From: Glaciihabitans sp. INWT7
Lineage (GTDB): Bacteria; Actinomycetota; Actinomycetes; Actinomycetales; Microbacteriaceae
Direction of reading: 5' to 3'
Length of the DNA: 64,000 nucleotides
Assembly: GCF_014217685.1 (NCBI RefSeq)
Contig: NZ_CP043653.1
Span: 1,616,419-1,680,418 of the forward strand
Under the pieces are notes generated by a model. It was not told the origin of the DNA. It did not search any database and worked only from the letters and a program-made list of their open reading frames with translations. Position numbers and translations under genes: made by a program. Positions 1 to 64,000 of the stretch are shown here, one piece after another. Each line of letters starts with the position of its first letter. Position 1 is the first letter of the stretch.

Positions 1-796
1 TGCATCCAATGGCGATCGTAGCGTGTCTCTTGTTCTCGCGCTGGTAGCCGGCGAGCACCGGGGCGAGTGCGAGCACGTACTGATCGATGAATTGCTGCGC
101 GCCCTCCCGCGAGAGCACATAGTCGCTCACCTGTGTGTCGAGCCCGCTGAGAGTACGAAGGGCCGGAACCCAGAACGGGTTCGGGAGGAACCGCATGTCG
201 GCCACGAGATCGGCGTCTGTCGGCAACCCGTACTTGTAACCGAAGCTCAGCACTGTCAGCTGGAGTCCGGGAGTGTCGGCGCTCGAGAAAGTGTCCGAGA
301 TCTTGGTCGCGAGCTGGTGGATGTTGAGATCGGAGGTGTCGACGATGATGTCGCTCGACTCGCGGAGCCCGAGCATCCGTTGGCGCTCGGCGCCGATTCC
401 GTCGAGCAAGGTGCCATCGCCCTGCAGCGGATGCGGGCGCCGCACCTGCTCGAAGCGGCGCACGAGCGCGGCATCCGTCGCTTCGAGGAACAGGACTCGA
501 ACGGGAGTCGCTTCGCGAAGTGCTTCTACGGTCTCTTCGAGGTCTGCGAAGAGCTTGCCTCCTCGCACGTCGACGATTGCAGCGACCTTGGGGAGATTGT
601 TTCCCGCCTTGCCCGCGAGTTCCACGAGCGGACGCAACATCTGCGGCGGCAGATTGTCCACCACGTACCAGCCGAGGTCCTCGAGCGCGTTCCCCACAGT
701 GGAGCGGCCCGCACCGGACATGCCGGTGACGATGAGCACCTCCTGGTGCTGTTCGGCTTGGCGGTAGCTGTCCCCGGTCATCGCGTGGTCACGCAT
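1..796 (-). CDS. rapZ: RNase adapter / nucleotide-binding protein RapZ (partial)
   Basis: Translation of the reverse strand gives an N-terminal P-loop (GMSGAGRST, about residues 25-33), then a YVVDNLPPQML stretch and later the LSFGYKYGLP motif, all typical of the RapZ/YvcJ family. These proteins bind ATP/GTP, and in Proteobacteria RapZ steers RNase E to GlmZ; the actinobacterial role is unknown. The gene runs off the left edge after about 265 codons, so some 25-30 C-terminal residues are missing. The ATG at 796 follows AGGAGTGA; an in-frame ATG at 781 is possible. It lies 43 nt after uvrC, the usual actinobacterial neighbour, with whiA and yvcK expected just outside. Confidence 0.93.
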   Translation of the reverse strand, partial: MRDHAMTGDSYRQAEQHQEVLIVTGMSGAGRSTVGNALEDLGWYVVDNLPPQMLRPLVELAGKAGNNLPKVAAIVDVRGGKLFADLEETVEALREATPVRVLFLEATDAALVRRFEQVRRPHPLQGDGTLLDGIGAERQRMLGLRESSDIIVDTSDLNIHQLATKISDTFSSADTPGLQLTVLSFGYKYGLPTDADLVADMRFLPNPFWVPALRTLSGLDTQVSDYVLSREGAQQFIDQYVLALAPVLAGYQRENKRHATIAIGC

Positions 797-839
797 TCAC
801 TCCTGTGCGGTTGCCTGAGCGTCAAGCCTACCGACCAAC

Positions 840-2819
840 TCACTCCCGGAGTTTTTCGAAGATCGTCTGGGCGATCACATTGCCGACTCCCTTGACCTCG
901 GAGATCGCTTCCGGCTGGGCGGCGCGGAGCTGGGTCACGGAGCCGAAGTGGCGGAGCAGTTCCTTGACCCGGGCCGGACCGAGCCCGGGAATCTCAGACA
1001 GCACCGAGCCGACATCTCGCTTGCGCCGCTGGCGTTGATACGTGATCGCGAAGCGGTGAGCCTCGTCGCGGATGCGCTGGATCAGGAAGAGAGCGTCACT
1101 GTTGCGCGGAAGGATCACCGGGTAGTCGTTGCCCGGCAGCCAGATCTCCTCGAGTCGTTTGGCGATGCCGCACAGCGCGATCCCGGTGATGCCCGCGTCC
1201 TCAAGGGCACGGGCGGCGGCGGCGACCTGTGGTTGCCCGCCATCGACGATGAGCAGGTTGGGACGGTAGGCGAAACGCGGACGCGCCGGATTGGGGCCCG
1301 CCTCTGTACTCTCGGCGATCCCTGTTCCTTCGGCAGTCCCTGTTCCTTCGGCGATCCCTGTTCCTTCGGCGGTCCCTGTGCCCACGGCCTGACTCAGGGC
1401 CTCGGCCACGGCGGCCGCCGGATCGTCATCGAGGTGCGCGAGCCGACGGGACAGGGTCTGGTAGATCGATTCCGTGTCGTCGGTGGACTCCGGGATGCTG
1501 AAGCGGCGGTACTGGTCTTTGCGCGGCAGCCCGTCTTCGAAGACGACCATGGAGGCGACGATGTTGGTGCCGCTCAAGTGGGAGACGTCGTAGCATTCCA
1601 TGCGAAGCGGCGCATCATCCATCCCCAGCGCCTGCTGGATATCGGCCAGAGCCTGCGACCGGGCCACGAAGTCGCCGCTTCGACGCGTCTTGTAGAGGAT
1701 CAGGGCATTGCGGGCGTTGGTCGCGACGGTGAGGGCGAGTGCGGCGAGCTCGCCGCGCTGGGCGACACGGATGACCACTTTGCCGCTGCCCACACCGCGC
1801 TCCGACCGCAGTTCGGTGAGCCAGGTCTCGAGCTCCGCAGCATCATCAGGTAATTCCGGCACGACGACGAGCCGTGGCGGATCGAGTTCGTCGTAGGCGT
1901 TGTGCACGACGGTCTCGACGAGTTCGTCCAGCTCCAGATCCAGTTCCTTGTCGACGACCCAACTGCGCACACCACGGATGCGGCCACCACGCACCGTGAA
2001 CTGCTGCACCGCCGCCGCGAGCTCGTCGTGCGCGATCCCGAAGATGTCGGCATCCACATCCTCCGAGAGCACGACGGTGTTCTTCGAGAGGGCGGTTTCC
2101 AGTGCTCCGAGCTGGTCGCGGAACTTGGCTGCCGACTCGTAGTCCTGCACCGCCGCGGCGGCCTTCATCTTGCGGGAGACCTCTCCGACGAACTTGGAGT
2201 CGTTGCCGGCCACGAAGGAGGCGAAATCCAGGGCGATGGACTTGTGCTCCTCTTTCGACACGCGGCCGACACAGGGTGCCGCGCACTTGCCGATGTCCCC
2301 GAGCAGGCAGGGCCGTCCGGTCTGCTCCGCGCGCTTGTAGGTGGATTCCGAACAGCTGCGCATGGGGAACGCCTTGAGCATGAGGTCGACGGTCTCGCGG
2401 ATCGCCCACACCTTCGTGTACGGCCCGAAGTACCGGGCACCCTTGAGGTTGCGGTTGCGGGTGACCAGCACCCTCGGCACGTTCTCCCCGAGGGTGATCG
2501 CCAAGTACGGATAGGACTTGTCGTCGCGAAACTGCACATTGAACGGCGGATCGAATTCCTTGATCCAGGTGAACTCGAGTTGCAACGCCTCGAACTCGGT
2601 GCCGACCACTGTCCACTCGACGGATGCAGCGCTCAACACCATTCGCCGGGTGCGCTCGTGCAGGCTCGCCAAGGGAGCGAAATAGTTGCTCAGTCGCGCA
2701 CGGAGATTCTTCGCCTTGCCGACATAGAGCACCCTCTGGGCGGCGTCACGAAAGCGATAGACCCCCGGCTGCTGGGGGATCTCGCCCGCTTTCGGGCGCC
2801 ATACGACGGTGTCTGACAC
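840..2819 (-). CDS. uvrC: UvrABC system protein C (excinuclease subunit)
   Basis: 659 aa. UvrC makes both incisions around a DNA lesion in nucleotide excision repair. Visible domains are the N-terminal GIY-YIG nuclease (PGVYRF to [13 protein letters not shown], residues about 18-50), a UVR motif for UvrB contact ([13 protein letters not shown], about 210-225), the RNase H-like nuclease with its three catalytic sites (YDVSH, IVDGG, EAHRFA), and C-terminal helix-hairpin-helix motifs ([13 protein letters not shown]). The GTG start lies 9 nt after the uvrA stop, so it is probably cotranscribed with uvrA. Odd feature: a Gly/Thr/Ala/Glu repeat (residues about 479-502) is inserted between the first two catalytic sites. 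Confidence 0.97.
1314..1385 (-). repeat. 18-bp tandem repeat inside uvrC
   Basis: Four consecutive 18-bp units at 1314, 1332, 1350 and 1368 differ at only a few bases. On the coding strand they give alternating six-residue units GTGTAE and GTGIAE. The unit length is a multiple of three, so copy-number change would keep the uvrC frame. Confidence 0.9.
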
Positions 2820-2828
2820 GGCGGGCTG

Positions 2829-5753
<2,925 letters not shown>

Positions 5754-5760
5754 TCTATAG

Positions 5761-5766
5761 ATTCTA
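5761..5766 (-). promoter_or_regulatory. putative -10 box, leaderless uvrA
   Basis: TAGAAT on the minus strand, separated by 7 nt from the uvrA GTG. The expected transcription start falls on or next to the start codon. No clear -35 hexamer. Confidence 0.5.
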
Positions 5767-5799
5767 TGCAGGCCACCGACATTGAACCTCGGGGTTCGC

Positions 5800-7524
5800 T
5801 CAGTGCGTAGAGGCGAGTAGCGCCGGATCGGAGTGCCCGGGAATCGCCGGCCGGTTTCGCACGATCACCTTCGCCGGTCGCCGTCCGTTGAATGTCGTCG
5901 CCGTCACCGCCGTGTACGCCCCCATCGCCGGGCTCAGCAACAGATCGCCCTCCTGCAGCCGGGGCAACGGATAGTGACGCGCCACCACATCGACGCTGTC
6001 GCAGGTGGGCCCGCCGAGAGTGGTCGAGCGCAGCTCGACCGGGGTGCCCGCCAACTCCGAGCGGGCGACGATCACCGGATGCACGCCTTCGGCCATCACG
6101 TTGGAGTAGCTGCCGTAGACACCGTCGTCGATGAAACACCAGGTCTCGGACCCGCGCTCCCGCACCCCCGTCACCCGGCTCACCACCGTGGCGGCCTCCG
6201 CAACCAGGACGCGTCCGGGTTCGGCCAGGATGCGCAAACGGGACGATCGGGGCTCGAGCAGGGGACGGATGGCGGCCGCGATCTGCTCGATGCCCACGAC
6301 ATCCGTACGGTACCCGACGGGGAATCCCCCGCCGATGTCGAGGGTCGTGAATCCAATGTTCCACTGGCGTTCGAGGCGGTCCATCAGCTCGAGGGTGTCG
6401 GCCGTCGCTCTGGCGAAGGCGGCGACGCTGTCGAGCTGGCTTCCGACGTGGAAGCTGAATCCCGCGATACGGCTCCCCTGGGCGATGGCCAGGGAGAGCA
6501 GCACCTCGGCCTCTACCGCGGACACCCCGAACTTGCTCGACAGGTCGCTCTTGGCTTCCGGGTTCTCGTACGACAGCCGGATGAGCAGGTTCACGTTTGC
6601 GGGCACGTGGCGGAATTTAGCGAGCTCTCCCGCGCTGTCGATCACGAAGGTGCGGATGCCGAGGACATAGGCGCGGGTGATCTCCGTCGCGGACTTGACG
6701 GGCTGGGTATGGATGATGCGGTCCGGACCCACTCGATGGCCGGCCACCAGGTCGATCTCCCCATCGCTCGCGACGTCGAATGACCCACCGAGGGACGCAA
6801 TGGTCTCGATGACGTCCGGATGGGACAGGGCCTTCACCGCGTAGTGCCAGTGGACGAAGGGAAGTGCGGTGCGGAGACGGTCGTACTGAGAAGCCACGGC
6901 GCCGAGATCGAGCAGCATCAGTGGGCTGCCGTGCGTCGTGACCAGCGAGTCGAGATCGATTCCCTCGAGCGAGCGGCGGATCGTGTCGATGCGCCGGGCT
7001 CGTACCTGCGGGGTGAGGACCGTATCGTCGACCGGCGGCATGGCGCCCTGGTTCCTGGCGTCATCCCAGCGTCGGCCGAGCACATAGCCGAACCCCGCGA
7101 TGCCGTAGAAGACGAGGTCGGCGCCGATCTTCCCGGCGATCCATCCCGCCGCGGGAAGTCCGATGAGAAGCGGAGCGAGCCAGAGCAGAAGAGGGCGCAC
7201 GGCGAGCGTGTCGATCAGTTCGGCCGGACCGAACTCGATCGCGGAGAGCCAGGCGGTGCGGGCGATCGCCGATCTCCGTCGCGTGCCGGGATCCCCGCGA
7301 GAAATTCGCCACTGTTCGGCGAAATTGCGAGCGCCGGCCACCCCGTAGAAGCCCAGGTTCTCCCCGATCGTGCCCGCGATCGCCGCTACGAACAGTGACC
7401 CGCTCAGTCGATAGGAGATCGCGGCGGCGGCGAGGGCGGTCGCCGTGCCCGCGATCTCACTCGGAAGATACCGTCGGATCCAGAATCCCACGCCTCGTGC
7501 ATTGCCAGCCGACACGACATCCAC
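5800..7524 (-). CDS. Membrane-domain / type III PLP decarboxylase fusion (ornithine-decarboxylase-like)
   Basis: 574 aa in two parts. Residues 1-150 are hydrophobic and contain a duplicated module: residues 49-64 and 129-144 both read IAG-x-IG-x-x-L-x-FYG-[VI]-AG. Residues about 190-565 are a fold-III PLP enzyme of the ornithine/diaminopimelate/arginine decarboxylase group: PLP lysine in HYAVKA (Lys231), His359 in FHVGSQ, phosphate-binding GGGFP (398-402), AEPGR (434-438), and substrate-side Cys508-Asp509 in GPTCDSVD, which matches eukaryote-type ornithine decarboxylases. Inferred role: membrane-anchored decarboxylation of ornithine or a related basic amino acid to a polyamine. Start ATG 7524 follows GGGAGAG. 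It sits alone between uvrA and uvrB, with no other polyamine gene nearby. The enzyme half is confident; the membrane half is unassigned. Confidence 0.82.
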
Positions 7525-7605
7525 TCTCCCGAGGCCACGGGGGCAGCCTCACTACCGACTAAGAGGCCGGCAGGCGCGCGCTGATACAGCCTGCGCGTCG
7601 CGAAT

Positions 7606-9675
7606 TCAGGAGATGTGTCCGGCGGCTTCCATCTGCCGAAGTTCCTTCTTCAGGTCGGACACCTCGTCGCGCAGCCGGCCGGCGAGTTCGAACTTGAGTT
7701 CGCCGGCGGCCTGGAGCATCTGGTCGTTGAGGTCCCGGATGATCGACTCGAGATCGTTCGCCCCGCTGGCGGCGAGACCACCGTGACGCTTGAGGTTCGG
7801 AGTGGGAGACCGCTTGCGCCCGTCTCGGCTGGAGAGAAGCTCCGCCGTGTCCGCGCCCTCCCTGTTGAGCGACTCGGTGATGTCGGCGATCTTCTTGCGC
7901 AGCGGTTGAGGGTCGACGCCCCGCTCGAGGTTGTAGGCCACCTGGAGTTCGCGCCGCCGGGTCGTCTCGGAGATCGCGAGTTTCATCGAGTCGGTCATCA
8001 CGTCCGCGTACATGTGCACGGCGCCGGAGACATTTCGTGCGGCGCGACCGATGGTCTGGATGAGCGAGGTGGACGAGCGGAGGAAGCCCTCCTTGTCGGC
8101 ATCCAGGATCGCCACAAGCGAGACCTCCGGAAGGTCGAGGCCCTCTCTCAGCAGGTTGATGCCCACCAGTACGTCATAGACGCCCTGACGGAGTTCGGTC
8201 AGCAGCTCCACCCGGCGGAGGGTGTCGACATCGGAATGGAGATAGCGAACACGAACGCCCGCCTCGCCGAGGAACTCGGTGAGCTCCTCTGCCATCTTCT
8301 TGGTGAGAGTCGTCACCAGCACTCGTTCATTGGCTGCCGTGCGTTTGCGGATCTCCTCGAGCAGGTCGTCGATCTGGCCCTTCGAGGGCTTCACCACGAT
8401 CTCCGGGTCGATGAGACCGGTCGGGCGGATGATCTGCTCGACCACGCTGTCGGTGATGCCCATCTCGTATTTGCCCGGGGTCGCGGACAGGTAGACCTTC
8501 TGGCCGACCCGGTCGAGGAACTCGTTGAATTTGAGCGGACGGTTATCGAGCGCGCTCGGCAGCCGGAAACCGTGATCGACGAGGGTGCGCTTACGCGAGG
8601 CATCCCCCTCGTACATCGCACCGATCTGAGGAACCGTGACGTGCGATTCGTCGATCACCACGAGGAAATCGTCGGGGAAGTAGTCGATCAGGCAGTGCGG
8701 TGCTTCACCCGGCTGGCGCTGGTCGATGTGGCGCGAGTAGTTCTCGATCCCGCTGCAGAACCCGATCTGCTCCATCATCTCGATATCGAAGGTCGTGCGC
8801 ATACGCAGGCGCTGCGCCTCGAGAAGCTTGCCCTCCCGTTCGAGCTGCTTCAAACGATCCTCGAGCTCGACTTTGATGGTCTTGATCGCGGCATGCATGC
8901 GTTCCTGCCCGGCGACGTAATGGGAACCGGGGAAGACGGACACCGCATCGAGCTTCTGCACCACGTCTCCCGTGAGCGGATGCAGGCTGTACAGGCCTTC
9001 GATCTCATCTCCGAACATCTCGATCCGGATCGCCAGTTCCTCGTACATAGGGATGATCTCGATGGTGTCGCCGCGAACACGGAAGTTGCCGCGCGAGAAG
9101 TCGACGTCGTTGCGCTGGTACTGCATCGACACGAACTTGCGGATGAGCGTCTCACGGTTGATCGACATGCCCACCTGGAGCGCCATCATGGCCTCCAGGT
9201 ACTCCTCGGACGAACCGAGACCGTAGATGCAGGAGACCGTGGAGACGACGATCACATCTCGACGACTGAGGAGAGCGTTGGTTGTCGAATGACGCAGACG
9301 CTCCACCTCGGCATTCACCGAGGAGTCTTTCTCGATGAAGGTATCGGTCTGAGGCACGTAGGCCTCTGGCTGGTAGTAGTCGTAATACGAGACGAAGTAT
9401 TCGACGGCGTTGTTCGGCATCAGCTCGCGGAACTCGTTGGCGAGCTGGGCCGCGAGGGTCTTGTTGTGCGCAAGCACGAGGGTGGGACGCTGGACGGCCT
9501 CGATGAGCCAGGCCGTCGTCGCGGACTTGCCGGTTCCGGTGGCGCCGAGCAACACGATATCCGTCTCGCCCGCGTTGATGCGCGAAGTCAGCTCGGCAAT
9601 CGCGGCGGGCTGGTCTCCGCTCGGCGTGTATTCGCTGATGACCTCAAACGGGCGCACTGAGCGTGTCGGTTCCAT
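7606..9675 (-). CDS. uvrB: UvrABC system protein B (helicase-like subunit)
   Basis: 689 aa. UvrB receives damaged DNA from UvrA, checks the lesion and recruits UvrC. The sequence shows Walker [12 protein letters not shown] near residue 45, the beta-hairpin aromatic run [12 protein letters not shown], the DESHV motif, helicase motif VI region QTIGRAARN, and a C-terminal UVR motif ([13 protein letters not shown]) for UvrC. The ATG at 9675 has no Shine-Dalgarno sequence; TAAGCT ends 6 nt upstream, so the transcript is probably leaderless. Confidence 0.98.
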
Positions 9676-9681
9676 GATCCC

Positions 9682-9687
9682 AGCTTA
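9682..9687 (-). promoter_or_regulatory. putative -10 box, leaderless uvrB
   Basis: TAAGCT on the minus strand with a 6-nt spacer to the uvrB ATG. It lies in the 208-bp divergent region shared with the plus-strand transporter gene. Confidence 0.45.
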
Positions 9688-9883
9688 GGCACGGCTACCG
9701 ACACCGTCGCAGGATATCGCCCGCGGCAGAACTCGCCACGGGCAAGAGATTGCCCGCCGCCGATTGTGCTCGTGCCCACTCAGGAGTTGCATAGAGAAAA
9801 TCCGAAGATTTCCCCTGCGGTCGAGAAGCCGCAGCACAGTCCGAACTCCCGTGAGAAATCGCCCGACGGCAGAAGGAAACGCC

Positions 9884-11221
9884 ATGACCGTCACGCAGTC
9901 CCGCCCGACTCCGGCGAAAGCGAGTCCGATCTTCGGTCGCATGCGCGGCCGGGTGGTGATCCTCCTGTGCATCATGTACGCGATCTCGTACATCGATCGC
10001 ACCAACATCTCGACCGCCGGCCCGACGATCATCAAGGCCCTCGATCTCACGACCGCCGAATTCGGCATCGCCGTCGCGGCGTTCTCCCTGCCCTATGCAC
10101 TCTTCCAGATCATCGGCGGCAACCTCGGCGAACGGATCGGGCCGCGCAAGGCACTCTTCTGGATCGGGATCCTCTGGGGCGTCGCGACGATCGCCACCGG
10201 CTTCTCCGTTGGACTGGCCTCGCTGGTCGGCGCCCGCCTGCTGCTCGGGCTCACGGAATCCGCGGCCTTCCCCACGGCCACCTCTGCAATGGCGAAATGG
10301 GTGCCGATCGATCGCAACGGCTTCGTGCAGGGAATCGTGCACTCCGCATCCCGCCTGGGAAACGCCGCGGCACCGCTGATCGTCGGCGGGCTGATCATCT
10401 GGGGCGATTCTCTCGGCGGCCCGATCGCCGGTTGGCAGGTGTCGTTCATCATCGTCGGCGTGCTCAGCGCGCTGTGGGCCGTGCTCTGGGCGACGCTCTA
10501 CCGCGACCGCCCCGAAGACTACCCGCGCATCACCGAACAGGAACTCAGCGAGATCCCCCGGGCGCTCGAGCGGGCCGCGCGCCCTCCCGTGCCGTGGAAG
10601 CGCCTGATCCGCACCATCCTGCCCGTGACCTTCGTGGACTTCGGCTACGGCTGGACGCTCTGGGTCTTCCTCACCTGGATTCCGTCGTTCCTCGCTGACA
10701 GCTATGGCCTCGCCCTCGCCGACTACGCCGTGTTCACCGCCATCGTGCTGCTCGCCGGGGTCGTCGGAGACACCGTCGGCGGCATCTTCAGCGATCGGAT
10801 CCTCCGGCGCACCGGGAGCCTCCGCAATGCTCGCCGATCCATCCTCCTGATCGGCCTGCTCGGATCGCTCGTCTGTCTCACGCCGTTGTTGTTCGGCCAC
10901 AACCTCGCACTCTCGATCGTCTCGCTCTCGTTGTCGTTCTTCTTCCTCGAGCTCTGCAACGCAACGCTCTGGGCGATCCCGATGGATGTCGCGCCGGAGT
11001 GGTCGGGCACCGCGAGCGGGATGATGAACACCGGATTCGGTCTCGCGGGAATCTTCTCGCCGATCCTCTTCGGCTACCTGGTGGGCGTCGCGGGCTGGCA
11101 GTGGCCGTTCGCCGCCTCGATCGCCCTCCTCGCGGCAGCGGCGGTCGTGGCTGCCGTCATGAAGCCGCAACGGGTGTTGCCCAACAGCGTCAGCGAGTGG
11201 GAACAGACTTCTTCGAGCTGA
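9884..11221 (+). CDS. MFS transporter, anion:cation symporter type
   Basis: 445 aa with about 12 hydrophobic segments. The first loop has YIDRTNIS, typical of the ACS family (hexuronate, glucarate, phthalate and related organic-acid transporters), followed by GGNLGERIGPRKAL, the MFS loop 2-3 signature. Inferred role: proton- or sodium-coupled uptake of a small organic anion; the substrate cannot be named. The ATG at 9884 is chosen because AGAAGGAAA lies 4 nt upstream and the protein then starts just before the first membrane helix. It is one of few plus-strand genes here, and its 3' end overlaps the convergent acyltransferase gene by 32 nt. Confidence 0.85.
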   Translation: MTVTQSRPTPAKASPIFGRMRGRVVILLCIMYAISYIDRTNISTAGPTIIKALDLTTAEFGIAVAAFSLPYALFQIIGGNLGERIGPRKALFWIGILWGVATIATGFSVGLASLVGARLLLGLTESAAFPTATSAMAKWVPIDRNGFVQGIVHSASRLGNAAAPLIVGGLIIWGDSLGGPIAGWQVSFIIVGVLSALWAVLWATLYRDRPEDYPRITEQELSEIPRALERAARPPVPWKRLIRTILPVTFVDFGYGWTLWVFLTWIPSFLADSYGLALADYAVFTAIVLLAGVVGDTVGGIFSDRILRRTGSLRNARRSILLIGLLGSLVCLTPLLFGHNLALSIVSLSLSFFFLELCNATLWAIPMDVAPEWSGTASGMMNTGFGLAGIFSPILFGYLVGVAGWQWPFAASIALLAAAAVVAAVMKPQRVLPNSVSEWEQTSSS

Positions 11222-12338
11222 ATCTGCGGCCGGTGAGGCCCAGGCTGAACCAGGAGCGCCGGGCGAGTTCGGTGATGCCGAGTGACAGCAGCACCACGAG
11301 AACATAGGTCACCAGAGTCAGCCAAGGCTTCGGCACCGTGCGTTCGAGCCAATCGTCTCCGACCCAGAGCAGCAGCCAGATGAACAGCGGATGCGACAGG
11401 AAGATGCCGAAAGAACGGTCCGATCCCGCATCCAGGCCCTTCGCCACCAGGCTCCGCGGGTCACGCCGATCGGCCCACCAGGTGCCGACGGCCAGGAAAC
11501 CGAGCGCAACGGCGATCGACCAGAGCATTTCGATCGGCTGCAACGGGGTCCCGGCCCGATACGGGCTTCGGCCTGTCAGCATGTTGACGACGTAGACGCC
11601 GAGCGTGCAGAGCGCCGCCGCGAGCACGATGAAGCCGATCGCCCGTCGGTGGGCCCTGACCCAGGCGAGGAAGGCCGCGGAGTGGTCCGCGGCGACCGCC
11701 CCGGCGATGATGAAGAACTGGTAGCTGAAGAAGAGCTGCTTGTTGAAATCGTTGATTCCGGAGGTGACGTCGGGGAAGTACATGTACAGCGCGGTGAGCG
11801 CCAGCTGCACGGCGAGGCTGATGCCGAGAAGCAGGGCGTGCCGCACCCTCGTGCGACGGACCAACCAGAGGATGACAGGCACCAGCAGGTACACCTGCAT
11901 GGTGACGAGGAGGAAGTAGAGGTGATACCACGCGGTGCCGGTGAGGATATAGCCGCCGAGCCGGACGAGCATCTCCCCGAACGTGCCATGCGGTGAGCGC
12001 AGATTGCTCGCCGCGAAATAGATGATCGACCAGACCACGTAGGGCACGCCGACGAGCAGGAAACGCCTCGGAAGAAACGACTTCATGGGCTGTGGGCGAT
12101 TCAGATAGCTGTAGACCAGCACGAAGGCGGTCAGCGCGAAGAACACCTCCCGGGTGAAATGCACCAGGGAGAAAAACCCGTAGAGCACCAGGTCGTCGTC
12201 CGCGACGGTGTGACTGGTGGTGTGGACGGCGATGACGCAGGCGAAGGTGAGAATGCGCACGACATCCACCTCATAGAGATGAGGCGCCTTCGTCCGTTTG
12301 GGCGGCGAGGGCGTTGCCGCCGCTGTCGACTCGGTCAT
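11190..12338 (-). CDS. Acyltransferase 3 (OafA/YrhL-like) membrane protein
   Basis: 382 aa, about ten hydrophobic segments. The N-terminal VDVVRILTFACVIAVHTTSH carries the Arg-x(10)-His arrangement conserved in acyltransferase-3 enzymes, which move acyl groups across or at the membrane onto surface glycans, lipids or small molecules. There is no C-terminal SGNH domain. The ATG overlaps the stop codon of the upstream AMP ligase by 4 nt (ATGA), so the two are translationally coupled, suggesting that the ligase activates the acyl group this enzyme transfers. The last residues are basic. The acceptor is unknown. Confidence 0.82.
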   Translation of the reverse strand: MTESTAAATPSPPKRTKAPHLYEVDVVRILTFACVIAVHTTSHTVADDDLVLYGFFSLVHFTREVFFALTAFVLVYSYLNRPQPMKSFLPRRFLLVGVPYVVWSIIYFAASNLRSPHGTFGEMLVRLGGYILTGTAWYHLYFLLVTMQVYLLVPVILWLVRRTRVRHALLLGISLAVQLALTALYMYFPDVTSGINDFNKQLFFSYQFFIIAGAVAADHSAAFLAWVRAHRRAIGFIVLAAALCTLGVYVVNMLTGRSPYRAGTPLQPIEMLWSIAVALGFLAVGTWWADRRDPRSLVAKGLDAGSDRSFGIFLSHPLFIWLLLWVGDDWLERTVPKPWLTLVTYVLVVLLSLGITELARRSWFSLGLTGRRFSSKKSVPTR

Positions 12339-13876
12339 TCGGTTGCTCCTTCGCGGGCGGCGTCGAATTCGCGAACCCGACGCCGCTGCACCTTGCCGGT
12401 CGCGGCGCGTGGCACATCATCGACGACCTTGATCTCCACGGGCCTCTTGAAGCGCGGCAGCCTCGTCTCGCAGAGCGCCGCCAGCTCGGTGGCGAGAGAC
12501 GGGTCGGACGCCGCGGCCGACGCCGCGATCACGTAGGCGACGGGCACCTGACCGAGGATGGCATCCGGCCGGCCGATGACCACGGCCTCTCGGATTCGCA
12601 GGTCTTCGAGCAGCACGTCCTCGACTTCGGCCGGGTAGAACTTCTCCCCTCCGCGATTGATCACGTCGTCTGAGCGCCCCGAGAGGTACACCCAGCCGTC
12701 CGAATCTACGCGACCGAGATCCCCGGTGCTGAGCCATCCGTCTGCGTCGAACCGGTCAGAGGCGCGACCGCCGAAATAGGAACGCACGATTCCGGTGCCG
12801 CGCACCCAGAGCGAGCCGACCTCTCCGTCTGCGACTTCGCGCCCGCGCTCGTCTCGCACCGAGACCTCACCCCCCACCGGCGGTCCTACCGAGCCGTCGC
12901 GCAACGGTTCTCCGAGGGGCGTCGCGGCGATCTGGCTCGCGCCTTCCGTCATGCCCCAACTGACCACGAGAGGAGTTCCGGCGAAGGCATCACGGACTGC
13001 GTCCGGGAGGGGCGCAGAGGCCGAGCGGATGAATCGGACCCCCTCTGGCACGCGAAGCTCTTCATCGCGGGCGAGCACGGCGAGAATCGCCGGGACCGCG
13101 TTGATCCAGGTGACCCTGCGGTCGACCATCAGCTCCCAGAACCCGGTGCGGCGGAAGCGGCGGTCGAGCACGAGCGCCGCGCCGGCGACGAGAGTGGAGA
13201 GCAGCCCGACCACCTCGGCGTTGACGTGGAAGAGAGGAAGCGGGTTGTAACCGCGGTCCGCGGCGCTGAGTCGATTGTGGCGGGCTATCGCGTGCGCCAC
13301 GACGAGCAACTGGCGCTCGGAAAGCTCCACCCCCTTCGGCGCACCGGTGGAGCCCGAGGTGAAGAGCAGCACCCCTCCCGGGGAATCCGCTCGATCGGGG
13401 AAGGATCGAGACTCCTCGCCAGGTGACTCTTCCGCCCTGTCGGGAATCCCGGTCTGGTGCGCCACCCTCAGCGTCGCGGCGGTGCCCAAGGCAGCGGGCT
13501 GCTCGCGGTCGGTGACCTGAGCGCCGACTGCCGCGACCGTATCGACGACAGCGGCGATGCGCTCGACGTCCGTCACCGCAGCACCGGGGTCGATCGGAAC
13601 GGCGACCCGCCCCGAACTCACGACGGCGAGGAATACGACAGCGAAGGAGAGCGGGTCGGCCAGGTCGACGAACACGACAGCACCGGGCGCGACGGACCGC
13701 GCGTCCAATTCATCGCGCCACGCTGTAGTGGCGGCAGAGAGCTCACCGTAAGAGATCACACGGTCCGACCGCGCGTCCTCGAGATACGGGTCCCGCTCGG
13801 TGGTCCTACCGCGGTTCTCGATGAGTTCACGAAGCGAGAGGAAGGTCAGGGGGGCAGCAGGCGATTCCTCGGTCAC
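12335..13876 (-). CDS. Acyl-activating AMP ligase (ANL superfamily)
   Basis: 513 aa. Adenylate-forming enzyme: core motif LLFTSGSTGAPKGVEL (about 170-185), WGMTE, then STGDLG and SGRSDDVINRGGEKFYPAEVE leading into the small C-terminal domain with the conserved lysine in RAATGKVQRR. Such enzymes activate a carboxylic acid as the acyl-AMP and usually pass it to CoA. The acid is unknown; the family resembles fatty or aromatic acyl-CoA ligases. Starts at GTG 13876 with no Shine-Dalgarno; TAGCCT ends 6 nt upstream. Its stop overlaps the acyltransferase start. Confidence 0.86.
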   Translation of the reverse strand: MTEESPAAPLTFLSLRELIENRGRTTERDPYLEDARSDRVISYGELSAATTAWRDELDARSVAPGAVVFVDLADPLSFAVVFLAVVSSGRVAVPIDPGAAVTDVERIAAVVDTVAAVGAQVTDREQPAALGTAATLRVAHQTGIPDRAEESPGEESRSFPDRADSPGGVLLFTSGSTGAPKGVELSERQLLVVAHAIARHNRLSAADRGYNPLPLFHVNAEVVGLLSTLVAGAALVLDRRFRRTGFWELMVDRRVTWINAVPAILAVLARDEELRVPEGVRFIRSASAPLPDAVRDAFAGTPLVVSWGMTEGASQIAATPLGEPLRDGSVGPPVGGEVSVRDERGREVADGEVGSLWVRGTGIVRSYFGGRASDRFDADGWLSTGDLGRVDSDGWVYLSGRSDDVINRGGEKFYPAEVEDVLLEDLRIREAVVIGRPDAILGQVPVAYVIAASAAASDPSLATELAALCETRLPRFKRPVEIKVVDDVPRAATGKVQRRRVREFDAAREGATE

Positions 13877-13882
13877 GCGTCA

Positions 13883-13888
13883 AGGCTA
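13883..13888 (-). promoter_or_regulatory. putative -10 box, leaderless AMP ligase
   Basis: TAGCCT on the minus strand, 6 nt before the GTG start of the AMP ligase. No clear -35. Confidence 0.45.
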
Positions 13889-13945
13889 ATCGCTCGAGGC
13901 TATGCCGCGCCTGTGGCCTCGGGGGCCTTGACACCGCAACCGGCA

Positions 13946-14920
13946 TCACTTGGTCTGGTCGAGCATCCACTTCCAGGTCGGCAGGTAGAGAGGCAGGCCA
14001 GCCGGCGTTCTCGGGGTGCTGTCGCTGACGGTGCGGCCGTGTGATTCGGCCGCGGTACCCACGTCGAGGGTGCTCACGAGCTGGTGCGATCCGCTCGGCA
14101 CGGGCACCTCCGCGGGCAGTTCCGCTCGCTGCATCTTCAGCTCGGACCAGGACCCGACGATCTTGCTGAAGTACATGTCGTGCTGGTTCACGAAGCCATA
14201 CATCCGGCTGGCGGGGGTGACCCCGGGTTCGCGCATCCACGCCGCCGGGACTCCCTCGTTGGTCTCGACCGGTGAAGAGAACATCAGCACTCCGTGAACG
14301 AGATGGAGGTGAGCGATATAGGCGGATTCACCGCCGCCCTGTGAGTGTCCGGCGAGCACGATCCGCGACCAGTCCACCTCCCCGTGATCGATGTACCGCC
14401 CCCACTGACCGGCCGGATCGACGCTCGCGAGGTGTGCGAGGGCCATGGTGAGTCGGTTGAGGATCGAATTCGCCGGGTCGACGCTGCTCACCGCGCTCGG
14501 AGCGCTTCCGTCGAAGCGGTTGCGCTGCACCGCGGTGTAGCACTCGGGATCACCGCCGCAGGTGTGCACGACGGATTTGCCGCGGTTCCAATAGTCGAGG
14601 CCGAGGACGTCGTATCCGGATGCCACGGCGGTGCGCAGGAACGTGCGGTAATCCCAGGGTCGAGCGCCCGTGGCGGGAAGGAACAGCATCAGTGGGCCGG
14701 GAGAGGCGGCGTGCTGGGCATAGTTGCGTTGGTTGGGAAAGAGGGTCTGGCCCTTCGGGAGACCCAGGCGGAACGAGATCAGCGGTGCCGATTGCCCATC
14801 CGGTTTAGGCAGGGGGCGAGATGACGCCCCGACGGCTCCGAAACTCAGCGAGGAACCGAGAATCACGAGTACGGCGAAAGCGAGCGCCGCCGCGCCCCAT
14901 CTCCCCCGGTGTGTTCTCAC
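13946..14920 (-). CDS. Exported alpha/beta hydrolase-fold protein
   Basis: 324 aa. A basic start followed by a hydrophobic stretch (about residues 10-31) looks like a signal peptide or membrane anchor. The nucleophile elbow GHSQGG (about residues 190-195) marks an alpha/beta hydrolase; the body resembles BPSS1187-type secreted hydrolases. A CGGDPEC pair could form a disulfide, consistent with an extracellular location. Substrate unknown. GTG start at 14920 with TACATT 6 nt upstream, so it probably has its own leaderless promoter, although it lies just before the AMP ligase/acyltransferase pair on the same strand. Confidence 0.72.
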   Translation of the reverse strand: MRTHRGRWGAAALAFAVLVILGSSLSFGAVGASSRPLPKPDGQSAPLISFRLGLPKGQTLFPNQRNYAQHAASPGPLMLFLPATGARPWDYRTFLRTAVASGYDVLGLDYWNRGKSVVHTCGGDPECYTAVQRNRFDGSAPSAVSSVDPANSILNRLTMALAHLASVDPAGQWGRYIDHGEVDWSRIVLAGHSQGGGESAYIAHLHLVHGVLMFSSPVETNEGVPAAWMREPGVTPASRMYGFVNQHDMYFSKIVGSWSELKMQRAELPAEVPVPSGSHQLVSTLDVGTAAESHGRTVSDSTPRTPAGLPLYLPTWKWMLDQTK

Positions 14921-14926
14921 CGGTCA

Positions 14927-14932
14927 AATGTA
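14927..14932 (-). promoter_or_regulatory. putative -10 box, leaderless hydrolase
   Basis: TACATT on the minus strand with a 6-nt spacer to the hydrolase GTG. Confidence 0.45.
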
Positions 14933-14996
14933 ACCGTTCGAACCTCGATCGCCGGCCGCGCGCGTCTGAGAGTTCGTTCAGGCCGTGTCGGAGCCG

Positions 14997-15608
14997 TCAC
15001 CGTCTGCGGGGAAGGCTGCTCCAGAGGGCCTCTGCCTGAGCGATCGTCTCGTCGACAGTGCCGTTGCTGTCGATCACCACGTCGGCGATCGCGAGACGTT
15101 CCGCGTCGGTGGCCTGGGAGTTGAGCCGATGCTGCGCCTCTTCCCGGCTGTGACCGCGCAACTTCACGAGCCGTTCCAGCCGTGTCTCCGCGCTCGCGTT
15201 CACCACGACAATGAGATCGAAGTCGTGATACCCCGGATCATGTGACGCCTCCACGAGAAGCGGGACGTCGTAGACCACCACCGCATCCGGATCGCCACGC
15301 TCTGCGGCAGCGAACAGTTGCCCGCTGAGTTCTCGGATGGCCGGGTGGGTGATGCCGTTGAGCGCGAGCCGGGCATCCGGATCCTGGAAGATCAGCGCCC
15401 CGAGCGCAGCGCGATCGAGGGAGCCGTCGGCGGAGATGACACCGGGGCCGAAGCGCTCCGCGATCGCCGCGAGGCCGGGGGTTCCGGCAGCGACCACATC
15501 CCGAGCGAGCTGGTCGGCATCCACCACTGTCGCCCCGAGTTGCTCGAGGCGCTTCGCGACCACGGTCTTGCCCGAAGCGATGCCTCCGGTGAGGCCGATG
15601 AGATACAC
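14997..15608 (-). CDS. coaE: Dephospho-CoA kinase
   Basis: 203 aa. Phosphorylates the 3'-hydroxyl of dephospho-CoA, the last step of CoA synthesis. P-loop GLTGGIASGKT at residues 5-15, then VVDADQLARDVV and the DVPLLVE motif. The frame stays open to 15722, but the GTG at 15608 is preferred because family members start directly with YLIGLTGG and because TAAACT lies 7 nt upstream, a leaderless arrangement. Located downstream of rpsA, from which it is separated by a hairpin. Confidence 0.95.
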   Translation of the reverse strand: MYLIGLTGGIASGKTVVAKRLEQLGATVVDADQLARDVVAAGTPGLAAIAERFGPGVISADGSLDRAALGALIFQDPDARLALNGITHPAIRELSGQLFAAAERGDPDAVVVYDVPLLVEASHDPGYHDFDLIVVVNASAETRLERLVKLRGHSREEAQHRLNSQATDAERLAIADVVIDSNGTVDETIAQAEALWSSLPRRR

Positions 15609-15615
15609 GTGCGCC

Positions 15616-15621
15616 AGTTTA
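15616..15621 (-). promoter_or_regulatory. putative -10 box, leaderless coaE
   Basis: TAAACT on the minus strand, 7 nt before the coaE GTG. It supports 15608 over upstream in-frame starts. Confidence 0.5.
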
Positions 15622-15793
15622 GCCGCCGCCGGGTACGTCCTCTCCGTGCCCGCAACTCCGGCCGGCGAATGCGGCCCGATCGGCTCGGGGCGCGGGCCCG
15701 GAACGTCCGCGACGGCCCGCATTCCTCAGGCGGCCGGGCCCTCAGGCGGCAAGGCCCTCGTGCCGCGTGTTCCTCATGCGACCCGGTTAACGA

Positions 15794-15827
15794 CGGAACG
15801 GCCGAGCCCGGGGGCCCGACCGTTCCG
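15794..15827 (-). terminator. hairpin after rpsA
   Basis: Perfect 8-bp arms CGGAACGG and CCGTTCCG enclose an 18-nt GC-rich loop, starting about 11 nt past the rpsA stop. There is no U-tract on the minus strand, as is common in high-GC actinobacteria, so it may be a terminator or an mRNA end-stabiliser. Confidence 0.6.
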
Positions 15828-15838
15828 AAAGAAACTGC

Positions 15839-17284
15839 TTAGGAGTTGGAGCTCAGCTTCTCGCGAAGAGCAGCGAGGGCCTCGTCGTCCGCCAGCGTTC
15901 CGGCGGAGTCGGCGTCGTTCGAGAACGAGGAGCCTCCGGCGACCGGTGCGTCGCTGATCTCGTCGGCGGTCGCAACCTGCTTCTTGTGGGCTTCCCAGCG
16001 AGCCTGGGCTGCAGCGTAGTCCTGCTCCCACTTCTCGCGCTGGGACTCGAAGCCCTCTTTCCACTCGTTGGTCTCCGGGTCGAAGCCGTCCGGGTACTTG
16101 TAGTTGCCCGCCTCGTCGTACTCGGTGAGCATTCCGTAGAGCGCCGGGTCGAACTCGGTGCCCTCGGGGTCGACGCCCTCGTTCGCCTGCTTCAGCGAGA
16201 GGGAGATGCGGCGACGCTCGAGGTCGATGTCGATGACCTTGACGAAGACCTCATCGCCGACCGAGACGACCTGCTCGGCGAGCTCGACATGCTTGCCCGA
16301 GAGCTCCGAGATGTGCACGAGGCCCTCGATGCCCTCTGCAACGCGAACGAACGCGCCGAAGGGGACGAGCTTCGTGACCTTTCCGGGAGCAACCTGGCCG
16401 ATGGCGTGGGTGCGGGCGAATACCTGCCAGGGGTCCTCTTGAGTGGCCTTAAGAGACAGGGAGACGCGCTCGCGCTCGAGGTCGACCTCGAGGATCTCGA
16501 CGGTGACCTCCTGGCCGACCTCGACGACCTCAGAGGCGTGCTCGATGTGCTTCCAGCTGAGCTCGGAGACGTGGACGAGACCGTCGACGCCACCGAGGTC
16601 GACGAACGCACCGAAGTTGACGATCGACGAAACGACACCCTTGCGAACCTGGCCCTTGGCGAGGTTGTTGAGGAAGGTCGTGCGGCTTTCGGACTGGGTC
16701 TGCTCGAGGAGCGCGCGGCGAGAGAGCACAACGTTGTTGCGGTTCTTGTCGAGCTCGAGGATCTTGGCCTCGATCTCCTGGCCGAGGTACGGCGTGAGAT
16801 CGCGCACACGGCGCAGCTCGATGAGCGACGCCGGGAGGAATCCGCGGAGTCCGATGTCGACGATGAGACCGCCCTTGACGACCTCGATCACCGAACCCGT
16901 GACGACGCCGTCCGCATCCTTGATCTTCTCGACATCGCCCCACGCACGCTCGTACTGAGCGCGCTTCTTGGAGAGGATGAGGCGGCCTTCTTTGTCTTCC
17001 TTCTGGAGGACGAGGGCTTCGACCACATCGCCGACCTGGACGACCTCGGTGGGGTCCACATCGTGCTTGATGGAGAGTTCGCGGGAGGGGATTACACCCT
17101 CGGTCTTGTAACCGACGTCGAGGAGGACCTCGTCACGATCGATCTTGACGACGGTGCCCTCGATGAGGTCTCCGTCGTTGAAGAACTTGAGAGTCTTTTC
17201 GACCGCGGCGAGAAAGTCTTCAGCAGATCCGATGTCGTTGATTGCGACCTGCTTGGGCGCCTTGTCGGTCGTTACGATTGTCAT
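15839..17284 (-). CDS. rpsA: 30S ribosomal protein S1
   Basis: 481 aa. S1 binds mRNA on the small ribosomal subunit. Four S1/OB-fold repeats are visible (starting about residues 35, 120, 208 and 293), the last two with the characteristic GAFV-x-L/V and GLVHISELS patterns. The C-terminal tail is acidic and Ala/Ser-rich. Actinobacterial S1 normally has four repeats rather than the six of E. coli, so length is expected. ATG 17284 is chosen over upstream in-frame starts because GGAG lies about 9 nt before it and the upstream stretch is not conserved-looking. Confidence 0.97.
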   Translation of the reverse strand: MTIVTTDKAPKQVAINDIGSAEDFLAAVEKTLKFFNDGDLIEGTVVKIDRDEVLLDVGYKTEGVIPSRELSIKHDVDPTEVVQVGDVVEALVLQKEDKEGRLILSKKRAQYERAWGDVEKIKDADGVVTGSVIEVVKGGLIVDIGLRGFLPASLIELRRVRDLTPYLGQEIEAKILELDKNRNNVVLSRRALLEQTQSESRTTFLNNLAKGQVRKGVVSSIVNFGAFVDLGGVDGLVHVSELSWKHIEHASEVVEVGQEVTVEILEVDLERERVSLSLKATQEDPWQVFARTHAIGQVAPGKVTKLVPFGAFVRVAEGIEGLVHISELSGKHVELAEQVVSVGDEVFVKVIDIDLERRRISLSLKQANEGVDPEGTEFDPALYGMLTEYDEAGNYKYPDGFDPETNEWKEGFESQREKWEQDYAAAQARWEAHKKQVATADEISDAPVAGGSSFSNDADSAGTLADDEALAALREKLSSNS

Positions 17285-17410
17285 GTAGTAGTTGCTCCAG
17301 GATGGACATTTATTTGGGCCGGCCGCAGGGACGTGCGCTCTAGAAAAGTGTTTCGTGTATTTTCCGCGACTGGCAGGCGGATGGATTGCCACAGAATTGC
17401 GACGTTTCAG

Positions 17411-17416
17411 TCTATA
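17411..17416 (-). promoter_or_regulatory. candidate rpsA promoter -10
   Basis: TATAGA on the minus strand, 126 nt before the rpsA start, in a 252-bp intergenic stretch that holds no gene. It would give a long leader of about 120 nt. No convincing -35; tentative. Confidence 0.3.
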
Positions 17417-17536
17417 GCGCCCCATTGCCCCGCGCCACCCGGCCTAATCCGCGTGTTCCGCGCGCCGGTTTTCGCTCGGTGGCGTTCCCCGACCAGCACT
17501 TATCGACGGATCCGCGAGCTCATTCCATGCGACGGC

Positions 17537-18508
17537 TCACCTGCGCGCGGCGACTATGGCGCGCAGGGCGGCCCGCAGCTCGGGGTATTCGAAGGCGTAG
17601 CCCGCCTCCGTGAGACGCTCGGGCAGCACCCAGCGACTCTTGAGCACCAGCTCGGTCTCGGTCCGGATCACGGCCGAGCCGATTTCGAGCATCCAGCGCG
17701 CCGCCGGAAGCCCGAAGGGCACGCCTACGACATCGCGCACGGTCTGCATCACCGTGCGGTTGTCGCTCGGGTCGGGCGAGCTCAGGTTGACCGGTCCGTC
17801 GATGTCGGGATGCTCGCGCAGAAACCGGATGATGCCGAGCACGTCAGCCAGATGAATCCAGCTGAACTTCTGGTGGCCGTCGCTCCTCCGGTTCTCGTGG
17901 AACGTCCCTGCCGCACGACGGGCGGCAGTCCCGAACCAGGGGCCATCGAGCTGTGGCCCCCCGAGTCCCATCCGCGCCAGCGCAATCAGCGGCACCAGAG
18001 CGCTTCCGTCGCCGAGCACGATCGCCATCCGGAGCGCGACCCGTCGCGTTCCCGACAACTCACCGTCGAAGAACTCGCGCTCCCAGGCCCGCGCGACATC
18101 CACCGAGAAGCCGTCGCCGAGCTCGCCGGTCGACTCGGTCATCGGTCGGTCTTCTGCATGCCGGTAGATGGTGGCCGTCGATGAATTGATCCAGAGGGTC
18201 GGTGGGTTCCCGCACGCGCGGATCGCCTGGGCGAGCTCCCGCGTCGTCTCCACCCGGGACCGCAGGATCTCGGCACGGTTGGCCGGCGTGTAGCGGCAGT
18301 TCACGCTTTTCCCGGCGAGGTTGATCAGCAGGTCGGCGCCGTCGATCAGGTCGATGATGGCGGCGGTGTCACCCCACCGGGCATCCGCGCCGTCACGTCC
18401 GATCCCCCGCACCGAGGCGCCGGCGGCGCGGAATGACTCGGCGAGATACCGTCCGATGAAACCGGATGCCCCGGCGATCACGATGCGGTCGGCGGCAGTC
18501 TCAGTCAT
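17537..18508 (-). CDS. TIGR01777-family NAD(P)-dependent epimerase (YfcH-like)
   Basis: 323 aa. Rossmann start GASGFIGRYL (residues 13-22) and LINLAGKSVNCRY, the hallmark of the TIGR01777 branch of the short-chain dehydrogenase/epimerase superfamily, then a C-terminal DUF1731 region (LKSRWVLPERL-x-x-AGYAFEYP). The physiological substrate of this family is not established. It lies upstream of rpsA on the same strand but 252 nt away, so probably a separate unit. Confidence 0.88.
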   Translation of the reverse strand: MTETAADRIVIAGASGFIGRYLAESFRAAGASVRGIGRDGADARWGDTAAIIDLIDGADLLINLAGKSVNCRYTPANRAEILRSRVETTRELAQAIRACGNPPTLWINSSTATIYRHAEDRPMTESTGELGDGFSVDVARAWEREFFDGELSGTRRVALRMAIVLGDGSALVPLIALARMGLGGPQLDGPWFGTAARRAAGTFHENRRSDGHQKFSWIHLADVLGIIRFLREHPDIDGPVNLSSPDPSDNRTVMQTVRDVVGVPFGLPAARWMLEIGSAVIRTETELVLKSRWVLPERLTEAGYAFEYPELRAALRAIVAARR

Positions 18509-18677
18509 GGGCGTACTCGATCCTGTGTGGGTTTGAGAAGGAAGTTCGTCGAACCTCCCAGTGAGGGCGTGCTGCCGCTCGCGCCGTCCCCGAAGAACGG
18601 CTCGAGCGGCGACAACACCGCCATGAGGATACGCCGGGAAGCCGGTCGACTCCCGACCATCACGGCGGAGAGGACCC

Positions 18678-20363
18678 CTACGCGAGCAGAGCCGCCTTCA
18701 GGGTGTCGAGGCCGACACCGCCGATGTCGAGGGCTTTCTTGTGGAACGCCTTGATGTCGAAGGCCGCTCCCTCACGACGGGAATACTCGTCGCGGAGCTG
18801 CTCCCAGATCCGCTGCCCGATCTTGTAGGACGGGGCCTGTCCGGGCCAGCCGAGATAGCGGTTGACTTCGAAGCGCACGAACTCCGGGCTCATGTTGACG
18901 TTCTCGCCGAGGAATCCGAAGGCGTAATCGCCGGTCCAGGGGCCCGAGCCGTCGGGAAGCGTCTTCTCCAGGTGCACACCGATGTCGAGTACCACGCGAG
19001 CAGCGCGCATCCGCTGTCCATCGAGCATTCCGAGCCGGTCGGCGGGGTCGTCGAGGTATCCGAGTTGTTCCATCAGGCGTTCCGCGTAGAGCGCCCAGCC
19101 CTCGGCGTGCCCCGACGTCCCGGCGTTGCGACGCCAGGTGTTGAGCAGTGCCTTGTTGTAGACGGCCTGGCCGATCTGCAGGTGATGGCCGGGGACTCCC
19201 TCGTGGTACACGGTCGTGAGCTCGCGCCAGGTGTCGAACTCCGTGACACCCTCGGGAACGCTCCACCACATCCGGCCCGCCCGGGAGAAATCGTCGGTCG
19301 GGGGCGTGTAGTAGATACCGCCCTCCTGGGTCGGGGCGATCATGCACTCGAGTCGACGCACTTCGGCCGGGATGTCGAAGTGCACTCGCGAGAGCTCCTC
19401 CACTGCGCGGTCACTCGTCTCCTGCATCCACTTCTGCAGGGCATCCGTGCCGTGCAGCTTGCGACTCGAATCCTGGTCGAGGAAGGCTATCGCCTCCAAC
19501 ACCGTCGCGCCGGGCTTGATCTCCCGAGCGATCGACTCCTGCTCTGCCGTCATCCGGGCGAGCTCCTCGATCCCCCATTCATAGGTCTCGTCGAGGTCGA
19601 CGACGGCGCCGAGGAAGTCGCGTGAGGCGAGCGTATAGATGTCACGACCCACGGCATCGCGTTCCGGAGCGTGTGGGGCGAGCTCGTTCTCGAGGAAGTC
19701 GGAGAGGGTCGCGTAGGCGCCGGCGGAGTCGCGCGCCGCGGCCGCGAGATCGCCGCGCAAGGAGGCGGGGAGGTCGCTCTCTCCCGCTCGCGCACCCTCG
19801 GCGAGCCGATAGAAGAAACCAGTATCGGCCACCTGTTTGGCCGCCTGGGCAAGCACCTCCCGCACCTGGCGGATGGCCGGCACATTGCCAGCGGCGATAC
19901 CGGTTCGCAGCGTGCGGATGTAGCCGTCCATGGCCGCAGGGAGGTTGCGCATCCGCGTGGCGACGTGTGACCAGTCCTCCTCCGAATCGGTCGGCATCAG
20001 GTCGAAGATGTCACGGAGGCTCTGCGGTGCAGACGCAATCACGTTGAGATCACGCTGCTCGAATCCGGCCTCGTGCTTGTCGATCTGCAGCTGGAGTTCC
20101 CGACTGAGGTCCATCTTGGTGACCTCGTCGACGGCATCCACAGGAGTGGCGGCCTGGATGCTCGCGAGGGTCTTCCTGACCTCCGAGATCACCCGCTCGG
20201 CACCCTCCGGCGAGTAGTCGGCATACTCGCCCTCGTGTCCTTCTCGGCCGAGGTATACGCGATACTCCGGGAAGAGATCGAGCTCGGTATCGACCCAGGT
20301 CTCGGCTATCGCATCGATGGGGGTGGTGGCACGGGCCTCGTGGGCCTGGTCTGCATCAGTCAT
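18678..20363 (-). CDS. DUF885 family protein, putative metallopeptidase
   Basis: 561 aa, cytoplasmic by sequence (no signal peptide). The central YHEGVPGHHLQ (about residue 385) followed by EGWALYAERL is the conserved DUF885 core and resembles a zinc-peptidase HExxxGH site with a downstream glutamate ligand. Function is inferred as a peptidase; no substrate can be given. Starts at ATG 20363 with TAGGCT 6 nt upstream and no Shine-Dalgarno, suggesting a leaderless transcript separate from the HPr operon that ends 43 nt before it on the map. Confidence 0.85.
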   Translation of the reverse strand: MTDADQAHEARATTPIDAIAETWVDTELDLFPEYRVYLGREGHEGEYADYSPEGAERVISEVRKTLASIQAATPVDAVDEVTKMDLSRELQLQIDKHEAGFEQRDLNVIASAPQSLRDIFDLMPTDSEEDWSHVATRMRNLPAAMDGYIRTLRTGIAAGNVPAIRQVREVLAQAAKQVADTGFFYRLAEGARAGESDLPASLRGDLAAAARDSAGAYATLSDFLENELAPHAPERDAVGRDIYTLASRDFLGAVVDLDETYEWGIEELARMTAEQESIAREIKPGATVLEAIAFLDQDSSRKLHGTDALQKWMQETSDRAVEELSRVHFDIPAEVRRLECMIAPTQEGGIYYTPPTDDFSRAGRMWWSVPEGVTEFDTWRELTTVYHEGVPGHHLQIGQAVYNKALLNTWRRNAGTSGHAEGWALYAERLMEQLGYLDDPADRLGMLDGQRMRAARVVLDIGVHLEKTLPDGSGPWTGDYAFGFLGENVNMSPEFVRFEVNRYLGWPGQAPSYKIGQRIWEQLRDEYSRREGAAFDIKAFHKKALDIGGVGLDTLKAALLA

Positions 20364-20369
20364 TCCCCG

Positions 20370-20375
20370 AGCCTA
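20370..20375 (-). promoter_or_regulatory. putative -10 box, leaderless DUF885 gene
   Basis: TAGGCT on the minus strand, 6 nt before the ATG. Confidence 0.45.
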
Positions 20376-20406
20376 GAACAGTCGGTCGCTCCGGTTCAGA
20401 GCGACG

Positions 20407-20676
20407 TCACTCTTTGTCGAGATCGGTGTTCAGAAGCTCGGCGAGGGAATCGAGGGCGGTCTCGGCGTCGTCGCCGTCGGCCTTGAGGGTGACCACCTCT
20501 CCGTGTCCGATCCCGAGCGAGAGCACACCGAGGATGCTGGCCGCATTCACCGTCTTGCCGGCGGCACTGGTGAGAGTCACCGGCACGCCGACTTTGGCGG
20601 CGGCCTGGCTGAACAGTGATGCTGGGCGGGCGTGGAGTCCGACGCTCGAGGCGACGGTGACGGTACGTTCAGACAT
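20407..20676 (-). CDS. ptsH: PTS phosphocarrier protein HPr
   Basis: 89 aa. HPr passes phosphate from enzyme I to sugar-specific EIIA proteins. The active-site histidine is His15 in GLHARPA, and Ser47 lies in AASILGVLSLG at the position of the regulatory serine of Firmicutes. It is the last gene of the seven-gene PTS operon, 48 nt after the dehydrogenase, with a good AGGAG ribosome site. No enzyme I gene is in this window. Confidence 0.95.
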   Translation of the reverse strand: MSERTVTVASSVGLHARPASLFSQAAAKVGVPVTLTSAAGKTVNAASILGVLSLGIGHGEVVTLKADGDDAETALDSLAELLNTDLDKE

Positions 20677-20724
20677 TTCTGGCTCCTAGGTGTTCGGTGC
20701 TGTGATGGGTCGGAAGTGGAAGAT

Positions 20725-21765
20725 TCAGGGTTCGATCGTGACTTTGATCCCGTCGCCGCGAGCGACGATTTCGATGGCCTCGAGCACGTCGTCGAGGGGC
20801 AGGCGATGAGTGATGAGATCGGTCACCGGCACGGCTCCGGAGGCGATCAATTGCAGGGCCTCCTTGTTGTGGGCTGGACTCGACCCGTTCACGCCCACGA
20901 TGGTGAGTTCACGGTAGTGCACGAGGTTCGAATCGACGGTGATCGTCGGATGGTCCTTCGGGAGTCCACCGAACAGGCTCAGGCGACCGCGTCGTGCGAG
21001 CATCAACAGCCCCTGCTCCTGGGCGGCGCCGGACGCGGCGGCGGTGATCACGACGTCCGCTCCCCGACCGTTTGTCGCCTCGAGGACGGCCGCCACGGGG
21101 TCCGTCGATTCCGAGGCGATCGCGAGGTCTGGTTTCACCAGATCGGCGGCCTTCTTCAACCGGTCGGCGTTGAGATCGACCAGGATCACCTGAGCAGCAC
21201 CCCGCGCCCGCGCCAGTCGCACGTGCAGGCAACCGATCGGACCGGATCCGATGACGACGACCACGTCGCCTTCTCCGACCCGCGCGAGTTCCTGGCCGTT
21301 GAGCACGCAGGCGAGCGGTTCGGCGAGACTGGCCTCGGCGAAGCCGAGTCCCTCGGGAATGCGATTGAGGCCGTCCACCTGCAACACCTCGCGCGGCACG
21401 ATCATGAACTCGGCGAATCCGCCGGGGAACTGGTATCCCATGGACAGCTGGTGCGGGCAGACGGTCTGGCGACCGGCGAGGCAGTCGGGGCAGGTGCCGT
21501 CCGGGATCGCCGCGATGACCTGCACGCGGTCTCCCACAGCCCAGCCTTCGACACCGTCCCCGACGTCCACGATCTCCCCGGCGATCTCGTGCCCCATCAC
21601 CTGTGGCGGGGTCATGTTGGGATGACCGGAACGGGATATCTTGACGTCAGTGCCGCAGGTGGAGCAGTTGCGCACCCGGATCTTGACTTCCCCCGCAGAG
21701 ACCTGCGGTTCGGCCAGGTCTTCGAGCCGGATGTCGCCGGGTGCGTAGAACCTCGCTACCTTCAC
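20725..21765 (-). CDS. Zinc-dependent MDR dehydrogenase (polyol/sugar-phosphate type)
   Basis: 346 aa medium-chain dehydrogenase. Catalytic zinc ligands appear as Cys37 (CSTCGTD) and His59-Glu60 (GHE); the structural zinc loop keeps Cys92, Cys95 and Cys103 but has no cysteine at the usual first position. NAD(P)-binding GSGPIGCLHVRLA. It resembles sorbitol, threonine and galactitol-1-phosphate dehydrogenases. Sitting inside a PTS operon, it probably oxidises the imported polyol phosphate to a ketose phosphate, the substrate then going to the PfkB kinase of the same operon. It starts 5 nt before the end region of the EIIA gene on the map. Confidence 0.85.
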   Translation of the reverse strand: MKVARFYAPGDIRLEDLAEPQVSAGEVKIRVRNCSTCGTDVKISRSGHPNMTPPQVMGHEIAGEIVDVGDGVEGWAVGDRVQVIAAIPDGTCPDCLAGRQTVCPHQLSMGYQFPGGFAEFMIVPREVLQVDGLNRIPEGLGFAEASLAEPLACVLNGQELARVGEGDVVVVIGSGPIGCLHVRLARARGAAQVILVDLNADRLKKAADLVKPDLAIASESTDPVAAVLEATNGRGADVVITAAASGAAQEQGLLMLARRGRLSLFGGLPKDHPTITVDSNLVHYRELTIVGVNGSSPAHNKEALQLIASGAVPVTDLITHRLPLDDVLEAIEIVARGDGIKVTIEP

Positions 21766-21770
21766 GCGTC

Positions 21771-22235
21771 CTACTCGTCTTCCGGATCGGGCTTCAGAAG
21801 CTCGTAGACCTCGGAACTCGTGGTGGCTGCCCGGAGCGCTGCGGCCTTGTCCGGGTCGAGAAGCACGGTGGCGAGCTGGGACAGCAGGGCGATGTGCCCG
21901 TTGCCACGGGCAGCGATGCCCACGCAGACGCGCACATCGTTGCCGTCCCAGTCCACACCATCCGGAAAGCGGAGAACGACGAGTGCATCGTTCTTCACCG
22001 AGTCCTTGCCGGCGAGGGTGCCGTGAGGAATCGCGACACCCTCCCCGACGAAGGTGGAAACCGACCGCTCGCGTTCGAGCATCGCCTCGATGTAGGAGGC
22101 ATCGATCGCGCCGGCCTCCAGCAGGGCTGCGCCGGTCTGCCTGATCGCGTCTTCCTGGTTCTGCGCCGACTCGTCGAGTCGAATGGACGACTCGGCCAGC
22201 AGCGTGGACAGGGCGGGAGCGGTTTCGTCTGTCAT
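21771..22235 (-). CDS. PTS EIIA component, mannitol/fructose type
   Basis: 154 aa. PTS_EIIA_2 domain with the phospho-accepting His71 in GVAIPHGTL. It takes phosphate from HPr and passes it to EIIB. Located 3 nt downstream of the EIIB stop, so translationally close to it. Substrate specificity follows that of the EIIC. Confidence 0.93.
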   Translation of the reverse strand: MTDETAPALSTLLAESSIRLDESAQNQEDAIRQTGAALLEAGAIDASYIEAMLERERSVSTFVGEGVAIPHGTLAGKDSVKNDALVVLRFPDGVDWDGNDVRVCVGIAARGNGHIALLSQLATVLLDPDKAAALRAATTSSEVYELLKPDPEDE

Positions 22236-22238
22236 CTT

Positions 22239-22547
22239 CTACGCCTCGAAGGTCTCGCCGTTTTGAATGGCCTTGACGATCTTGGCGACGGCAGGGTCAC
22301 CCAGGAACAACTGGAACGGCACGACCGGAACATCCGGCACCGTGTGCCGTGCCCGGTCGGCCAGTCCCGTGTGGGTGAACACCAGATCGGCGTCGCTCGG
22401 GATGGACGCGACGGGGGAATGCTCCACCGTCACCCCGTTCTTCGCGAGTTGCTTCTTCAGCGTCGAGGCCAGCATGACGCTGCTGCCCATTCCCGCGTCG
22501 CACGCAACGATGAGCTTCTTGATGCTCGATCCGTCGATGGTTGCCAT
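22239..22547 (-). CDS. PTS EIIB component, mannitol type
   Basis: 102 aa. The active-site cysteine is Cys16 in ACDAGMGSS, the mannitol EIIB signature. Start ATG 22547 is chosen because AGGAGA lies just upstream and longer in-frame forms would overlap the EIIC gene without reason. In many bacteria this domain is fused to EIIC (MtlA); here it is a separate gene 31 nt after the EIIC stop. Confidence 0.92.
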   Translation of the reverse strand: MATIDGSSIKKLIVACDAGMGSSVMLASTLKKQLAKNGVTVEHSPVASIPSDADLVFTHTGLADRARHTVPDVPVVPFQLFLGDPAVAKIVKAIQNGETFEA

Positions 22548-22578
22548 GTGAGATTCTCCTTGAGTCTTGTACTGCGGG

Positions 22579-23811
22579 TCAGGCGACGGGGGCGGTCGCC
22601 GGCTTGTTCTTGTTGCGCGCGCTCTGCTCCTTGGCGGCCTCGAGGTCGAGTCCGCTGTTCTGGTTACGACCGAAGCCGAGCAACGCAGCTCCCACAATGA
22701 ACGCTACGCCCGCAGACACGAGGATTCCGAGAAGGATGGTCGGAAGATCACCCGGGTAGGCCACGAGGATGTAGGCGAAGATGCTTCCCGGCGACGCCGG
22801 AGCGAGCAGACCGTCGTTGAACAGGCTGAACATGAGCACACCGGAGGCTCCACCCGCGATCGCGGCGATGAGCAGGATCGGCTTCATGAGCACATACGGG
22901 AAGTAGATCTCGTGGATGCCACCGAGGAACTGCACGACGATCGCCGCGGGCACGGTCGCACGAATGGCGATCGGTCCGAAGAGCATCATCGCGACCAGGA
23001 TTCCGAGGCCGGGGCCGGGGTTCGACTCGAGCATGAACAGGATGGACTTGCCATCCGGTCCGGCCGCCTGCTTCGCCGCGAGCGGTACGAGCACGCCATT
23101 ACCGATCGCGTTGTTGAGGAACAGGATCTTCGCCGGTTCGATGATGATCGAGGCGAGGGGAAGCAGCTTCGCGTTGATGAGGGCGTCCACGAAGTTCGCG
23201 AATACCGTGGTCAGCCAGAACACGGCCGGGCCGAGGGCGAACACACCGACGAGCGCCGAGAAGCCTCCGACGATTCCAGAGGTGAAGTTGTCCACCAGCA
23301 TCTCGAAACCGCCGCGGAGCTTTCCATCGATCATGCTGTCGATCCACTTGAGCAGCAGGGCCGCGAGCGGGCCGATGATGAGGGCTCCGAGGAACTGCGG
23401 ACCGAGGTCGGAGATGGACTTCGGCGGGGTGCCACCCGACGCAGCGAGACCGAGCGCGAGCGGCGACACGATGACGCCGATCGTCGCGATCGCACCGACG
23501 ACGGCACCACGCTGACCGTGAACAGTTCGACCACCGGTGTACCCGATGAGGATCGGAAGCAGGAACACGATGATCGGGCCGACGATGGTCGACGCCTGGG
23601 TCGCGAACGGCACGACGCCGTCCTTCGCGACCGCACCGGTCGCGCGGGCGATCTCGTTGACCCAGCCATTGGGGATGAAGAGGGCGGTGACGAGGCCCCA
23701 GGCGATGAACGCACCGAGGTTCGGCATGATCATTCCAGCGAGGAATGCACCACCCCGCTGGATGCGTGCGCGGGCGCCGGTGCCGGCGGCCACGGGAGTG
23801 TAATCGGACAT
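22579..23811 (-). CDS. PTS EIIC component, mannitol type
   Basis: 410 aa membrane permease with about eight to ten hydrophobic segments. Mannitol-family signatures GGRTVHGQRG, FLNNAIGNGVL and GGIHEIYFPYVLM are present. It transports and phosphorylates a hexitol or related polyol. The tail ends after the last helix with a short Lys/Asn-rich cytoplasmic piece and lacks the fused EIIB and EIIA domains of E. coli MtlA. Its AAAGGAG ribosome site lies 11 nt upstream; 62 nt separate it from the pfkB-type gene. Confidence 0.92.
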   Translation of the reverse strand: MSDYTPVAAGTGARARIQRGGAFLAGMIMPNLGAFIAWGLVTALFIPNGWVNEIARATGAVAKDGVVPFATQASTIVGPIIVFLLPILIGYTGGRTVHGQRGAVVGAIATIGVIVSPLALGLAASGGTPPKSISDLGPQFLGALIIGPLAALLLKWIDSMIDGKLRGGFEMLVDNFTSGIVGGFSALVGVFALGPAVFWLTTVFANFVDALINAKLLPLASIIIEPAKILFLNNAIGNGVLVPLAAKQAAGPDGKSILFMLESNPGPGLGILVAMMLFGPIAIRATVPAAIVVQFLGGIHEIYFPYVLMKPILLIAAIAGGASGVLMFSLFNDGLLAPASPGSIFAYILVAYPGDLPTILLGILVSAGVAFIVGAALLGFGRNQNSGLDLEAAKEQSARNKNKPATAPVA

Positions 23812-23873
23812 TTCTAGTGGTACTCCTTTGTACGGATCAGGACTGTACGGATGGGTGGGGGTTCGGCGGGTAA

Positions 23874-24827
23874 TCAGGTGGCCACGAGTGGCCGATCCAA
23901 GTCCGGCTGCCAGACCAGATGGACGTTCGAGTAGGCGATATCGCCCGGACCGGGAACGGAGGTACCCGGAAGACCGACTGCTGCCGCGCCCCAGGCGAGG
24001 GCCTCGACCAGGGCCGATTCCTCATCCGATTCGTCGGCGCAGAATTTCGAGAGGAAGCCGGCGAGGAAGCAGTCGCCGGCCCCGACGGTGCTGCGGTGAT
24101 CGAGCACCGTCGATTCACCCACTGTCGCGCCGTGCTCGCCGACGAGCACGGCGCCGTCGGCACCGAGGCTCACCAGAACGCGCTCGACACCGCGGGAGCG
24201 CAGCTCTTCCGCGGCGACGATGACGTCGGAAATGGAGCCGAGCTCCCGTCCGACCGCCTCCGCGAGTTCGGCACGGTTGGGCTTGATCACCCGTGGCCGG
24301 GCCGCGATCGAGGCGGTGAGGGCATCCCCGCTGGTATCGACGGCTAGGGATGCTCCGAGGTCTGTAACCGAGGTCATCAGAGCCACGAGCTGGTCGGATG
24401 AGCATCCCGGCGGGATGCTCCCGGAGAACACCACCCAGTCGCGGGCCGAGACCAGCCCGGCGAGAACGGTCGCGAGCACGGAGAAATCGGCGGCGGAGAG
24501 CGGGGTGCCCGGCTCATTCAACTTGGTGACCGTGCCATCAGGCTCGGAGACGGTGAGGTTGGATCGGGTGCGACCGTTCACCGGTACGAGTCGGGTTGCC
24601 ACTCCGGCCGCATCCAACAGCGCGCTCAACTCGGCGCCCTCCGGGCCACCGACAGGCAGAACGGCGATGCTGTCGATGCCGTTGCGCGAGAGTGCCCGCG
24701 TAAGGTTGACGCCCTTTCCGCCAGGTTCCAGAGTCGGGGCGGAGGTGCGGAGAACGGCACCGCGCTCGAGATGATCGACTCCGACGGTGCGGTCGAGGCT
24801 CGGATTCAGCGTCACGGAGACGATCAC
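23874..24827 (-). CDS. PfkB-family sugar-phosphate kinase (1-phosphofructokinase/tagatose-6-phosphate kinase type)
   Basis: 317 aa. Starts VIVSVTLNPSLDRT, has PGGKGVN near residue 40 and the catalytic STVGAGDCFLAGFL near the C terminus, as in FruK and LacC. It probably phosphorylates the ketose phosphate made by the operon's dehydrogenase to a bisphosphate. GTG 24827 is chosen because it overlaps the deoR-type stop by 4 nt (GTGA), indicating translational coupling. Which hexose phosphate it uses cannot be told from sequence. Confidence 0.88.
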   Translation of the reverse strand: MIVSVTLNPSLDRTVGVDHLERGAVLRTSAPTLEPGGKGVNLTRALSRNGIDSIAVLPVGGPEGAELSALLDAAGVATRLVPVNGRTRSNLTVSEPDGTVTKLNEPGTPLSAADFSVLATVLAGLVSARDWVVFSGSIPPGCSSDQLVALMTSVTDLGASLAVDTSGDALTASIAARPRVIKPNRAELAEAVGRELGSISDVIVAAEELRSRGVERVLVSLGADGAVLVGEHGATVGESTVLDHRSTVGAGDCFLAGFLSKFCADESDEESALVEALAWGAAAVGLPGTSVPGPGDIAYSNVHLVWQPDLDRPLVAT

Positions 24828-25585
24828 ACGATCACCACCGTCGGGCCGGCGCTCTCGATGTCTTCGGCGAACTCCACGTCGAGGCCGACATCCGTGATGA
24901 TCGTGTCGACCACGCTGAGCGGCGCGACACGCGCGAAGTCCTCGCGGCCGAATTTGGTGTGATCGGCCAGCACGACGACGCGTCGGGATGCCTCGATCAG
25001 GGCGCGCTTGATGGTCGCCTCGGCGATATCGGGGGTGGTGAGCCCGCGTTCCACGCTGATCCCGTTGGTGCCCATGAAGGCGACATCCGCGAAGACATCG
25101 ACGATCTGCGCCTTGGTCCACTCCCCCACCGCGGCCAGCGTTCGCGGTCGGACGACTCCGCCGAGAAGGTGGAGGTTGATGTTGGAACGTCCCGTGAGGA
25201 TCGCCGCGACCGGGATGGAGTGGGTGACGACGGTGAGCTCCCTGTCGGTCGGGAGCAGTTGCGCCAGTCGCACCGTCGTCGTTCCGGCGTCGAGGATGAT
25301 CGAACCACCGTCGGGGAGCTCTTCGAGCGCCGCGCGGGCGATGCGTTCTTTCTGCCCGGTGGAGTGAGCCTCGCGGTCCGCGACATCCGGCTCGTTGCCG
25401 AAGCGTTCGACCGGGATTGCTCCCCCGTGTACCCGACGCAGAACCCCGCGACGTTCCAGCGCCGTGAGATCTCGGCGCACGGTCTCCGGTGTCACCGCGA
25501 GGTCACGAGCGAGTCCGGCGACCTCGACGCGGCCGAAGGACCGCGCAGTCTCCAGGATCTGCTTGTGTCGCTCAGGAGCGTACAT
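24824..25585 (-). CDS. DeoR/GlpR-family transcriptional regulator
   Basis: 253 aa. N-terminal winged helix-turn-helix of the DeoR type (LARDLAVTPETVRRDLTALERRG, about residues 20-45), followed by the sugar-phosphate-sensing domain (DAGTTTVRLAQLL, FMGTNGIS, LADHTKFGRE). It is the first gene of the PTS operon and probably represses it until the imported sugar phosphate accumulates. ATG 25585 follows AAAGAGG; an in-frame start at 25615 would lie in the operator and is rejected. Confidence 0.92.
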   Translation of the reverse strand: MYAPERHKQILETARSFGRVEVAGLARDLAVTPETVRRDLTALERRGVLRRVHGGAIPVERFGNEPDVADREAHSTGQKERIARAALEELPDGGSIILDAGTTTVRLAQLLPTDRELTVVTHSIPVAAILTGRSNINLHLLGGVVRPRTLAAVGEWTKAQIVDVFADVAFMGTNGISVERGLTTPDIAEATIKRALIEASRRVVVLADHTKFGREDFARVAPLSVVDTIITDVGLDVEFAEDIESAGPTVVIV

Positions 25586-25607
25586 CGGACCTCTTTGTCG
25601 TGGAAAT

Positions 25608-25628
25608 AACAACATCGGGAATGTTGTT
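25608..25628 (-). promoter_or_regulatory. palindromic operator of the PTS operon
   Basis: Perfect 8-bp inverted repeat AACAACAT / ATGTTGTT with a 5-nt centre, lying just downstream of the -10 box and 22 nt before the regulator start. A repressor here would block transcription; the operon's own DeoR protein is the obvious candidate. Confidence 0.75.
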
Positions 25629-25635
25629 CTGCGTT

Positions 25636-25665
25636 TATATAAGTCCGTTTGTGTCCGCTTGTCAA
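25636..25665 (-). promoter_or_regulatory. PTS operon promoter
   Basis: Minus-strand TTGACA (25660-25665) and TATATA (25636-25641) with an 18-nt spacer, or TTATAT one base over with 17 nt. This near-consensus, AT-rich promoter stands out in a GC-rich window and drives the seven genes from the deoR-type regulator to HPr. Confidence 0.8.
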
Positions 25666-25810
25666 CTCATATGCCATTCACAGGCGTGGCGTGTCGCGGA
25701 ATGGTCGCGAGCGCAGCCGTAACTCCGGGGCACGCACAAGGATCGGTGCAGTCCCCCGGAACCCGACCCGCGCAGACAGAAACGCGAGGGGCACTGCGCC
25801 GGCGCCAAGA
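25666..25810. other. intergenic stretch without a gene
   Basis: Between the PTS promoter and the polA-end repeat. No start with a ribosome site, no convincing hairpin and no further promoter were seen. Confidence 0.6.
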
Positions 25811-25932
25811 GGCAGCGGTGTCAGAGCGCAGCGCTGTCAGAGCGCAGCCGGGTCAGAGCGCAGCCGGGTCAGTGAGCGCCGGGTCAGAGCGCAGCCGGGT
25901 CAGTGAGCGCCGGGTCAGTGACCGCCGGGTCA
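25811..25932 (-). repeat. 15-16-bp tandem repeat starting at the polA stop codon
   Basis: Eight imperfect units, each beginning with TGA and most reading TGACCC GGC followed by GCTCAC (15 bp) or TGCGCTC (16 bp). The first TGA, at 25932-25930, is the polA stop codon; the units then run through the 3' untranslated region and decay at the far end. The mixed 15/16-bp period argues against coding. Confidence 0.85.
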
Positions 25933-28608
25933 GTGGGCGGCTGCATCCCAGTTCGCCCCGAGGCCGATCTGCACCTCGAGTGGCACCGCGAGGTCAGCGG
26001 CGTGCCCCATCCGATCGGTGACGAGCGCGGTGAGCGCGTCGAGCTCGCCGGCGGCCACCTCGAAGACCAGTTCGTCGTGAACCTGGAGCAGCAGCCGAGA
26101 CTCGAGCCCCTTCTCCTCGAGGTCTGAGGCCACTCCGAGCATCGCGATCTTGAGGATATCCGCGGCCGAGCCCTGGATCGGCGCGTTGAGTGCGGCTCGC
26201 TCGGCGTTCTGCTTGAGCACCCGGTTGTTGGACGCGAGGTCGGGGAACGGACGACGACGACCGAAGATCGTCTCGGTGTAGCCGTCTTCACGCGCCTGGT
26301 CCACGACGCTCCGCAGGTAGTCGCGCACGGCGCCGAAGCGCTCGAAGTAGTCGGTCATCAGCTGCTTCGCCTCGGAGTTCTCGATGCGCAGCTGCTTGCT
26401 CAGTCCGAAGGCACTGAGGCCGTAGGCGAGTCCATACGACATCGCCTTGACCTTGGTGCGCATCGCCGAGCTGACGTCGGCCGGGTCGACACCGAAGATG
26501 CGGGAGCCGACGAAACGGTGGAGGTCCTCGCCGGAGTTGAAGGCCTCGATGAGTCCGGCATCCCCGGAGAGGTGTGCCATGATCCGCATCTCGATCTGCG
26601 AGTAGTCGGCGGTGAGCAGTGTCGTGAATTCCGGCCCGCACTCGAAGGCGGTGCGGATCTCACGGCCCACCGAGGTGCGCACCGGGATGTTCTGCAGGTT
26701 CGGGTCGGTCGAGGAGATGCGGCCCGTGCTCGTGCCGGTCTGGTCGTAGCGGGTGTGAACCCGGTGGTCGTCCGCAATGGCCTTCTCCAGGGTGTCCACG
26801 ATCTGCCGGAGTTTGGTGGCGTCCCGATGCTGAAGCAGCAGGTCGAGGAAGGGATGCGGATTCTGCTCCTGGAGGTCGGCGAGGGAGGCGGCATCCGTTG
26901 AATACCCGGTCTTGTTGGCCCGGGTCTTGGGCATCTGCAGGTCGTCGAACAGCACCTGCTGCAGCTGCTTCGGCGACCCGAGGTTGATCTCCCGTCCGCC
27001 GATCTCCGCATAGGCGCGGGAGGCGAGATCCGCCGCGGTCTCTCCGAGCTCCCGATTGAGCCGCTCGAGGATGCCCGGATTCACCGTGATTCCGGTCGAC
27101 TCCATCGCCGAGACGACGGGGATGAGAGGCAACTCGATCTCCCGAAGCACGCGCAGTGATCCCTCGTCGAGACGCTCGGTCAGGTACTCCGAGAGTCGCA
27201 AGACGTACCACGCCTGCGTTGCGGCACTCACCGCGTCCGCCTCCGGCACGAGCTGGTTGGGATCCGGTTCGGCCAGATGCTCGCCGAGGTGCGTATAGAC
27301 CTGATCCGCGAGCGGCTGGTCGTGACCACCGGGCTTCAGAAGCCACGCGGCGAGGGTCGTGTCGAAGGCGACGCCGTCGAGCGCGAGACCGGCCTTCTGC
27401 AGGCGCTTGAGAGTGGGCTTGTAGTCGAAGAGGTACTTCGGCGCCGGGGAGGCGAGCCAGGCGGCGAGAGCGTCATAGTCCGGGCGACCCGCGGCCCAGG
27501 GCACATACGCAGAGTCATCCGCCGTCGCGAGCCCGAATCCGATGATGCCCTCGTGACCGATATCGAGGTGCAGGCCGAGAGCGCGGGTTCCCTTCGCGCT
27601 CACCGTCGCGATCCAGTGGCCGAGCTCTTCGTCGATCATCGTTCGCACGCCGGGAATCTCCGACACCGGGGCCGCCGAGCCCCCACCGGTGGACTCCAAG
27701 GAGACCGGGTCGCCCGCCGCCGCGGCGATCTTCAGCACGCGGTCGAGCAGCGTTCGGAACTGCAGCTTGTCGAAGACTTCGCGCACGGCCGCCTCATCGA
27801 TGGGGCGCCGGTCGAGATCGTGCGGGCCGACGGGCAACTCAACGTCCGTGAGCAGGTGGTTGAGTTTGCGGTTGCGGATGGCGCGGTCCTGCTGCTCACG
27901 GAGCTTCTCCCCGACGACGCCCTTGATCTCATCCGCGTGGGCGAGCACCTCGTCGAGTCCGCCGTACTGGGTGATCCACTTGACTGCGGTCTTCTCCCCC
28001 ACCTTGTCGATGCCGATGAGGTTGTCGCTGGTCTCGCCGACTAACGCGGCGACATCCGGGTACTGATGAGGTTCGATGCCGTAGCGCTCGAACACGGCAT
28101 CCCTGTCGTATCGCTTGAGCTCCGACACCCCGCGCGCGTTCGGGTAGAGCAGGGTCACGTCGTCGTTGACCATCTGGATCGCGTCCCGGTCGCCGGAGAC
28201 GATGAGTACGCGGAATCCCGCCTGCGCGCCCTTCGATGCGAGGGTGGCGAGGATGTCGTCCGCCTCGTAGTCCTCTTTCGAGATCGTGGTGATGCCCATG
28301 GCGTGGAGCGCCTCTTCGAGAAGCGGGATCTGGCCGATGAATTCCGCCGGAGTCTCGCCTCTTGTGCCCTTGTATTCGGGGTACTCCCTGGTGCGGAACG
28401 AGTAGCGCGAGATGTCGAAGGCCACCGCTAGATGGGTCGGCTTCTCCTTCTGCAGCAGGTTGAGCATCATCGAGATGAACCCGTGGATCGCGTTGGTGTG
28501 CTGACCCTCCCGGTTCTGGAAACTGTCGACGGGCAGGGCGTAGAACGCCCGGAAGGCAAGCGAATGCCCGTCGATAACGAGGAGGGTAGGCTTTTCGTTG
28601 TCCGGCAC
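25930..28608 (-). CDS. polA: DNA polymerase I
   Basis: 892 aa. Fills gaps in repair and Okazaki-fragment processing. N-terminal 5'-3' exonuclease (LLVIDGHSLAFRAFYAL; YEADDILATLA), a central exonuclease-fold domain, and the polymerase domain with motif A DYSQIEMR and motif C VHDELVFE. The central domain has ALGLHLDIG where the DxE metal-binding pair of E. coli would be, so 3'-5' proofreading is probably absent, as in mycobacterial PolA. GTG start at 28608 with TAGGCT 6 nt upstream (leaderless layout). Divergent from the thioesterase gene with 54 nt between starts. Confidence 0.97.
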   Translation of the reverse strand: MPDNEKPTLLVIDGHSLAFRAFYALPVDSFQNREGQHTNAIHGFISMMLNLLQKEKPTHLAVAFDISRYSFRTREYPEYKGTRGETPAEFIGQIPLLEEALHAMGITTISKEDYEADDILATLASKGAQAGFRVLIVSGDRDAIQMVNDDVTLLYPNARGVSELKRYDRDAVFERYGIEPHQYPDVAALVGETSDNLIGIDKVGEKTAVKWITQYGGLDEVLAHADEIKGVVGEKLREQQDRAIRNRKLNHLLTDVELPVGPHDLDRRPIDEAAVREVFDKLQFRTLLDRVLKIAAAAGDPVSLESTGGGSAAPVSEIPGVRTMIDEELGHWIATVSAKGTRALGLHLDIGHEGIIGFGLATADDSAYVPWAAGRPDYDALAAWLASPAPKYLFDYKPTLKRLQKAGLALDGVAFDTTLAAWLLKPGGHDQPLADQVYTHLGEHLAEPDPNQLVPEADAVSAATQAWYVLRLSEYLTERLDEGSLRVLREIELPLIPVVSAMESTGITVNPGILERLNRELGETAADLASRAYAEIGGREINLGSPKQLQQVLFDDLQMPKTRANKTGYSTDAASLADLQEQNPHPFLDLLLQHRDATKLRQIVDTLEKAIADDHRVHTRYDQTGTSTGRISSTDPNLQNIPVRTSVGREIRTAFECGPEFTTLLTADYSQIEMRIMAHLSGDAGLIEAFNSGEDLHRFVGSRIFGVDPADVSSAMRTKVKAMSYGLAYGLSAFGLSKQLRIENSEAKQLMTDYFERFGAVRDYLRSVVDQAREDGYTETIFGRRRPFPDLASNNRVLKQNAERAALNAPIQGSAADILKIAMLGVASDLEEKGLESRLLLQVHDELVFEVAAGELDALTALVTDRMGHAADLAVPLEVQIGLGANWDAAAH

Positions 28609-28614
28609 GAAGCC

Positions 28615-28620
28615 AGCCTA
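28615..28620 (-). promoter_or_regulatory. putative -10 box, leaderless polA
   Basis: TAGGCT on the minus strand, 6 nt before the polA GTG. Confidence 0.5.
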
Positions 28621-28662
28621 TCCGCGGCCGCCGACAGCCCGCAGCCCGCCAGGAAGAAGACG

Positions 28663-29088
28663 ATGACCATCATCCCCGACGATCTCGACCCCGAACTGGT
28701 TGAGCGGCTCGTGAACTCCGGTGGCGGCGCTCTCGCCCAGAAGATGGGCTTCGAATTCCTCGAACTCTCGGCTGAACGCTCCGTCGCGACCATGCCGGTG
28801 GATGGCAACACCCAGGTCGTCGGGCTGCTCCACGGCGGCGCGCATGTCGTACTCGCCGAGACTCTCGGATCCGTGTCATCCGCGATCCATGCCGGCCCGG
28901 GTCGCATCGCGGTCGGCATCGAGATCAACGCGACCCACAGTCGCTCCATCACGTCCGGAATCGTCACCGGCACCTGCGTCGCACTCAATCTGGGCCGCAC
29001 CCTCGCCACACACGAAATCGTGATGCGGGATGAGCAGGGCAGACGACTGTCGACCGTGCGCATGACGAACTTCCTACGCGACGCTTGA
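28663..29088 (+). CDS. PaaI-type hotdog-fold thioesterase
   Basis: 141 aa. Hotdog fold with LLHGGAHVVLAETLGS, the conserved HGG...E motif of PaaI/MenI-type acyl-CoA thioesterases, which hydrolyse aromatic or naphthoyl acyl-CoA esters. Substrate not assignable. ATG 28663 follows AGGAAGA. It stands alone, divergent from polA and convergent with pdtaR. Confidence 0.88.
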   Translation: MTIIPDDLDPELVERLVNSGGGALAQKMGFEFLELSAERSVATMPVDGNTQVVGLLHGGAHVVLAETLGSVSSAIHAGPGRIAVGIEINATHSRSITSGIVTGTCVALNLGRTLATHEIVMRDEQGRRLSTVRMTNFLRDA

Positions 29089-29321
29089 GACTCACGGGGC
29101 GGGGCCGGCTTCGGCGGCGTCCACCGCGTCGGTGCTGAGGTTTCGCGGCTTCTGGCCAATGGTGCCTGCGGGGAGTATGCCCACAGCGGAGCCCCGCGCA
29201 GCCACGCCGCGCAGCAGGCGGCAGGCACGGCGTGTCGTCCGGGATCTCCGCTCTGGGCATCACCGGCAACGAAAGAAGCTGCACGCGCGGAAGCGCGCGT
29301 CGACGCCGGCGGAGGTGCGCG

Positions 29322-29933
29322 CTACTTCTTGGCGGAGAGCTGCTCGATGATCGCCTGGGCGACGTCGTGCATGGTGAGGCGACGATCCATCGACGCCTTC
29401 TGGATCCAGCGGAACGCCTCCGGCTCGGTGAGGCCCATCTTCTCGTTGAGGAGGCCCTTTGCGCGGTCCACGAGCTTGCGGGTCTCGAAGCGTTCGACGA
29501 GGTCGGTGACCTCGGCCTCGAGGGTGATGATCTGCGCGTAGCGCGCCAGCGCGATCTCGATCGCCGGCAGCAGGTCGTTCGGCGTGAACGGCTTGACCAC
29601 GTAGGCGAGTGCGCCGGCCTCTGTCGCCCGCTCCACGAGCTCCTTCTGGCTGAAGGCGGTGAGCAGGACGACGGGTGCTATGTGGTTCTTGGTGAGGCGC
29701 TCTGCGGCGGAGATGCCGTCGAGGAGCGGCATCTTCACGTCCATGATCACGAGATCCGGGCGCAGCTCAGTGGCAAGGGCGACAGCGGTCTCCCCGTCCC
29801 CGGCCTCTCCGACGACTTCGAAACCGTTGTCTCGCAGCGTTTCTACGATGTCGAGGCGGATGAGCGACTCATCCTCGGCCACCACCACACGGCGGGGGGT
29901 CTGAGTAGCGTTTTCCTGGTCTGGCACGATCAC
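29322..29933 (-). CDS. pdtaR: Two-component response regulator with ANTAR output domain (PdtaR-like)
   Basis: 203 aa. Receiver domain with the phospho-accepting aspartate in IMDVKMP and the conserved TAFS and VKPF positions, then a coiled linker and an ANTAR RNA-binding domain (RKLVDRAKGLLNEKMGLTEPEAFRWIQKASMDRR). It closely matches Mycobacterium tuberculosis PdtaR (Rv1626), which acts by antitermination on target mRNAs with the PdtaS kinase; no kinase gene is in this window. GTG 29933 is preferred because TACCGT ends 6 nt upstream; GTG 29927 is an alternative. A longer in-frame form reaching 30050 would run through the tRNA and is rejected. Confidence 0.93.
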   Translation of the reverse strand: MIVPDQENATQTPRRVVVAEDESLIRLDIVETLRDNGFEVVGEAGDGETAVALATELRPDLVIMDVKMPLLDGISAAERLTKNHIAPVVLLTAFSQKELVERATEAGALAYVVKPFTPNDLLPAIEIALARYAQIITLEAEVTDLVERFETRKLVDRAKGLLNEKMGLTEPEAFRWIQKASMDRRLTMHDVAQAIIEQLSAKK

Positions 29934-29949
29934 AACCCTACGGTATTCT
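29921..29949 (+). promoter_or_regulatory. putative tRNA-Leu promoter
   Basis: CTGGCA (29921-29926) and TATTCT (29944-29949) with a 17-nt spacer, the latter 17 nt before the mature tRNA 5' end. The -35 lies within the first codons of pdtaR on the other strand. Confidence 0.5.
29940..29945 (-). promoter_or_regulatory. putative -10 box, leaderless pdtaR
   Basis: TACCGT on the minus strand, 6 nt before GTG 29933. It overlaps by two bases the -10 proposed for tRNA-Leu on the other strand. Confidence 0.4.
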
Positions 29950-29966
29950 TGGGCTCGGTATCGTGC

Positions 29967-30049
29967 GCCGGTGTGGCGGAATGGCAGACGCGGAGCACTC
30001 AAAATGCTTTGCTCGAAAGGGCGTGTGGGTTCGAGTCCCACCACCGGCA
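29967..30049 (+). tRNA. tRNA-Leu (anticodon CAA)
   Basis: Class II tRNA of 83 nt. Acceptor arms GCCGGTG and CACCGGC pair fully, discriminator A. The anticodon loop CTCAAAA gives anticodon CAA, the long variable arm has a GCTC/GGGC stem with a GAAA loop, and the T arm is GTGGG-TTCGAGT-CCCAC. No CCA is encoded; AC-GA follows the acceptor stem, so CCA must be added after transcription. Confidence 0.97.
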
Positions 30050-30079
30050 CGATGGGGCGAGACCGCAGCGGGTCGTCGG

Positions 30080-30880
30080 TCAGGCGGTCGCCGTCACGAC
30101 GAACGCGGTGACGAGCGGATGCGGCGAGGCCGTCATCCAGTCCCTCAGAGCCGACAGCGCGTGATCCTGTCGCTCGGGCATGAGCGCGGAGAGCACCGGC
30201 CCGTACGGTGTGCCGAAGATGCCGTTCACGGCATCGTCGACACTCGGCCAGTCGAGCCGCAAGGAGGTGGTTTCGATCGCGGCGCCCTCGAAGCCAGCGA
30301 GGATCTTCACCAGCTTCGCGCGGGTCATCTTGAACGAGTCGAAATCCCAGGCCCGGGTGAACGGCTCGTCGATACCCTCGTCACGCAGGGCGTCTCCGTA
30401 GCTGTCGAAGGGCTCCAGGCGCATCGCCGCGACCCAGACGACGATGCCGAGGCTGCCGCCCGGACGAAGCACCCGCTTCATCTCCGCGAGAGCGGCCGCC
30501 TGGTCGCGCACGAAGGGGAGGCCGTGCTGGCAGAGCACCACGTCAACGGAGTCGTCTTCCAGCGGTAGGGCTGTCGCCGGTGCCTCGAGCGTCTCGATGG
30601 GCGCCCCGTCCGGGTCCGCACCGCGAGACACCTCGCCGAGCATTCCCGCGCTGATGTCGCTCGCAATCACCCGGCCGGTCGGTCCCACCGCCGTGGCGGC
30701 GGCCCGGGCGACCGCTCCGGTGCCCGAGGCGACATCGAGCACGGTGAGGCCCGATCGGGGCGCGACGGTCTGCACCAGATGACGCGCCCACGGTTCGAAG
30801 ACCGTCGGAAGGAGGTAGTGGCGATAGTTCTCGGCGATCGAGTTCGATTGGAACAGGCCCGATCGGGCATCCTCAGTCAT
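30080..30880 (-). CDS. SAM-dependent class I methyltransferase
   Basis: 266 aa. Motif I VLDVASGTGAVAR (about residues 47-59), the acidic end of beta-2 (VIASDIS), LPLEDDSVDVVLCQHGL and the post-motif RVLRPGGSL identify a UbiE/Methyltransf_11 type enzyme. The substrate cannot be told. Start ATG 30880 follows GAGGAG. It lies between tRNA-Leu and a divergent DUF2510 gene. Confidence 0.85.
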   Translation of the reverse strand: MTEDARSGLFQSNSIAENYRHYLLPTVFEPWARHLVQTVAPRSGLTVLDVASGTGAVARAAATAVGPTGRVIASDISAGMLGEVSRGADPDGAPIETLEAPATALPLEDDSVDVVLCQHGLPFVRDQAAALAEMKRVLRPGGSLGIVVWVAAMRLEPFDSYGDALRDEGIDEPFTRAWDFDSFKMTRAKLVKILAGFEGAAIETTSLRLDWPSVDDAVNGIFGTPYGPVLSALMPERQDHALSALRDWMTASPHPLVTAFVVTATA

Positions 30881-30969
30881 TCTTCGCTCCTCGTGGGTCC
30901 GGGCTGCGCTTCAGGGTGTAGTTAGGCTGGTGCTCGCCCACTGCCCGTGACGACACCGCTGGAGAACTC

Positions 30970-31596
30970 GTGACCGACCTGCCCACACCTGGTTCATCGG
31001 TTCCGAACACGCCCGCGGGCTGGTACCCGGACCACACCGGTGCCGCCCAGTTGCGCTGGTGGGACGGTGCGGCCTGGACAGAACGCGTGAGTCCCAGCGC
31101 GCCGGCATCCGGAGTCACGCCGTATTCGCTGCGGCCGGCACCACTGACGGTGCCCGCCGGCACTCCCGTGTACAACGTGTTCATCTGGGTCATCGCCCTG
31201 CTTCCGTTACTCGGCATCGTGACTCTACTCACGATCAACCTCTCCGCTCTAGTGGCATCCCCCTCCGACCCGCTGGCGATGTACCAGGACCCGGGATACA
31301 TCACGAGCCTGATTCTCGGCTGGCTCGTCTACGGGGGCGCCGTGGTGCTCGCCTACTTCGACCGGAAGCGGCTGTTGCGTGATGGCTACGACCGGCCATT
31401 CCACTGGGCCTGGACCTTCTTCAGCGGTGGCGTCTATGTGATCGGGCGGTCCGTCATCGTCGGCCGGCGCGCGGGTCACGGCCGCGCGCCGCTCTGGGTC
31501 TGGGTCGCCATCACGGCGGTGGTCGTCGTGCTCAATGTGGTGAAATTCAGCATGTTCGTGGCCGACTTCGTCGGCACGACCCCGCTCTCGAGCTGA
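30970..31596 (+). CDS. DUF2510 membrane protein
   Basis: 208 aa. The N-terminal AGWYPDHTGAAQLRWWDGAAWTE is the DUF2510 motif, common at the ends of actinobacterial membrane proteins and of unknown function. Two to four hydrophobic segments follow (about residues 58-80, 110-128, 140-160, 175-195). GTG start at 30970 with GGAGAA just upstream; a TAGGCT hexamer at 30923-30928 may be its promoter. Function unknown. Confidence 0.8.
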   Translation: MTDLPTPGSSVPNTPAGWYPDHTGAAQLRWWDGAAWTERVSPSAPASGVTPYSLRPAPLTVPAGTPVYNVFIWVIALLPLLGIVTLLTINLSALVASPSDPLAMYQDPGYITSLILGWLVYGGAVVLAYFDRKRLLRDGYDRPFHWAWTFFSGGVYVIGRSVIVGRRAGHGRAPLWVWVAITAVVVVLNVVKFSMFVADFVGTTPLSS

Positions 31597-31652
31597 GGTC
31601 TTCCGCACTGTCCAAAGGACGCTAGGGTTGCCACAACTTCTGGAGCACCCTC

Positions 31653-31985
31653 ATGGGTAGTCTGCTGTATGGCAATTCGGGCACCGAGATCGGTTTCGAC
31701 GACCGTGCACTCGTGCACCTGCAGGTGGTGATCACCGCGAAACTCCGGCGCCGGGAGGGATTCCTCTTCACCTGGACCAGCTCGGCGGAGGCCGGAACGG
31801 GTCGGAGTTCCATCTGGTTCGACCAAAGCAGCGCCATCGTCTATCGCTATGCCGGGAGTCGGGCCCCCACCCTCAACCGCGCCTGGATCGAGGCCCTCAT
31901 GCTCTCGGCCAACAGTGCCGGAGGTCTGCAGTTCTCGAGCGAGCCGATCGCCGAGGGGCCGTCGCCCGATTCGACGGCGAAATAG
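31653..31985 (+). CDS. DUF7882-type small conserved protein
   Basis: 110 aa, soluble. Begins MGSLLYGNSGTEIGFDDRALVHLQVVITAKLRR, a pattern I recognise from a small-protein family widespread in Microbacteriaceae and now called DUF7882. Homologues are sometimes labelled ATP-dependent DNA ligase, but no ligase motif (KxDG) is present. Function unknown. Start ATG follows GGAG. Confidence 0.7.
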   Translation: MGSLLYGNSGTEIGFDDRALVHLQVVITAKLRRREGFLFTWTSSAEAGTGRSSIWFDQSSAIVYRYAGSRAPTLNRAWIEALMLSANSAGGLQFSSEPIAEGPSPDSTAK

Positions 31986-31987
31986 CT

Positions 31988-32002
31988 CCCGCTTCGGGCG
32001 GG
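31988..32002. terminator. short hairpin between convergent genes
   Basis: CCCGC / GCGGG stem with a TTCGG loop just after the DUF7882 stop and 54 nt beyond the FHA gene stop. It could end both transcripts; small, so tentative. Confidence 0.35.
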
Positions 32003-32055
32003 CCGCCCCGTCGGCGCAGCCAACCAGAGCATCAGGCCACCTGCAGCGTCGATCG

Positions 32056-32952
32056 TTACCGCGGGATGGACCGCCCGGGCCGCGGGTCAACCTGCGGCTT
32101 CTGCCGGGCGAGTTCCCCGCCGACTCGTCCGCCGTGGGGCCGCCCGTGGTCAGCGAATTCCTCCCGGAAGTACGCCATCTTCCACTTTCCGAGTTCGATC
32201 CGCGTGCCGGTGCGCAGAACCTGCCCGCCGTCCTTCCGCCCGCTCGCCTCGGCGAGACGTGAACTGCCGCTCAGTTCGCCGATGGGGTAGAGCACATATT
32301 CGTCGTCTTTCGTGTGACGAATCTCCGCGTGCACCGGACTCAGACCCTCGAGTTGCAGGTCGGCTTCGGCTCCGGAGCCGATGGTGGTCCCGTTGGGGAG
32401 CAGGTCGAACTCCCGAGGCATCTGGCCGTTCCAGTTCTCCGAGCCGATGACGAAGATCAGCCGGGGACGCCCCGAACCCGGCAGGTAGTGCGTCGTGGTG
32501 ACCCTGCGGCGGATGCGGCGGCTCACGGTGGGCACGAGAGGGAACAGAGTCGCCGGGGGAAGGGACACTGCGGGGGTCGCAGTGGAGCGCCGGCGAAGCA
32601 GTGGAGCAACAGCCGCAGCGCTCCCGAGCCTGATGTGCGGGGAGCCGGTGACGACACGCTGCATCACCGGGGCGTTCACGTCGCCGATCCGCGCGATGAC
32701 GCCGTCGGGTCCGGTCAGCGTGACGGACAGGCCGTACCCCGCGATCTCCTGGGCGAGGGAGCGGATGTCGGCGAGCTTGACGCTGCGCCCCTGCATGAGC
32801 ATCTCGGGGTGGTTCGCGAAGATCTCGATGTCGCTGCCCGCCGCCGTGACGGTGCCTTCGAGGGTGTGAGGCCCATCCGCGCCGATGTCATCGCCGTCGG
32901 GCTCGTCCAGCGAGAAGCTGAGATCAATCTCCAGCCGGGGAACGGCCACCAT
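32056..32952 (-). CDS. FHA domain protein
   Basis: 298 aa, cytoplasmic. A C-terminal FHA domain (about residues 190-265) carries the phosphothreonine-binding GSGAEADLQLEGLSPVHAEIRH and later LRTGTRIELGKW. The N-terminal 150 residues are of unknown fold and include LEIDLSFSLDE and GLSVTLTGPDGVIARIG. The last 30 residues are Gly/Arg/Pro-rich. Likely reads out Ser/Thr-kinase phosphorylation, but no kinase gene is nearby. It starts 2 nt after the stop of the 90-aa gene upstream, so the two are probably coupled. Confidence 0.8.
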   Translation of the reverse strand: MVAVPRLEIDLSFSLDEPDGDDIGADGPHTLEGTVTAAGSDIEIFANHPEMLMQGRSVKLADIRSLAQEIAGYGLSVTLTGPDGVIARIGDVNAPVMQRVVTGSPHIRLGSAAAVAPLLRRRSTATPAVSLPPATLFPLVPTVSRRIRRRVTTTHYLPGSGRPRLIFVIGSENWNGQMPREFDLLPNGTTIGSGAEADLQLEGLSPVHAEIRHTKDDEYVLYPIGELSGSSRLAEASGRKDGGQVLRTGTRIELGKWKMAYFREEFADHGRPHGGRVGGELARQKPQVDPRPGRSIPR

Positions 32953-32954
32953 GA

Positions 32955-33227
32955 TCAGTTGCGGTGCTGGTCTGCGCCGGCAGCCTGGTCGTCACTCGTG
33001 GTGACGCGGAGTGTGCCGTTGAGCTTCCAGGTGGCGCGCGGGGCGTCAGGGCCGATGTCGCGGGGCACCTCGACGGTCATGTCGATGAAGCTGTAATTGA
33101 CCGCGGCGCCGCGCCCGGTGAGGTACGACCACATCTCCCGCCCGAGATCCGTCCAGTCGCTGATGCTGCGACCCTCCGGCCCCGCCGAGTCGTCGAATGG
33201 GCCCGAAACCTGCTGTGAGTCAGTCAC
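32955..33227 (-). CDS. Small hypothetical protein coupled to the FHA gene
   Basis: 90 aa, not recognised. Acidic and soluble, with a central WSYLTGRGAAVNYSFIDMTVEVPRD and a likely beta-rich end (ATWKLNGTLRVTT). No known motif. Its stop lies 2 nt before the FHA protein start and the coding character (high GC at third positions) matches its neighbours, so it is probably real and a functional partner. Confidence 0.65.
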   Translation of the reverse strand: MTDSQQVSGPFDDSAGPEGRSISDWTDLGREMWSYLTGRGAAVNYSFIDMTVEVPRDIGPDAPRATWKLNGTLRVTTSDDQAAGADQHRN

Positions 33228-33253
33228 GATGAAATCCTTCCCGAGTGGTTGAT

Positions 33254-33275
33254 CTCACCGTACCGAGACGGTGAG
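33254..33275 (-). terminator. second hairpin after pyk
   Basis: Perfect 8-bp arms CTCACCGT / ACGGTGAG with a 6-nt loop. It overlaps by three bases the 11-bp hairpin next to it, so the two stems compete at their junction. Confidence 0.45.
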
Positions 33276-33310
33276 GCTGGCCGCCGATTTCACAGCCGAC
33301 GGCCAGCCTC
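33273..33310 (-). terminator. strong hairpin after pyk
   Basis: Perfect 11-bp arms GAGGCTGGCCG / CGGCCAGCCTC with a 16-nt loop, 27 nt past the pyk stop. Likely the pyk terminator. On the plus strand it is followed by TTTCCCCC, but no plus-strand gene reads into it. Confidence 0.7.
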
Positions 33311-33336
33311 TTTCCCCCTCCACAGGGAGTCCGCGA

Positions 33337-34782
33337 TCAGTCTGCGGCGTAGGCCGGTGCTACCGCGTTGTGAGCATCGCCGACACGGTGAACTCGCATG
33401 TCGTTGGTGCCACCGGAGATTCCGGGAGGGGATCCGGCGATGACCACGACCTTCTCGCCGACGACGGCCCGGTTGTGACCGATCAGGATGTCGTCGACCT
33501 GGCCGAACAACTCATCGGTGTGGGTCTTGCGCTCCACGCGATAGGTCTCCGTGCCCCACACCCAGGCGAGACGATTGCGGATGCGCTCCTCCGGCGTGAA
33601 GGCGATGATCGGGATGCGGTTGCGCAGCCGGGACATCCGTCGCACGGAATCGCCGGATTCGGTGAACACGCAGAGGAACTTGGCCTCGACGAACTCCGCG
33701 ACCTCCGCGGCAGCCAGGGTGATCGCGCCGCCCTGGGTGCGCGGCTTGGTGCCCAGCTGCGCGATGCGCTCGAGCCCGTGCTCCTCGGTGGAGGTGATGA
33801 TGCGTGCCATGGTCTGCACGGTGATCACGGGGTATTCCCCCACGCTGGTCTCGCCGCTCAGCATCACGGCGTCTGCACCGTCGAGCACGGCGTTCGCGAC
33901 ATCCGAGGTCTCGGCGCGGGTCGGGATCGGGCTCGAGATCATGGATTCGAGCATCTGGGTGGCGACGATGACCGGCTTGGCCATGCGACGGGACAGCTCG
34001 ACCGCGCGCTTCTGAACGATCGGCACCGCCTCGAGCGGCAGCTCCACTCCGAGGTCTCCTCGGGCGACCATGATGCCGTCGAAAGCATCGATGATGGCTT
34101 CGAGGTTGTCGACGGCCTGCGGCTTCTCGACCTTGGCGATGACCGGCACCTTTACGCCCTCTTCGGCCATGATCTCGTGCACCCGCACGATGTCGTCGGC
34201 GTTGCGCACGAAGGAGAGAGCGATGAGATCCGCGCCGAGCTTCAGGCCCCAGCGGAGGTCCGCCTCATCCTTCTCGGACAGCGCGGGCACGTTCACGGCG
34301 ACACCGGGCAGGTTGATGCCCTTGTTGTTCGACACCGCGCCGCCGACGACGACCTCGGTGGTGACGACGGTGCCGTCGGTCGAGATGACCTTGAGCTTGA
34401 CCTTGCCGTCATCGATGAGGAGGGGATCGCCCGGCTTCACGTCGTTGGGTAGGCCCTTGAAGGTGGTGCCCGAGAGCTCCTTCGTGCCGAGCACGTCTTC
34501 GATGGTGATCTTGAAGATGTCGCCGACCGCGAGGTCGTGGGGCCCGTTCGCGAACTTGCCGAGTCGGATCTTCGGCCCCTGCAGGTCGACGAGCACGGCG
34601 ACGGCCCGGCCGGAGTCCGCGCTCGCCTTGCGGATGTTCGCGTAGACCTCCTCATGCACGTCGTAGCTGCCGTGGCTGAGGTTCATCCGTGCGACATCGA
34701 CTCCGGCATCCACGATGGCGCGGATGTTTTCATAGCTTGCCGTTGCCGGACCGAGGGTTGCGACGATTTTTGCGCGTCTCAT
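33337..34782 (-). CDS. pyk: Pyruvate kinase
   Basis: 481 aa. Last step of glycolysis: phosphoenolpyruvate plus ADP to pyruvate and ATP. Starts MRRAKIVATLGPA, has MNLSHGS, the active-site VIAKVEKPQAV, MVARGDLGVELP and MLSGETSVGEYP, and a C-terminal allosteric domain. Length is normal. The ATG follows AGAAAGAAAC. It is 54 nt after gltD on the same strand, and a strong hairpin lies after its stop. Confidence 0.98.
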   Translation of the reverse strand: MRRAKIVATLGPATASYENIRAIVDAGVDVARMNLSHGSYDVHEEVYANIRKASADSGRAVAVLVDLQGPKIRLGKFANGPHDLAVGDIFKITIEDVLGTKELSGTTFKGLPNDVKPGDPLLIDDGKVKLKVISTDGTVVTTEVVVGGAVSNNKGINLPGVAVNVPALSEKDEADLRWGLKLGADLIALSFVRNADDIVRVHEIMAEEGVKVPVIAKVEKPQAVDNLEAIIDAFDGIMVARGDLGVELPLEAVPIVQKRAVELSRRMAKPVIVATQMLESMISSPIPTRAETSDVANAVLDGADAVMLSGETSVGEYPVITVQTMARIITSTEEHGLERIAQLGTKPRTQGGAITLAAAEVAEFVEAKFLCVFTESGDSVRRMSRLRNRIPIIAFTPEERIRNRLAWVWGTETYRVERKTHTDELFGQVDDILIGHNRAVVGEKVVVIAGSPPGISGGTNDMRVHRVGDAHNAVAPAYAAD

Positions 34783-34836
34783 GTGTTTCTTTCTGTTGTG
34801 GGAAGAACTCGTGAAGAGTGAGAGGAAGAGAGGGCC

Positions 34837-36283
34837 TTAGATCGCGATGGCGCGATCGGTCGGGGCGACCGGGGACGGGAGTTCGGTGTCGCCCTCGAGG
34901 AAGCGGTCCACGGCGGCTGCGGCGGCGCGGCCTTCCGCGATGGCCCAGACGATGAGGGACTGGCCACGACCGGCGTCGCCGGCGACGAACACGCCGGATT
35001 CGCTCGTCTGGTAGTCGGCATCGCGTTCAACGTTTCCACGCTCGAGCGGAAGGCGCAACTGGGACTCCAGGGCGTCGCTCTCCGTTCCCGTGAATCCGAG
35101 GGTGAGAAGCACGAGATCCGCCGGGATCTCCCGCTCGGTGCCGGCCTTCGGAACGCGACGCCCGTCGAGATATTCGGTCTCCGCGACGCGGATGGCTCGA
35201 ACCTCACCGGCGTCGTTGGAGAGGAATTCCACGGTGGACGCGAGGTAGACCCGTTCTCCACCCTCTTCGTGTGCACTCGACACCTCGAAGAGCGTCGGGG
35301 ACATGGGCCAGGGCTGGTGCTCCGGACGTTCGTGGGGCGGCTGGAGTCCGATGGCGAGGTTCGTGACGGAGAGTGCCTGCTGGCGGTGCGCCGTGCCGAT
35401 GCAGTCCGCCCCGGTGTCGCCGCCACCGAGCACGACGACATGCTTTCCGTCGGCGGTGAGCTGATCGACGATCACGTCGCCGGCGCCCACTCGGTTCTGC
35501 TGAACGAGGTAGTCCATGGCGAAGTGCACGCCGGAGAGGTCTCGCCCGGGGATGGGGAGGTCGCGCGGCTTCAGCGCACCGGTGGCGACCACCACCGCGT
35601 CGTACCGCGCTCGCAGCTCATCCCAGGGGATGTCGACGCCGATGTTGACACCCGCCCGAAAACGGGTGCCCTCGGCCTGCATCTGCTTGAGACGGAGCTC
35701 GATATGGCGCTTCTCCATTTTGAAGTCCGGGATGCCGTAACGCAGGAGACCGCCGATGCGGTCGTCCCGCTCGAAGACAGCGACCGTGTGACCGGCACGC
35801 GTGAGCTGCTGGGCCGCGGCGAGGCCGGCGGGGCCGGATCCGACCACCGCGACGGTCTTTCCGGTGAGGCGCTCGGGGGGATGCGGCTCCACCCAGTCGT
35901 TGGCGAAGGCCTGATCGATGATCGCGACCTCGACGTTCTTGATGGTCACTGCGGGCTGGTTGATCGCGAGCACGCACGAGGACTCGCAGGGGGCGGGACA
36001 CAGCCGACCGGTGAACTCGGGGAAGTTGTTCGTGGCATGGAGTCGCTCGATGGCCTGTCGGCCCTCTCCGCGCCAGGTGAGGTCGTTCCACTCCGGGATG
36101 AGGTTGCCGAGCGGGCAGCCATGGTGGCAGAACGGGATGCCGCAGTCCATGCAGCGACCAGCCTGCTTGCGCACGGTTGCCGCATCGCCCTGCTCGTAGA
36201 CCTCTTTCCAGTCCATCAGTCGCAGCGCGACCGGACGCCGCGCGGGCAGCTCCCGCTCGCGCGTCTTCAGGAATCCCTTGGGA

Positions 36284-36291
<8 letters not shown>
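34837..36291 (-). CDS. gltD: Glutamate synthase (NADPH) small subunit
   Basis: 484 aa. Supplies electrons from NADPH to the large subunit for making glutamate from glutamine and 2-oxoglutarate. N-terminal cysteine cluster [24 protein letters not shown] binds a 4Fe-4S centre, followed by FAD-binding [13 protein letters not shown] and NADPH-binding [13 protein letters not shown]. The start overlaps the gltB stop by 8 nt, so translation is coupled. Confidence 0.97.
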
Positions 36292-40867
<4,576 letters not shown>

Positions 40868-40980
40868 GGTGAAACCGTCCTCACGAAGTTACGTCGGCAG
40901 GTGGGACGGCGGCGGCCCGAAGAGTTGAAGCCCGAGATGATTGCGATACTCAGACGCTGGGGTGCGGCGCCCGACCTTCG

Positions 40981-40999
40981 ATGCCGTAATTCACGGCAT
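40981..40999. promoter_or_regulatory. palindrome upstream of gltB
   Basis: Perfect 7-bp inverted repeat ATGCCGT / ACGGCAT with a 5-nt AT-rich centre, between lgt and gltB. Read on the plus strand it is followed by five T. Candidate nitrogen-regulator operator of gltBD, or a hairpin ending a transcript; it does not match the AmtR or GlnR consensus I know. Confidence 0.4.
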
Positions 41000-41022
41000 T
41001 TTTCCGGTGAGACTTCAGGGTA

Positions 41023-42084
41023 TTACGACTTCAGGCGGGTGCCGCTTGTGACGGACTTCCCGCTTGTTGCGGCGCCGCCCTGAGGAGCGGATACCGTTGC
41101 CGATTCGGAGTGCGAGTAGTTGTCGAGATCGGCATCGTTGTCGGTCTCATCGTATTCCGAGTAGGTGTCCGCAGAGTCTACCGCAGCCGTCGGGGACCAC
41201 TGCCGACCGGGCACATAGGCGCTGGGCTCGAGGCCGGGGTGGCGACGCGATTGCACGACGAAGATGATCACACCGACAAGGATCGCCCCCCAGGCCGCCC
41301 AGATGTTCGTGCGCACCCCCAGGAAGATCAGGCTGGGGTCGATGCGGATCGACTCGAAATAACTGCGGCCGAGGCCGTACCAGATCAGGTAGACAGAGAG
41401 CGTCTTGCCCCACTGGAGGGTGAACTTCTTCGACAGATACAGGATCACCAGCACGCCGGCGACGTTCCAGATCACTTCGAAGAGGAACGTCGGCTGGAAC
41501 AGCGTTCCCGCCGGGAGCCCCGCGGGGAATGCCGGGTTGGACTTCTCGATCTCGAGGCCCCACCACGCGTTCGTCGGCACACCGTACAGCTCGTGGTTGA
41601 AGTAGTTGCCGAAGCGGCCGAAGGCCTGAGCGAGCAGGAGGCCGGGCGCGAGGGCATCCGCGAAGGTCCAGAACCGCACGCCGGTCATGCGGCAACCGAT
41701 GTAGACACCGATCGCTCCGCCGATGAGCGATCCGAAGATCGCGATTCCGCCCTCCCAGATGTAGAGGATGTGCAACATCTTCTCGGCAGAGCCGAAATAG
41801 TCGTCGGGATGGGTGACGACATGGAAGATGCGCGCGCCGATGATGCCGAGCGGCACCGCCCACAGAGCGATGTCGAGCACCACACCGGACTCCGCGCCGC
41901 GCGCCTTGAGCCGCTGGTTGGTGAGGATGGTGGCGGCGATGATGCCGACGAGGATGCAGATGGCGTAAGTACGGATACTGAGATTCGGGGAGACGAAGGT
42001 CAGGCCGAGGCTGTTGAGCCATTCGCCGAGGTGGATCGCCTGCCAGGCTTCGCTCGGGCTGGGGATGCTCAGGGGAATAACCAC
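41023..42084 (-). CDS. lgt: Prolipoprotein diacylglyceryl transferase
   Basis: 353 aa membrane enzyme that attaches diacylglycerol to the lipobox cysteine of lipoproteins. The family signature GRFGNYFNHELYG is present, with about seven hydrophobic segments. The C-terminal 70 residues form an acidic, Ser/Asp-rich cytoplasmic tail, longer than in E. coli but common in actinobacteria. GTG start at 42084 with AAAGG upstream. Placed after trpA, a common actinobacterial arrangement. Confidence 0.96.
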   Translation of the reverse strand: MVIPLSIPSPSEAWQAIHLGEWLNSLGLTFVSPNLSIRTYAICILVGIIAATILTNQRLKARGAESGVVLDIALWAVPLGIIGARIFHVVTHPDDYFGSAEKMLHILYIWEGGIAIFGSLIGGAIGVYIGCRMTGVRFWTFADALAPGLLLAQAFGRFGNYFNHELYGVPTNAWWGLEIEKSNPAFPAGLPAGTLFQPTFLFEVIWNVAGVLVILYLSKKFTLQWGKTLSVYLIWYGLGRSYFESIRIDPSLIFLGVRTNIWAAWGAILVGVIIFVVQSRRHPGLEPSAYVPGRQWSPTAAVDSADTYSEYDETDNDADLDNYSHSESATVSAPQGGAATSGKSVTSGTRLKS

Positions 42085-42168
42085 TTTTCGAGGGTGCCTT
42101 TCGTACTGACGCTGGAGTGCTGCGTGAGTGTGATGCTGGAGTCTCCGGCCTCGACCGCGGGGGAAGAC

Positions 42169-42981
42169 CTAGCTAAGCGTACCGGTCGCGAGGTGCGCGG
42201 CCGTCGCCGCGACGGCGGACACCCCGCCATCGGCGAGAGCCTTCACCAGGGCGGAACCGACGATGGCGCCATCCGCGTACTGGATCACCTCACGCACCTG
42301 CTCCGGGGAGGAGATGCCGAGACCGACGCAGGTGGAGGTCGCCCCCGCGTCGCGGAGGCGGGCGACGAGGGTCTTCGCCGCGACATCCACATCGCTTCGA
42401 GCACCGGTGATCCCCATCGTCGAGACGGCGTAGACGAAGCCCCTGCTGCGCTCGACGGCCTGCTCGAGCCTGGTCTCGGTGGACGAGGGAGCGGCGAGGA
42501 ACACCCGGTCGAGCCCGGTGCGACTGGATGCTGCCAGCCAGTCGCGCGCTTCGTCGGGAATCAGGTCCGGGGTGATCAGCCCGGCACCACCGGCGGCGAC
42601 GAGGTCGTCGGCGAACCGTTCGACGCCGTACTGCACCACGGGGTTCCAGTACGTCATCAGGAGCACCGGAACGTTCGTGCGGGCCGTGATCTCCGCGATC
42701 GCTTCGAATCCGTGGCGCAGCTTGAAACCGGAATTGATGGCAGTGAGGGTAGCGGCCTGGATGACCGGGCCATCCATCACCGGATCGGAGTACGGCAGGC
42801 CGAGCTCGATCACGTCGACGCCGTTCTCGGCAAGGGCGACGGCGGCCTCGATGCTGGTGCGCAGGTCGGGGAATCCCACAGGGAGGTACCCCACCAGTGC
42901 GCCGCTACCGGCCGCCTTTCGCGCGGCGATGACCGCTTCGACCGTACTCAGGCCGGCGCTGCTCGCAGTCGCGGTGCTCAC
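42169..42981 (-). CDS. trpA: Tryptophan synthase alpha chain
   Basis: 270 aa. Cleaves indole-3-glycerol phosphate to indole and glyceraldehyde 3-phosphate. Active-site glutamate and aspartate lie in [19 protein letters not shown]; the phosphate site [10 protein letters not shown] is present. GTG start overlaps the trpB stop by 4 nt, as usual for this channelled complex. Confidence 0.97.
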
Positions 42982-44240
42982 GCGTTATCCCCGGTCGAGC
43001 CGGCCTGCATGGCGAGCTCCCCCACGGCCTCGGCCGTGAGGGCCTCGGTGTCGAGGATGTCGAAGTACTTGCCGGCCGTCTCCATGTCTTTGTCCCCGCG
43101 ACCACTGAGGTTCACCAAAATGGTCGCGTCCGGGCCGAGCTCGAGCCCGAGCTTGATCGTGCCGGCGAGGGCATGCGCCGACTCGATGGCCGGGATGATC
43201 CCCTCGGTCATCGAGAGTAGCCGCATGGCAGACATCGCCTCGTCATCGGTGATCGGCAGGTAGGACGCGCGCCCGATGTCGTTGAGCCAGGAGTGTTCCG
43301 GGCCGACGCCCGGGTAGTCGAGGCCGGCGGAGATCGAATGGGATTCCACGGTCTGGCCGTCTTCGTCCTGCAGGAGATAGGTGCGGGTGCCGTGCAGCAC
43401 GCCGGGGCGACCGCGGGTGATAGTTGCGGCATGGCGTTCGGTGAGGTGGCCCTCTCCGGCGGCCTCGTAGCCGTAGAGCGCGACACCGGGGTCGTCGAGG
43501 AAGGCGTGGAAGATCCCCATCGCGTTGGACCCCCCGCCGACGCAGGCGGTGACGGCATCCGGAAGCGCGCCGGTGAGCTCGAGCACCTGGGCCCTGGCCT
43601 CCTCGCCGATGATCTTGTGGAAATCGCGCACCATCACGGGAAAGGGATGCGGCCCCGCGACGGTACCGAGCAGGTAGTGGGTGTTGTCCACGTTGGCGAC
43701 CCAGTCGCGCAGTGCCTCGTTGATGGCGTCTTTGAGCGTTCGGGAACCTGCGGTCACGGGGATGACCTCGGCGCCGAGAAGGCGCATCCGTGCCACATTG
43801 AGCGCCTGGCGCTCGGTGTCGACCTCACCCATGTAGACGACGCAGTCCATGCCGAACAGCGCGGCGGCCGTGGCGGTCGCCACCCCGTGCTGGCCGGCGC
43901 CGGTCTCCGCGATCAGGCGGGTCTTTCCGAGTCGACGCGCGAGCAGAGCCTGCCCGAGCACGTTGTTGATCTTGTGCGAGCCGGTGTGGTTGAGATCCTC
44001 GCGCTTGAGGATGATGCGCGCACCGCCCGCATGGGCCCCGAACCGGGGAGCCTCGGTGATGATCGAGGGGCGACCGGTGTAGGTGCGGTGAAGCTCGGCG
44101 AGCTCCTCCTGGAACAACGGATCGGTCTTGGCCGCCGTGTAGGCGGCATCCAACTCGTCGAGGGCCGCGATGAGCGATTCCGGGACGAAACGTCCGCCAT
44201 ACTCGCCGAAATACGGGCCGAGTTCATCACGCAGTGCCAT
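42978..44240 (-). CDS. trpB: Tryptophan synthase beta chain
   Basis: 420 aa PLP enzyme joining indole and serine to tryptophan. The PLP lysine is in [11 protein letters not shown], the phosphate-binding loop is GGGSNAMG. An ATG at 44240 is preceded by AAGGG. 27 nt after trpC. Confidence 0.98.
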
Positions 44241-44267
44241 GGATCTACAACCCTTGCTCGAGATTGA

Positions 44268-45038
44268 CTAGTTACCGAGGAATTCTGCCAGTGTTCGCAC
44301 CGGATCTCCTGTGACCAGCGCCTCGCCCACCAGCACGACGTCCGCCCCGGCTTCCCGGTAGTGCGCGACATCCGCCGCAGACTTCACGGCGGACTCCGCG
44401 ACCCGGATCACGCCGGAGGGGATCTGCCCGGCGAGCGTGCCGAAGAGGTTCTGGTCGAGCTCGAAGGTGGAGAGGTCTCTGGCGTTGACCCCGACGAGGC
44501 CGGCACCGATGTCGAGGGCCCGGGACACCTCGTCGGCGCTGTGGGTCTCCACCAACACCGCCATGCCGAGTTGGCGGGTGAGTTCGAAGAGTTCGGTGAG
44601 TGTCGCCTGGTCGAGTGCCGCGACGATCAGCAGCACCAGGTCCGCCCCCGCCGCGCGGGCTTCGAACACCTGATAGGGCTCGGCGATGAAATCCTTGCGA
44701 AGCACGGGCACCGTCACCGCTGCCCGCACCGCTTCGAGATCGGCGAGGGATCCACCGAACTTGCGCCCCTCAGTGAGAACGCTGATCGCGCTGGCGCCCC
44801 CGGTCTCATAGGACACGGCGAGTGCAGCCGGGTCGGGGATGTCCGCGAGAGAACCACGAGACGGGCTTGCCCGCTTCACCTCGGCGATGATGCGCACGCG
44901 AGACGCCGGGGCGAGCGCCGCGAGGGCGTCGATCGCCGCCGGGCGGGCGAGGGCTGCGGCTTCGACTTCGGCGAGGGTGCGCAGGGCACGGCGCTCCGAA
45001 GCATCCTGGATGGCCCCGGAAACGAGATCGGCGAGCAC
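44268..45038 (-). CDS. trpC: Indole-3-glycerol-phosphate synthase
   Basis: 256 aa TIM barrel. Catalytic IIAEVKRASPSRG near residue 50, LRKDFI with its lysine, and GVNARDL are present. Not fused to TrpF; in actinobacteria PriA/HisA normally does that step. GTG start at 45038, 5 nt after the small membrane protein gene. Confidence 0.97.
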   Translation of the reverse strand: MLADLVSGAIQDASERRALRTLAEVEAAALARPAAIDALAALAPASRVRIIAEVKRASPSRGSLADIPDPAALAVSYETGGASAISVLTEGRKFGGSLADLEAVRAAVTVPVLRKDFIAEPYQVFEARAAGADLVLLIVAALDQATLTELFELTRQLGMAVLVETHSADEVSRALDIGAGLVGVNARDLSTFELDQNLFGTLAGQIPSGVIRVAESAVKSAADVAHYREAGADVVLVGEALVTGDPVRTLAEFLGN

Positions 45039-45043
45039 CTGAG

Positions 45044-45274
45044 TCAGTGGCCCTTCGGGGTGTACTTCGCGCCGTAGACGCCGTAACCCATGCGCTTCAT
45101 CACGAAACCGACGATGATGCCGACGAGGAGCAGCCCGACTGAGGCCCAGACCATGAACTGCACGTCGAAGAAGAACGCGATCGTGCCGATGCTGAACGCG
45201 ACAAGCATGATGATCACGGCAGTCCAGGCAGCCGGGGAATTGCCTTCGCCCGGCTCGGGGAATTCGTCGCTCAC
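45044..45274 (-). CDS. Small HGxxPAAW-type membrane protein
   Basis: 76 aa with two hydrophobic helices (about residues 18-36 and 40-60). EGNSPAAWTAV near the N terminus is a variant of the HGNTPAAWTAV motif of a small actinobacterial family found in trp operons (DUF6704). Function unknown; here it lies between the Trp-associated membrane protein and trpC, 5 nt from the latter. Confidence 0.75.
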   Translation of the reverse strand: MSDEFPEPGEGNSPAAWTAVIIMLVAFSIGTIAFFFDVQFMVWASVGLLLVGIIVGFVMKRMGYGVYGAKYTPKGH

Positions 45275-45326
45275 AGGTCTCCTTCGTGGGTGTTCAGCAC
45301 ACAGTCTATCGCGAGGGGCGATGCCT

Positions 45327-45956
45327 CTACCGCGAGGTCGGGTCGCTTCCGCCGCTCAGCGTGTCCCAGTCCGAGACGGCGTGGGCAGCGGCATCCTCTG
45401 GCTCGGAATCGTCGCCGCCCGAGCCCGCTTCGGGATCCTCGAGAACGACGGGCTGGCGATACCGCCCGGATGAGCCGGGCCAGCGCCTGCCGGTCACCAG
45501 CACGACCACTCCGAGCACGGCTGTGAGGATGCCGACGGCGATGGCGATCACCGGATAGGCGGACTGCGACACCGCCGTGACGAGTGCGGCGATCGACTTC
45601 GAGCCGCCGACACCGGTGACCGCGGAGATGGCCGCCTCCGATGCGTGCACCGGATTCGACACCGCGAGGATCGCCGAGAGCGCGACCGTGAACCCGATGA
45701 CGACCTGGAGCACACCGAGCACGACCCGGAAGAGGGGGCCGGACATCGCGAGAGCTGCCACAAGGGCGAGGCTGGCGAGGGCGAGGGCGATGAGCGCCGG
45801 GGCCGCGACATCGCCGGTGACGCTGAGTACGGGATGCCCGGTTGCCGACTCGCGCAGAGTGAGCGAGAACCATTCACCGGTCCAGGTGAGCAGGGTGAGA
45901 CCGCTCAGCACGATCGCCGCGAGCAGCGTGACGTTCTTCAGCCGACGGGGTGACAT
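45327..45956 (-). CDS. Tryptophan-biosynthesis-associated membrane protein
   Basis: 209 aa, four hydrophobic segments, matching the TIGR02234 family named for its place beside trpE in actinobacteria. The C-terminal 45 residues are polar and acidic. Function unknown. It follows trpE by 3 nt. Confidence 0.8.
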   Translation of the reverse strand: MSPRRLKNVTLLAAIVLSGLTLLTWTGEWFSLTLRESATGHPVLSVTGDVAAPALIALALASLALVAALAMSGPLFRVVLGVLQVVIGFTVALSAILAVSNPVHASEAAISAVTGVGGSKSIAALVTAVSQSAYPVIAIAVGILTAVLGVVVLVTGRRWPGSSGRYRQPVVLEDPEAGSGGDDSEPEDAAAHAVSDWDTLSGGSDPTSR

Positions 45957-45959
45957 GGC

Positions 45960-47495
45960 CTACTGCACTCGCCGCATCGCGTTGGCGATGGCGACCGCCC
46001 GGAGCGGAGCGGCAGCCTTGTTCTGCGATTCGAGGTATTCGCTCTCTGGATCCGAATCCGCGACGAGGCCGGCGCCGGCCTGTACCCGCGCGATCCCTCC
46101 CGAAATCGTGGTGGTGCGGATCGCAATGGCGAGATCGAGATCCCCCGCGAAACCGAAATACCCGACCACTCCCCCGTACAGGCCGCGCTGGGCGACCTCG
46201 AGCTCGTCGATGATCTCCAGCGCCCGCGGCTTCGGCGCACCGGAGAGGGTACCGGCCGGGAAGGTCGCGCGGAACACATCGATCGAATTGGCCGTCGACC
46301 TCAGGTCGCCCTCGACGGAGGAGACGAGATGCATGATGTGACTGAAACGCTCCACCTGCATGAATTCGCTCACCTCGACGGTGCCCGGGATGCAGACCTT
46401 GAGCAGATCATTGCGGGCGAGGTCGACGAGCATCAGGTGCTCCGCCCGTTCCTTCGGGTCGGCGAGCAGTTCGTCCGCGAGGGCGAGATCCTCTTCCGGT
46501 CCGATCCCCCGCGGGCGGGATCCGGCGATGGGGTGCATGTACACCCGCGAGTTCTCCACCTTCACGAGCGCCTCCGGGGAGGATCCCACGATGGAATACG
46601 GCTCGCCCTCCGCCGTCACCAGGGACAGCAGGTACATGTAGGGGCTCGGGTTGAGGGTGCGCAGCACCCGGTAGACGTCGATCGGGTCGGCGGTGATCTC
46701 GTGGTCGAAGCGCTGGGAGATCACGACCTGGAAGACATCACCGTCGCGGATGAATTGCTTCGACTTCTCGATCGCCTCATGGAAGATCGGGGCCTCGATG
46801 CGCGGCACGGCCGCCGCCGGCGTCGACAGGTCGACCTCTGCGAGCCAGGCCTCCGCGGGCTGCGCTATGCCGGCCTGCATCCGATCGAGCCGGGACTGGG
46901 CGGCGGACCACAGCTCCTCGGTGGCATCCACCCCGTCGTTGAGCACCGTTGCGATGAGCAGCACCGTTCCGGTGCGGTGATCGACGACCACGAGCTCTGA
47001 CACGAAGCTCAGTGCCTGCCCGGGGAAATCGAAATCGGCCGGGGGACGGTTGGGCAGTCGCTCGATCTGGCGGATCGCCTCCCAGCCGATGAAGCCGACG
47101 AGACCACCAGTGAGGGGAGGATGACCGGGAACGTGAGGGGTGCCCCAGCGTTCGTAGAGATGTGCGAGAGCCGCGAGCGGGCCCGTCGGACATTCGCTGC
47201 CGAGCGCGCGCTCGGCGGACAGCCCATAGTCGAGCCAGACCGCGACATCCGCCCCGGACTCATCGACGGACTGGGTGAGCACCCCGAAACTGGACACCCC
47301 GATGAAGGAGAACCGCGACCAGATGCCGCCCTGCTCGGCCGATTCGAGCAGGAAGCTGCCCGGTTCGCCCTTCGCGAGTTTGCGGTAGATGCCCACCGGA
47401 GTCTCGCCGTCGGCGAAGAGCTCGCGGATCACCGGCACGACACGATGGCCGTCGAGCAGCGATTCGAACTGTTCGCGGCTGGTGGTTTCACTCAT
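45960..47495 (-). CDS. trpE: Anthranilate synthase component I
   Basis: 511 aa. Converts chorismate to anthranilate with ammonia from TrpG (not in the window). Chorismate-binding motifs [31 protein letters not shown] and IRT are present, as is the N-terminal feedback-site region ([10 protein letters not shown]). ATG 47495 overlaps the hisI stop by 8 nt, joining the his and trp genes in one operon, so there is no room for a trp leader. Confidence 0.96.
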
Positions 47496-47910
47496 GCGCA
47501 GTACCTTCCGTCGCCTCGAGCACCACCGGGTCGAGGGGGTCCACATCGAAGCAGGCGTGCGCCCCCGTGTGGCAGGCGGCTCCGACCTGCTCCACCTGCA
47601 CGAGCAGGGTGTCGGAGTCACAGTCGAGTGCGGCACCCCGCACGTACTGGCGGTGACCGGAGGTGTCCCCCTTGCGCCAATACTCCCGGCGCGAACGGGA
47701 CCAGAAGGTCACACGCCCCTCGGTCAGCGTGCGGCGCAGCGCCTCCGCATCCATGTAGCCGAGCATGAGCACCTCGCGGCTGTCCCATTGCTGGATGATC
47801 GCGGGCAGAAGGCCGTCGCTGTCGAAACTCGCCCGGGCGAGCACGGCGTCGATCGAGGGGTCGAGAGGTGCAGTTCCGCTCGGTGCGGTGTCGATCTGTG
47901 GGGTGTCCAT
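47488..47910 (-). CDS. hisI: Phosphoribosyl-AMP cyclohydrolase
   Basis: 140 aa. Third step of histidine synthesis. Metal-binding CDSD and [10 protein letters not shown] motifs are present, and [17 protein letters not shown] is the family signature. Single-domain form, with HisE encoded separately. Five nt after hisF; start ATG 47910. Confidence 0.96.
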
Positions 47911-47915
47911 CGCGC

Positions 47916-48680
47916 TCAATTCCTCACCAGGATGCCGGCCTCGGCGAGTCCCTGTTTCACGTCGCCGACGGTCAATTCTCCGTTGTGGAAGACGGATGCT
48001 GCGAGCACGGCATCCGCGCCGGCCACGATCGCGGGCGCGAAGTGTTCGATCGACCCGGCTCCTCCGCTGGCGATCACGGGCACCCGGCTGATCTCCCGCA
48101 TGGCGGCGATCAGCGGCAGGTCGAAACCGTTCTTGGTGCCGTCCGCGTCGATGGAGTTCACCAGCAGCTCCCCGGCGCCCCGTTCGATCGCCTCGATCGC
48201 CCAGGCGAGCGCATCGATGTCGGTCTCGGTGCGGCCACCGTGAGTGGTGACCACCCATCCGCTCGCCCCGCGAGTGGACCTCTTCACGTCGAGGGACAGA
48301 ACAAGGGCCTGGGCCCCGAAGCGATCGGCGATCTCGCCGAGGAGGGCAGGACGGGCGATCGCGGCGCTGTTCACGCCGATCTTGTCCGCCCCATGGCCCT
48401 GAAGGCGGGCGACATCCTCGACGGTCCGCACACCGCCGCCGACGGTGAGCGGGATGAACACCTGCTCTGCAGTCGCTTGCACCACGTCGTACATCGTGGC
48501 GCGATCATCGACGGTGGCCGTGACGTCGAGAAAGGTGATCTCGTCCGCACCCTGCTCGTAGTAGCGGCGCGCGAGCTCCACGGGATCCCCCGCGTCACGC
48601 AGATCGAGGAAGTTGACGCCCTTGACCACCCGGCCGGCCGCGACGTCCAGGCACGGGATCACACGCACCGCGACAGGCAC
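47916..48680 (-). CDS. hisF: Imidazole glycerol phosphate synthase subunit HisF
   Basis: 254 aa TIM barrel, cyclase half of the HisHF complex. Catalytic aspartates in [15 protein letters not shown] and NSIDADGTK. The HisH partner is not in this window. GTG start 2 nt after hisG. Confidence 0.97.
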
Positions 48681-48682
48681 GG

Positions 48683-49522
48683 TCAGATCCGCGCCGCGTG
48701 AATCGGGCCGACCAGGATGGCACGGGCACCGAGTTCGTAGAGTCGATCCATGACCTGGTTGGTGTCCTCCTTCGGCACCATCACTCGCACGGCCACCCAG
48801 TCGCTGTCTCGCAAGGGCGAGACCGTCGGCGACTCGAGTCCCGGGGTGATGGCCGAGGCCGCCTCGATCAGCCCGATCGGAAGGTCGTAGTCCATGAGCA
48901 CATACTGGCGGGCGACGAGCACGCCCTGGAGACGGCGTTGGAGTGTGGTGATTCCCGGCAGGCCGGTCTTCGCGCTGATCAGAACTGCCGAGGATTCGAG
49001 GATGACCGGGCCGAAGATCTCGAGGCCCTGGGCGCGCAGTGTCGATCCGGTCGAGACGACGTCGGCCACGGCATCCGCCACCCCGAGCTTCACGGCAGAT
49101 TCGACCGCGCCATCGAGTTTGACGAGCTCGGCAGTCACTCCGTTCCGGGCGAGGAAATCGCCCACGAGACCGGGATAGCTCGTTGCGACACGGACTCCCT
49201 CCAGGTGCTCGAGGGTCGAGAAGGCACCGGCCGGGCCGGCGAAACGGAACGTGGAGGCCCCGAAGTCGAGACTGGCGATCTCGACGGCGGTCGACCCGGA
49301 GTCGAGAAGCAGGTCGCGCCCGGTGATCCCGACATCGAGTGCGCCGGATCCGACGTAGGTGGCGATGTCACGGGGACGCAGGAAGAAGAACTCCACGTCG
49401 TTCCGGGGGTCGGACAGGTTGAGCGCGCGCGGATCGCGACGGCCGGCGTATCCGGCCTCGGACAGCATCTCGGCGGCGGTCTCGCTCAGGGAACCCTTGT
49501 TGGGCACTGCGATTCGCAACAT
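48683..49522 (-). CDS. hisG: ATP phosphoribosyltransferase
   Basis: 279 aa, the long form with the C-terminal regulatory domain that senses histidine. First step of histidine synthesis. Starts [14 protein letters not shown]; the PRPP loop region [18 protein letters not shown] is present. ATG 49522 gives the normal family length. 44 nt after hisE. Confidence 0.97.
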
Positions 49523-49566
49523 GGTGGTCTCTTCAGGTGAGGGTGACGGTGGACGGAGGGCAGGAC

Positions 49567-49830
49567 TCACAGATGTCGGTAGACATCCGCCGTGGTCAGG
49601 CCCTTCGAGATCATGAGCACCTGAAGGTGATAGATCAGCTGGGAGATCTCCTCCGCCGTCTCGTCGAGAGACTGGAATTCCGCCGCCATCCACACCTCGG
49701 CGGCTTCTTCGACGATCTTCTTACCGATGGCGTGCACTCCGGCATCGAGTTCGGCAACGGTGCCAGAACCCTCGGGGCGCGACACCGACTTCTCGCTGAG
49801 CTCAGCAAACAGGTCGTCGAACGATTTCAC
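49567..49830 (-). CDS. hisE: Phosphoribosyl-ATP diphosphatase
   Basis: 87 aa. Second step of histidine synthesis; the EEAAEVWMA helix carries metal-binding glutamates. GTG 49830 lies 10 nt after the molybdoenzyme stop. No Shine-Dalgarno precedes it, but TAGCCT ends 7 nt upstream and contains the TAG stop of that gene, so hisE may have its own leaderless promoter besides read-through from upstream. Confidence 0.94.
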
Positions 49831-49837
49831 ACCTGCA

Positions 49838-49843
49838 AGGCTA
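49838..49843 (-). promoter_or_regulatory. putative -10 box of hisE overlapping an upstream stop codon
   Basis: TAGCCT on the minus strand, 7 nt before the hisE GTG. Its first three bases are the stop codon of the molybdopterin oxidoreductase gene. Confidence 0.45.
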
Positions 49844-52162
49844 CCGGGTGCTGGCGGATGCCACGGGCTCGAGCCGCACGATGACCGCCTTCGACACCGG
49901 GGTGTTGCTGCCGATCGCCGCGCTGGCCAGGGGCACCAGCACGTTGGCCTCGGGAAAGTACGCGGCGGCACAGCCCTTCGCCGTCGGGTAGGACACCACC
50001 CGGTAGTTGCGAAGATACCGGTCGGGCTCCCCCGGCCACTCGCTCGCGATGTCCACCCTCTGGCCGTCTTCGAGCCCGAGCTCCGTGAGGTCTTCCGGGT
50101 TGACGAACACGACGTCCCGGCCGTTCTTGATGCCGCGGTAGCGGTCGTTCAGGCTGTAGATCGTCGTATTGAACTGGTCATGCGAGCGGAGGGTCTGCAG
50201 GATGAGCCGGCCTTCCGGGCGCTCGAGCGGCTCGAGTTCGTTGACCGTGATCATGGCCTTGCCGGTCTCGGTGTCGAAACTGCGGGTGTCCCGCGGCCCG
50301 TTCGGCAGGATGAATCCGCTCGAGCGACGCACTTTCTCATTGAAGTCCTCGAAGCCCGGCACGACCCGCGAGATGTGCTCGCGGATGCGGTCGTAATCGG
50401 CCTCCAGCCCATTCCAGTCGATCGGCCCGGAGTCGCCGAGCACGGCGGTCGCCAGTCGGGTGACGATCGACACCTCGGAAAGCAGGCCCGGCGCGACAGG
50501 AGGCACGCTCCCGTGGGTGGCGTGCACCGCGCACACCGTGTCTTCGACGGAGAGGAATTGCGGGCCTGACTTCTGCAGGTCGAACTCGGTGCGGCCGAGG
50601 GTCGGCAGGATCAACGCCTCCGACCCGATCACCGCGTGGGACCGGTTGAGTTTGGTCGACACCTGCACCGTGAGATCGCACCCCCGCATCGCGGCTTCGG
50701 TCGCCTCGGTGTCGGACAGTGCGGCGACGAAGTTGCCTCCGAGGGCGAAGAAGACCGAGACTTCGCCCTTCTGCATCGCGGCGATCGACTTCAGGGCATC
50801 CATGCCGTGCGGCCGCGGGGGTGAGAATCCGAACTCCGCCTCGATCGCATCGAGGAATGGAGGCTTCATCTGCTCCCAGATGCCCATGGTGCGGTCGCCC
50901 TGCACATTGCTGTGTCCGCGGATCGGGGAGGCCCCGGCACCCGGTTTGCCGATGTTGCCCCGCAGCAGAAGGAGGTTGATGATCTCCTTGAGCGTGGCGA
51001 CGGAGTTGCGGTGCTGGGTGAGCCCCATCGCCCAGGAGATGATCACCCGGTCGGAGGAGAGATAGCGGTCGGCCAGTTCATCGATCTCTGCGGCGTCCAG
51101 TCCGGTCGCCGCGAGAACCTCCGCCTCATCGAGATCCGCAAGGTGCGCGGTGAATTCCGCCAGGCCGGAGCTGTGCTTCTCGAGGAAGTCGTGATCGAGC
51201 ACGGTGCCGGGCTTCGCCGCCTCGGCGTCGAGCACGCGCTTGGACAGCGCCTGAAGCAGCGCCATGTCCCCTCCCGATCGGATCTGCAGGAATTGGTCGG
51301 CGAGAGTGGTGCCCCGACCCACGATTCCGCGCACCTTCTGCGGGTTCTTGTAGCGCATCAGCCCGGCCTCTGGCAGCGGGTTCACCGCCACGATCTTCGC
51401 GCCGTTCTTCTTCGCATCCTCGAGAGCGGTGAGCATCCGCGGATGATTCGTGCCCGGGTTCTGGCCGAGGATGATGATCAGGTCGGCCCGTTCGAAATCG
51501 TCGTAGGCGATCGTGGACTTGCCCACCCCGATCACCTCGCCGAGGGCCAGGCTCGTCGACTCGTGACACATGTTCGAGCAGTCCGGCAGATTATTGGTTC
51601 CGTAGGCACGCGCGAAGAGCTGGTAGACGAAAGCCGTCTCGTTGGCGGTGCGCCCGCTCGTGTAGAACACGGCCTTGTCCGGCGAATCGAGTGCGCGCAA
51701 CCGCTCGCCGAGCAGGGAGAACGCCTTCTCCCACGAGATCGGCTCGTAGTGATCGGCTCCCGCCGGCTTGTAGACGGGCTCCGTGAGCCGCCCCTGCATC
51801 CCGAGCCAGTACTCCGATTTGGTCAGGAGGTCCGACACGGAGTTCTCGGCCCAGAAGCTGGTGGGAACGGTCACCGGCGTCGCCTCCCAGGTGACAGCGC
51901 GGGCGCCGTTCTCGCAGAACTCGAGAGTCTTGCGCTTGTCGGGATCCGGCCAGGCGCAACTCATGCAGTCGAACCCGTCTTTCTGGTTCATCGAGGTCAT
52001 GAGCTTCGCGGTGCGCGTGAGACCGAGCTGCACGATGGCGGGCTCCATCGAGTGGTAGATCGCCGGGAGCCCGACGGCCCAGTCCTCGGGAGGGGAGACC
52101 TCGAGATCCGGATAGTCGTGGCCCGGGTTCAGGGATTCCGTGGACTCTGGCTTCTTCGTCAT
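49841..52162 (-). CDS. FdhF/YdeP-family molybdopterin oxidoreductase
   Basis: 773 aa. Related to formate dehydrogenase alpha chains (YdeP/TIGR01701 branch). The N terminus has Cys66, Cys69 and Cys83 (CMSC then EFCENG), fewer than the four needed for a standard 4Fe-4S centre. Cys199-His200 in NMCHESTS aligns with the SeCys-His of FdhH as Mo ligand. [14 protein letters not shown] and the C-terminal molybdopterin-binding region are present. No Tat signal, so cytoplasmic. Whether it oxidises formate is not proven for this branch. Its ATG overlaps the fdhD stop (ATGA). Confidence 0.88.
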
Positions 52163-53031
52163 TTCGCTGCTACCGCCTCATCGAGCTTCGTGGCTGGAGT
52201 GTCTGTGCCGAGCCGGTGCTCGCCGCTGTACACGACCATGGATGGTCCGCGCAGGAAGCCGACGACAGTCATCCCCACCTCGCTCGCCAGTTCGACGGCG
52301 AGGGACGAGGGCGCAGAGACCGCGGCGAGCACCGGGATACCCGCCATCGACGCCTTCTGCGTGAGTTCGAAACTCGCTCGCCCGGAGACCATCAGCACCA
52401 TGCCACGCAACGGCAGGAGGTTCTGGGTGAGCGCCCAGCCCACCACCTTGTCGACCGCATTGTGCCGACCGACGTCTTCGCGCAGCACCAGCATCTCGCC
52501 GGTGGCGCCCTCGAACAGTGCGGCAGCATGAAGCCCCCCGGTCTTGTCGAAGACGTCTTGCCCGGCGCGCAGGCGGTCGGGGAAAGTCGCAAGCAATTCC
52601 GCATCCACCACGAGCGGGTCGTCGGCGACGGTGAACGCGGAGAGGGTCCTCACCGCATCGATGCTGGCCTTGCCGCACAGTCCACAGGAACTCGTGGTGT
52701 AGAAATTGCGTTCGAGGCTGGGGTCCGGCGCCGGTACGCCGGCGCCAAGCGTGACATCCAGCACGTTGTAGGTGTTCTCGCCGTCGACAGTCGCTCCCGC
52801 GCAATAGCGCGCCGCGGCGAAGTGGTCGCCGCTCGAGACGACCCCTTCGGAGACGAGGAATCCCGCCGCCAGGTCGAAGTCGTGGCCCGGCGTGCGCATG
52901 GTGATGGCGAGGGCCTTGCCTCCCACCCGGATCTCCAGCGGCTCCTCGACGGCGAGCACGTCTTCGCGCCGCACCGCCCCCTCTCCCAGCGTGATGCGGG
53001 TGACCCTTCGCCTGACCGTGATTCTGCCCAT
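52159..53031 (-). CDS. fdhD: Formate dehydrogenase accessory sulfurtransferase FdhD
   Basis: 290 aa. Delivers sulfur to the Mo cofactor of formate-dehydrogenase-type enzymes. Active-site CGLC in TTSSCGLCGKASID, plus REDVGRHNAVDKVVG. Coupled by 4-nt overlap to the oxidoreductase it should mature, which supports that enzyme needing a sulfurated Mo centre. Divergent from the MobA-type gene. Confidence 0.96.
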   Translation of the reverse strand: MGRITVRRRVTRITLGEGAVRREDVLAVEEPLEIRVGGKALAITMRTPGHDFDLAAGFLVSEGVVSSGDHFAAARYCAGATVDGENTYNVLDVTLGAGVPAPDPSLERNFYTTSSCGLCGKASIDAVRTLSAFTVADDPLVVDAELLATFPDRLRAGQDVFDKTGGLHAAALFEGATGEMLVLREDVGRHNAVDKVVGWALTQNLLPLRGMVLMVSGRASFELTQKASMAGIPVLAAVSAPSSLAVELASEVGMTVVGFLRGPSMVVYSGEHRLGTDTPATKLDEAVAAK

Positions 53032-53114
53032 ACTCTCGAGTATCCACCCGTCTCACGGAGGTGCTGTGATCCACACGCGAATTGCAGGTACCGACCGGGG
53101 CGGTGCCCGCGACC

Positions 53115-53120
53115 TAGAGT
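53115..53120 (+). promoter_or_regulatory. putative -10 box, leaderless mobA-type gene
   Basis: TAGAGT, 7 nt before the ATG at 53128. Confidence 0.45.
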
Positions 53121-53127
53121 TGAACGC

Positions 53128-54048
53128 ATGATCTTCGACGCCATCGTGCTCGCCGGTGGGCGGGCTTCCCGACTGGACGGCGTCTCGAAGCCCGAGCTAG
53201 AGGTCGAGGGCAGGTCCTTGCTCGCCCGCGCCCTCGACGCGGCATCCGGTGCCCGGCGCCGCGTGATCGTCGGCACGCCTTCCGAGATACCTCCGGGTGT
53301 GATGGTCGCCCGGGAGTATCCGGCCTTCGGCGGCCCCGCCGCGGCGATCGGAGCCGGCGTCCTGGCTCTCACCGCCGCGCCCGCCGGTCGAGGCCCTCTC
53401 GGGTTGGCGTCCCCCGACAACCTGCTGGTGCTCGCGAGCGACCTTCCGCACAGCGCGAAGGCCGTGGTCGAATTGCTCGCCCACGTCGATGACGGCACGG
53501 ACGGAGTGCTCGCGATCGACTCCGGAGGTCGCCGACAACCCCTGCTCGGCCTCTACCGGTACGGGCCTCTCAGCGCGGCGGTGCGGGCGCAGGACCTCAC
53601 CGGTCTCTCGGTTCGCGCGCTGGTCGACTCACTCGACCTCGCCGAGATCCCGATGCCGGAAGGTGCGACCGACGACATCGACACGTGGGCGGATGCCGCG
53701 CGTTTCGGCATCGCGCAGCGTGCGGCACCAGCGGAGCCCGCCGACAGGAAAGGACAGCCCATGAGCGATCGAGACGACGAGGCGATGCGCGCTGCGCTGT
53801 CGGAGTGGAGCAATCGACTCACCGCGGCCCTCGGCCTCGAAGCGATGGAGGTCGACATCGACGCCGTGCTCGCGCTCGCCGGAACCGCGGCGCACGCACT
53901 GCTCCGCCCGGCAGCACCGCTCACGACCTACCTGGTCGGCTATGCCGCCGGGATCGCTGCAGCCGAGAAGGGCGCGGCGGACGCCGATGCCGCCTTCGGC
54001 CGGGCCGTGGCGATAGCGACGCACCTCGCGAAATCCGAGGGACGGTGA
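53128..54048 (+). CDS. MobA-like molybdenum cofactor guanylyltransferase fused to DUF6457
   Basis: 306 aa. Residues 1 to about 200 are a nucleotidyltransferase with LAGGRASRLDGVSKPEL, the MobA/MocA signature, and LASDLPH, predicted to attach GMP (or CMP) to molybdopterin. Residues 212-306 are a helical DUF6457 domain. ATG 53761 at codon 212 is preceded by AGGAAAGGA with a 6-nt gap, so a free 95-aa DUF6457 protein could also be made. The stop overlaps the moeA GTG start. Probably equips the FdhF-type enzyme across the divergent promoter region. Confidence 0.85.
   Translation: MIFDAIVLAGGRASRLDGVSKPELEVEGRSLLARALDAASGARRRVIVGTPSEIPPGVMVAREYPAFGGPAAAIGAGVLALTAAPAGRGPLGLASPDNLLVLASDLPHSAKAVVELLAHVDDGTDGVLAIDSGGRRQPLLGLYRYGPLSAAVRAQDLTGLSVRALVDSLDLAEIPMPEGATDDIDTWADAARFGIAQRAAPAEPADRKGQPMSDRDDEAMRAALSEWSNRLTAALGLEAMEVDIDAVLALAGTAAHALLRPAAPLTTYLVGYAAGIAAAEKGAADADAAFGRAVAIATHLAKSEGR
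53746..53754 (+). promoter_or_regulatory. internal ribosome site before the DUF6457 part
   Basis: AGGAAAGGA six nt before an in-frame ATG (53761) inside the fused gene; it could start a separate 95-aa protein ending at 54048. Confidence 0.5.
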
Positions 54049-55229
54049 TCGCGGATCTCCCCGGCGCACAGCCCGGCCTCCCGCTCGCCCACGACTGGCA
54101 TGCGGCTCGCGGTGTCGCGGCGACCGCGGCATCCGCGCTCCGATCCGAGACGGTGCCGCTCGAGGCCGGGATCGGACGCATTCTCACCAGGGACCTGCTG
54201 GCGCTGAGCGATGTGCCGCACTACGCGTCCTCGGCGATGGACGGCTGGGCGGTCAGTGGCACCGGTCCCTGGCGCCTCACGGGCGAGTCGACGCTCGATC
54301 CCGGGTTCGCCGCGACGATCGTCACCGGCGGCCTGGTGCCCCCGGGCGCCGATGCCGTGCTCCGAAGCGAGAGCGGCATCGTCGCCGAAGCTGTGCTCGC
54401 GTCGACCTCGTCCACAGGCGAGCCCCATCCCGGACAACACATCCGGATGCCGGGACGGGAGGCCCGCTGCGGCGAGATCGTCGTCTCGGCGGGAACGCTG
54501 CTCAACCCGGCGCACATCGCTCTTGCGGCAGGCTGCGGGCACGATCGTCTCGACGTGATCCGACGCCCGCGGGTGCTCCTGCTTCTCACCGGGGACGAGG
54601 TCGACGAGCACGGTATCCCCGGTCCGGGTCGGGTGCGCGACAGTTTCGGTCCCCAGCTGCCCGGCGTTCTGAGGATGCTCGGCGCCGAGGTCGTCTCTCA
54701 ACAGCGCGTGCGCGACGACTTCGCCGCGACAGTCGAAGGGCTTGAGGAGCACTCGGGTTCCATCGACGTGGTCGTCACCACCGGCGGCACCGGTGACTCC
54801 GCCTCGGATCACCTGCGTGCCGCGCTGCGGTCCCTCGACGCGGAGTTCCTTGTGCACCGGGTCGCCATGCGCCCGGGAGGACCGACGACGCTCGCCCGGA
54901 TGCCCGACGGCCGCCTGGTGCTCGGTCTACCGGGCAACCCTCTCGCCGCGATGATGGGACTCCTCACCCTCGCGGTACCGCTCCTGGCCGGTCTTCAGGG
55001 GCGCGCCTCCGCGCTCGGCCGGGTGGAGTCTGCGGATCGGATCGAGGGACGCGACGCCTCCAGCATCCTCGTGCCATTCCGCACCGTGGACGGACGGGGC
55101 GTTGCGAACCCGTGGCTCGGCTCCGGCATGATGCGCGGGCTCGCGGATGCCGATGGAGTACTCGTGGTCCCCCCGGGTGGCGTCGGCGCCGGAGACCGGG
55201 TAGAGACCGTCCCACTGCCCTGGCGATGA
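54045..55229 (+). CDS. moeA: Molybdopterin molybdenumtransferase MoeA
   Basis: 394 aa. Inserts molybdate into adenylyl-molybdopterin. MoeA signature SAMDGWAV near residue 60, MPT-binding TTGGTGDS, and LPGNPLAAMM near the C terminus. GTG 54045 overlaps the previous stop by 4 nt, so the two are coupled. Other Mo-cofactor genes (moaA, moaC, moaE) are not in this window. Confidence 0.95.
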   Translation: MIADLPGAQPGLPLAHDWHAARGVAATAASALRSETVPLEAGIGRILTRDLLALSDVPHYASSAMDGWAVSGTGPWRLTGESTLDPGFAATIVTGGLVPPGADAVLRSESGIVAEAVLASTSSTGEPHPGQHIRMPGREARCGEIVVSAGTLLNPAHIALAAGCGHDRLDVIRRPRVLLLLTGDEVDEHGIPGPGRVRDSFGPQLPGVLRMLGAEVVSQQRVRDDFAATVEGLEEHSGSIDVVVTTGGTGDSASDHLRAALRSLDAEFLVHRVAMRPGGPTTLARMPDGRLVLGLPGNPLAAMMGLLTLAVPLLAGLQGRASALGRVESADRIEGRDASSILVPFRTVDGRGVANPWLGSGMMRGLADADGVLVVPPGGVGAGDRVETVPLPWR

Positions 55230-55246
55230 CGCGCGCGCCACGCCAG

Positions 55247-55282
55247 GGCATCCGCCCTGCCCGCGGGACAGGGCGGAATGCC
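55247..55282. terminator. bidirectional hairpin between moeA and the FKBP gene
   Basis: Arms GGCATCCGCCCTG and CAGGGCGGAATGCC pair over 13 bp with one bulged A and a 9-nt loop. It lies between the two convergent stops at 55229 and 55290 and can end both transcripts. Confidence 0.65.
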
Positions 55283-55289
55283 GGGTGTT

Positions 55290-55664
55290 CTAGCTGACGC
55301 CGAGCAGGTCGATCACGAAGATCAACGTGCGGCCGGAGAGCCGGTGGCCGGACCCCGCTGCGCCATAGGCGAGGGCGGGAGGCACGATCAGCTGGCGGCG
55401 GCCGCCGACCTTCATGCCGGGGATGCCCTCTTGCCAGCCGGCGATGAGGGAGCGCAGCGGGAAGTCGACGGACTGTCCGCGGCTCCAAGAGGAGTCGAAC
55501 TCCTCGCCGGATTCGAAGTCGACGCCGAGGTAGTGCACGTCGACCTTGTCGCCGGTCTTCGCCTCGTCCCCGGTGCCGACCTCGATGTCGATCGACACCA
55601 ACTCGGCGGGCGCGTCACCCTCGTAGAACTCGATTTCTGGCTTGGTCTTGTTGAACTCAGTCAT
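55290..55664 (-). CDS. FKBP-type peptidyl-prolyl isomerase
   Basis: 124 aa, single cytoplasmic FKBP domain: VDVHYLGVDFESGEEFDSS, then IPGMKVGGRRQLIVPPALAYG and a final LIFVIDLLGV. Catalyses proline isomerisation as a folding helper. No signal peptide. TTGAAT lies 6 nt before the ATG, a weak -10 candidate. Confidence 0.93.
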   Translation of the reverse strand: MTEFNKTKPEIEFYEGDAPAELVSIDIEVGTGDEAKTGDKVDVHYLGVDFESGEEFDSSWSRGQSVDFPLRSLIAGWQEGIPGMKVGGRRQLIVPPALAYGAAGSGHRLSGRTLIFVIDLLGVS

Positions 55665-55699
55665 GGGTCAATTCAAGCAGAGTCGGCGAGCCCGCCCGT

Positions 55700-56362
55700 T
55701 CAGTGGGAGTGTGCGGATGCTGCCGCTCGCAGCAGCGCGATCTGTTCGACCGGCTCCCCCACGTTGAACACACTCGAGCCGGCGACGAAGGTGTCTGCTC
55801 CGGCCTCGGCGGCGATCTCGATCGTGTTCACCGTGATGCCGCCATCCACCTGCAACCAGACATCGAGACCGGATGCCGCGACGGCGGCGCGAAGAGCGAC
55901 CAGTTTCGGCATCGTCGCGTCGATGAACGACTGGCCGCCGAAGCCCGGCTCCACGGTCATCACGAGCACCTGGTCGAACTCGGGAAGCAGCTCGAGATAC
56001 GGCTCGATTCCCGTGCCCGGCTTCACGGCGATCCCGGCTCGGGCGCCGATAGCGCGAAGGCGCCGCGCGAGGCCGACGGCATCCGCCGCCGCCTCGGCAT
56101 GGAACGTGACCGAGTAGGCGCCGACCTCGGCGTAACCGGGAGCCCAGCGGTCGGGATCGTCGATCATCAAATGGATGTCGAGCGGCAGGGGCGAGACCCG
56201 CTGCAGGGATTCGACCATGCGCGGACCGAACGTGAGATTCGGCACGAAATGGTTGTCCATGACGTCGACGTGCACCAGGTCGGCGGTCGCGATGCGACCG
56301 AGCTCGTGCTCGAGGTTCGCGAAATCAGCGGTGAGGATGCTCGGATTGATTCGTACGGTCAC
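55700..56362 (-). CDS. rpe: Ribulose-phosphate 3-epimerase
   Basis: 220 aa TIM barrel of the pentose phosphate pathway. Motifs INPSILTADFANL, HVDVMDNHFVPNLTFGP, HLMIDDP and MTVEPGFGGQ carry the metal-binding and catalytic residues. GTG start with TAGGCT 7 nt upstream, so probably leaderless and separate from rsmB. Confidence 0.97.
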   Translation of the reverse strand: MTVRINPSILTADFANLEHELGRIATADLVHVDVMDNHFVPNLTFGPRMVESLQRVSPLPLDIHLMIDDPDRWAPGYAEVGAYSVTFHAEAAADAVGLARRLRAIGARAGIAVKPGTGIEPYLELLPEFDQVLVMTVEPGFGGQSFIDATMPKLVALRAAVAASGLDVWLQVDGGITVNTIEIAAEAGADTFVAGSSVFNVGEPVEQIALLRAAASAHSH

Positions 56363-56369
56363 CTGCGTC

Positions 56370-56375
56370 AGCCTA
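56370..56375 (-). promoter_or_regulatory. putative -10 box, leaderless rpe
   Basis: TAGGCT on the minus strand, 7 nt before the rpe GTG. Confidence 0.5.
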
Positions 56376-56416
56376 GACGGAGCGCTGCGGCGCCGGGGAT
56401 CTCGACGAGCTGTGAG

Positions 56417-57847
56417 TCAGGCCTCGGCGGCTGGGGCCTTCTCCAGCAGGCAGATGAACATGGCGTCGGTGCCGTGTCGATGGGGCCAGAGTTGCACGTG
56501 CCCGTCGTCGGCCGAGTCGCCAAGGTCGAGCTCGCGCTTGGTGACAGCCGCGAGCACGGCGACGGTGTCGACCCGAGAGACACCGGGGCTGCGGCGCAGA
56601 ACCGTCTCCACGACGACCTTCGTCTCGGCCAAGTGCGGCGAACAGGTGACGAAGGCGAGGATCCCGCCGGGCTTCAGAGCGGCGAGCCCGGACTCGAGAA
56701 GCGCGATCTGCAGCCCCGTGAGGTCCGCAACATCGCTCGGCTGCTTGCGCCAGCGCGCCTCCGGGCGGCGACGGAGCGCACCGAGCCCGGTGCAGGGAGC
56801 ATCGAGCAGGATGCGGTCGAACTGCTGCGGCATCCGGTCGCCGAAGAGCGTGCCATCCTGCACCAGAACCTGCGGAGGATCGGGAAATACGGCAAGCGCC
56901 TTGCGCACCAGCTCGGCACGCGCGGGGGTGATCTCGTTCGCGACGAGAATCGCCCCGCCCTCACGGGCTTCCGCGGCGAGCAGCGCGGCCTTGCCTCCCG
57001 GCCCCGCGCACAGGTCGAGCCAGCGCTCTCCCGCGACCACCGGACGGGCGCGACTGAGGGCAAGGGCCGCGAGTTGCGATCCCTCGTCCTGCACGCGGGC
57101 GCGCCCCTCGTGTACCGCCGGCCAGAGGGCGGGGTCTCCCCCGTCACTCACCGCCGCGACCGGCGAATACTTCGCCTTCTGGGTTCCCCTGATCTCGGAG
57201 ATCGTCGCGAGTCCCGGAAGAGCGACCAATGACACCCGCGGGGCGAAGTTGTCGGCGATCAGCAGGTCTTCCAGGTCCTCCTCCCGGCCCTCCGCCGCAA
57301 GGGCCTGGCGGAACGCGCGCACGATCCAGAGCGGATGCGAGTGCTCGAGCGAGAGGCGTTCGTCGTCGTTTCGCGGCTTCGCCATCACCCGGTCGTGCCA
57401 GGCCGATGGCTCGCTCCGCGTGATGGTGCGCAAGACTCCGTTGACGAAGCCCGCGGCCGACCGGGATCCGACCTCTTTGGCGAGGGAGACGGCCTCATCG
57501 ACCGCCGCATGCTGCGCCACGCGCATCGACAGCAACTGGTGCGTTCCCAGCCGGAGCACGTCGAGGATGGGCGAATCGATCTCCTCGGTGGAGCGCCCGG
57601 CGGCGAGCTCGATCACCGCGTCGTAGTAGCCCTGCTGACGCAGCGTGCCGTAGGTGAGTTCCGTCGCGAGGGCGGCATCCTGCGGGTTCAGGCGAGCACG
57701 CTCGAGCTTCACCGGCAGCAGGAGGTTGGCGTAGGCATCCGTCTCGCGCACCGCCATGATCACGTCGAGGGCGATCCGCCGGGCGGGCTGCACGCGGGAC
57801 GGGGGCTCTGGCGTGCGGGAACCGCGGGCCGGGCGACGGTCGCTCAT
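56417..57847 (-). CDS. rsmB: 16S rRNA (cytosine-C5)-methyltransferase RsmB/Sun family
   Basis: 476 aa. N-terminal NusB-like helical domain (about residues 22-160) and C-terminal SAM methyltransferase with LDLCAGPGGKAALL, the DAPCTGLG motif and the catalytic FVTCSPH. Methylates a cytosine in 16S rRNA. ATG 57847 overlaps the fmt stop by 4 nt. Confidence 0.94.
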   Translation of the reverse strand: MSDRRPARGSRTPEPPSRVQPARRIALDVIMAVRETDAYANLLLPVKLERARLNPQDAALATELTYGTLRQQGYYDAVIELAAGRSTEEIDSPILDVLRLGTHQLLSMRVAQHAAVDEAVSLAKEVGSRSAAGFVNGVLRTITRSEPSAWHDRVMAKPRNDDERLSLEHSHPLWIVRAFRQALAAEGREEDLEDLLIADNFAPRVSLVALPGLATISEIRGTQKAKYSPVAAVSDGGDPALWPAVHEGRARVQDEGSQLAALALSRARPVVAGERWLDLCAGPGGKAALLAAEAREGGAILVANEITPARAELVRKALAVFPDPPQVLVQDGTLFGDRMPQQFDRILLDAPCTGLGALRRRPEARWRKQPSDVADLTGLQIALLESGLAALKPGGILAFVTCSPHLAETKVVVETVLRRSPGVSRVDTVAVLAAVTKRELDLGDSADDGHVQLWPHRHGTDAMFICLLEKAPAAEA

Positions 57848-58773
57848 CGCGCCACCGTTCCGGATCCGGCCGGGCGACCGCGCCACCAGTCGGCGGCCTT
57901 CATCGGCTTCTTGCCGGCCGGATGGACCGACACCAGCTCGAGCGGATCGCTCGCGCTGCCCACCAGTACCCGTCCGTCACGGAGTTCGAGCTGGCCGGGG
58001 GCGAGGGACGGCTGATCGCGCACGATCGCCGCCTCGAGGATCTTGACGCGCACATCGTCGACCTGGGTGAAAGCCCCGGGCTCCGGGGTGACCCCGCGCA
58101 GGCGATCGAACACCGTGGAGGCGTGCTCGGCGAAGTCCAGTCGGGCGTCGGCGAGCTCGAGTTTTGGCGCGAGAGTCACGTCACCGACCTGGGGCTCGGC
58201 CCGTGCGATGCCGTCCGCGATCGCATCCACCACCCGCACCAGCAGCTCCGCGCCGCTCACCGCCAGCGAGTCGAGCAGATGCCCGGCGGTTTCGTGGGCG
58301 CCGATCGCCTGGGTGAACTGGCCGAACACGTCACCGGCATCGAGTTCGGGCACGAGCTGGAAGACGGAGGCCCCCGTCACCTCGTCACCGGCGATGATCG
58401 CCCGTTGCACCGGCGCCGCGCCACGCCACCGGGGCAGCAGCGAGAAGTGGAGGTTGATCCATCCGAGCCGGGGCACCGAGAGCAGCGGCTCGCGAACGAG
58501 GCCGCCGTAGGCCACGATCACTCCGAGGTCTGGTCTGATGGCCGTGACCTCGGCTGTCGCGGGTCCGGCAAGACGGTTGACCCGGATGATGGGCAGGCCG
58601 AGTTCTGCGGCGGCGGAGGCCACCGCGGTCGGGGTGAGTTGCCGGCGACGTCCCTGGGGGGAGTCATCACGGGTCAGAACCGCGGCGACCTCGTGGCGAC
58701 TCGCCGTGAGGGCCTGCAGGCTCGGCACAGCGGCCGCCGGGCTTCCGGCGAAGACGATGACCAGGTCGGACAT
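57844..58773 (-). CDS. fmt: Methionyl-tRNA formyltransferase
   Basis: 309 aa. Formylates initiator Met-tRNA. IVFAGSPAAAVPSL at the N terminus, then the catalytic INLHFSLLPRWRGAAPVQRAI and LDAGDVF. Starts at ATG 58773, 26 nt after priA; followed by the coupled rsmB. Confidence 0.97.
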   Translation of the reverse strand: MSDLVIVFAGSPAAAVPSLQALTASRHEVAAVLTRDDSPQGRRRQLTPTAVASAAAELGLPIIRVNRLAGPATAEVTAIRPDLGVIVAYGGLVREPLLSVPRLGWINLHFSLLPRWRGAAPVQRAIIAGDEVTGASVFQLVPELDAGDVFGQFTQAIGAHETAGHLLDSLAVSGAELLVRVVDAIADGIARAEPQVGDVTLAPKLELADARLDFAEHASTVFDRLRGVTPEPGAFTQVDDVRVKILEAAIVRDQPSLAPGQLELRDGRVLVGSASDPLELVSVHPAGKKPMKAADWWRGRPAGSGTVAR

Positions 58774-58799
58774 GGAGGAACTCGTTCGTTGAAGGGTGG

Positions 58800-60812
58800 C
58801 TACTCGGGGCTGTCGAAAGACAGTGCGTCGTCGAAACGCACTCTCAGTGTAGGCAGGGCGACCCGCCCCGTTGCGCCGCCGGCTCGCTTGCGACGGGACG
58901 TCGCCGCCCGGATCACCTCCGCCCGAAGGCCGGACGCGACGGCAGCGCCCTCGCCGTAATCGAATCGCACGATGGCCCGGACACCGCCGTCCGCCGTCTC
59001 CACCGGACCGAGCACATCCACCCGGTCGATGCCCTGGATGGCGCCGACCGCGGCCTGCACCGTCTCCGGTGTTCCGGTGACGGTAGCCACCCGAACCGCG
59101 GGAGGGAAGCGGAGAGTGCGGCGGTCGGCAAGTTCGGACCGGAGGTAGTCCGCACGCCTCCAGGTGGCGAGGGCGGATGCCAGTGCCCCGCCGACCCCCA
59201 CCAGCACCGTGGTCGCCCCCGGTGCCGCGAGGGCGATCGCGTTGGCCCACCAGCGGAGACAGTCCTCACCGACGCGGAGGCTCTCCCGCGCCACCATCCG
59301 CTCGCCATCGAGCAGGAGGACTGCCCGATAGCCGCCGGCGGCGATGGGTTCGGCTCCGCGGGTGGCGATGACGAGAGCAGGCTCGGCGTCGACCGAGAGG
59401 ATCGGGCGGTCCCCGTCGGCGATGATGATCCGAACCCCGGGGAAAGCACGGCCGAGGTCCTCCGCGGTGCGTCCGGTACCCTGTCCGACCATCCGGAATG
59501 TCGTGCCCGCACAGTTCGCGCAGCTCCAGTCCGTGGCGAGTTTGCCGCACCAGGAGCACGAGGGCGTCGAGCGAGCGGTCTTGAGGCGCAGCGGACCCTC
59601 GCAGCGCTGGCAGCGGGCCGTATTCCCGCAGCTCGCACAGGCAAGGCGCGGCGCGTAACCGGGCCGGGCCACCTGCACGAGCACGGGTCCGTGTTCGAGG
59701 GCGGCGCGCGCTTCCCGCCACGCGGAGGAAGGGATGCGAGCCTGTGCCGCCAGGCGATCCTGGGACTGCTGCTGCGCCGTGGGAAGCACTTTCGGTGGAA
59801 CCGGGCGAACGGCGGTGAGCTCATCGAGCCAGCCGACTTCGACAAGTCGCTCCACCTCCGTGCTGCGCGCGTGGGACAGGAAGAAGAGCGCGGAACCCTG
59901 CAATTCCTGGCGTACAAGGGCGATGTCTCGGGCATGCACGTAGGGACTCAGCGGCTCGTTGTGAAGCGGATCTCCCTCGTCCCAGATGGCCATCAGGCCG
60001 AGCCTGGCCGCCGGGGCATACAGCACGGAACGGTTGCCGACGATGGCGAGCGGCGTGTCACCGAGGCAGGCCAGCAGCGCGCGATAGCGATCGGGATTGG
60101 ACTGCCGGGCATCCAGGTGCACGATCCGGTCCGCCGGCAGCACCGCGCGCAGAGCGGTCACCAATTGCTCCTGGTCCCGGTAGTCGGGCACGGCGAGGAT
60201 CGCGGATCCGCCTGCCGCCAGTGCCCTCGTGGCGCTCGCGGCCATGGTGGTGGCCCAGTGGCCCACCCAACGCGGTGCGACGTCCCCCACCGTGCGCACT
60301 TCCACCACCCGGGGAACGGCGTCCACCGCGAGGCGTCCGCCCGTCGCGAGCGCCAGGTCGATCCGATCGGTATCGAAACCAGGCACCGGAAGGGGCACCA
60401 CGGCATCGGCATCCGCATCATCGTGGGCATCCAGCAGCCACGCCTTCTCCACCCGCACCTGCCTCTTCGGCACGGCGAGCCTCACGATGTCGCTCGCATT
60501 CCCCGCGGCGCGGTCGGCGAGCCGCCGCGCGAGCATCCACACTTCGGGCGACAACACCCTCGCGGAGGAGACCACGTCCTCCAGCTCGCTCAGGGTGCCA
60601 GCGAAGTCCCCTGCCCCCGTCACCTCCACGATGAATCCGTCGGCGATGCGCCCGATCGAGCGGAGGGGAACCCGCACCCGAACGCCCGGCTGGGCATCCG
60701 CCACCATGGCGGCAGGGATGCTGTAGTCGAAGAGCCTGTCGAGCTGCGGCAGCGGGGAGTCGATGAGCACCCGCGCGACTCGCGGGGTCGTCGTGCCCGG
60801 CACCTCGTCCAT
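58800..60812 (-). CDS. priA: PriA-type primosomal protein without helicase motifs
   Basis: 670 aa. The N-terminal DNA-binding domain (VLIDSPLPQLDRLFDYSIP) and the two zinc-binding cysteine clusters (CASCGNTARCQRC; CSWCGKLATDWSCANC) are those of PriA. The Walker A position reads AILAVPDYRDQEQL and the DEAH box is replaced by IWDEGDP, so ATP hydrolysis is unlikely, as known for actinobacterial PriA. Probably a replication-restart adaptor. ATG 60812, 20 nt after metK. Confidence 0.9.
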   Translation of the reverse strand: MDEVPGTTTPRVARVLIDSPLPQLDRLFDYSIPAAMVADAQPGVRVRVPLRSIGRIADGFIVEVTGAGDFAGTLSELEDVVSSARVLSPEVWMLARRLADRAAGNASDIVRLAVPKRQVRVEKAWLLDAHDDADADAVVPLPVPGFDTDRIDLALATGGRLAVDAVPRVVEVRTVGDVAPRWVGHWATTMAASATRALAAGGSAILAVPDYRDQEQLVTALRAVLPADRIVHLDARQSNPDRYRALLACLGDTPLAIVGNRSVLYAPAARLGLMAIWDEGDPLHNEPLSPYVHARDIALVRQELQGSALFFLSHARSTEVERLVEVGWLDELTAVRPVPPKVLPTAQQQSQDRLAAQARIPSSAWREARAALEHGPVLVQVARPGYAPRLACASCGNTARCQRCEGPLRLKTARSTPSCSWCGKLATDWSCANCAGTTFRMVGQGTGRTAEDLGRAFPGVRIIIADGDRPILSVDAEPALVIATRGAEPIAAGGYRAVLLLDGERMVARESLRVGEDCLRWWANAIALAAPGATTVLVGVGGALASALATWRRADYLRSELADRRTLRFPPAVRVATVTGTPETVQAAVGAIQGIDRVDVLGPVETADGGVRAIVRFDYGEGAAVASGLRAEVIRAATSRRKRAGGATGRVALPTLRVRFDDALSFDSPE

Positions 60813-60832
60813 GGCGAGGACGGTGCCCGCTT

Positions 60833-62041
60833 CTACAGGCCGGCCAGGCTGCGCAGAGCGTCGACCCGGTCCAGCTTCTCCCACGTGAATTCGGGCAGTT
60901 CGCGCCCGAAATGGCCGTAGGTCGAGGTGGCGGCGTAGATGGGACGCAGCAGGTCGAGGTCCCGGATGATCGCGGCCGGGCGCAGGTCGAAGACCTGGCG
61001 GATCGCCTCGATGATCGTGGCCTCGTCGACATGAGCCGTGCCGAACGATTCGACGTAGAGCCCCACCGGCGCGGCCTTGCCGATGGCGTAGGCGACCTGC
61101 ACCTCGAGACGGTCGGCGAGGCCGGCGGCGACGAGGTTCTTCGCCACCCACCGCATGGCGTAGGCCGCCGAGCGGTCGACCTTAGAGGGGTCCTTGCCGC
61201 TGAAGGCTCCCCCGCCGTGCCTGCTCGCTCCCCCGTACGTGTCCACGATGATCTTGCGACCGGTGAGGCCGGCGTCGCCCTGCGGACCCCCGATCTCGAA
61301 CCGACCGGTGGGATTGATCAGCACGCGAGCGTCCAGGCTGTCGAGTCCTACCCGCTCGAGTACCGGTCGGATGACGAGCTCCTCGATCTCCGCGCGCAAC
61401 ATCTCGGTGCTGACCTTCGGCGAGTGCTGCGTGGAGAGCACGACGGTCTCGACGGTGCGCGGCACGATTCCGTCGTACCCGACCGTCACCTGGGTCTTGC
61501 CGTCTGGGCGGAGGTAGTCGACCATGCCGGACTTGCGCACCTCGGCGAGACGCTCGGCGAGGCGGTGCGCGAGCCAGATGGGCACGGGCATGAGTTCTGG
61601 AGTCTCGGTGGTCGCGTAGCCGAACATGATGCCCTGGTCACCCGCGCCCTGCCGGTCGAGGTCGTCGATGCTCGACTCCTCGCGGCTCTCGAAGGCGTCA
61701 TCGACGCCCTGCGCGATGTCGGGCGACTGGCCACCGATCGACACCGAGACTCCGCAGGACCTGCCGTCGAACCAGACATCGGACGAGTTGTAGCCGATAT
61801 TCCAGATGCGGTCGCGCACGATCGAGGGGATGTCGACGTAACCGGAGGTGGTGACCTCGCCGGCGACGTGCACGAGGCCGGTGGTCACGAGGGTCTCGAC
61901 CGCGACGCGGCTGTTCGGATCCACTGTGAGCAAGGCGTCGAGGATGCTGTCCGAGATCTGGTCGCAGATCTTGTCGGGGTGGCCCTCCGTCACCGACTCG
62001 GAGGTGAACAGGCGGAGTGGCGTTGTGGATGCGGCGCTCAT
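60833..62041 (-). CDS. metK: S-adenosylmethionine synthase
   Basis: 402 aa. Makes SAM from methionine and [15 protein letters not shown] near the N terminus, [12 protein letters not shown] and the P-loop [16 protein letters not shown] are present. No SAM riboswitch was seen in the 54-nt gap before it. Confidence 0.98.
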
Positions 62042-62095
62042 GGTGTTCCCAGCGTGGAGGTCGTTCGGGGGGCGAATGGCGGTCTCGGGCCGGGA

Positions 62096-63286
62096 TCAGG
62101 CGAAGCGCGCGACCACGGCATCGAGGATGCGATCGGCCACCGTCTGCTTGCTCCCGGTGGCCTCCATCACTATATCTCCGAGCCTGTCGAGAACGATTAC
62201 CGTGTTGCCGTCAGTGCCGAAACCCTCGGTCCAACCGACCCTGTTGAGGACGAGAAGGTCGCTGCCCTTCCTCGCGATCTTCGCCCGGCCGAGCGCGACC
62301 AGCGCATCGCGGTCCTGCTCGGTCTCCGCCGCGAAACCGACAATGACCTGGCCGGCGCCCCGGTTCTCGGCGAGCCCGGCGAGGACGTCGGGATTCTTCA
62401 CCAACTGGAGCGTGAGCCGGTCACCAGCGATCTCCTTCTTGATCTTCGCGTCGGCCACGGATTCGGGACGATAGTCCGCCACCGCTGCGGCCATGATCAC
62501 CACGTCGGCCTCCGGAGCGGCATCCTGCATCGCCGTCGCGAGCTCCAACGTCGAACCGACGTGCACCACCCGCATGGACGCGGGCGTGTCCACCTCGAGG
62601 TTCGCTCCGACGAGAGTCACTTCCGCACCGCGCGCGGCGGCGGCGAGGGCGAGGGCGACTCCCTGTTTCCCGCTCGACCGGTTGCCAAGGTAGCGCACGG
62701 GGTCGAGCGCCTCACGGGTTCCTCCCGCCGAGACGAGGATGCGCCGGCCCACGAGATCCTTCGGCTCCAACACCGCGAGGGCCGCCCGCACGATCTCGTC
62801 GGGCTCCTCGAGGCGACCGGGGCCGGAGTCGGCGCCGGTGAGTTGCCCGACGGCGGGGCCGACGACGGTCACACCGCGAGAGCGGAGCACAGCGATGTTG
62901 TGCACCGTCGCCGGATGCTGCCACATCTCGGTGTGCATCGCCGGAGCGATGACCACGGGTGCGCGACTCGCGAGCACCGTGTTTCCGAGAAGATCGTCGG
63001 CGAGACCCGAGGCGAGTTTCGCGATGGTGTTCGCGGTTGCCGGAGCGATCACGATGAGCTCGGCAGCCTGCCCGATCGCCACGTGTCGCACCTCGGCGAC
63101 ACCCTCGTAGAGATCGGTGTGCACGATGTTGCGGCTGATGGCCTCGAGCGTCGGCTTCCCGACGAAGCGCAGTGCCGCCTCCGTCGCGACGACGTGCACA
63201 TCATGGCCGAGGAGCACCAGCCCACGAATCACGTTCACGGCCTTATAGGCCGCAATGCCACCGGTGACACCGACGACGATATTCAC
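62096..63286 (-). CDS. coaBC: Bifunctional phosphopantothenoylcysteine decarboxylase/synthetase
   Basis: 396 aa. CoaC half (residues 1-180): GVTGGIAAYKAVNVIR, the catalytic histidine in EVRHVAIG, and APAMHTEMW, where many bacteria have PAMN. CoaB half: LVSAGGTREALDPVRYLGNRSSGKQG, AAAVADYRP and KIKKE. Two successive steps of CoA synthesis; coaE is elsewhere in the window. Confidence 0.97.
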   Translation of the reverse strand: MNIVVGVTGGIAAYKAVNVIRGLVLLGHDVHVVATEAALRFVGKPTLEAISRNIVHTDLYEGVAEVRHVAIGQAAELIVIAPATANTIAKLASGLADDLLGNTVLASRAPVVIAPAMHTEMWQHPATVHNIAVLRSRGVTVVGPAVGQLTGADSGPGRLEEPDEIVRAALAVLEPKDLVGRRILVSAGGTREALDPVRYLGNRSSGKQGVALALAAAARGAEVTLVGANLEVDTPASMRVVHVGSTLELATAMQDAAPEADVVIMAAAVADYRPESVADAKIKKEIAGDRLTLQLVKNPDVLAGLAENRGAGQVIVGFAAETEQDRDALVALGRAKIARKGSDLLVLNRVGWTEGFGTDGNTVIVLDRLGDIVMEATGSKQTVADRILDAVVARFA

Positions 63287-63333
63287 CTGGCCACCCCTCC
63301 GACGGGTTCGAGCACCAGAAGAGACTGCGGAAG

Positions 63334-63600
63334 CTACTCGACGGGCTCGGCGAGGGCCTTGACGACGAGCTTGTCCTCGTTGATCTCATGCATCGCGACG
63401 GAGAGGGGCTTGTCGTCGATGGTGGAGTCGACCAGCGGTCCGACGTTGTCGAACAGGCTGCCTTCGTGGAGGTCGGCGTAGTAGTCGTTGATCTGGCGAG
63501 CACGCTTGGAAGCGAAGATCACCAGTGCATACTTCGAGTCGACCTTCGACAGCAGTTCGTCGATGGGCGGATCGATGATGCCTTTGGCGCGTTCAACCAT
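63334..63600 (-). CDS. rpoZ: RNA polymerase omega subunit
   Basis: 88 aa. Holds the beta' subunit during polymerase assembly. Contains [29 protein letters not shown], the conserved helix of omega. Start overlaps the gmk stop by 8 nt. Confidence 0.95.
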
Positions 63601-64000
63601 GCGTAAAACTCCTGTTGTTTTTGGGGATTGCCATCAAGTCTACGACTTCGCGGGCGGCGGCGCTCACTTCGGAGTTGACGACCCGGTGATCGAACTCGTC
63701 CTGGGCGGCCAATTCGATCTTCGCGGTCTCGAGTCGACGCTGCTGTTCCGCCGAGTCCTCCGTGCCCCGGCCGATGAGGCGACGCACGAGTTCGTCCCAG
63801 GTGGGAGGCAGGAGGAAGACCAGCACGGCTTCTGGCATGACCTCTCGAACCGACCGCGCCCCCTGCAGGTCGATCTCGAGCAGCACGCTCTTTCCCGCGG
63901 CGAGGGCTTCGTCGATCGGCGCACGGGGGGTTCCGTAGCGGAAGGCGTTGTGCACGGTGGCCGTCTCGAGCATCTGGCCCGTCTCGATGAGCCGGTCGAA
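63593..64000 (-). CDS. gmk: Guanylate kinase (partial)
   Basis: The C-terminal 135 codons are in the window; the N terminus with the P-loop lies beyond the right edge. [37 protein letters not shown] is the GMP-binding and Walker B region, followed by [21 protein letters not shown]. Phosphorylates GMP to GDP. Confidence 0.95.

Follow-up and report, generated by a model that had tools for sequence, protein, structure and literature searches.

Many amino-acid decarboxylases cooperate with an antiporter, a separate protein that takes in the substrate as it exports the product; in Escherichia coli, AdiA and AdiC form an acid-resistance pair through which arginine is brought in, decarboxylated, and the amine passed out. 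The gene described here lies in a window of 64,000 nucleotides (the whole stretch of DNA analyzed) from Glaciihabitans sp. INWT7 and encodes 574 amino acids (5800..7524, minus strand), with an N-terminal membrane domain of ~160 residues, for which we use our own name, DAM, and a C-terminal fold-III PLP decarboxylase. AdiA is a fold-I enzyme, whereas the window enzyme belongs to fold III, and the window gene has as its neighbors not a permease but uvrB upstream (7606..9675, minus strand; NCBIfam NF003673, 1057 bits) and uvrA downstream (2829..5753, minus strand; NF001503, 1520 bits), all three genes being on the same strand. If DAM transports, as we propose below, the working would be similar: amino acid in, decarboxylated, amine out. 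By sequence, the nearest solved structure is the Vibrio vulnificus lysine/ornithine decarboxylase 2plj (residues 192-557, E 2e-85), which, with the type III PLP-dependent decarboxylases, has the same fold, PLP lysine, and Cys-Asp pair as the window enzyme; it differs in carrying Asp at the position known as 332 in the Trypanosoma brucei enzyme, where the window enzyme has Glu479. The arginine decarboxylase of chlorella virus PBCV-1 (PDB 2nv9/2nva) is also of fold III and matches with a lower score than the Vibrio enzyme (E 4.6e-36); it is reported (PMC2217671) to have Glu at this position, as the window enzyme does. Both matches cover the enzyme half of the fusion protein only. No such fusion, membrane partner, or membrane family was described in the titles and abstract openings of the open-licence papers listed by the literature searches.

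The initial annotation had read the locus as an ornithine-decarboxylase-like enzyme fused to a duplicated membrane domain, and the fusion itself is confirmed as a single open reading frame of 574 residues, beginning with a GTG codon within an open frame of 582 codons from stop to stop. There is no sign that a frameshift made this fusion, because GC content peaks at the third codon position throughout the gene (in every tested stretch, with a small margin over residues 61-120), which holds it to one frame. We also rejected a frameshift on the grounds that the two tails found in split relatives are, in our reading, longer than the linker and that fusions occur in other genomes. The N-terminal part of the protein is conserved in relatives.

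The decarboxylase domain (~residues 185-560; 5845..6972, minus strand) consists of a PF02784 barrel (178.6 bits against a gathering cut-off of 23.4, 1.8e-52) and a PF00278 sheet domain (70.7 bits against a cut-off of 23, 1.3e-19), the two matches together spanning residues 208-535. Alignment to solved ornithine decarboxylases places the PLP Schiff-base lysine at Lys231 (6832..6834, minus strand) and a cysteine, followed by Asp509, at Cys508 (6001..6003, minus strand), which we take to be the equivalent of ornithine decarboxylase Cys360. The fold-III assignment made at the outset, with Lys231 and Cys508-Asp509 as its signature, is thus borne out by both Pfam families and by the alignment, and with these catalytic residues intact we consider the protein very probably an active decarboxylase of a basic amino acid. 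It is not LysA, because its score of 204.8 bits falls below the curated cut-off of TIGR01048 (297.9) and a separate LysA-like gene in the same genome scores 391 bits.

Which basic amino acid is decarboxylated is a different matter, and the label "ornithine-decarboxylase-like" should not be taken to imply specificity for ornithine. At the substrate-specificity position of T. brucei Asp332 (its meaning taken from PMC2217671), the Asp expected of ornithine decarboxylase proper is absent and the alignment places Glu479 (6088..6090, minus strand). Among 63 distinct DAM-linked fold-III enzymes, counted after removal of duplicate loci of one genome, 58 have Glu here, four, which form the Virgisporangium/L104/L105 clade, are aligned with Thr at this place, and one is unreadable; ornithine is thus an unsafe substrate call. 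Ten fold-III enzymes without DAM include four with Asp (L119, L122, L123, and L125), two with an aligned Glu in a motif that is shifted and ambiguous (L124 and L126), and two that align poorly at this position (L120 and L121). The Glu marks one clade and may reflect a single event. As reported in PMC2217671, its authors linked the Glu of the PBCV-1 enzyme to arginine specificity, but the Asp332-to-Glu swap alone was insufficient for that specificity, and antizyme inhibitor, an inactive homologue, carries the same swap. On the residues at hand, arginine appears somewhat more likely as the substrate than ornithine or lysine. Agmatine-using enzymes were set aside as support for arginine: agmatine deiminase (PF04371) has no match in the window genome, and genomes with DAM show no clear excess of it over those lacking DAM (9 of 10 versus 10 of 14 in Microbacteriaceae; 0 of 3 versus 0 of 3 in mycobacteria), and the arginase family (PF00491), strongly matched in the window genome, is found at varying strength in seven of the eight genomes tested, a figure that has no control set.

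DAM (~residues 12-158; 7051..7491, minus strand) reads as two tandem two-helix units, residues 16-69 (7318..7479) and residues 95-149 (7078..7242), both on the minus strand and delimited by hhalign comparison of the two halves. A 16-residue pattern occurs once in each, at residues 49-64 (7333..7380, minus strand) and 129-144 (7093..7140, minus strand), and the copies are identical at 11 of 16 positions, a level reached by none of 500 shuffles of residues 1-160 (maximum 9). When profiles of the halves from 90 homologues were compared, they aligned in register over 54 columns with a score of 22.2 (P 4.5e-4; maximum 14.4 in 60 column shuffles), to which hhalign itself assigns a probability of just 33%. 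The repeated pattern and the internal duplication proposed from it hold up in both comparisons, and the view that DAM arose by internal duplication is supported.

The distribution of basic residues in the 90 sequences suggests four helices with both ends in the cytoplasm: Lys and Arg sum to 4.9 at the N-terminus, 6.1 in the central loop, and 3.5 at the C-terminus, as compared to 0.2 and 0.25 in the pair of short loops that connect hydrophobic stretches. This arrangement would place the enzyme in the cytoplasm, and from the same charges we infer that it sits at the inner face of the membrane. Hydropathy is moderate, with 17-residue means of ~1.0-1.7 in the hydrophobic parts and four helices that are not cleanly separated; tethering of the enzyme to the membrane is nevertheless likely.

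The hydrophobic stretches of DAM carry conserved acidic and basic residues. R18, in the first unit, and E97, E102, D105, R110, P111, D136, and F139, in the second, are identical in all 90 aligned DAMs. For E97, F98, G99, E102, and D105 this invariance is partly built in, because the scan that brought in most of the 90 rows required the motif EFG[PA][AV]E[LVI][VLI]D, which includes these residues. In a motif-free set of 18 rows found by profile (13 of the 90 and 5 new), R18, E97, D105, R110, P111, D136, and F139 are kept in 18 of 18, and E102 is replaced by Ala in four, all of them stand-alone DAMs of Bacteroidota; across the 95 homologues combined, E97, D105, R110, P111, D136, and F139 are found in 95 and E102 in 91. 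One could envision DAM as an anchor or docking scaffold that holds the decarboxylase near separate transporters and itself moves nothing. Its fusion to, and gene pairing with, decarboxylases would fit such a role, as would the separate AdiC-like permease in four Bacteroidota loci described below, where DAM could dock the decarboxylase; however, the invariance of R18, E97, D105, R110, and D136 goes beyond what an anchor needs, and many DAMs have no recognized decarboxylase. We regard a pure scaffold as doubtful, and place it after traffic of substrate or product, which is the role we favor for DAM.

Neither the families of Pfam, NCBIfam, and PHROGs nor the PDB sequences hold a convincing match to DAM, in keeping with the earlier statement that the N-terminal part could be placed in no family. 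Searches with 16 diverse members gave matches to single members only, the best being 0.016 in Pfam (E ≤ 1), 0.0027 in NCBIfam (E ≤ 1), and 0.012 in PHROGs (E ≤ 0.1), and the best match of the 90-row profile to PDB sequences had an E value of 0.78. None of these matches makes DAM an already described extension of PLP enzymes, and the searches made gave no match between DAM and AdiC or the amino-acid permeases. No relative was found in viral contigs with a one-motif query, or in plasmids with two single-sequence queries. DUF2061 (PF09834), a short membrane unit whose residue spacing gave us the impression of a look-alike, was rejected as the family of DAM, its hhalign scores of 11.6 and 10.6 being exceeded by the top-scoring shuffle out of 60 (16.7 and 15.0) in a comparison based on five DUF2061 rows only.

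A first scan of genome contigs with the whole protein as the query gave no match; in the relative identified first, DAM forms an open reading frame of its own directly upstream of the decarboxylase. A scan of 84,980 species genomes with an eight-row DAM alignment and one required nine-residue motif gave 103 relatives, and 80 of these 103 loci enter the counts. L012 and L014 (DAM profile E 0.0034 and 0.0026) were judged false from their other genes, L107 (E 8e-4) gave no match at 1e-5 on a repeat search, and L106/L109 (G637), in which DAM appears in two frames, was excluded. DAM-bearing taxa are Actinomycetota, Bacteroidota, and a few other MAGs. With pairing defined as a fold-III profile match (E ≤ 1e-5) on the same strand at a distance of -80 to 350 nt, a separate DAM lies directly upstream of a fold-III decarboxylase in 50 of the 80 loci, three are fused, and 27 are neither; among the 61 loci labelled Actinomycetota, 52 are paired or fused. 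The paired share, 53 of 80, is likely too high, because the scan motif is absent from four of five stand-alone DAMs of Bacteroidota. Because split pairs and fusions recur in this way, the window gene is almost certainly one version, in fused form, of a recurrent pair of membrane protein and decarboxylase.

In the split pairs, the best-scoring decarboxylase start overlaps the DAM stop in all 46 loci (of 50) with an assigned start, and 40 of these overlaps measure 4, 32, or 56 nt, which suggests translational coupling; the starts were assigned by simple scoring within a fixed search range, which is not proof, and three of the 46 have no motif resembling a ribosome site. The initial interpretation was sound as to enzyme class, duplication, and the absence of the N-terminal part from the described families searched, but it missed that most relatives keep the two parts as separate, mostly overlapping genes and that the substrate is perhaps not ornithine.

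The closest decarboxylases all keep DAM. At E ≤ 1e-60, the phylum yields a decarboxylase in 4 of 396 genomes, counting that of the window, and in all four DAM is fused or just upstream; the three others are unfused but encode DAM directly upstream, so that neither of the findings named at the outset as refuting the interpretation was obtained. More distant fold-III enzymes without DAM do exist: among 150 genomes of the family, nine have a match at E ≤ 1e-45, of which four (those of the window genome, G037, G152, and G191) are linked to DAM and five show no DAM in the locus DNA examined, which for L119 amounted to 2,353 bases; such enzymes are also present on plasmids. Distances between DAMs and between decarboxylases correlate at 0.82 over 61 genomes, a value that shared ancestry alone could also yield. 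Two of the ten aligned fold-III enzymes without DAM, from two Microbacteriaceae genomes of one genus (L117:1459-2802 and L118:1456-2772, both minus strand), carry Ala where the PLP lysine would be and Thr where the catalytic Cys would be, and are probably catalytically dead. In a Mycobacterium locus (L061:3940-5688), DAM occurs without a recognized decarboxylase where relatives have both, which may represent loss of the enzyme alone.

A quick tree was built from 71 decarboxylases after removal of duplicates and of rows shorter than 300 residues. A minimum of two changes is required to explain the fused state on this tree, so that fusion would have happened more than once. The window, Amnibacterium, and Klenkia enzymes fall in one region and L105 in a different clade; branches are long, including that of the window row, whose exact place is open. 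Two of the three fused loci are from Klenkia (L020 and L021) and have two tandem DAM copies before the enzyme. These tandem copies are not obviously accounted for if DAM acts as a sensor or regulatory subunit, turning its decarboxylase on or off as external pH or the state of the membrane changes, and Pfam and NCBIfam revealed no signalling domain in the fusion protein; we thus consider a sensor very unlikely, even though DAM has conserved acidic residues and is associated with AdiA- and AdiC-like genes. The decarboxylase of L074, on a contig labelled Planococcus (Bacillota), groups inside Microbacterium, and the contig is possibly a contaminant.

Together with the fold-III pairs, the neighbors of the 27 loci without a fold-III enzyme, identified with Pfam for a few loci only, indicate that the decarboxylases accompanying DAM belong to two and perhaps three unrelated folds. 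Six have another decarboxylase and/or an AdiC-like permease directly beside DAM, one (L089) is cut by the contig end, and 20 have no recognized decarboxylase. In four Bacteroidota loci (L075, L076, L084, and L088), DAM ends an operon as the third gene, after a fold-I decarboxylase and a permease, as judged by clustering; the identification was made in detail for L075 only, where the neighbors are OKR_DC_1 and AA_permease_2 proteins whose nearest solved matches are AdiA (680 bits, as compared to 507.5 for lysine decarboxylase) and AdiC (5.5e-36). The permease frame of L084 is broken, and L081 has a permease and DAM, with the upstream part lying beyond the contig start. In L067, DAM directly follows a PS_Dcarbxylase protein (PF02666) that is about equally near phosphatidylserine decarboxylase (3.2e-17) and PsiD-type tryptophan decarboxylase (2.3e-15). 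The suggestion that the membrane domain is tied to amino-acid decarboxylation gains support from the pairing and, in some loci, from the antiporter-like permease. The same permeases argue against transport by DAM, since a locus with an AdiC-like permease needs no DAM as exchanger.

Stand-alone loci imply that DAM has a role needing no neighboring decarboxylase gene. Among the 20 loci without a recognized decarboxylase, the upstream side of L087 is truncated, and an amino-acid permease is encoded close to DAM in L015 and L046; five further Bacteroidota DAM loci all lack a relative of the four reference partners within ~5 kb, and DAM is rare in that phylum (6 of 296 genomes). Such DAMs adjoin diverse genes, among them diacylglycerol-kinase-like and PAP2-like genes in L091 (read by eye) and a patatin-like gene on the other strand in L046. 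Together with the phosphatidylserine-decarboxylase-like neighbor in L067, these genes would fit a wider membrane role, for example one related to lipids or the envelope, or to ion or proton movement, that was recruited beside decarboxylases several times, with a product that may modify or buffer the envelope. We consider this unlikely given the predominance of fold-III partners among the loci labelled Actinomycetota (52 of 61).

The fusion of a membrane module to a decarboxylase suggests that the two parts work together at the membrane. Our best explanation as a whole, which we offer tentatively, is a fold-III PLP decarboxylase that resides in the cytoplasm and is kept at the inner face of the membrane by an N-terminal DAM, which would be built from two copies of a two-helix hairpin. 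The protein would have originated by fusion of two genes, DAM followed by the decarboxylase, which overlap but remain separate in many other Actinomycetota; the enzyme would decarboxylate a basic amino acid, and DAM would pass the substrate in or the amine product out, bringing production and traffic into one complex. That DAM itself transports or channels substrate or product is a hypothesis that we find possible but short of probable. A broader proposal, that DAM is the first member of a new family of small transporters or channels, built by internal duplication and pairing with decarboxylases of unrelated folds (fold-III, fold-I AdiA-like, and perhaps pyruvoyl PSD-like), and that here and in a few Actinomycetota a single polypeptide brings the amino acid in and sends the amine out, strikes us as rather unlikely.

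If the transporter reading is true, the fusion is a one-protein version of the decarboxylase/antiporter system. The recurrence of DAM beside or fused to decarboxylases gives a direct handle on how the reaction could be coupled to the membrane, makes DAM a candidate partner in the amine metabolism of environmental Actinomycetota that can be put to the test, and provides an uncharacterized membrane family with a defined set of conserved charged residues.

Several loci had individual features. One genome (G978) has three DAM matches (L103, L108, and L110), with a fold-III decarboxylase near L110 only. L103 is identical in a 300-base probe to L023 (Microbacterium sp. RU33B), where DAM lies opposite a PLP enzyme of Cys/Met metabolism, an arrangement shared by L058 according to clustering. 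With the same kind of probe, loci of four genomes from the family of the window genome proved identical to named records of Leifsonia (two), Amnibacterium, and Microbacterium. In three Bacteroidota loci (L139, L141, and L142), a stand-alone DAM lies beside the same aldo/keto-reductase-like and cysteine-synthase-like genes, as read by eye, and in Mucilaginibacter (L085:3932-4447), DAM is broken into two pieces.
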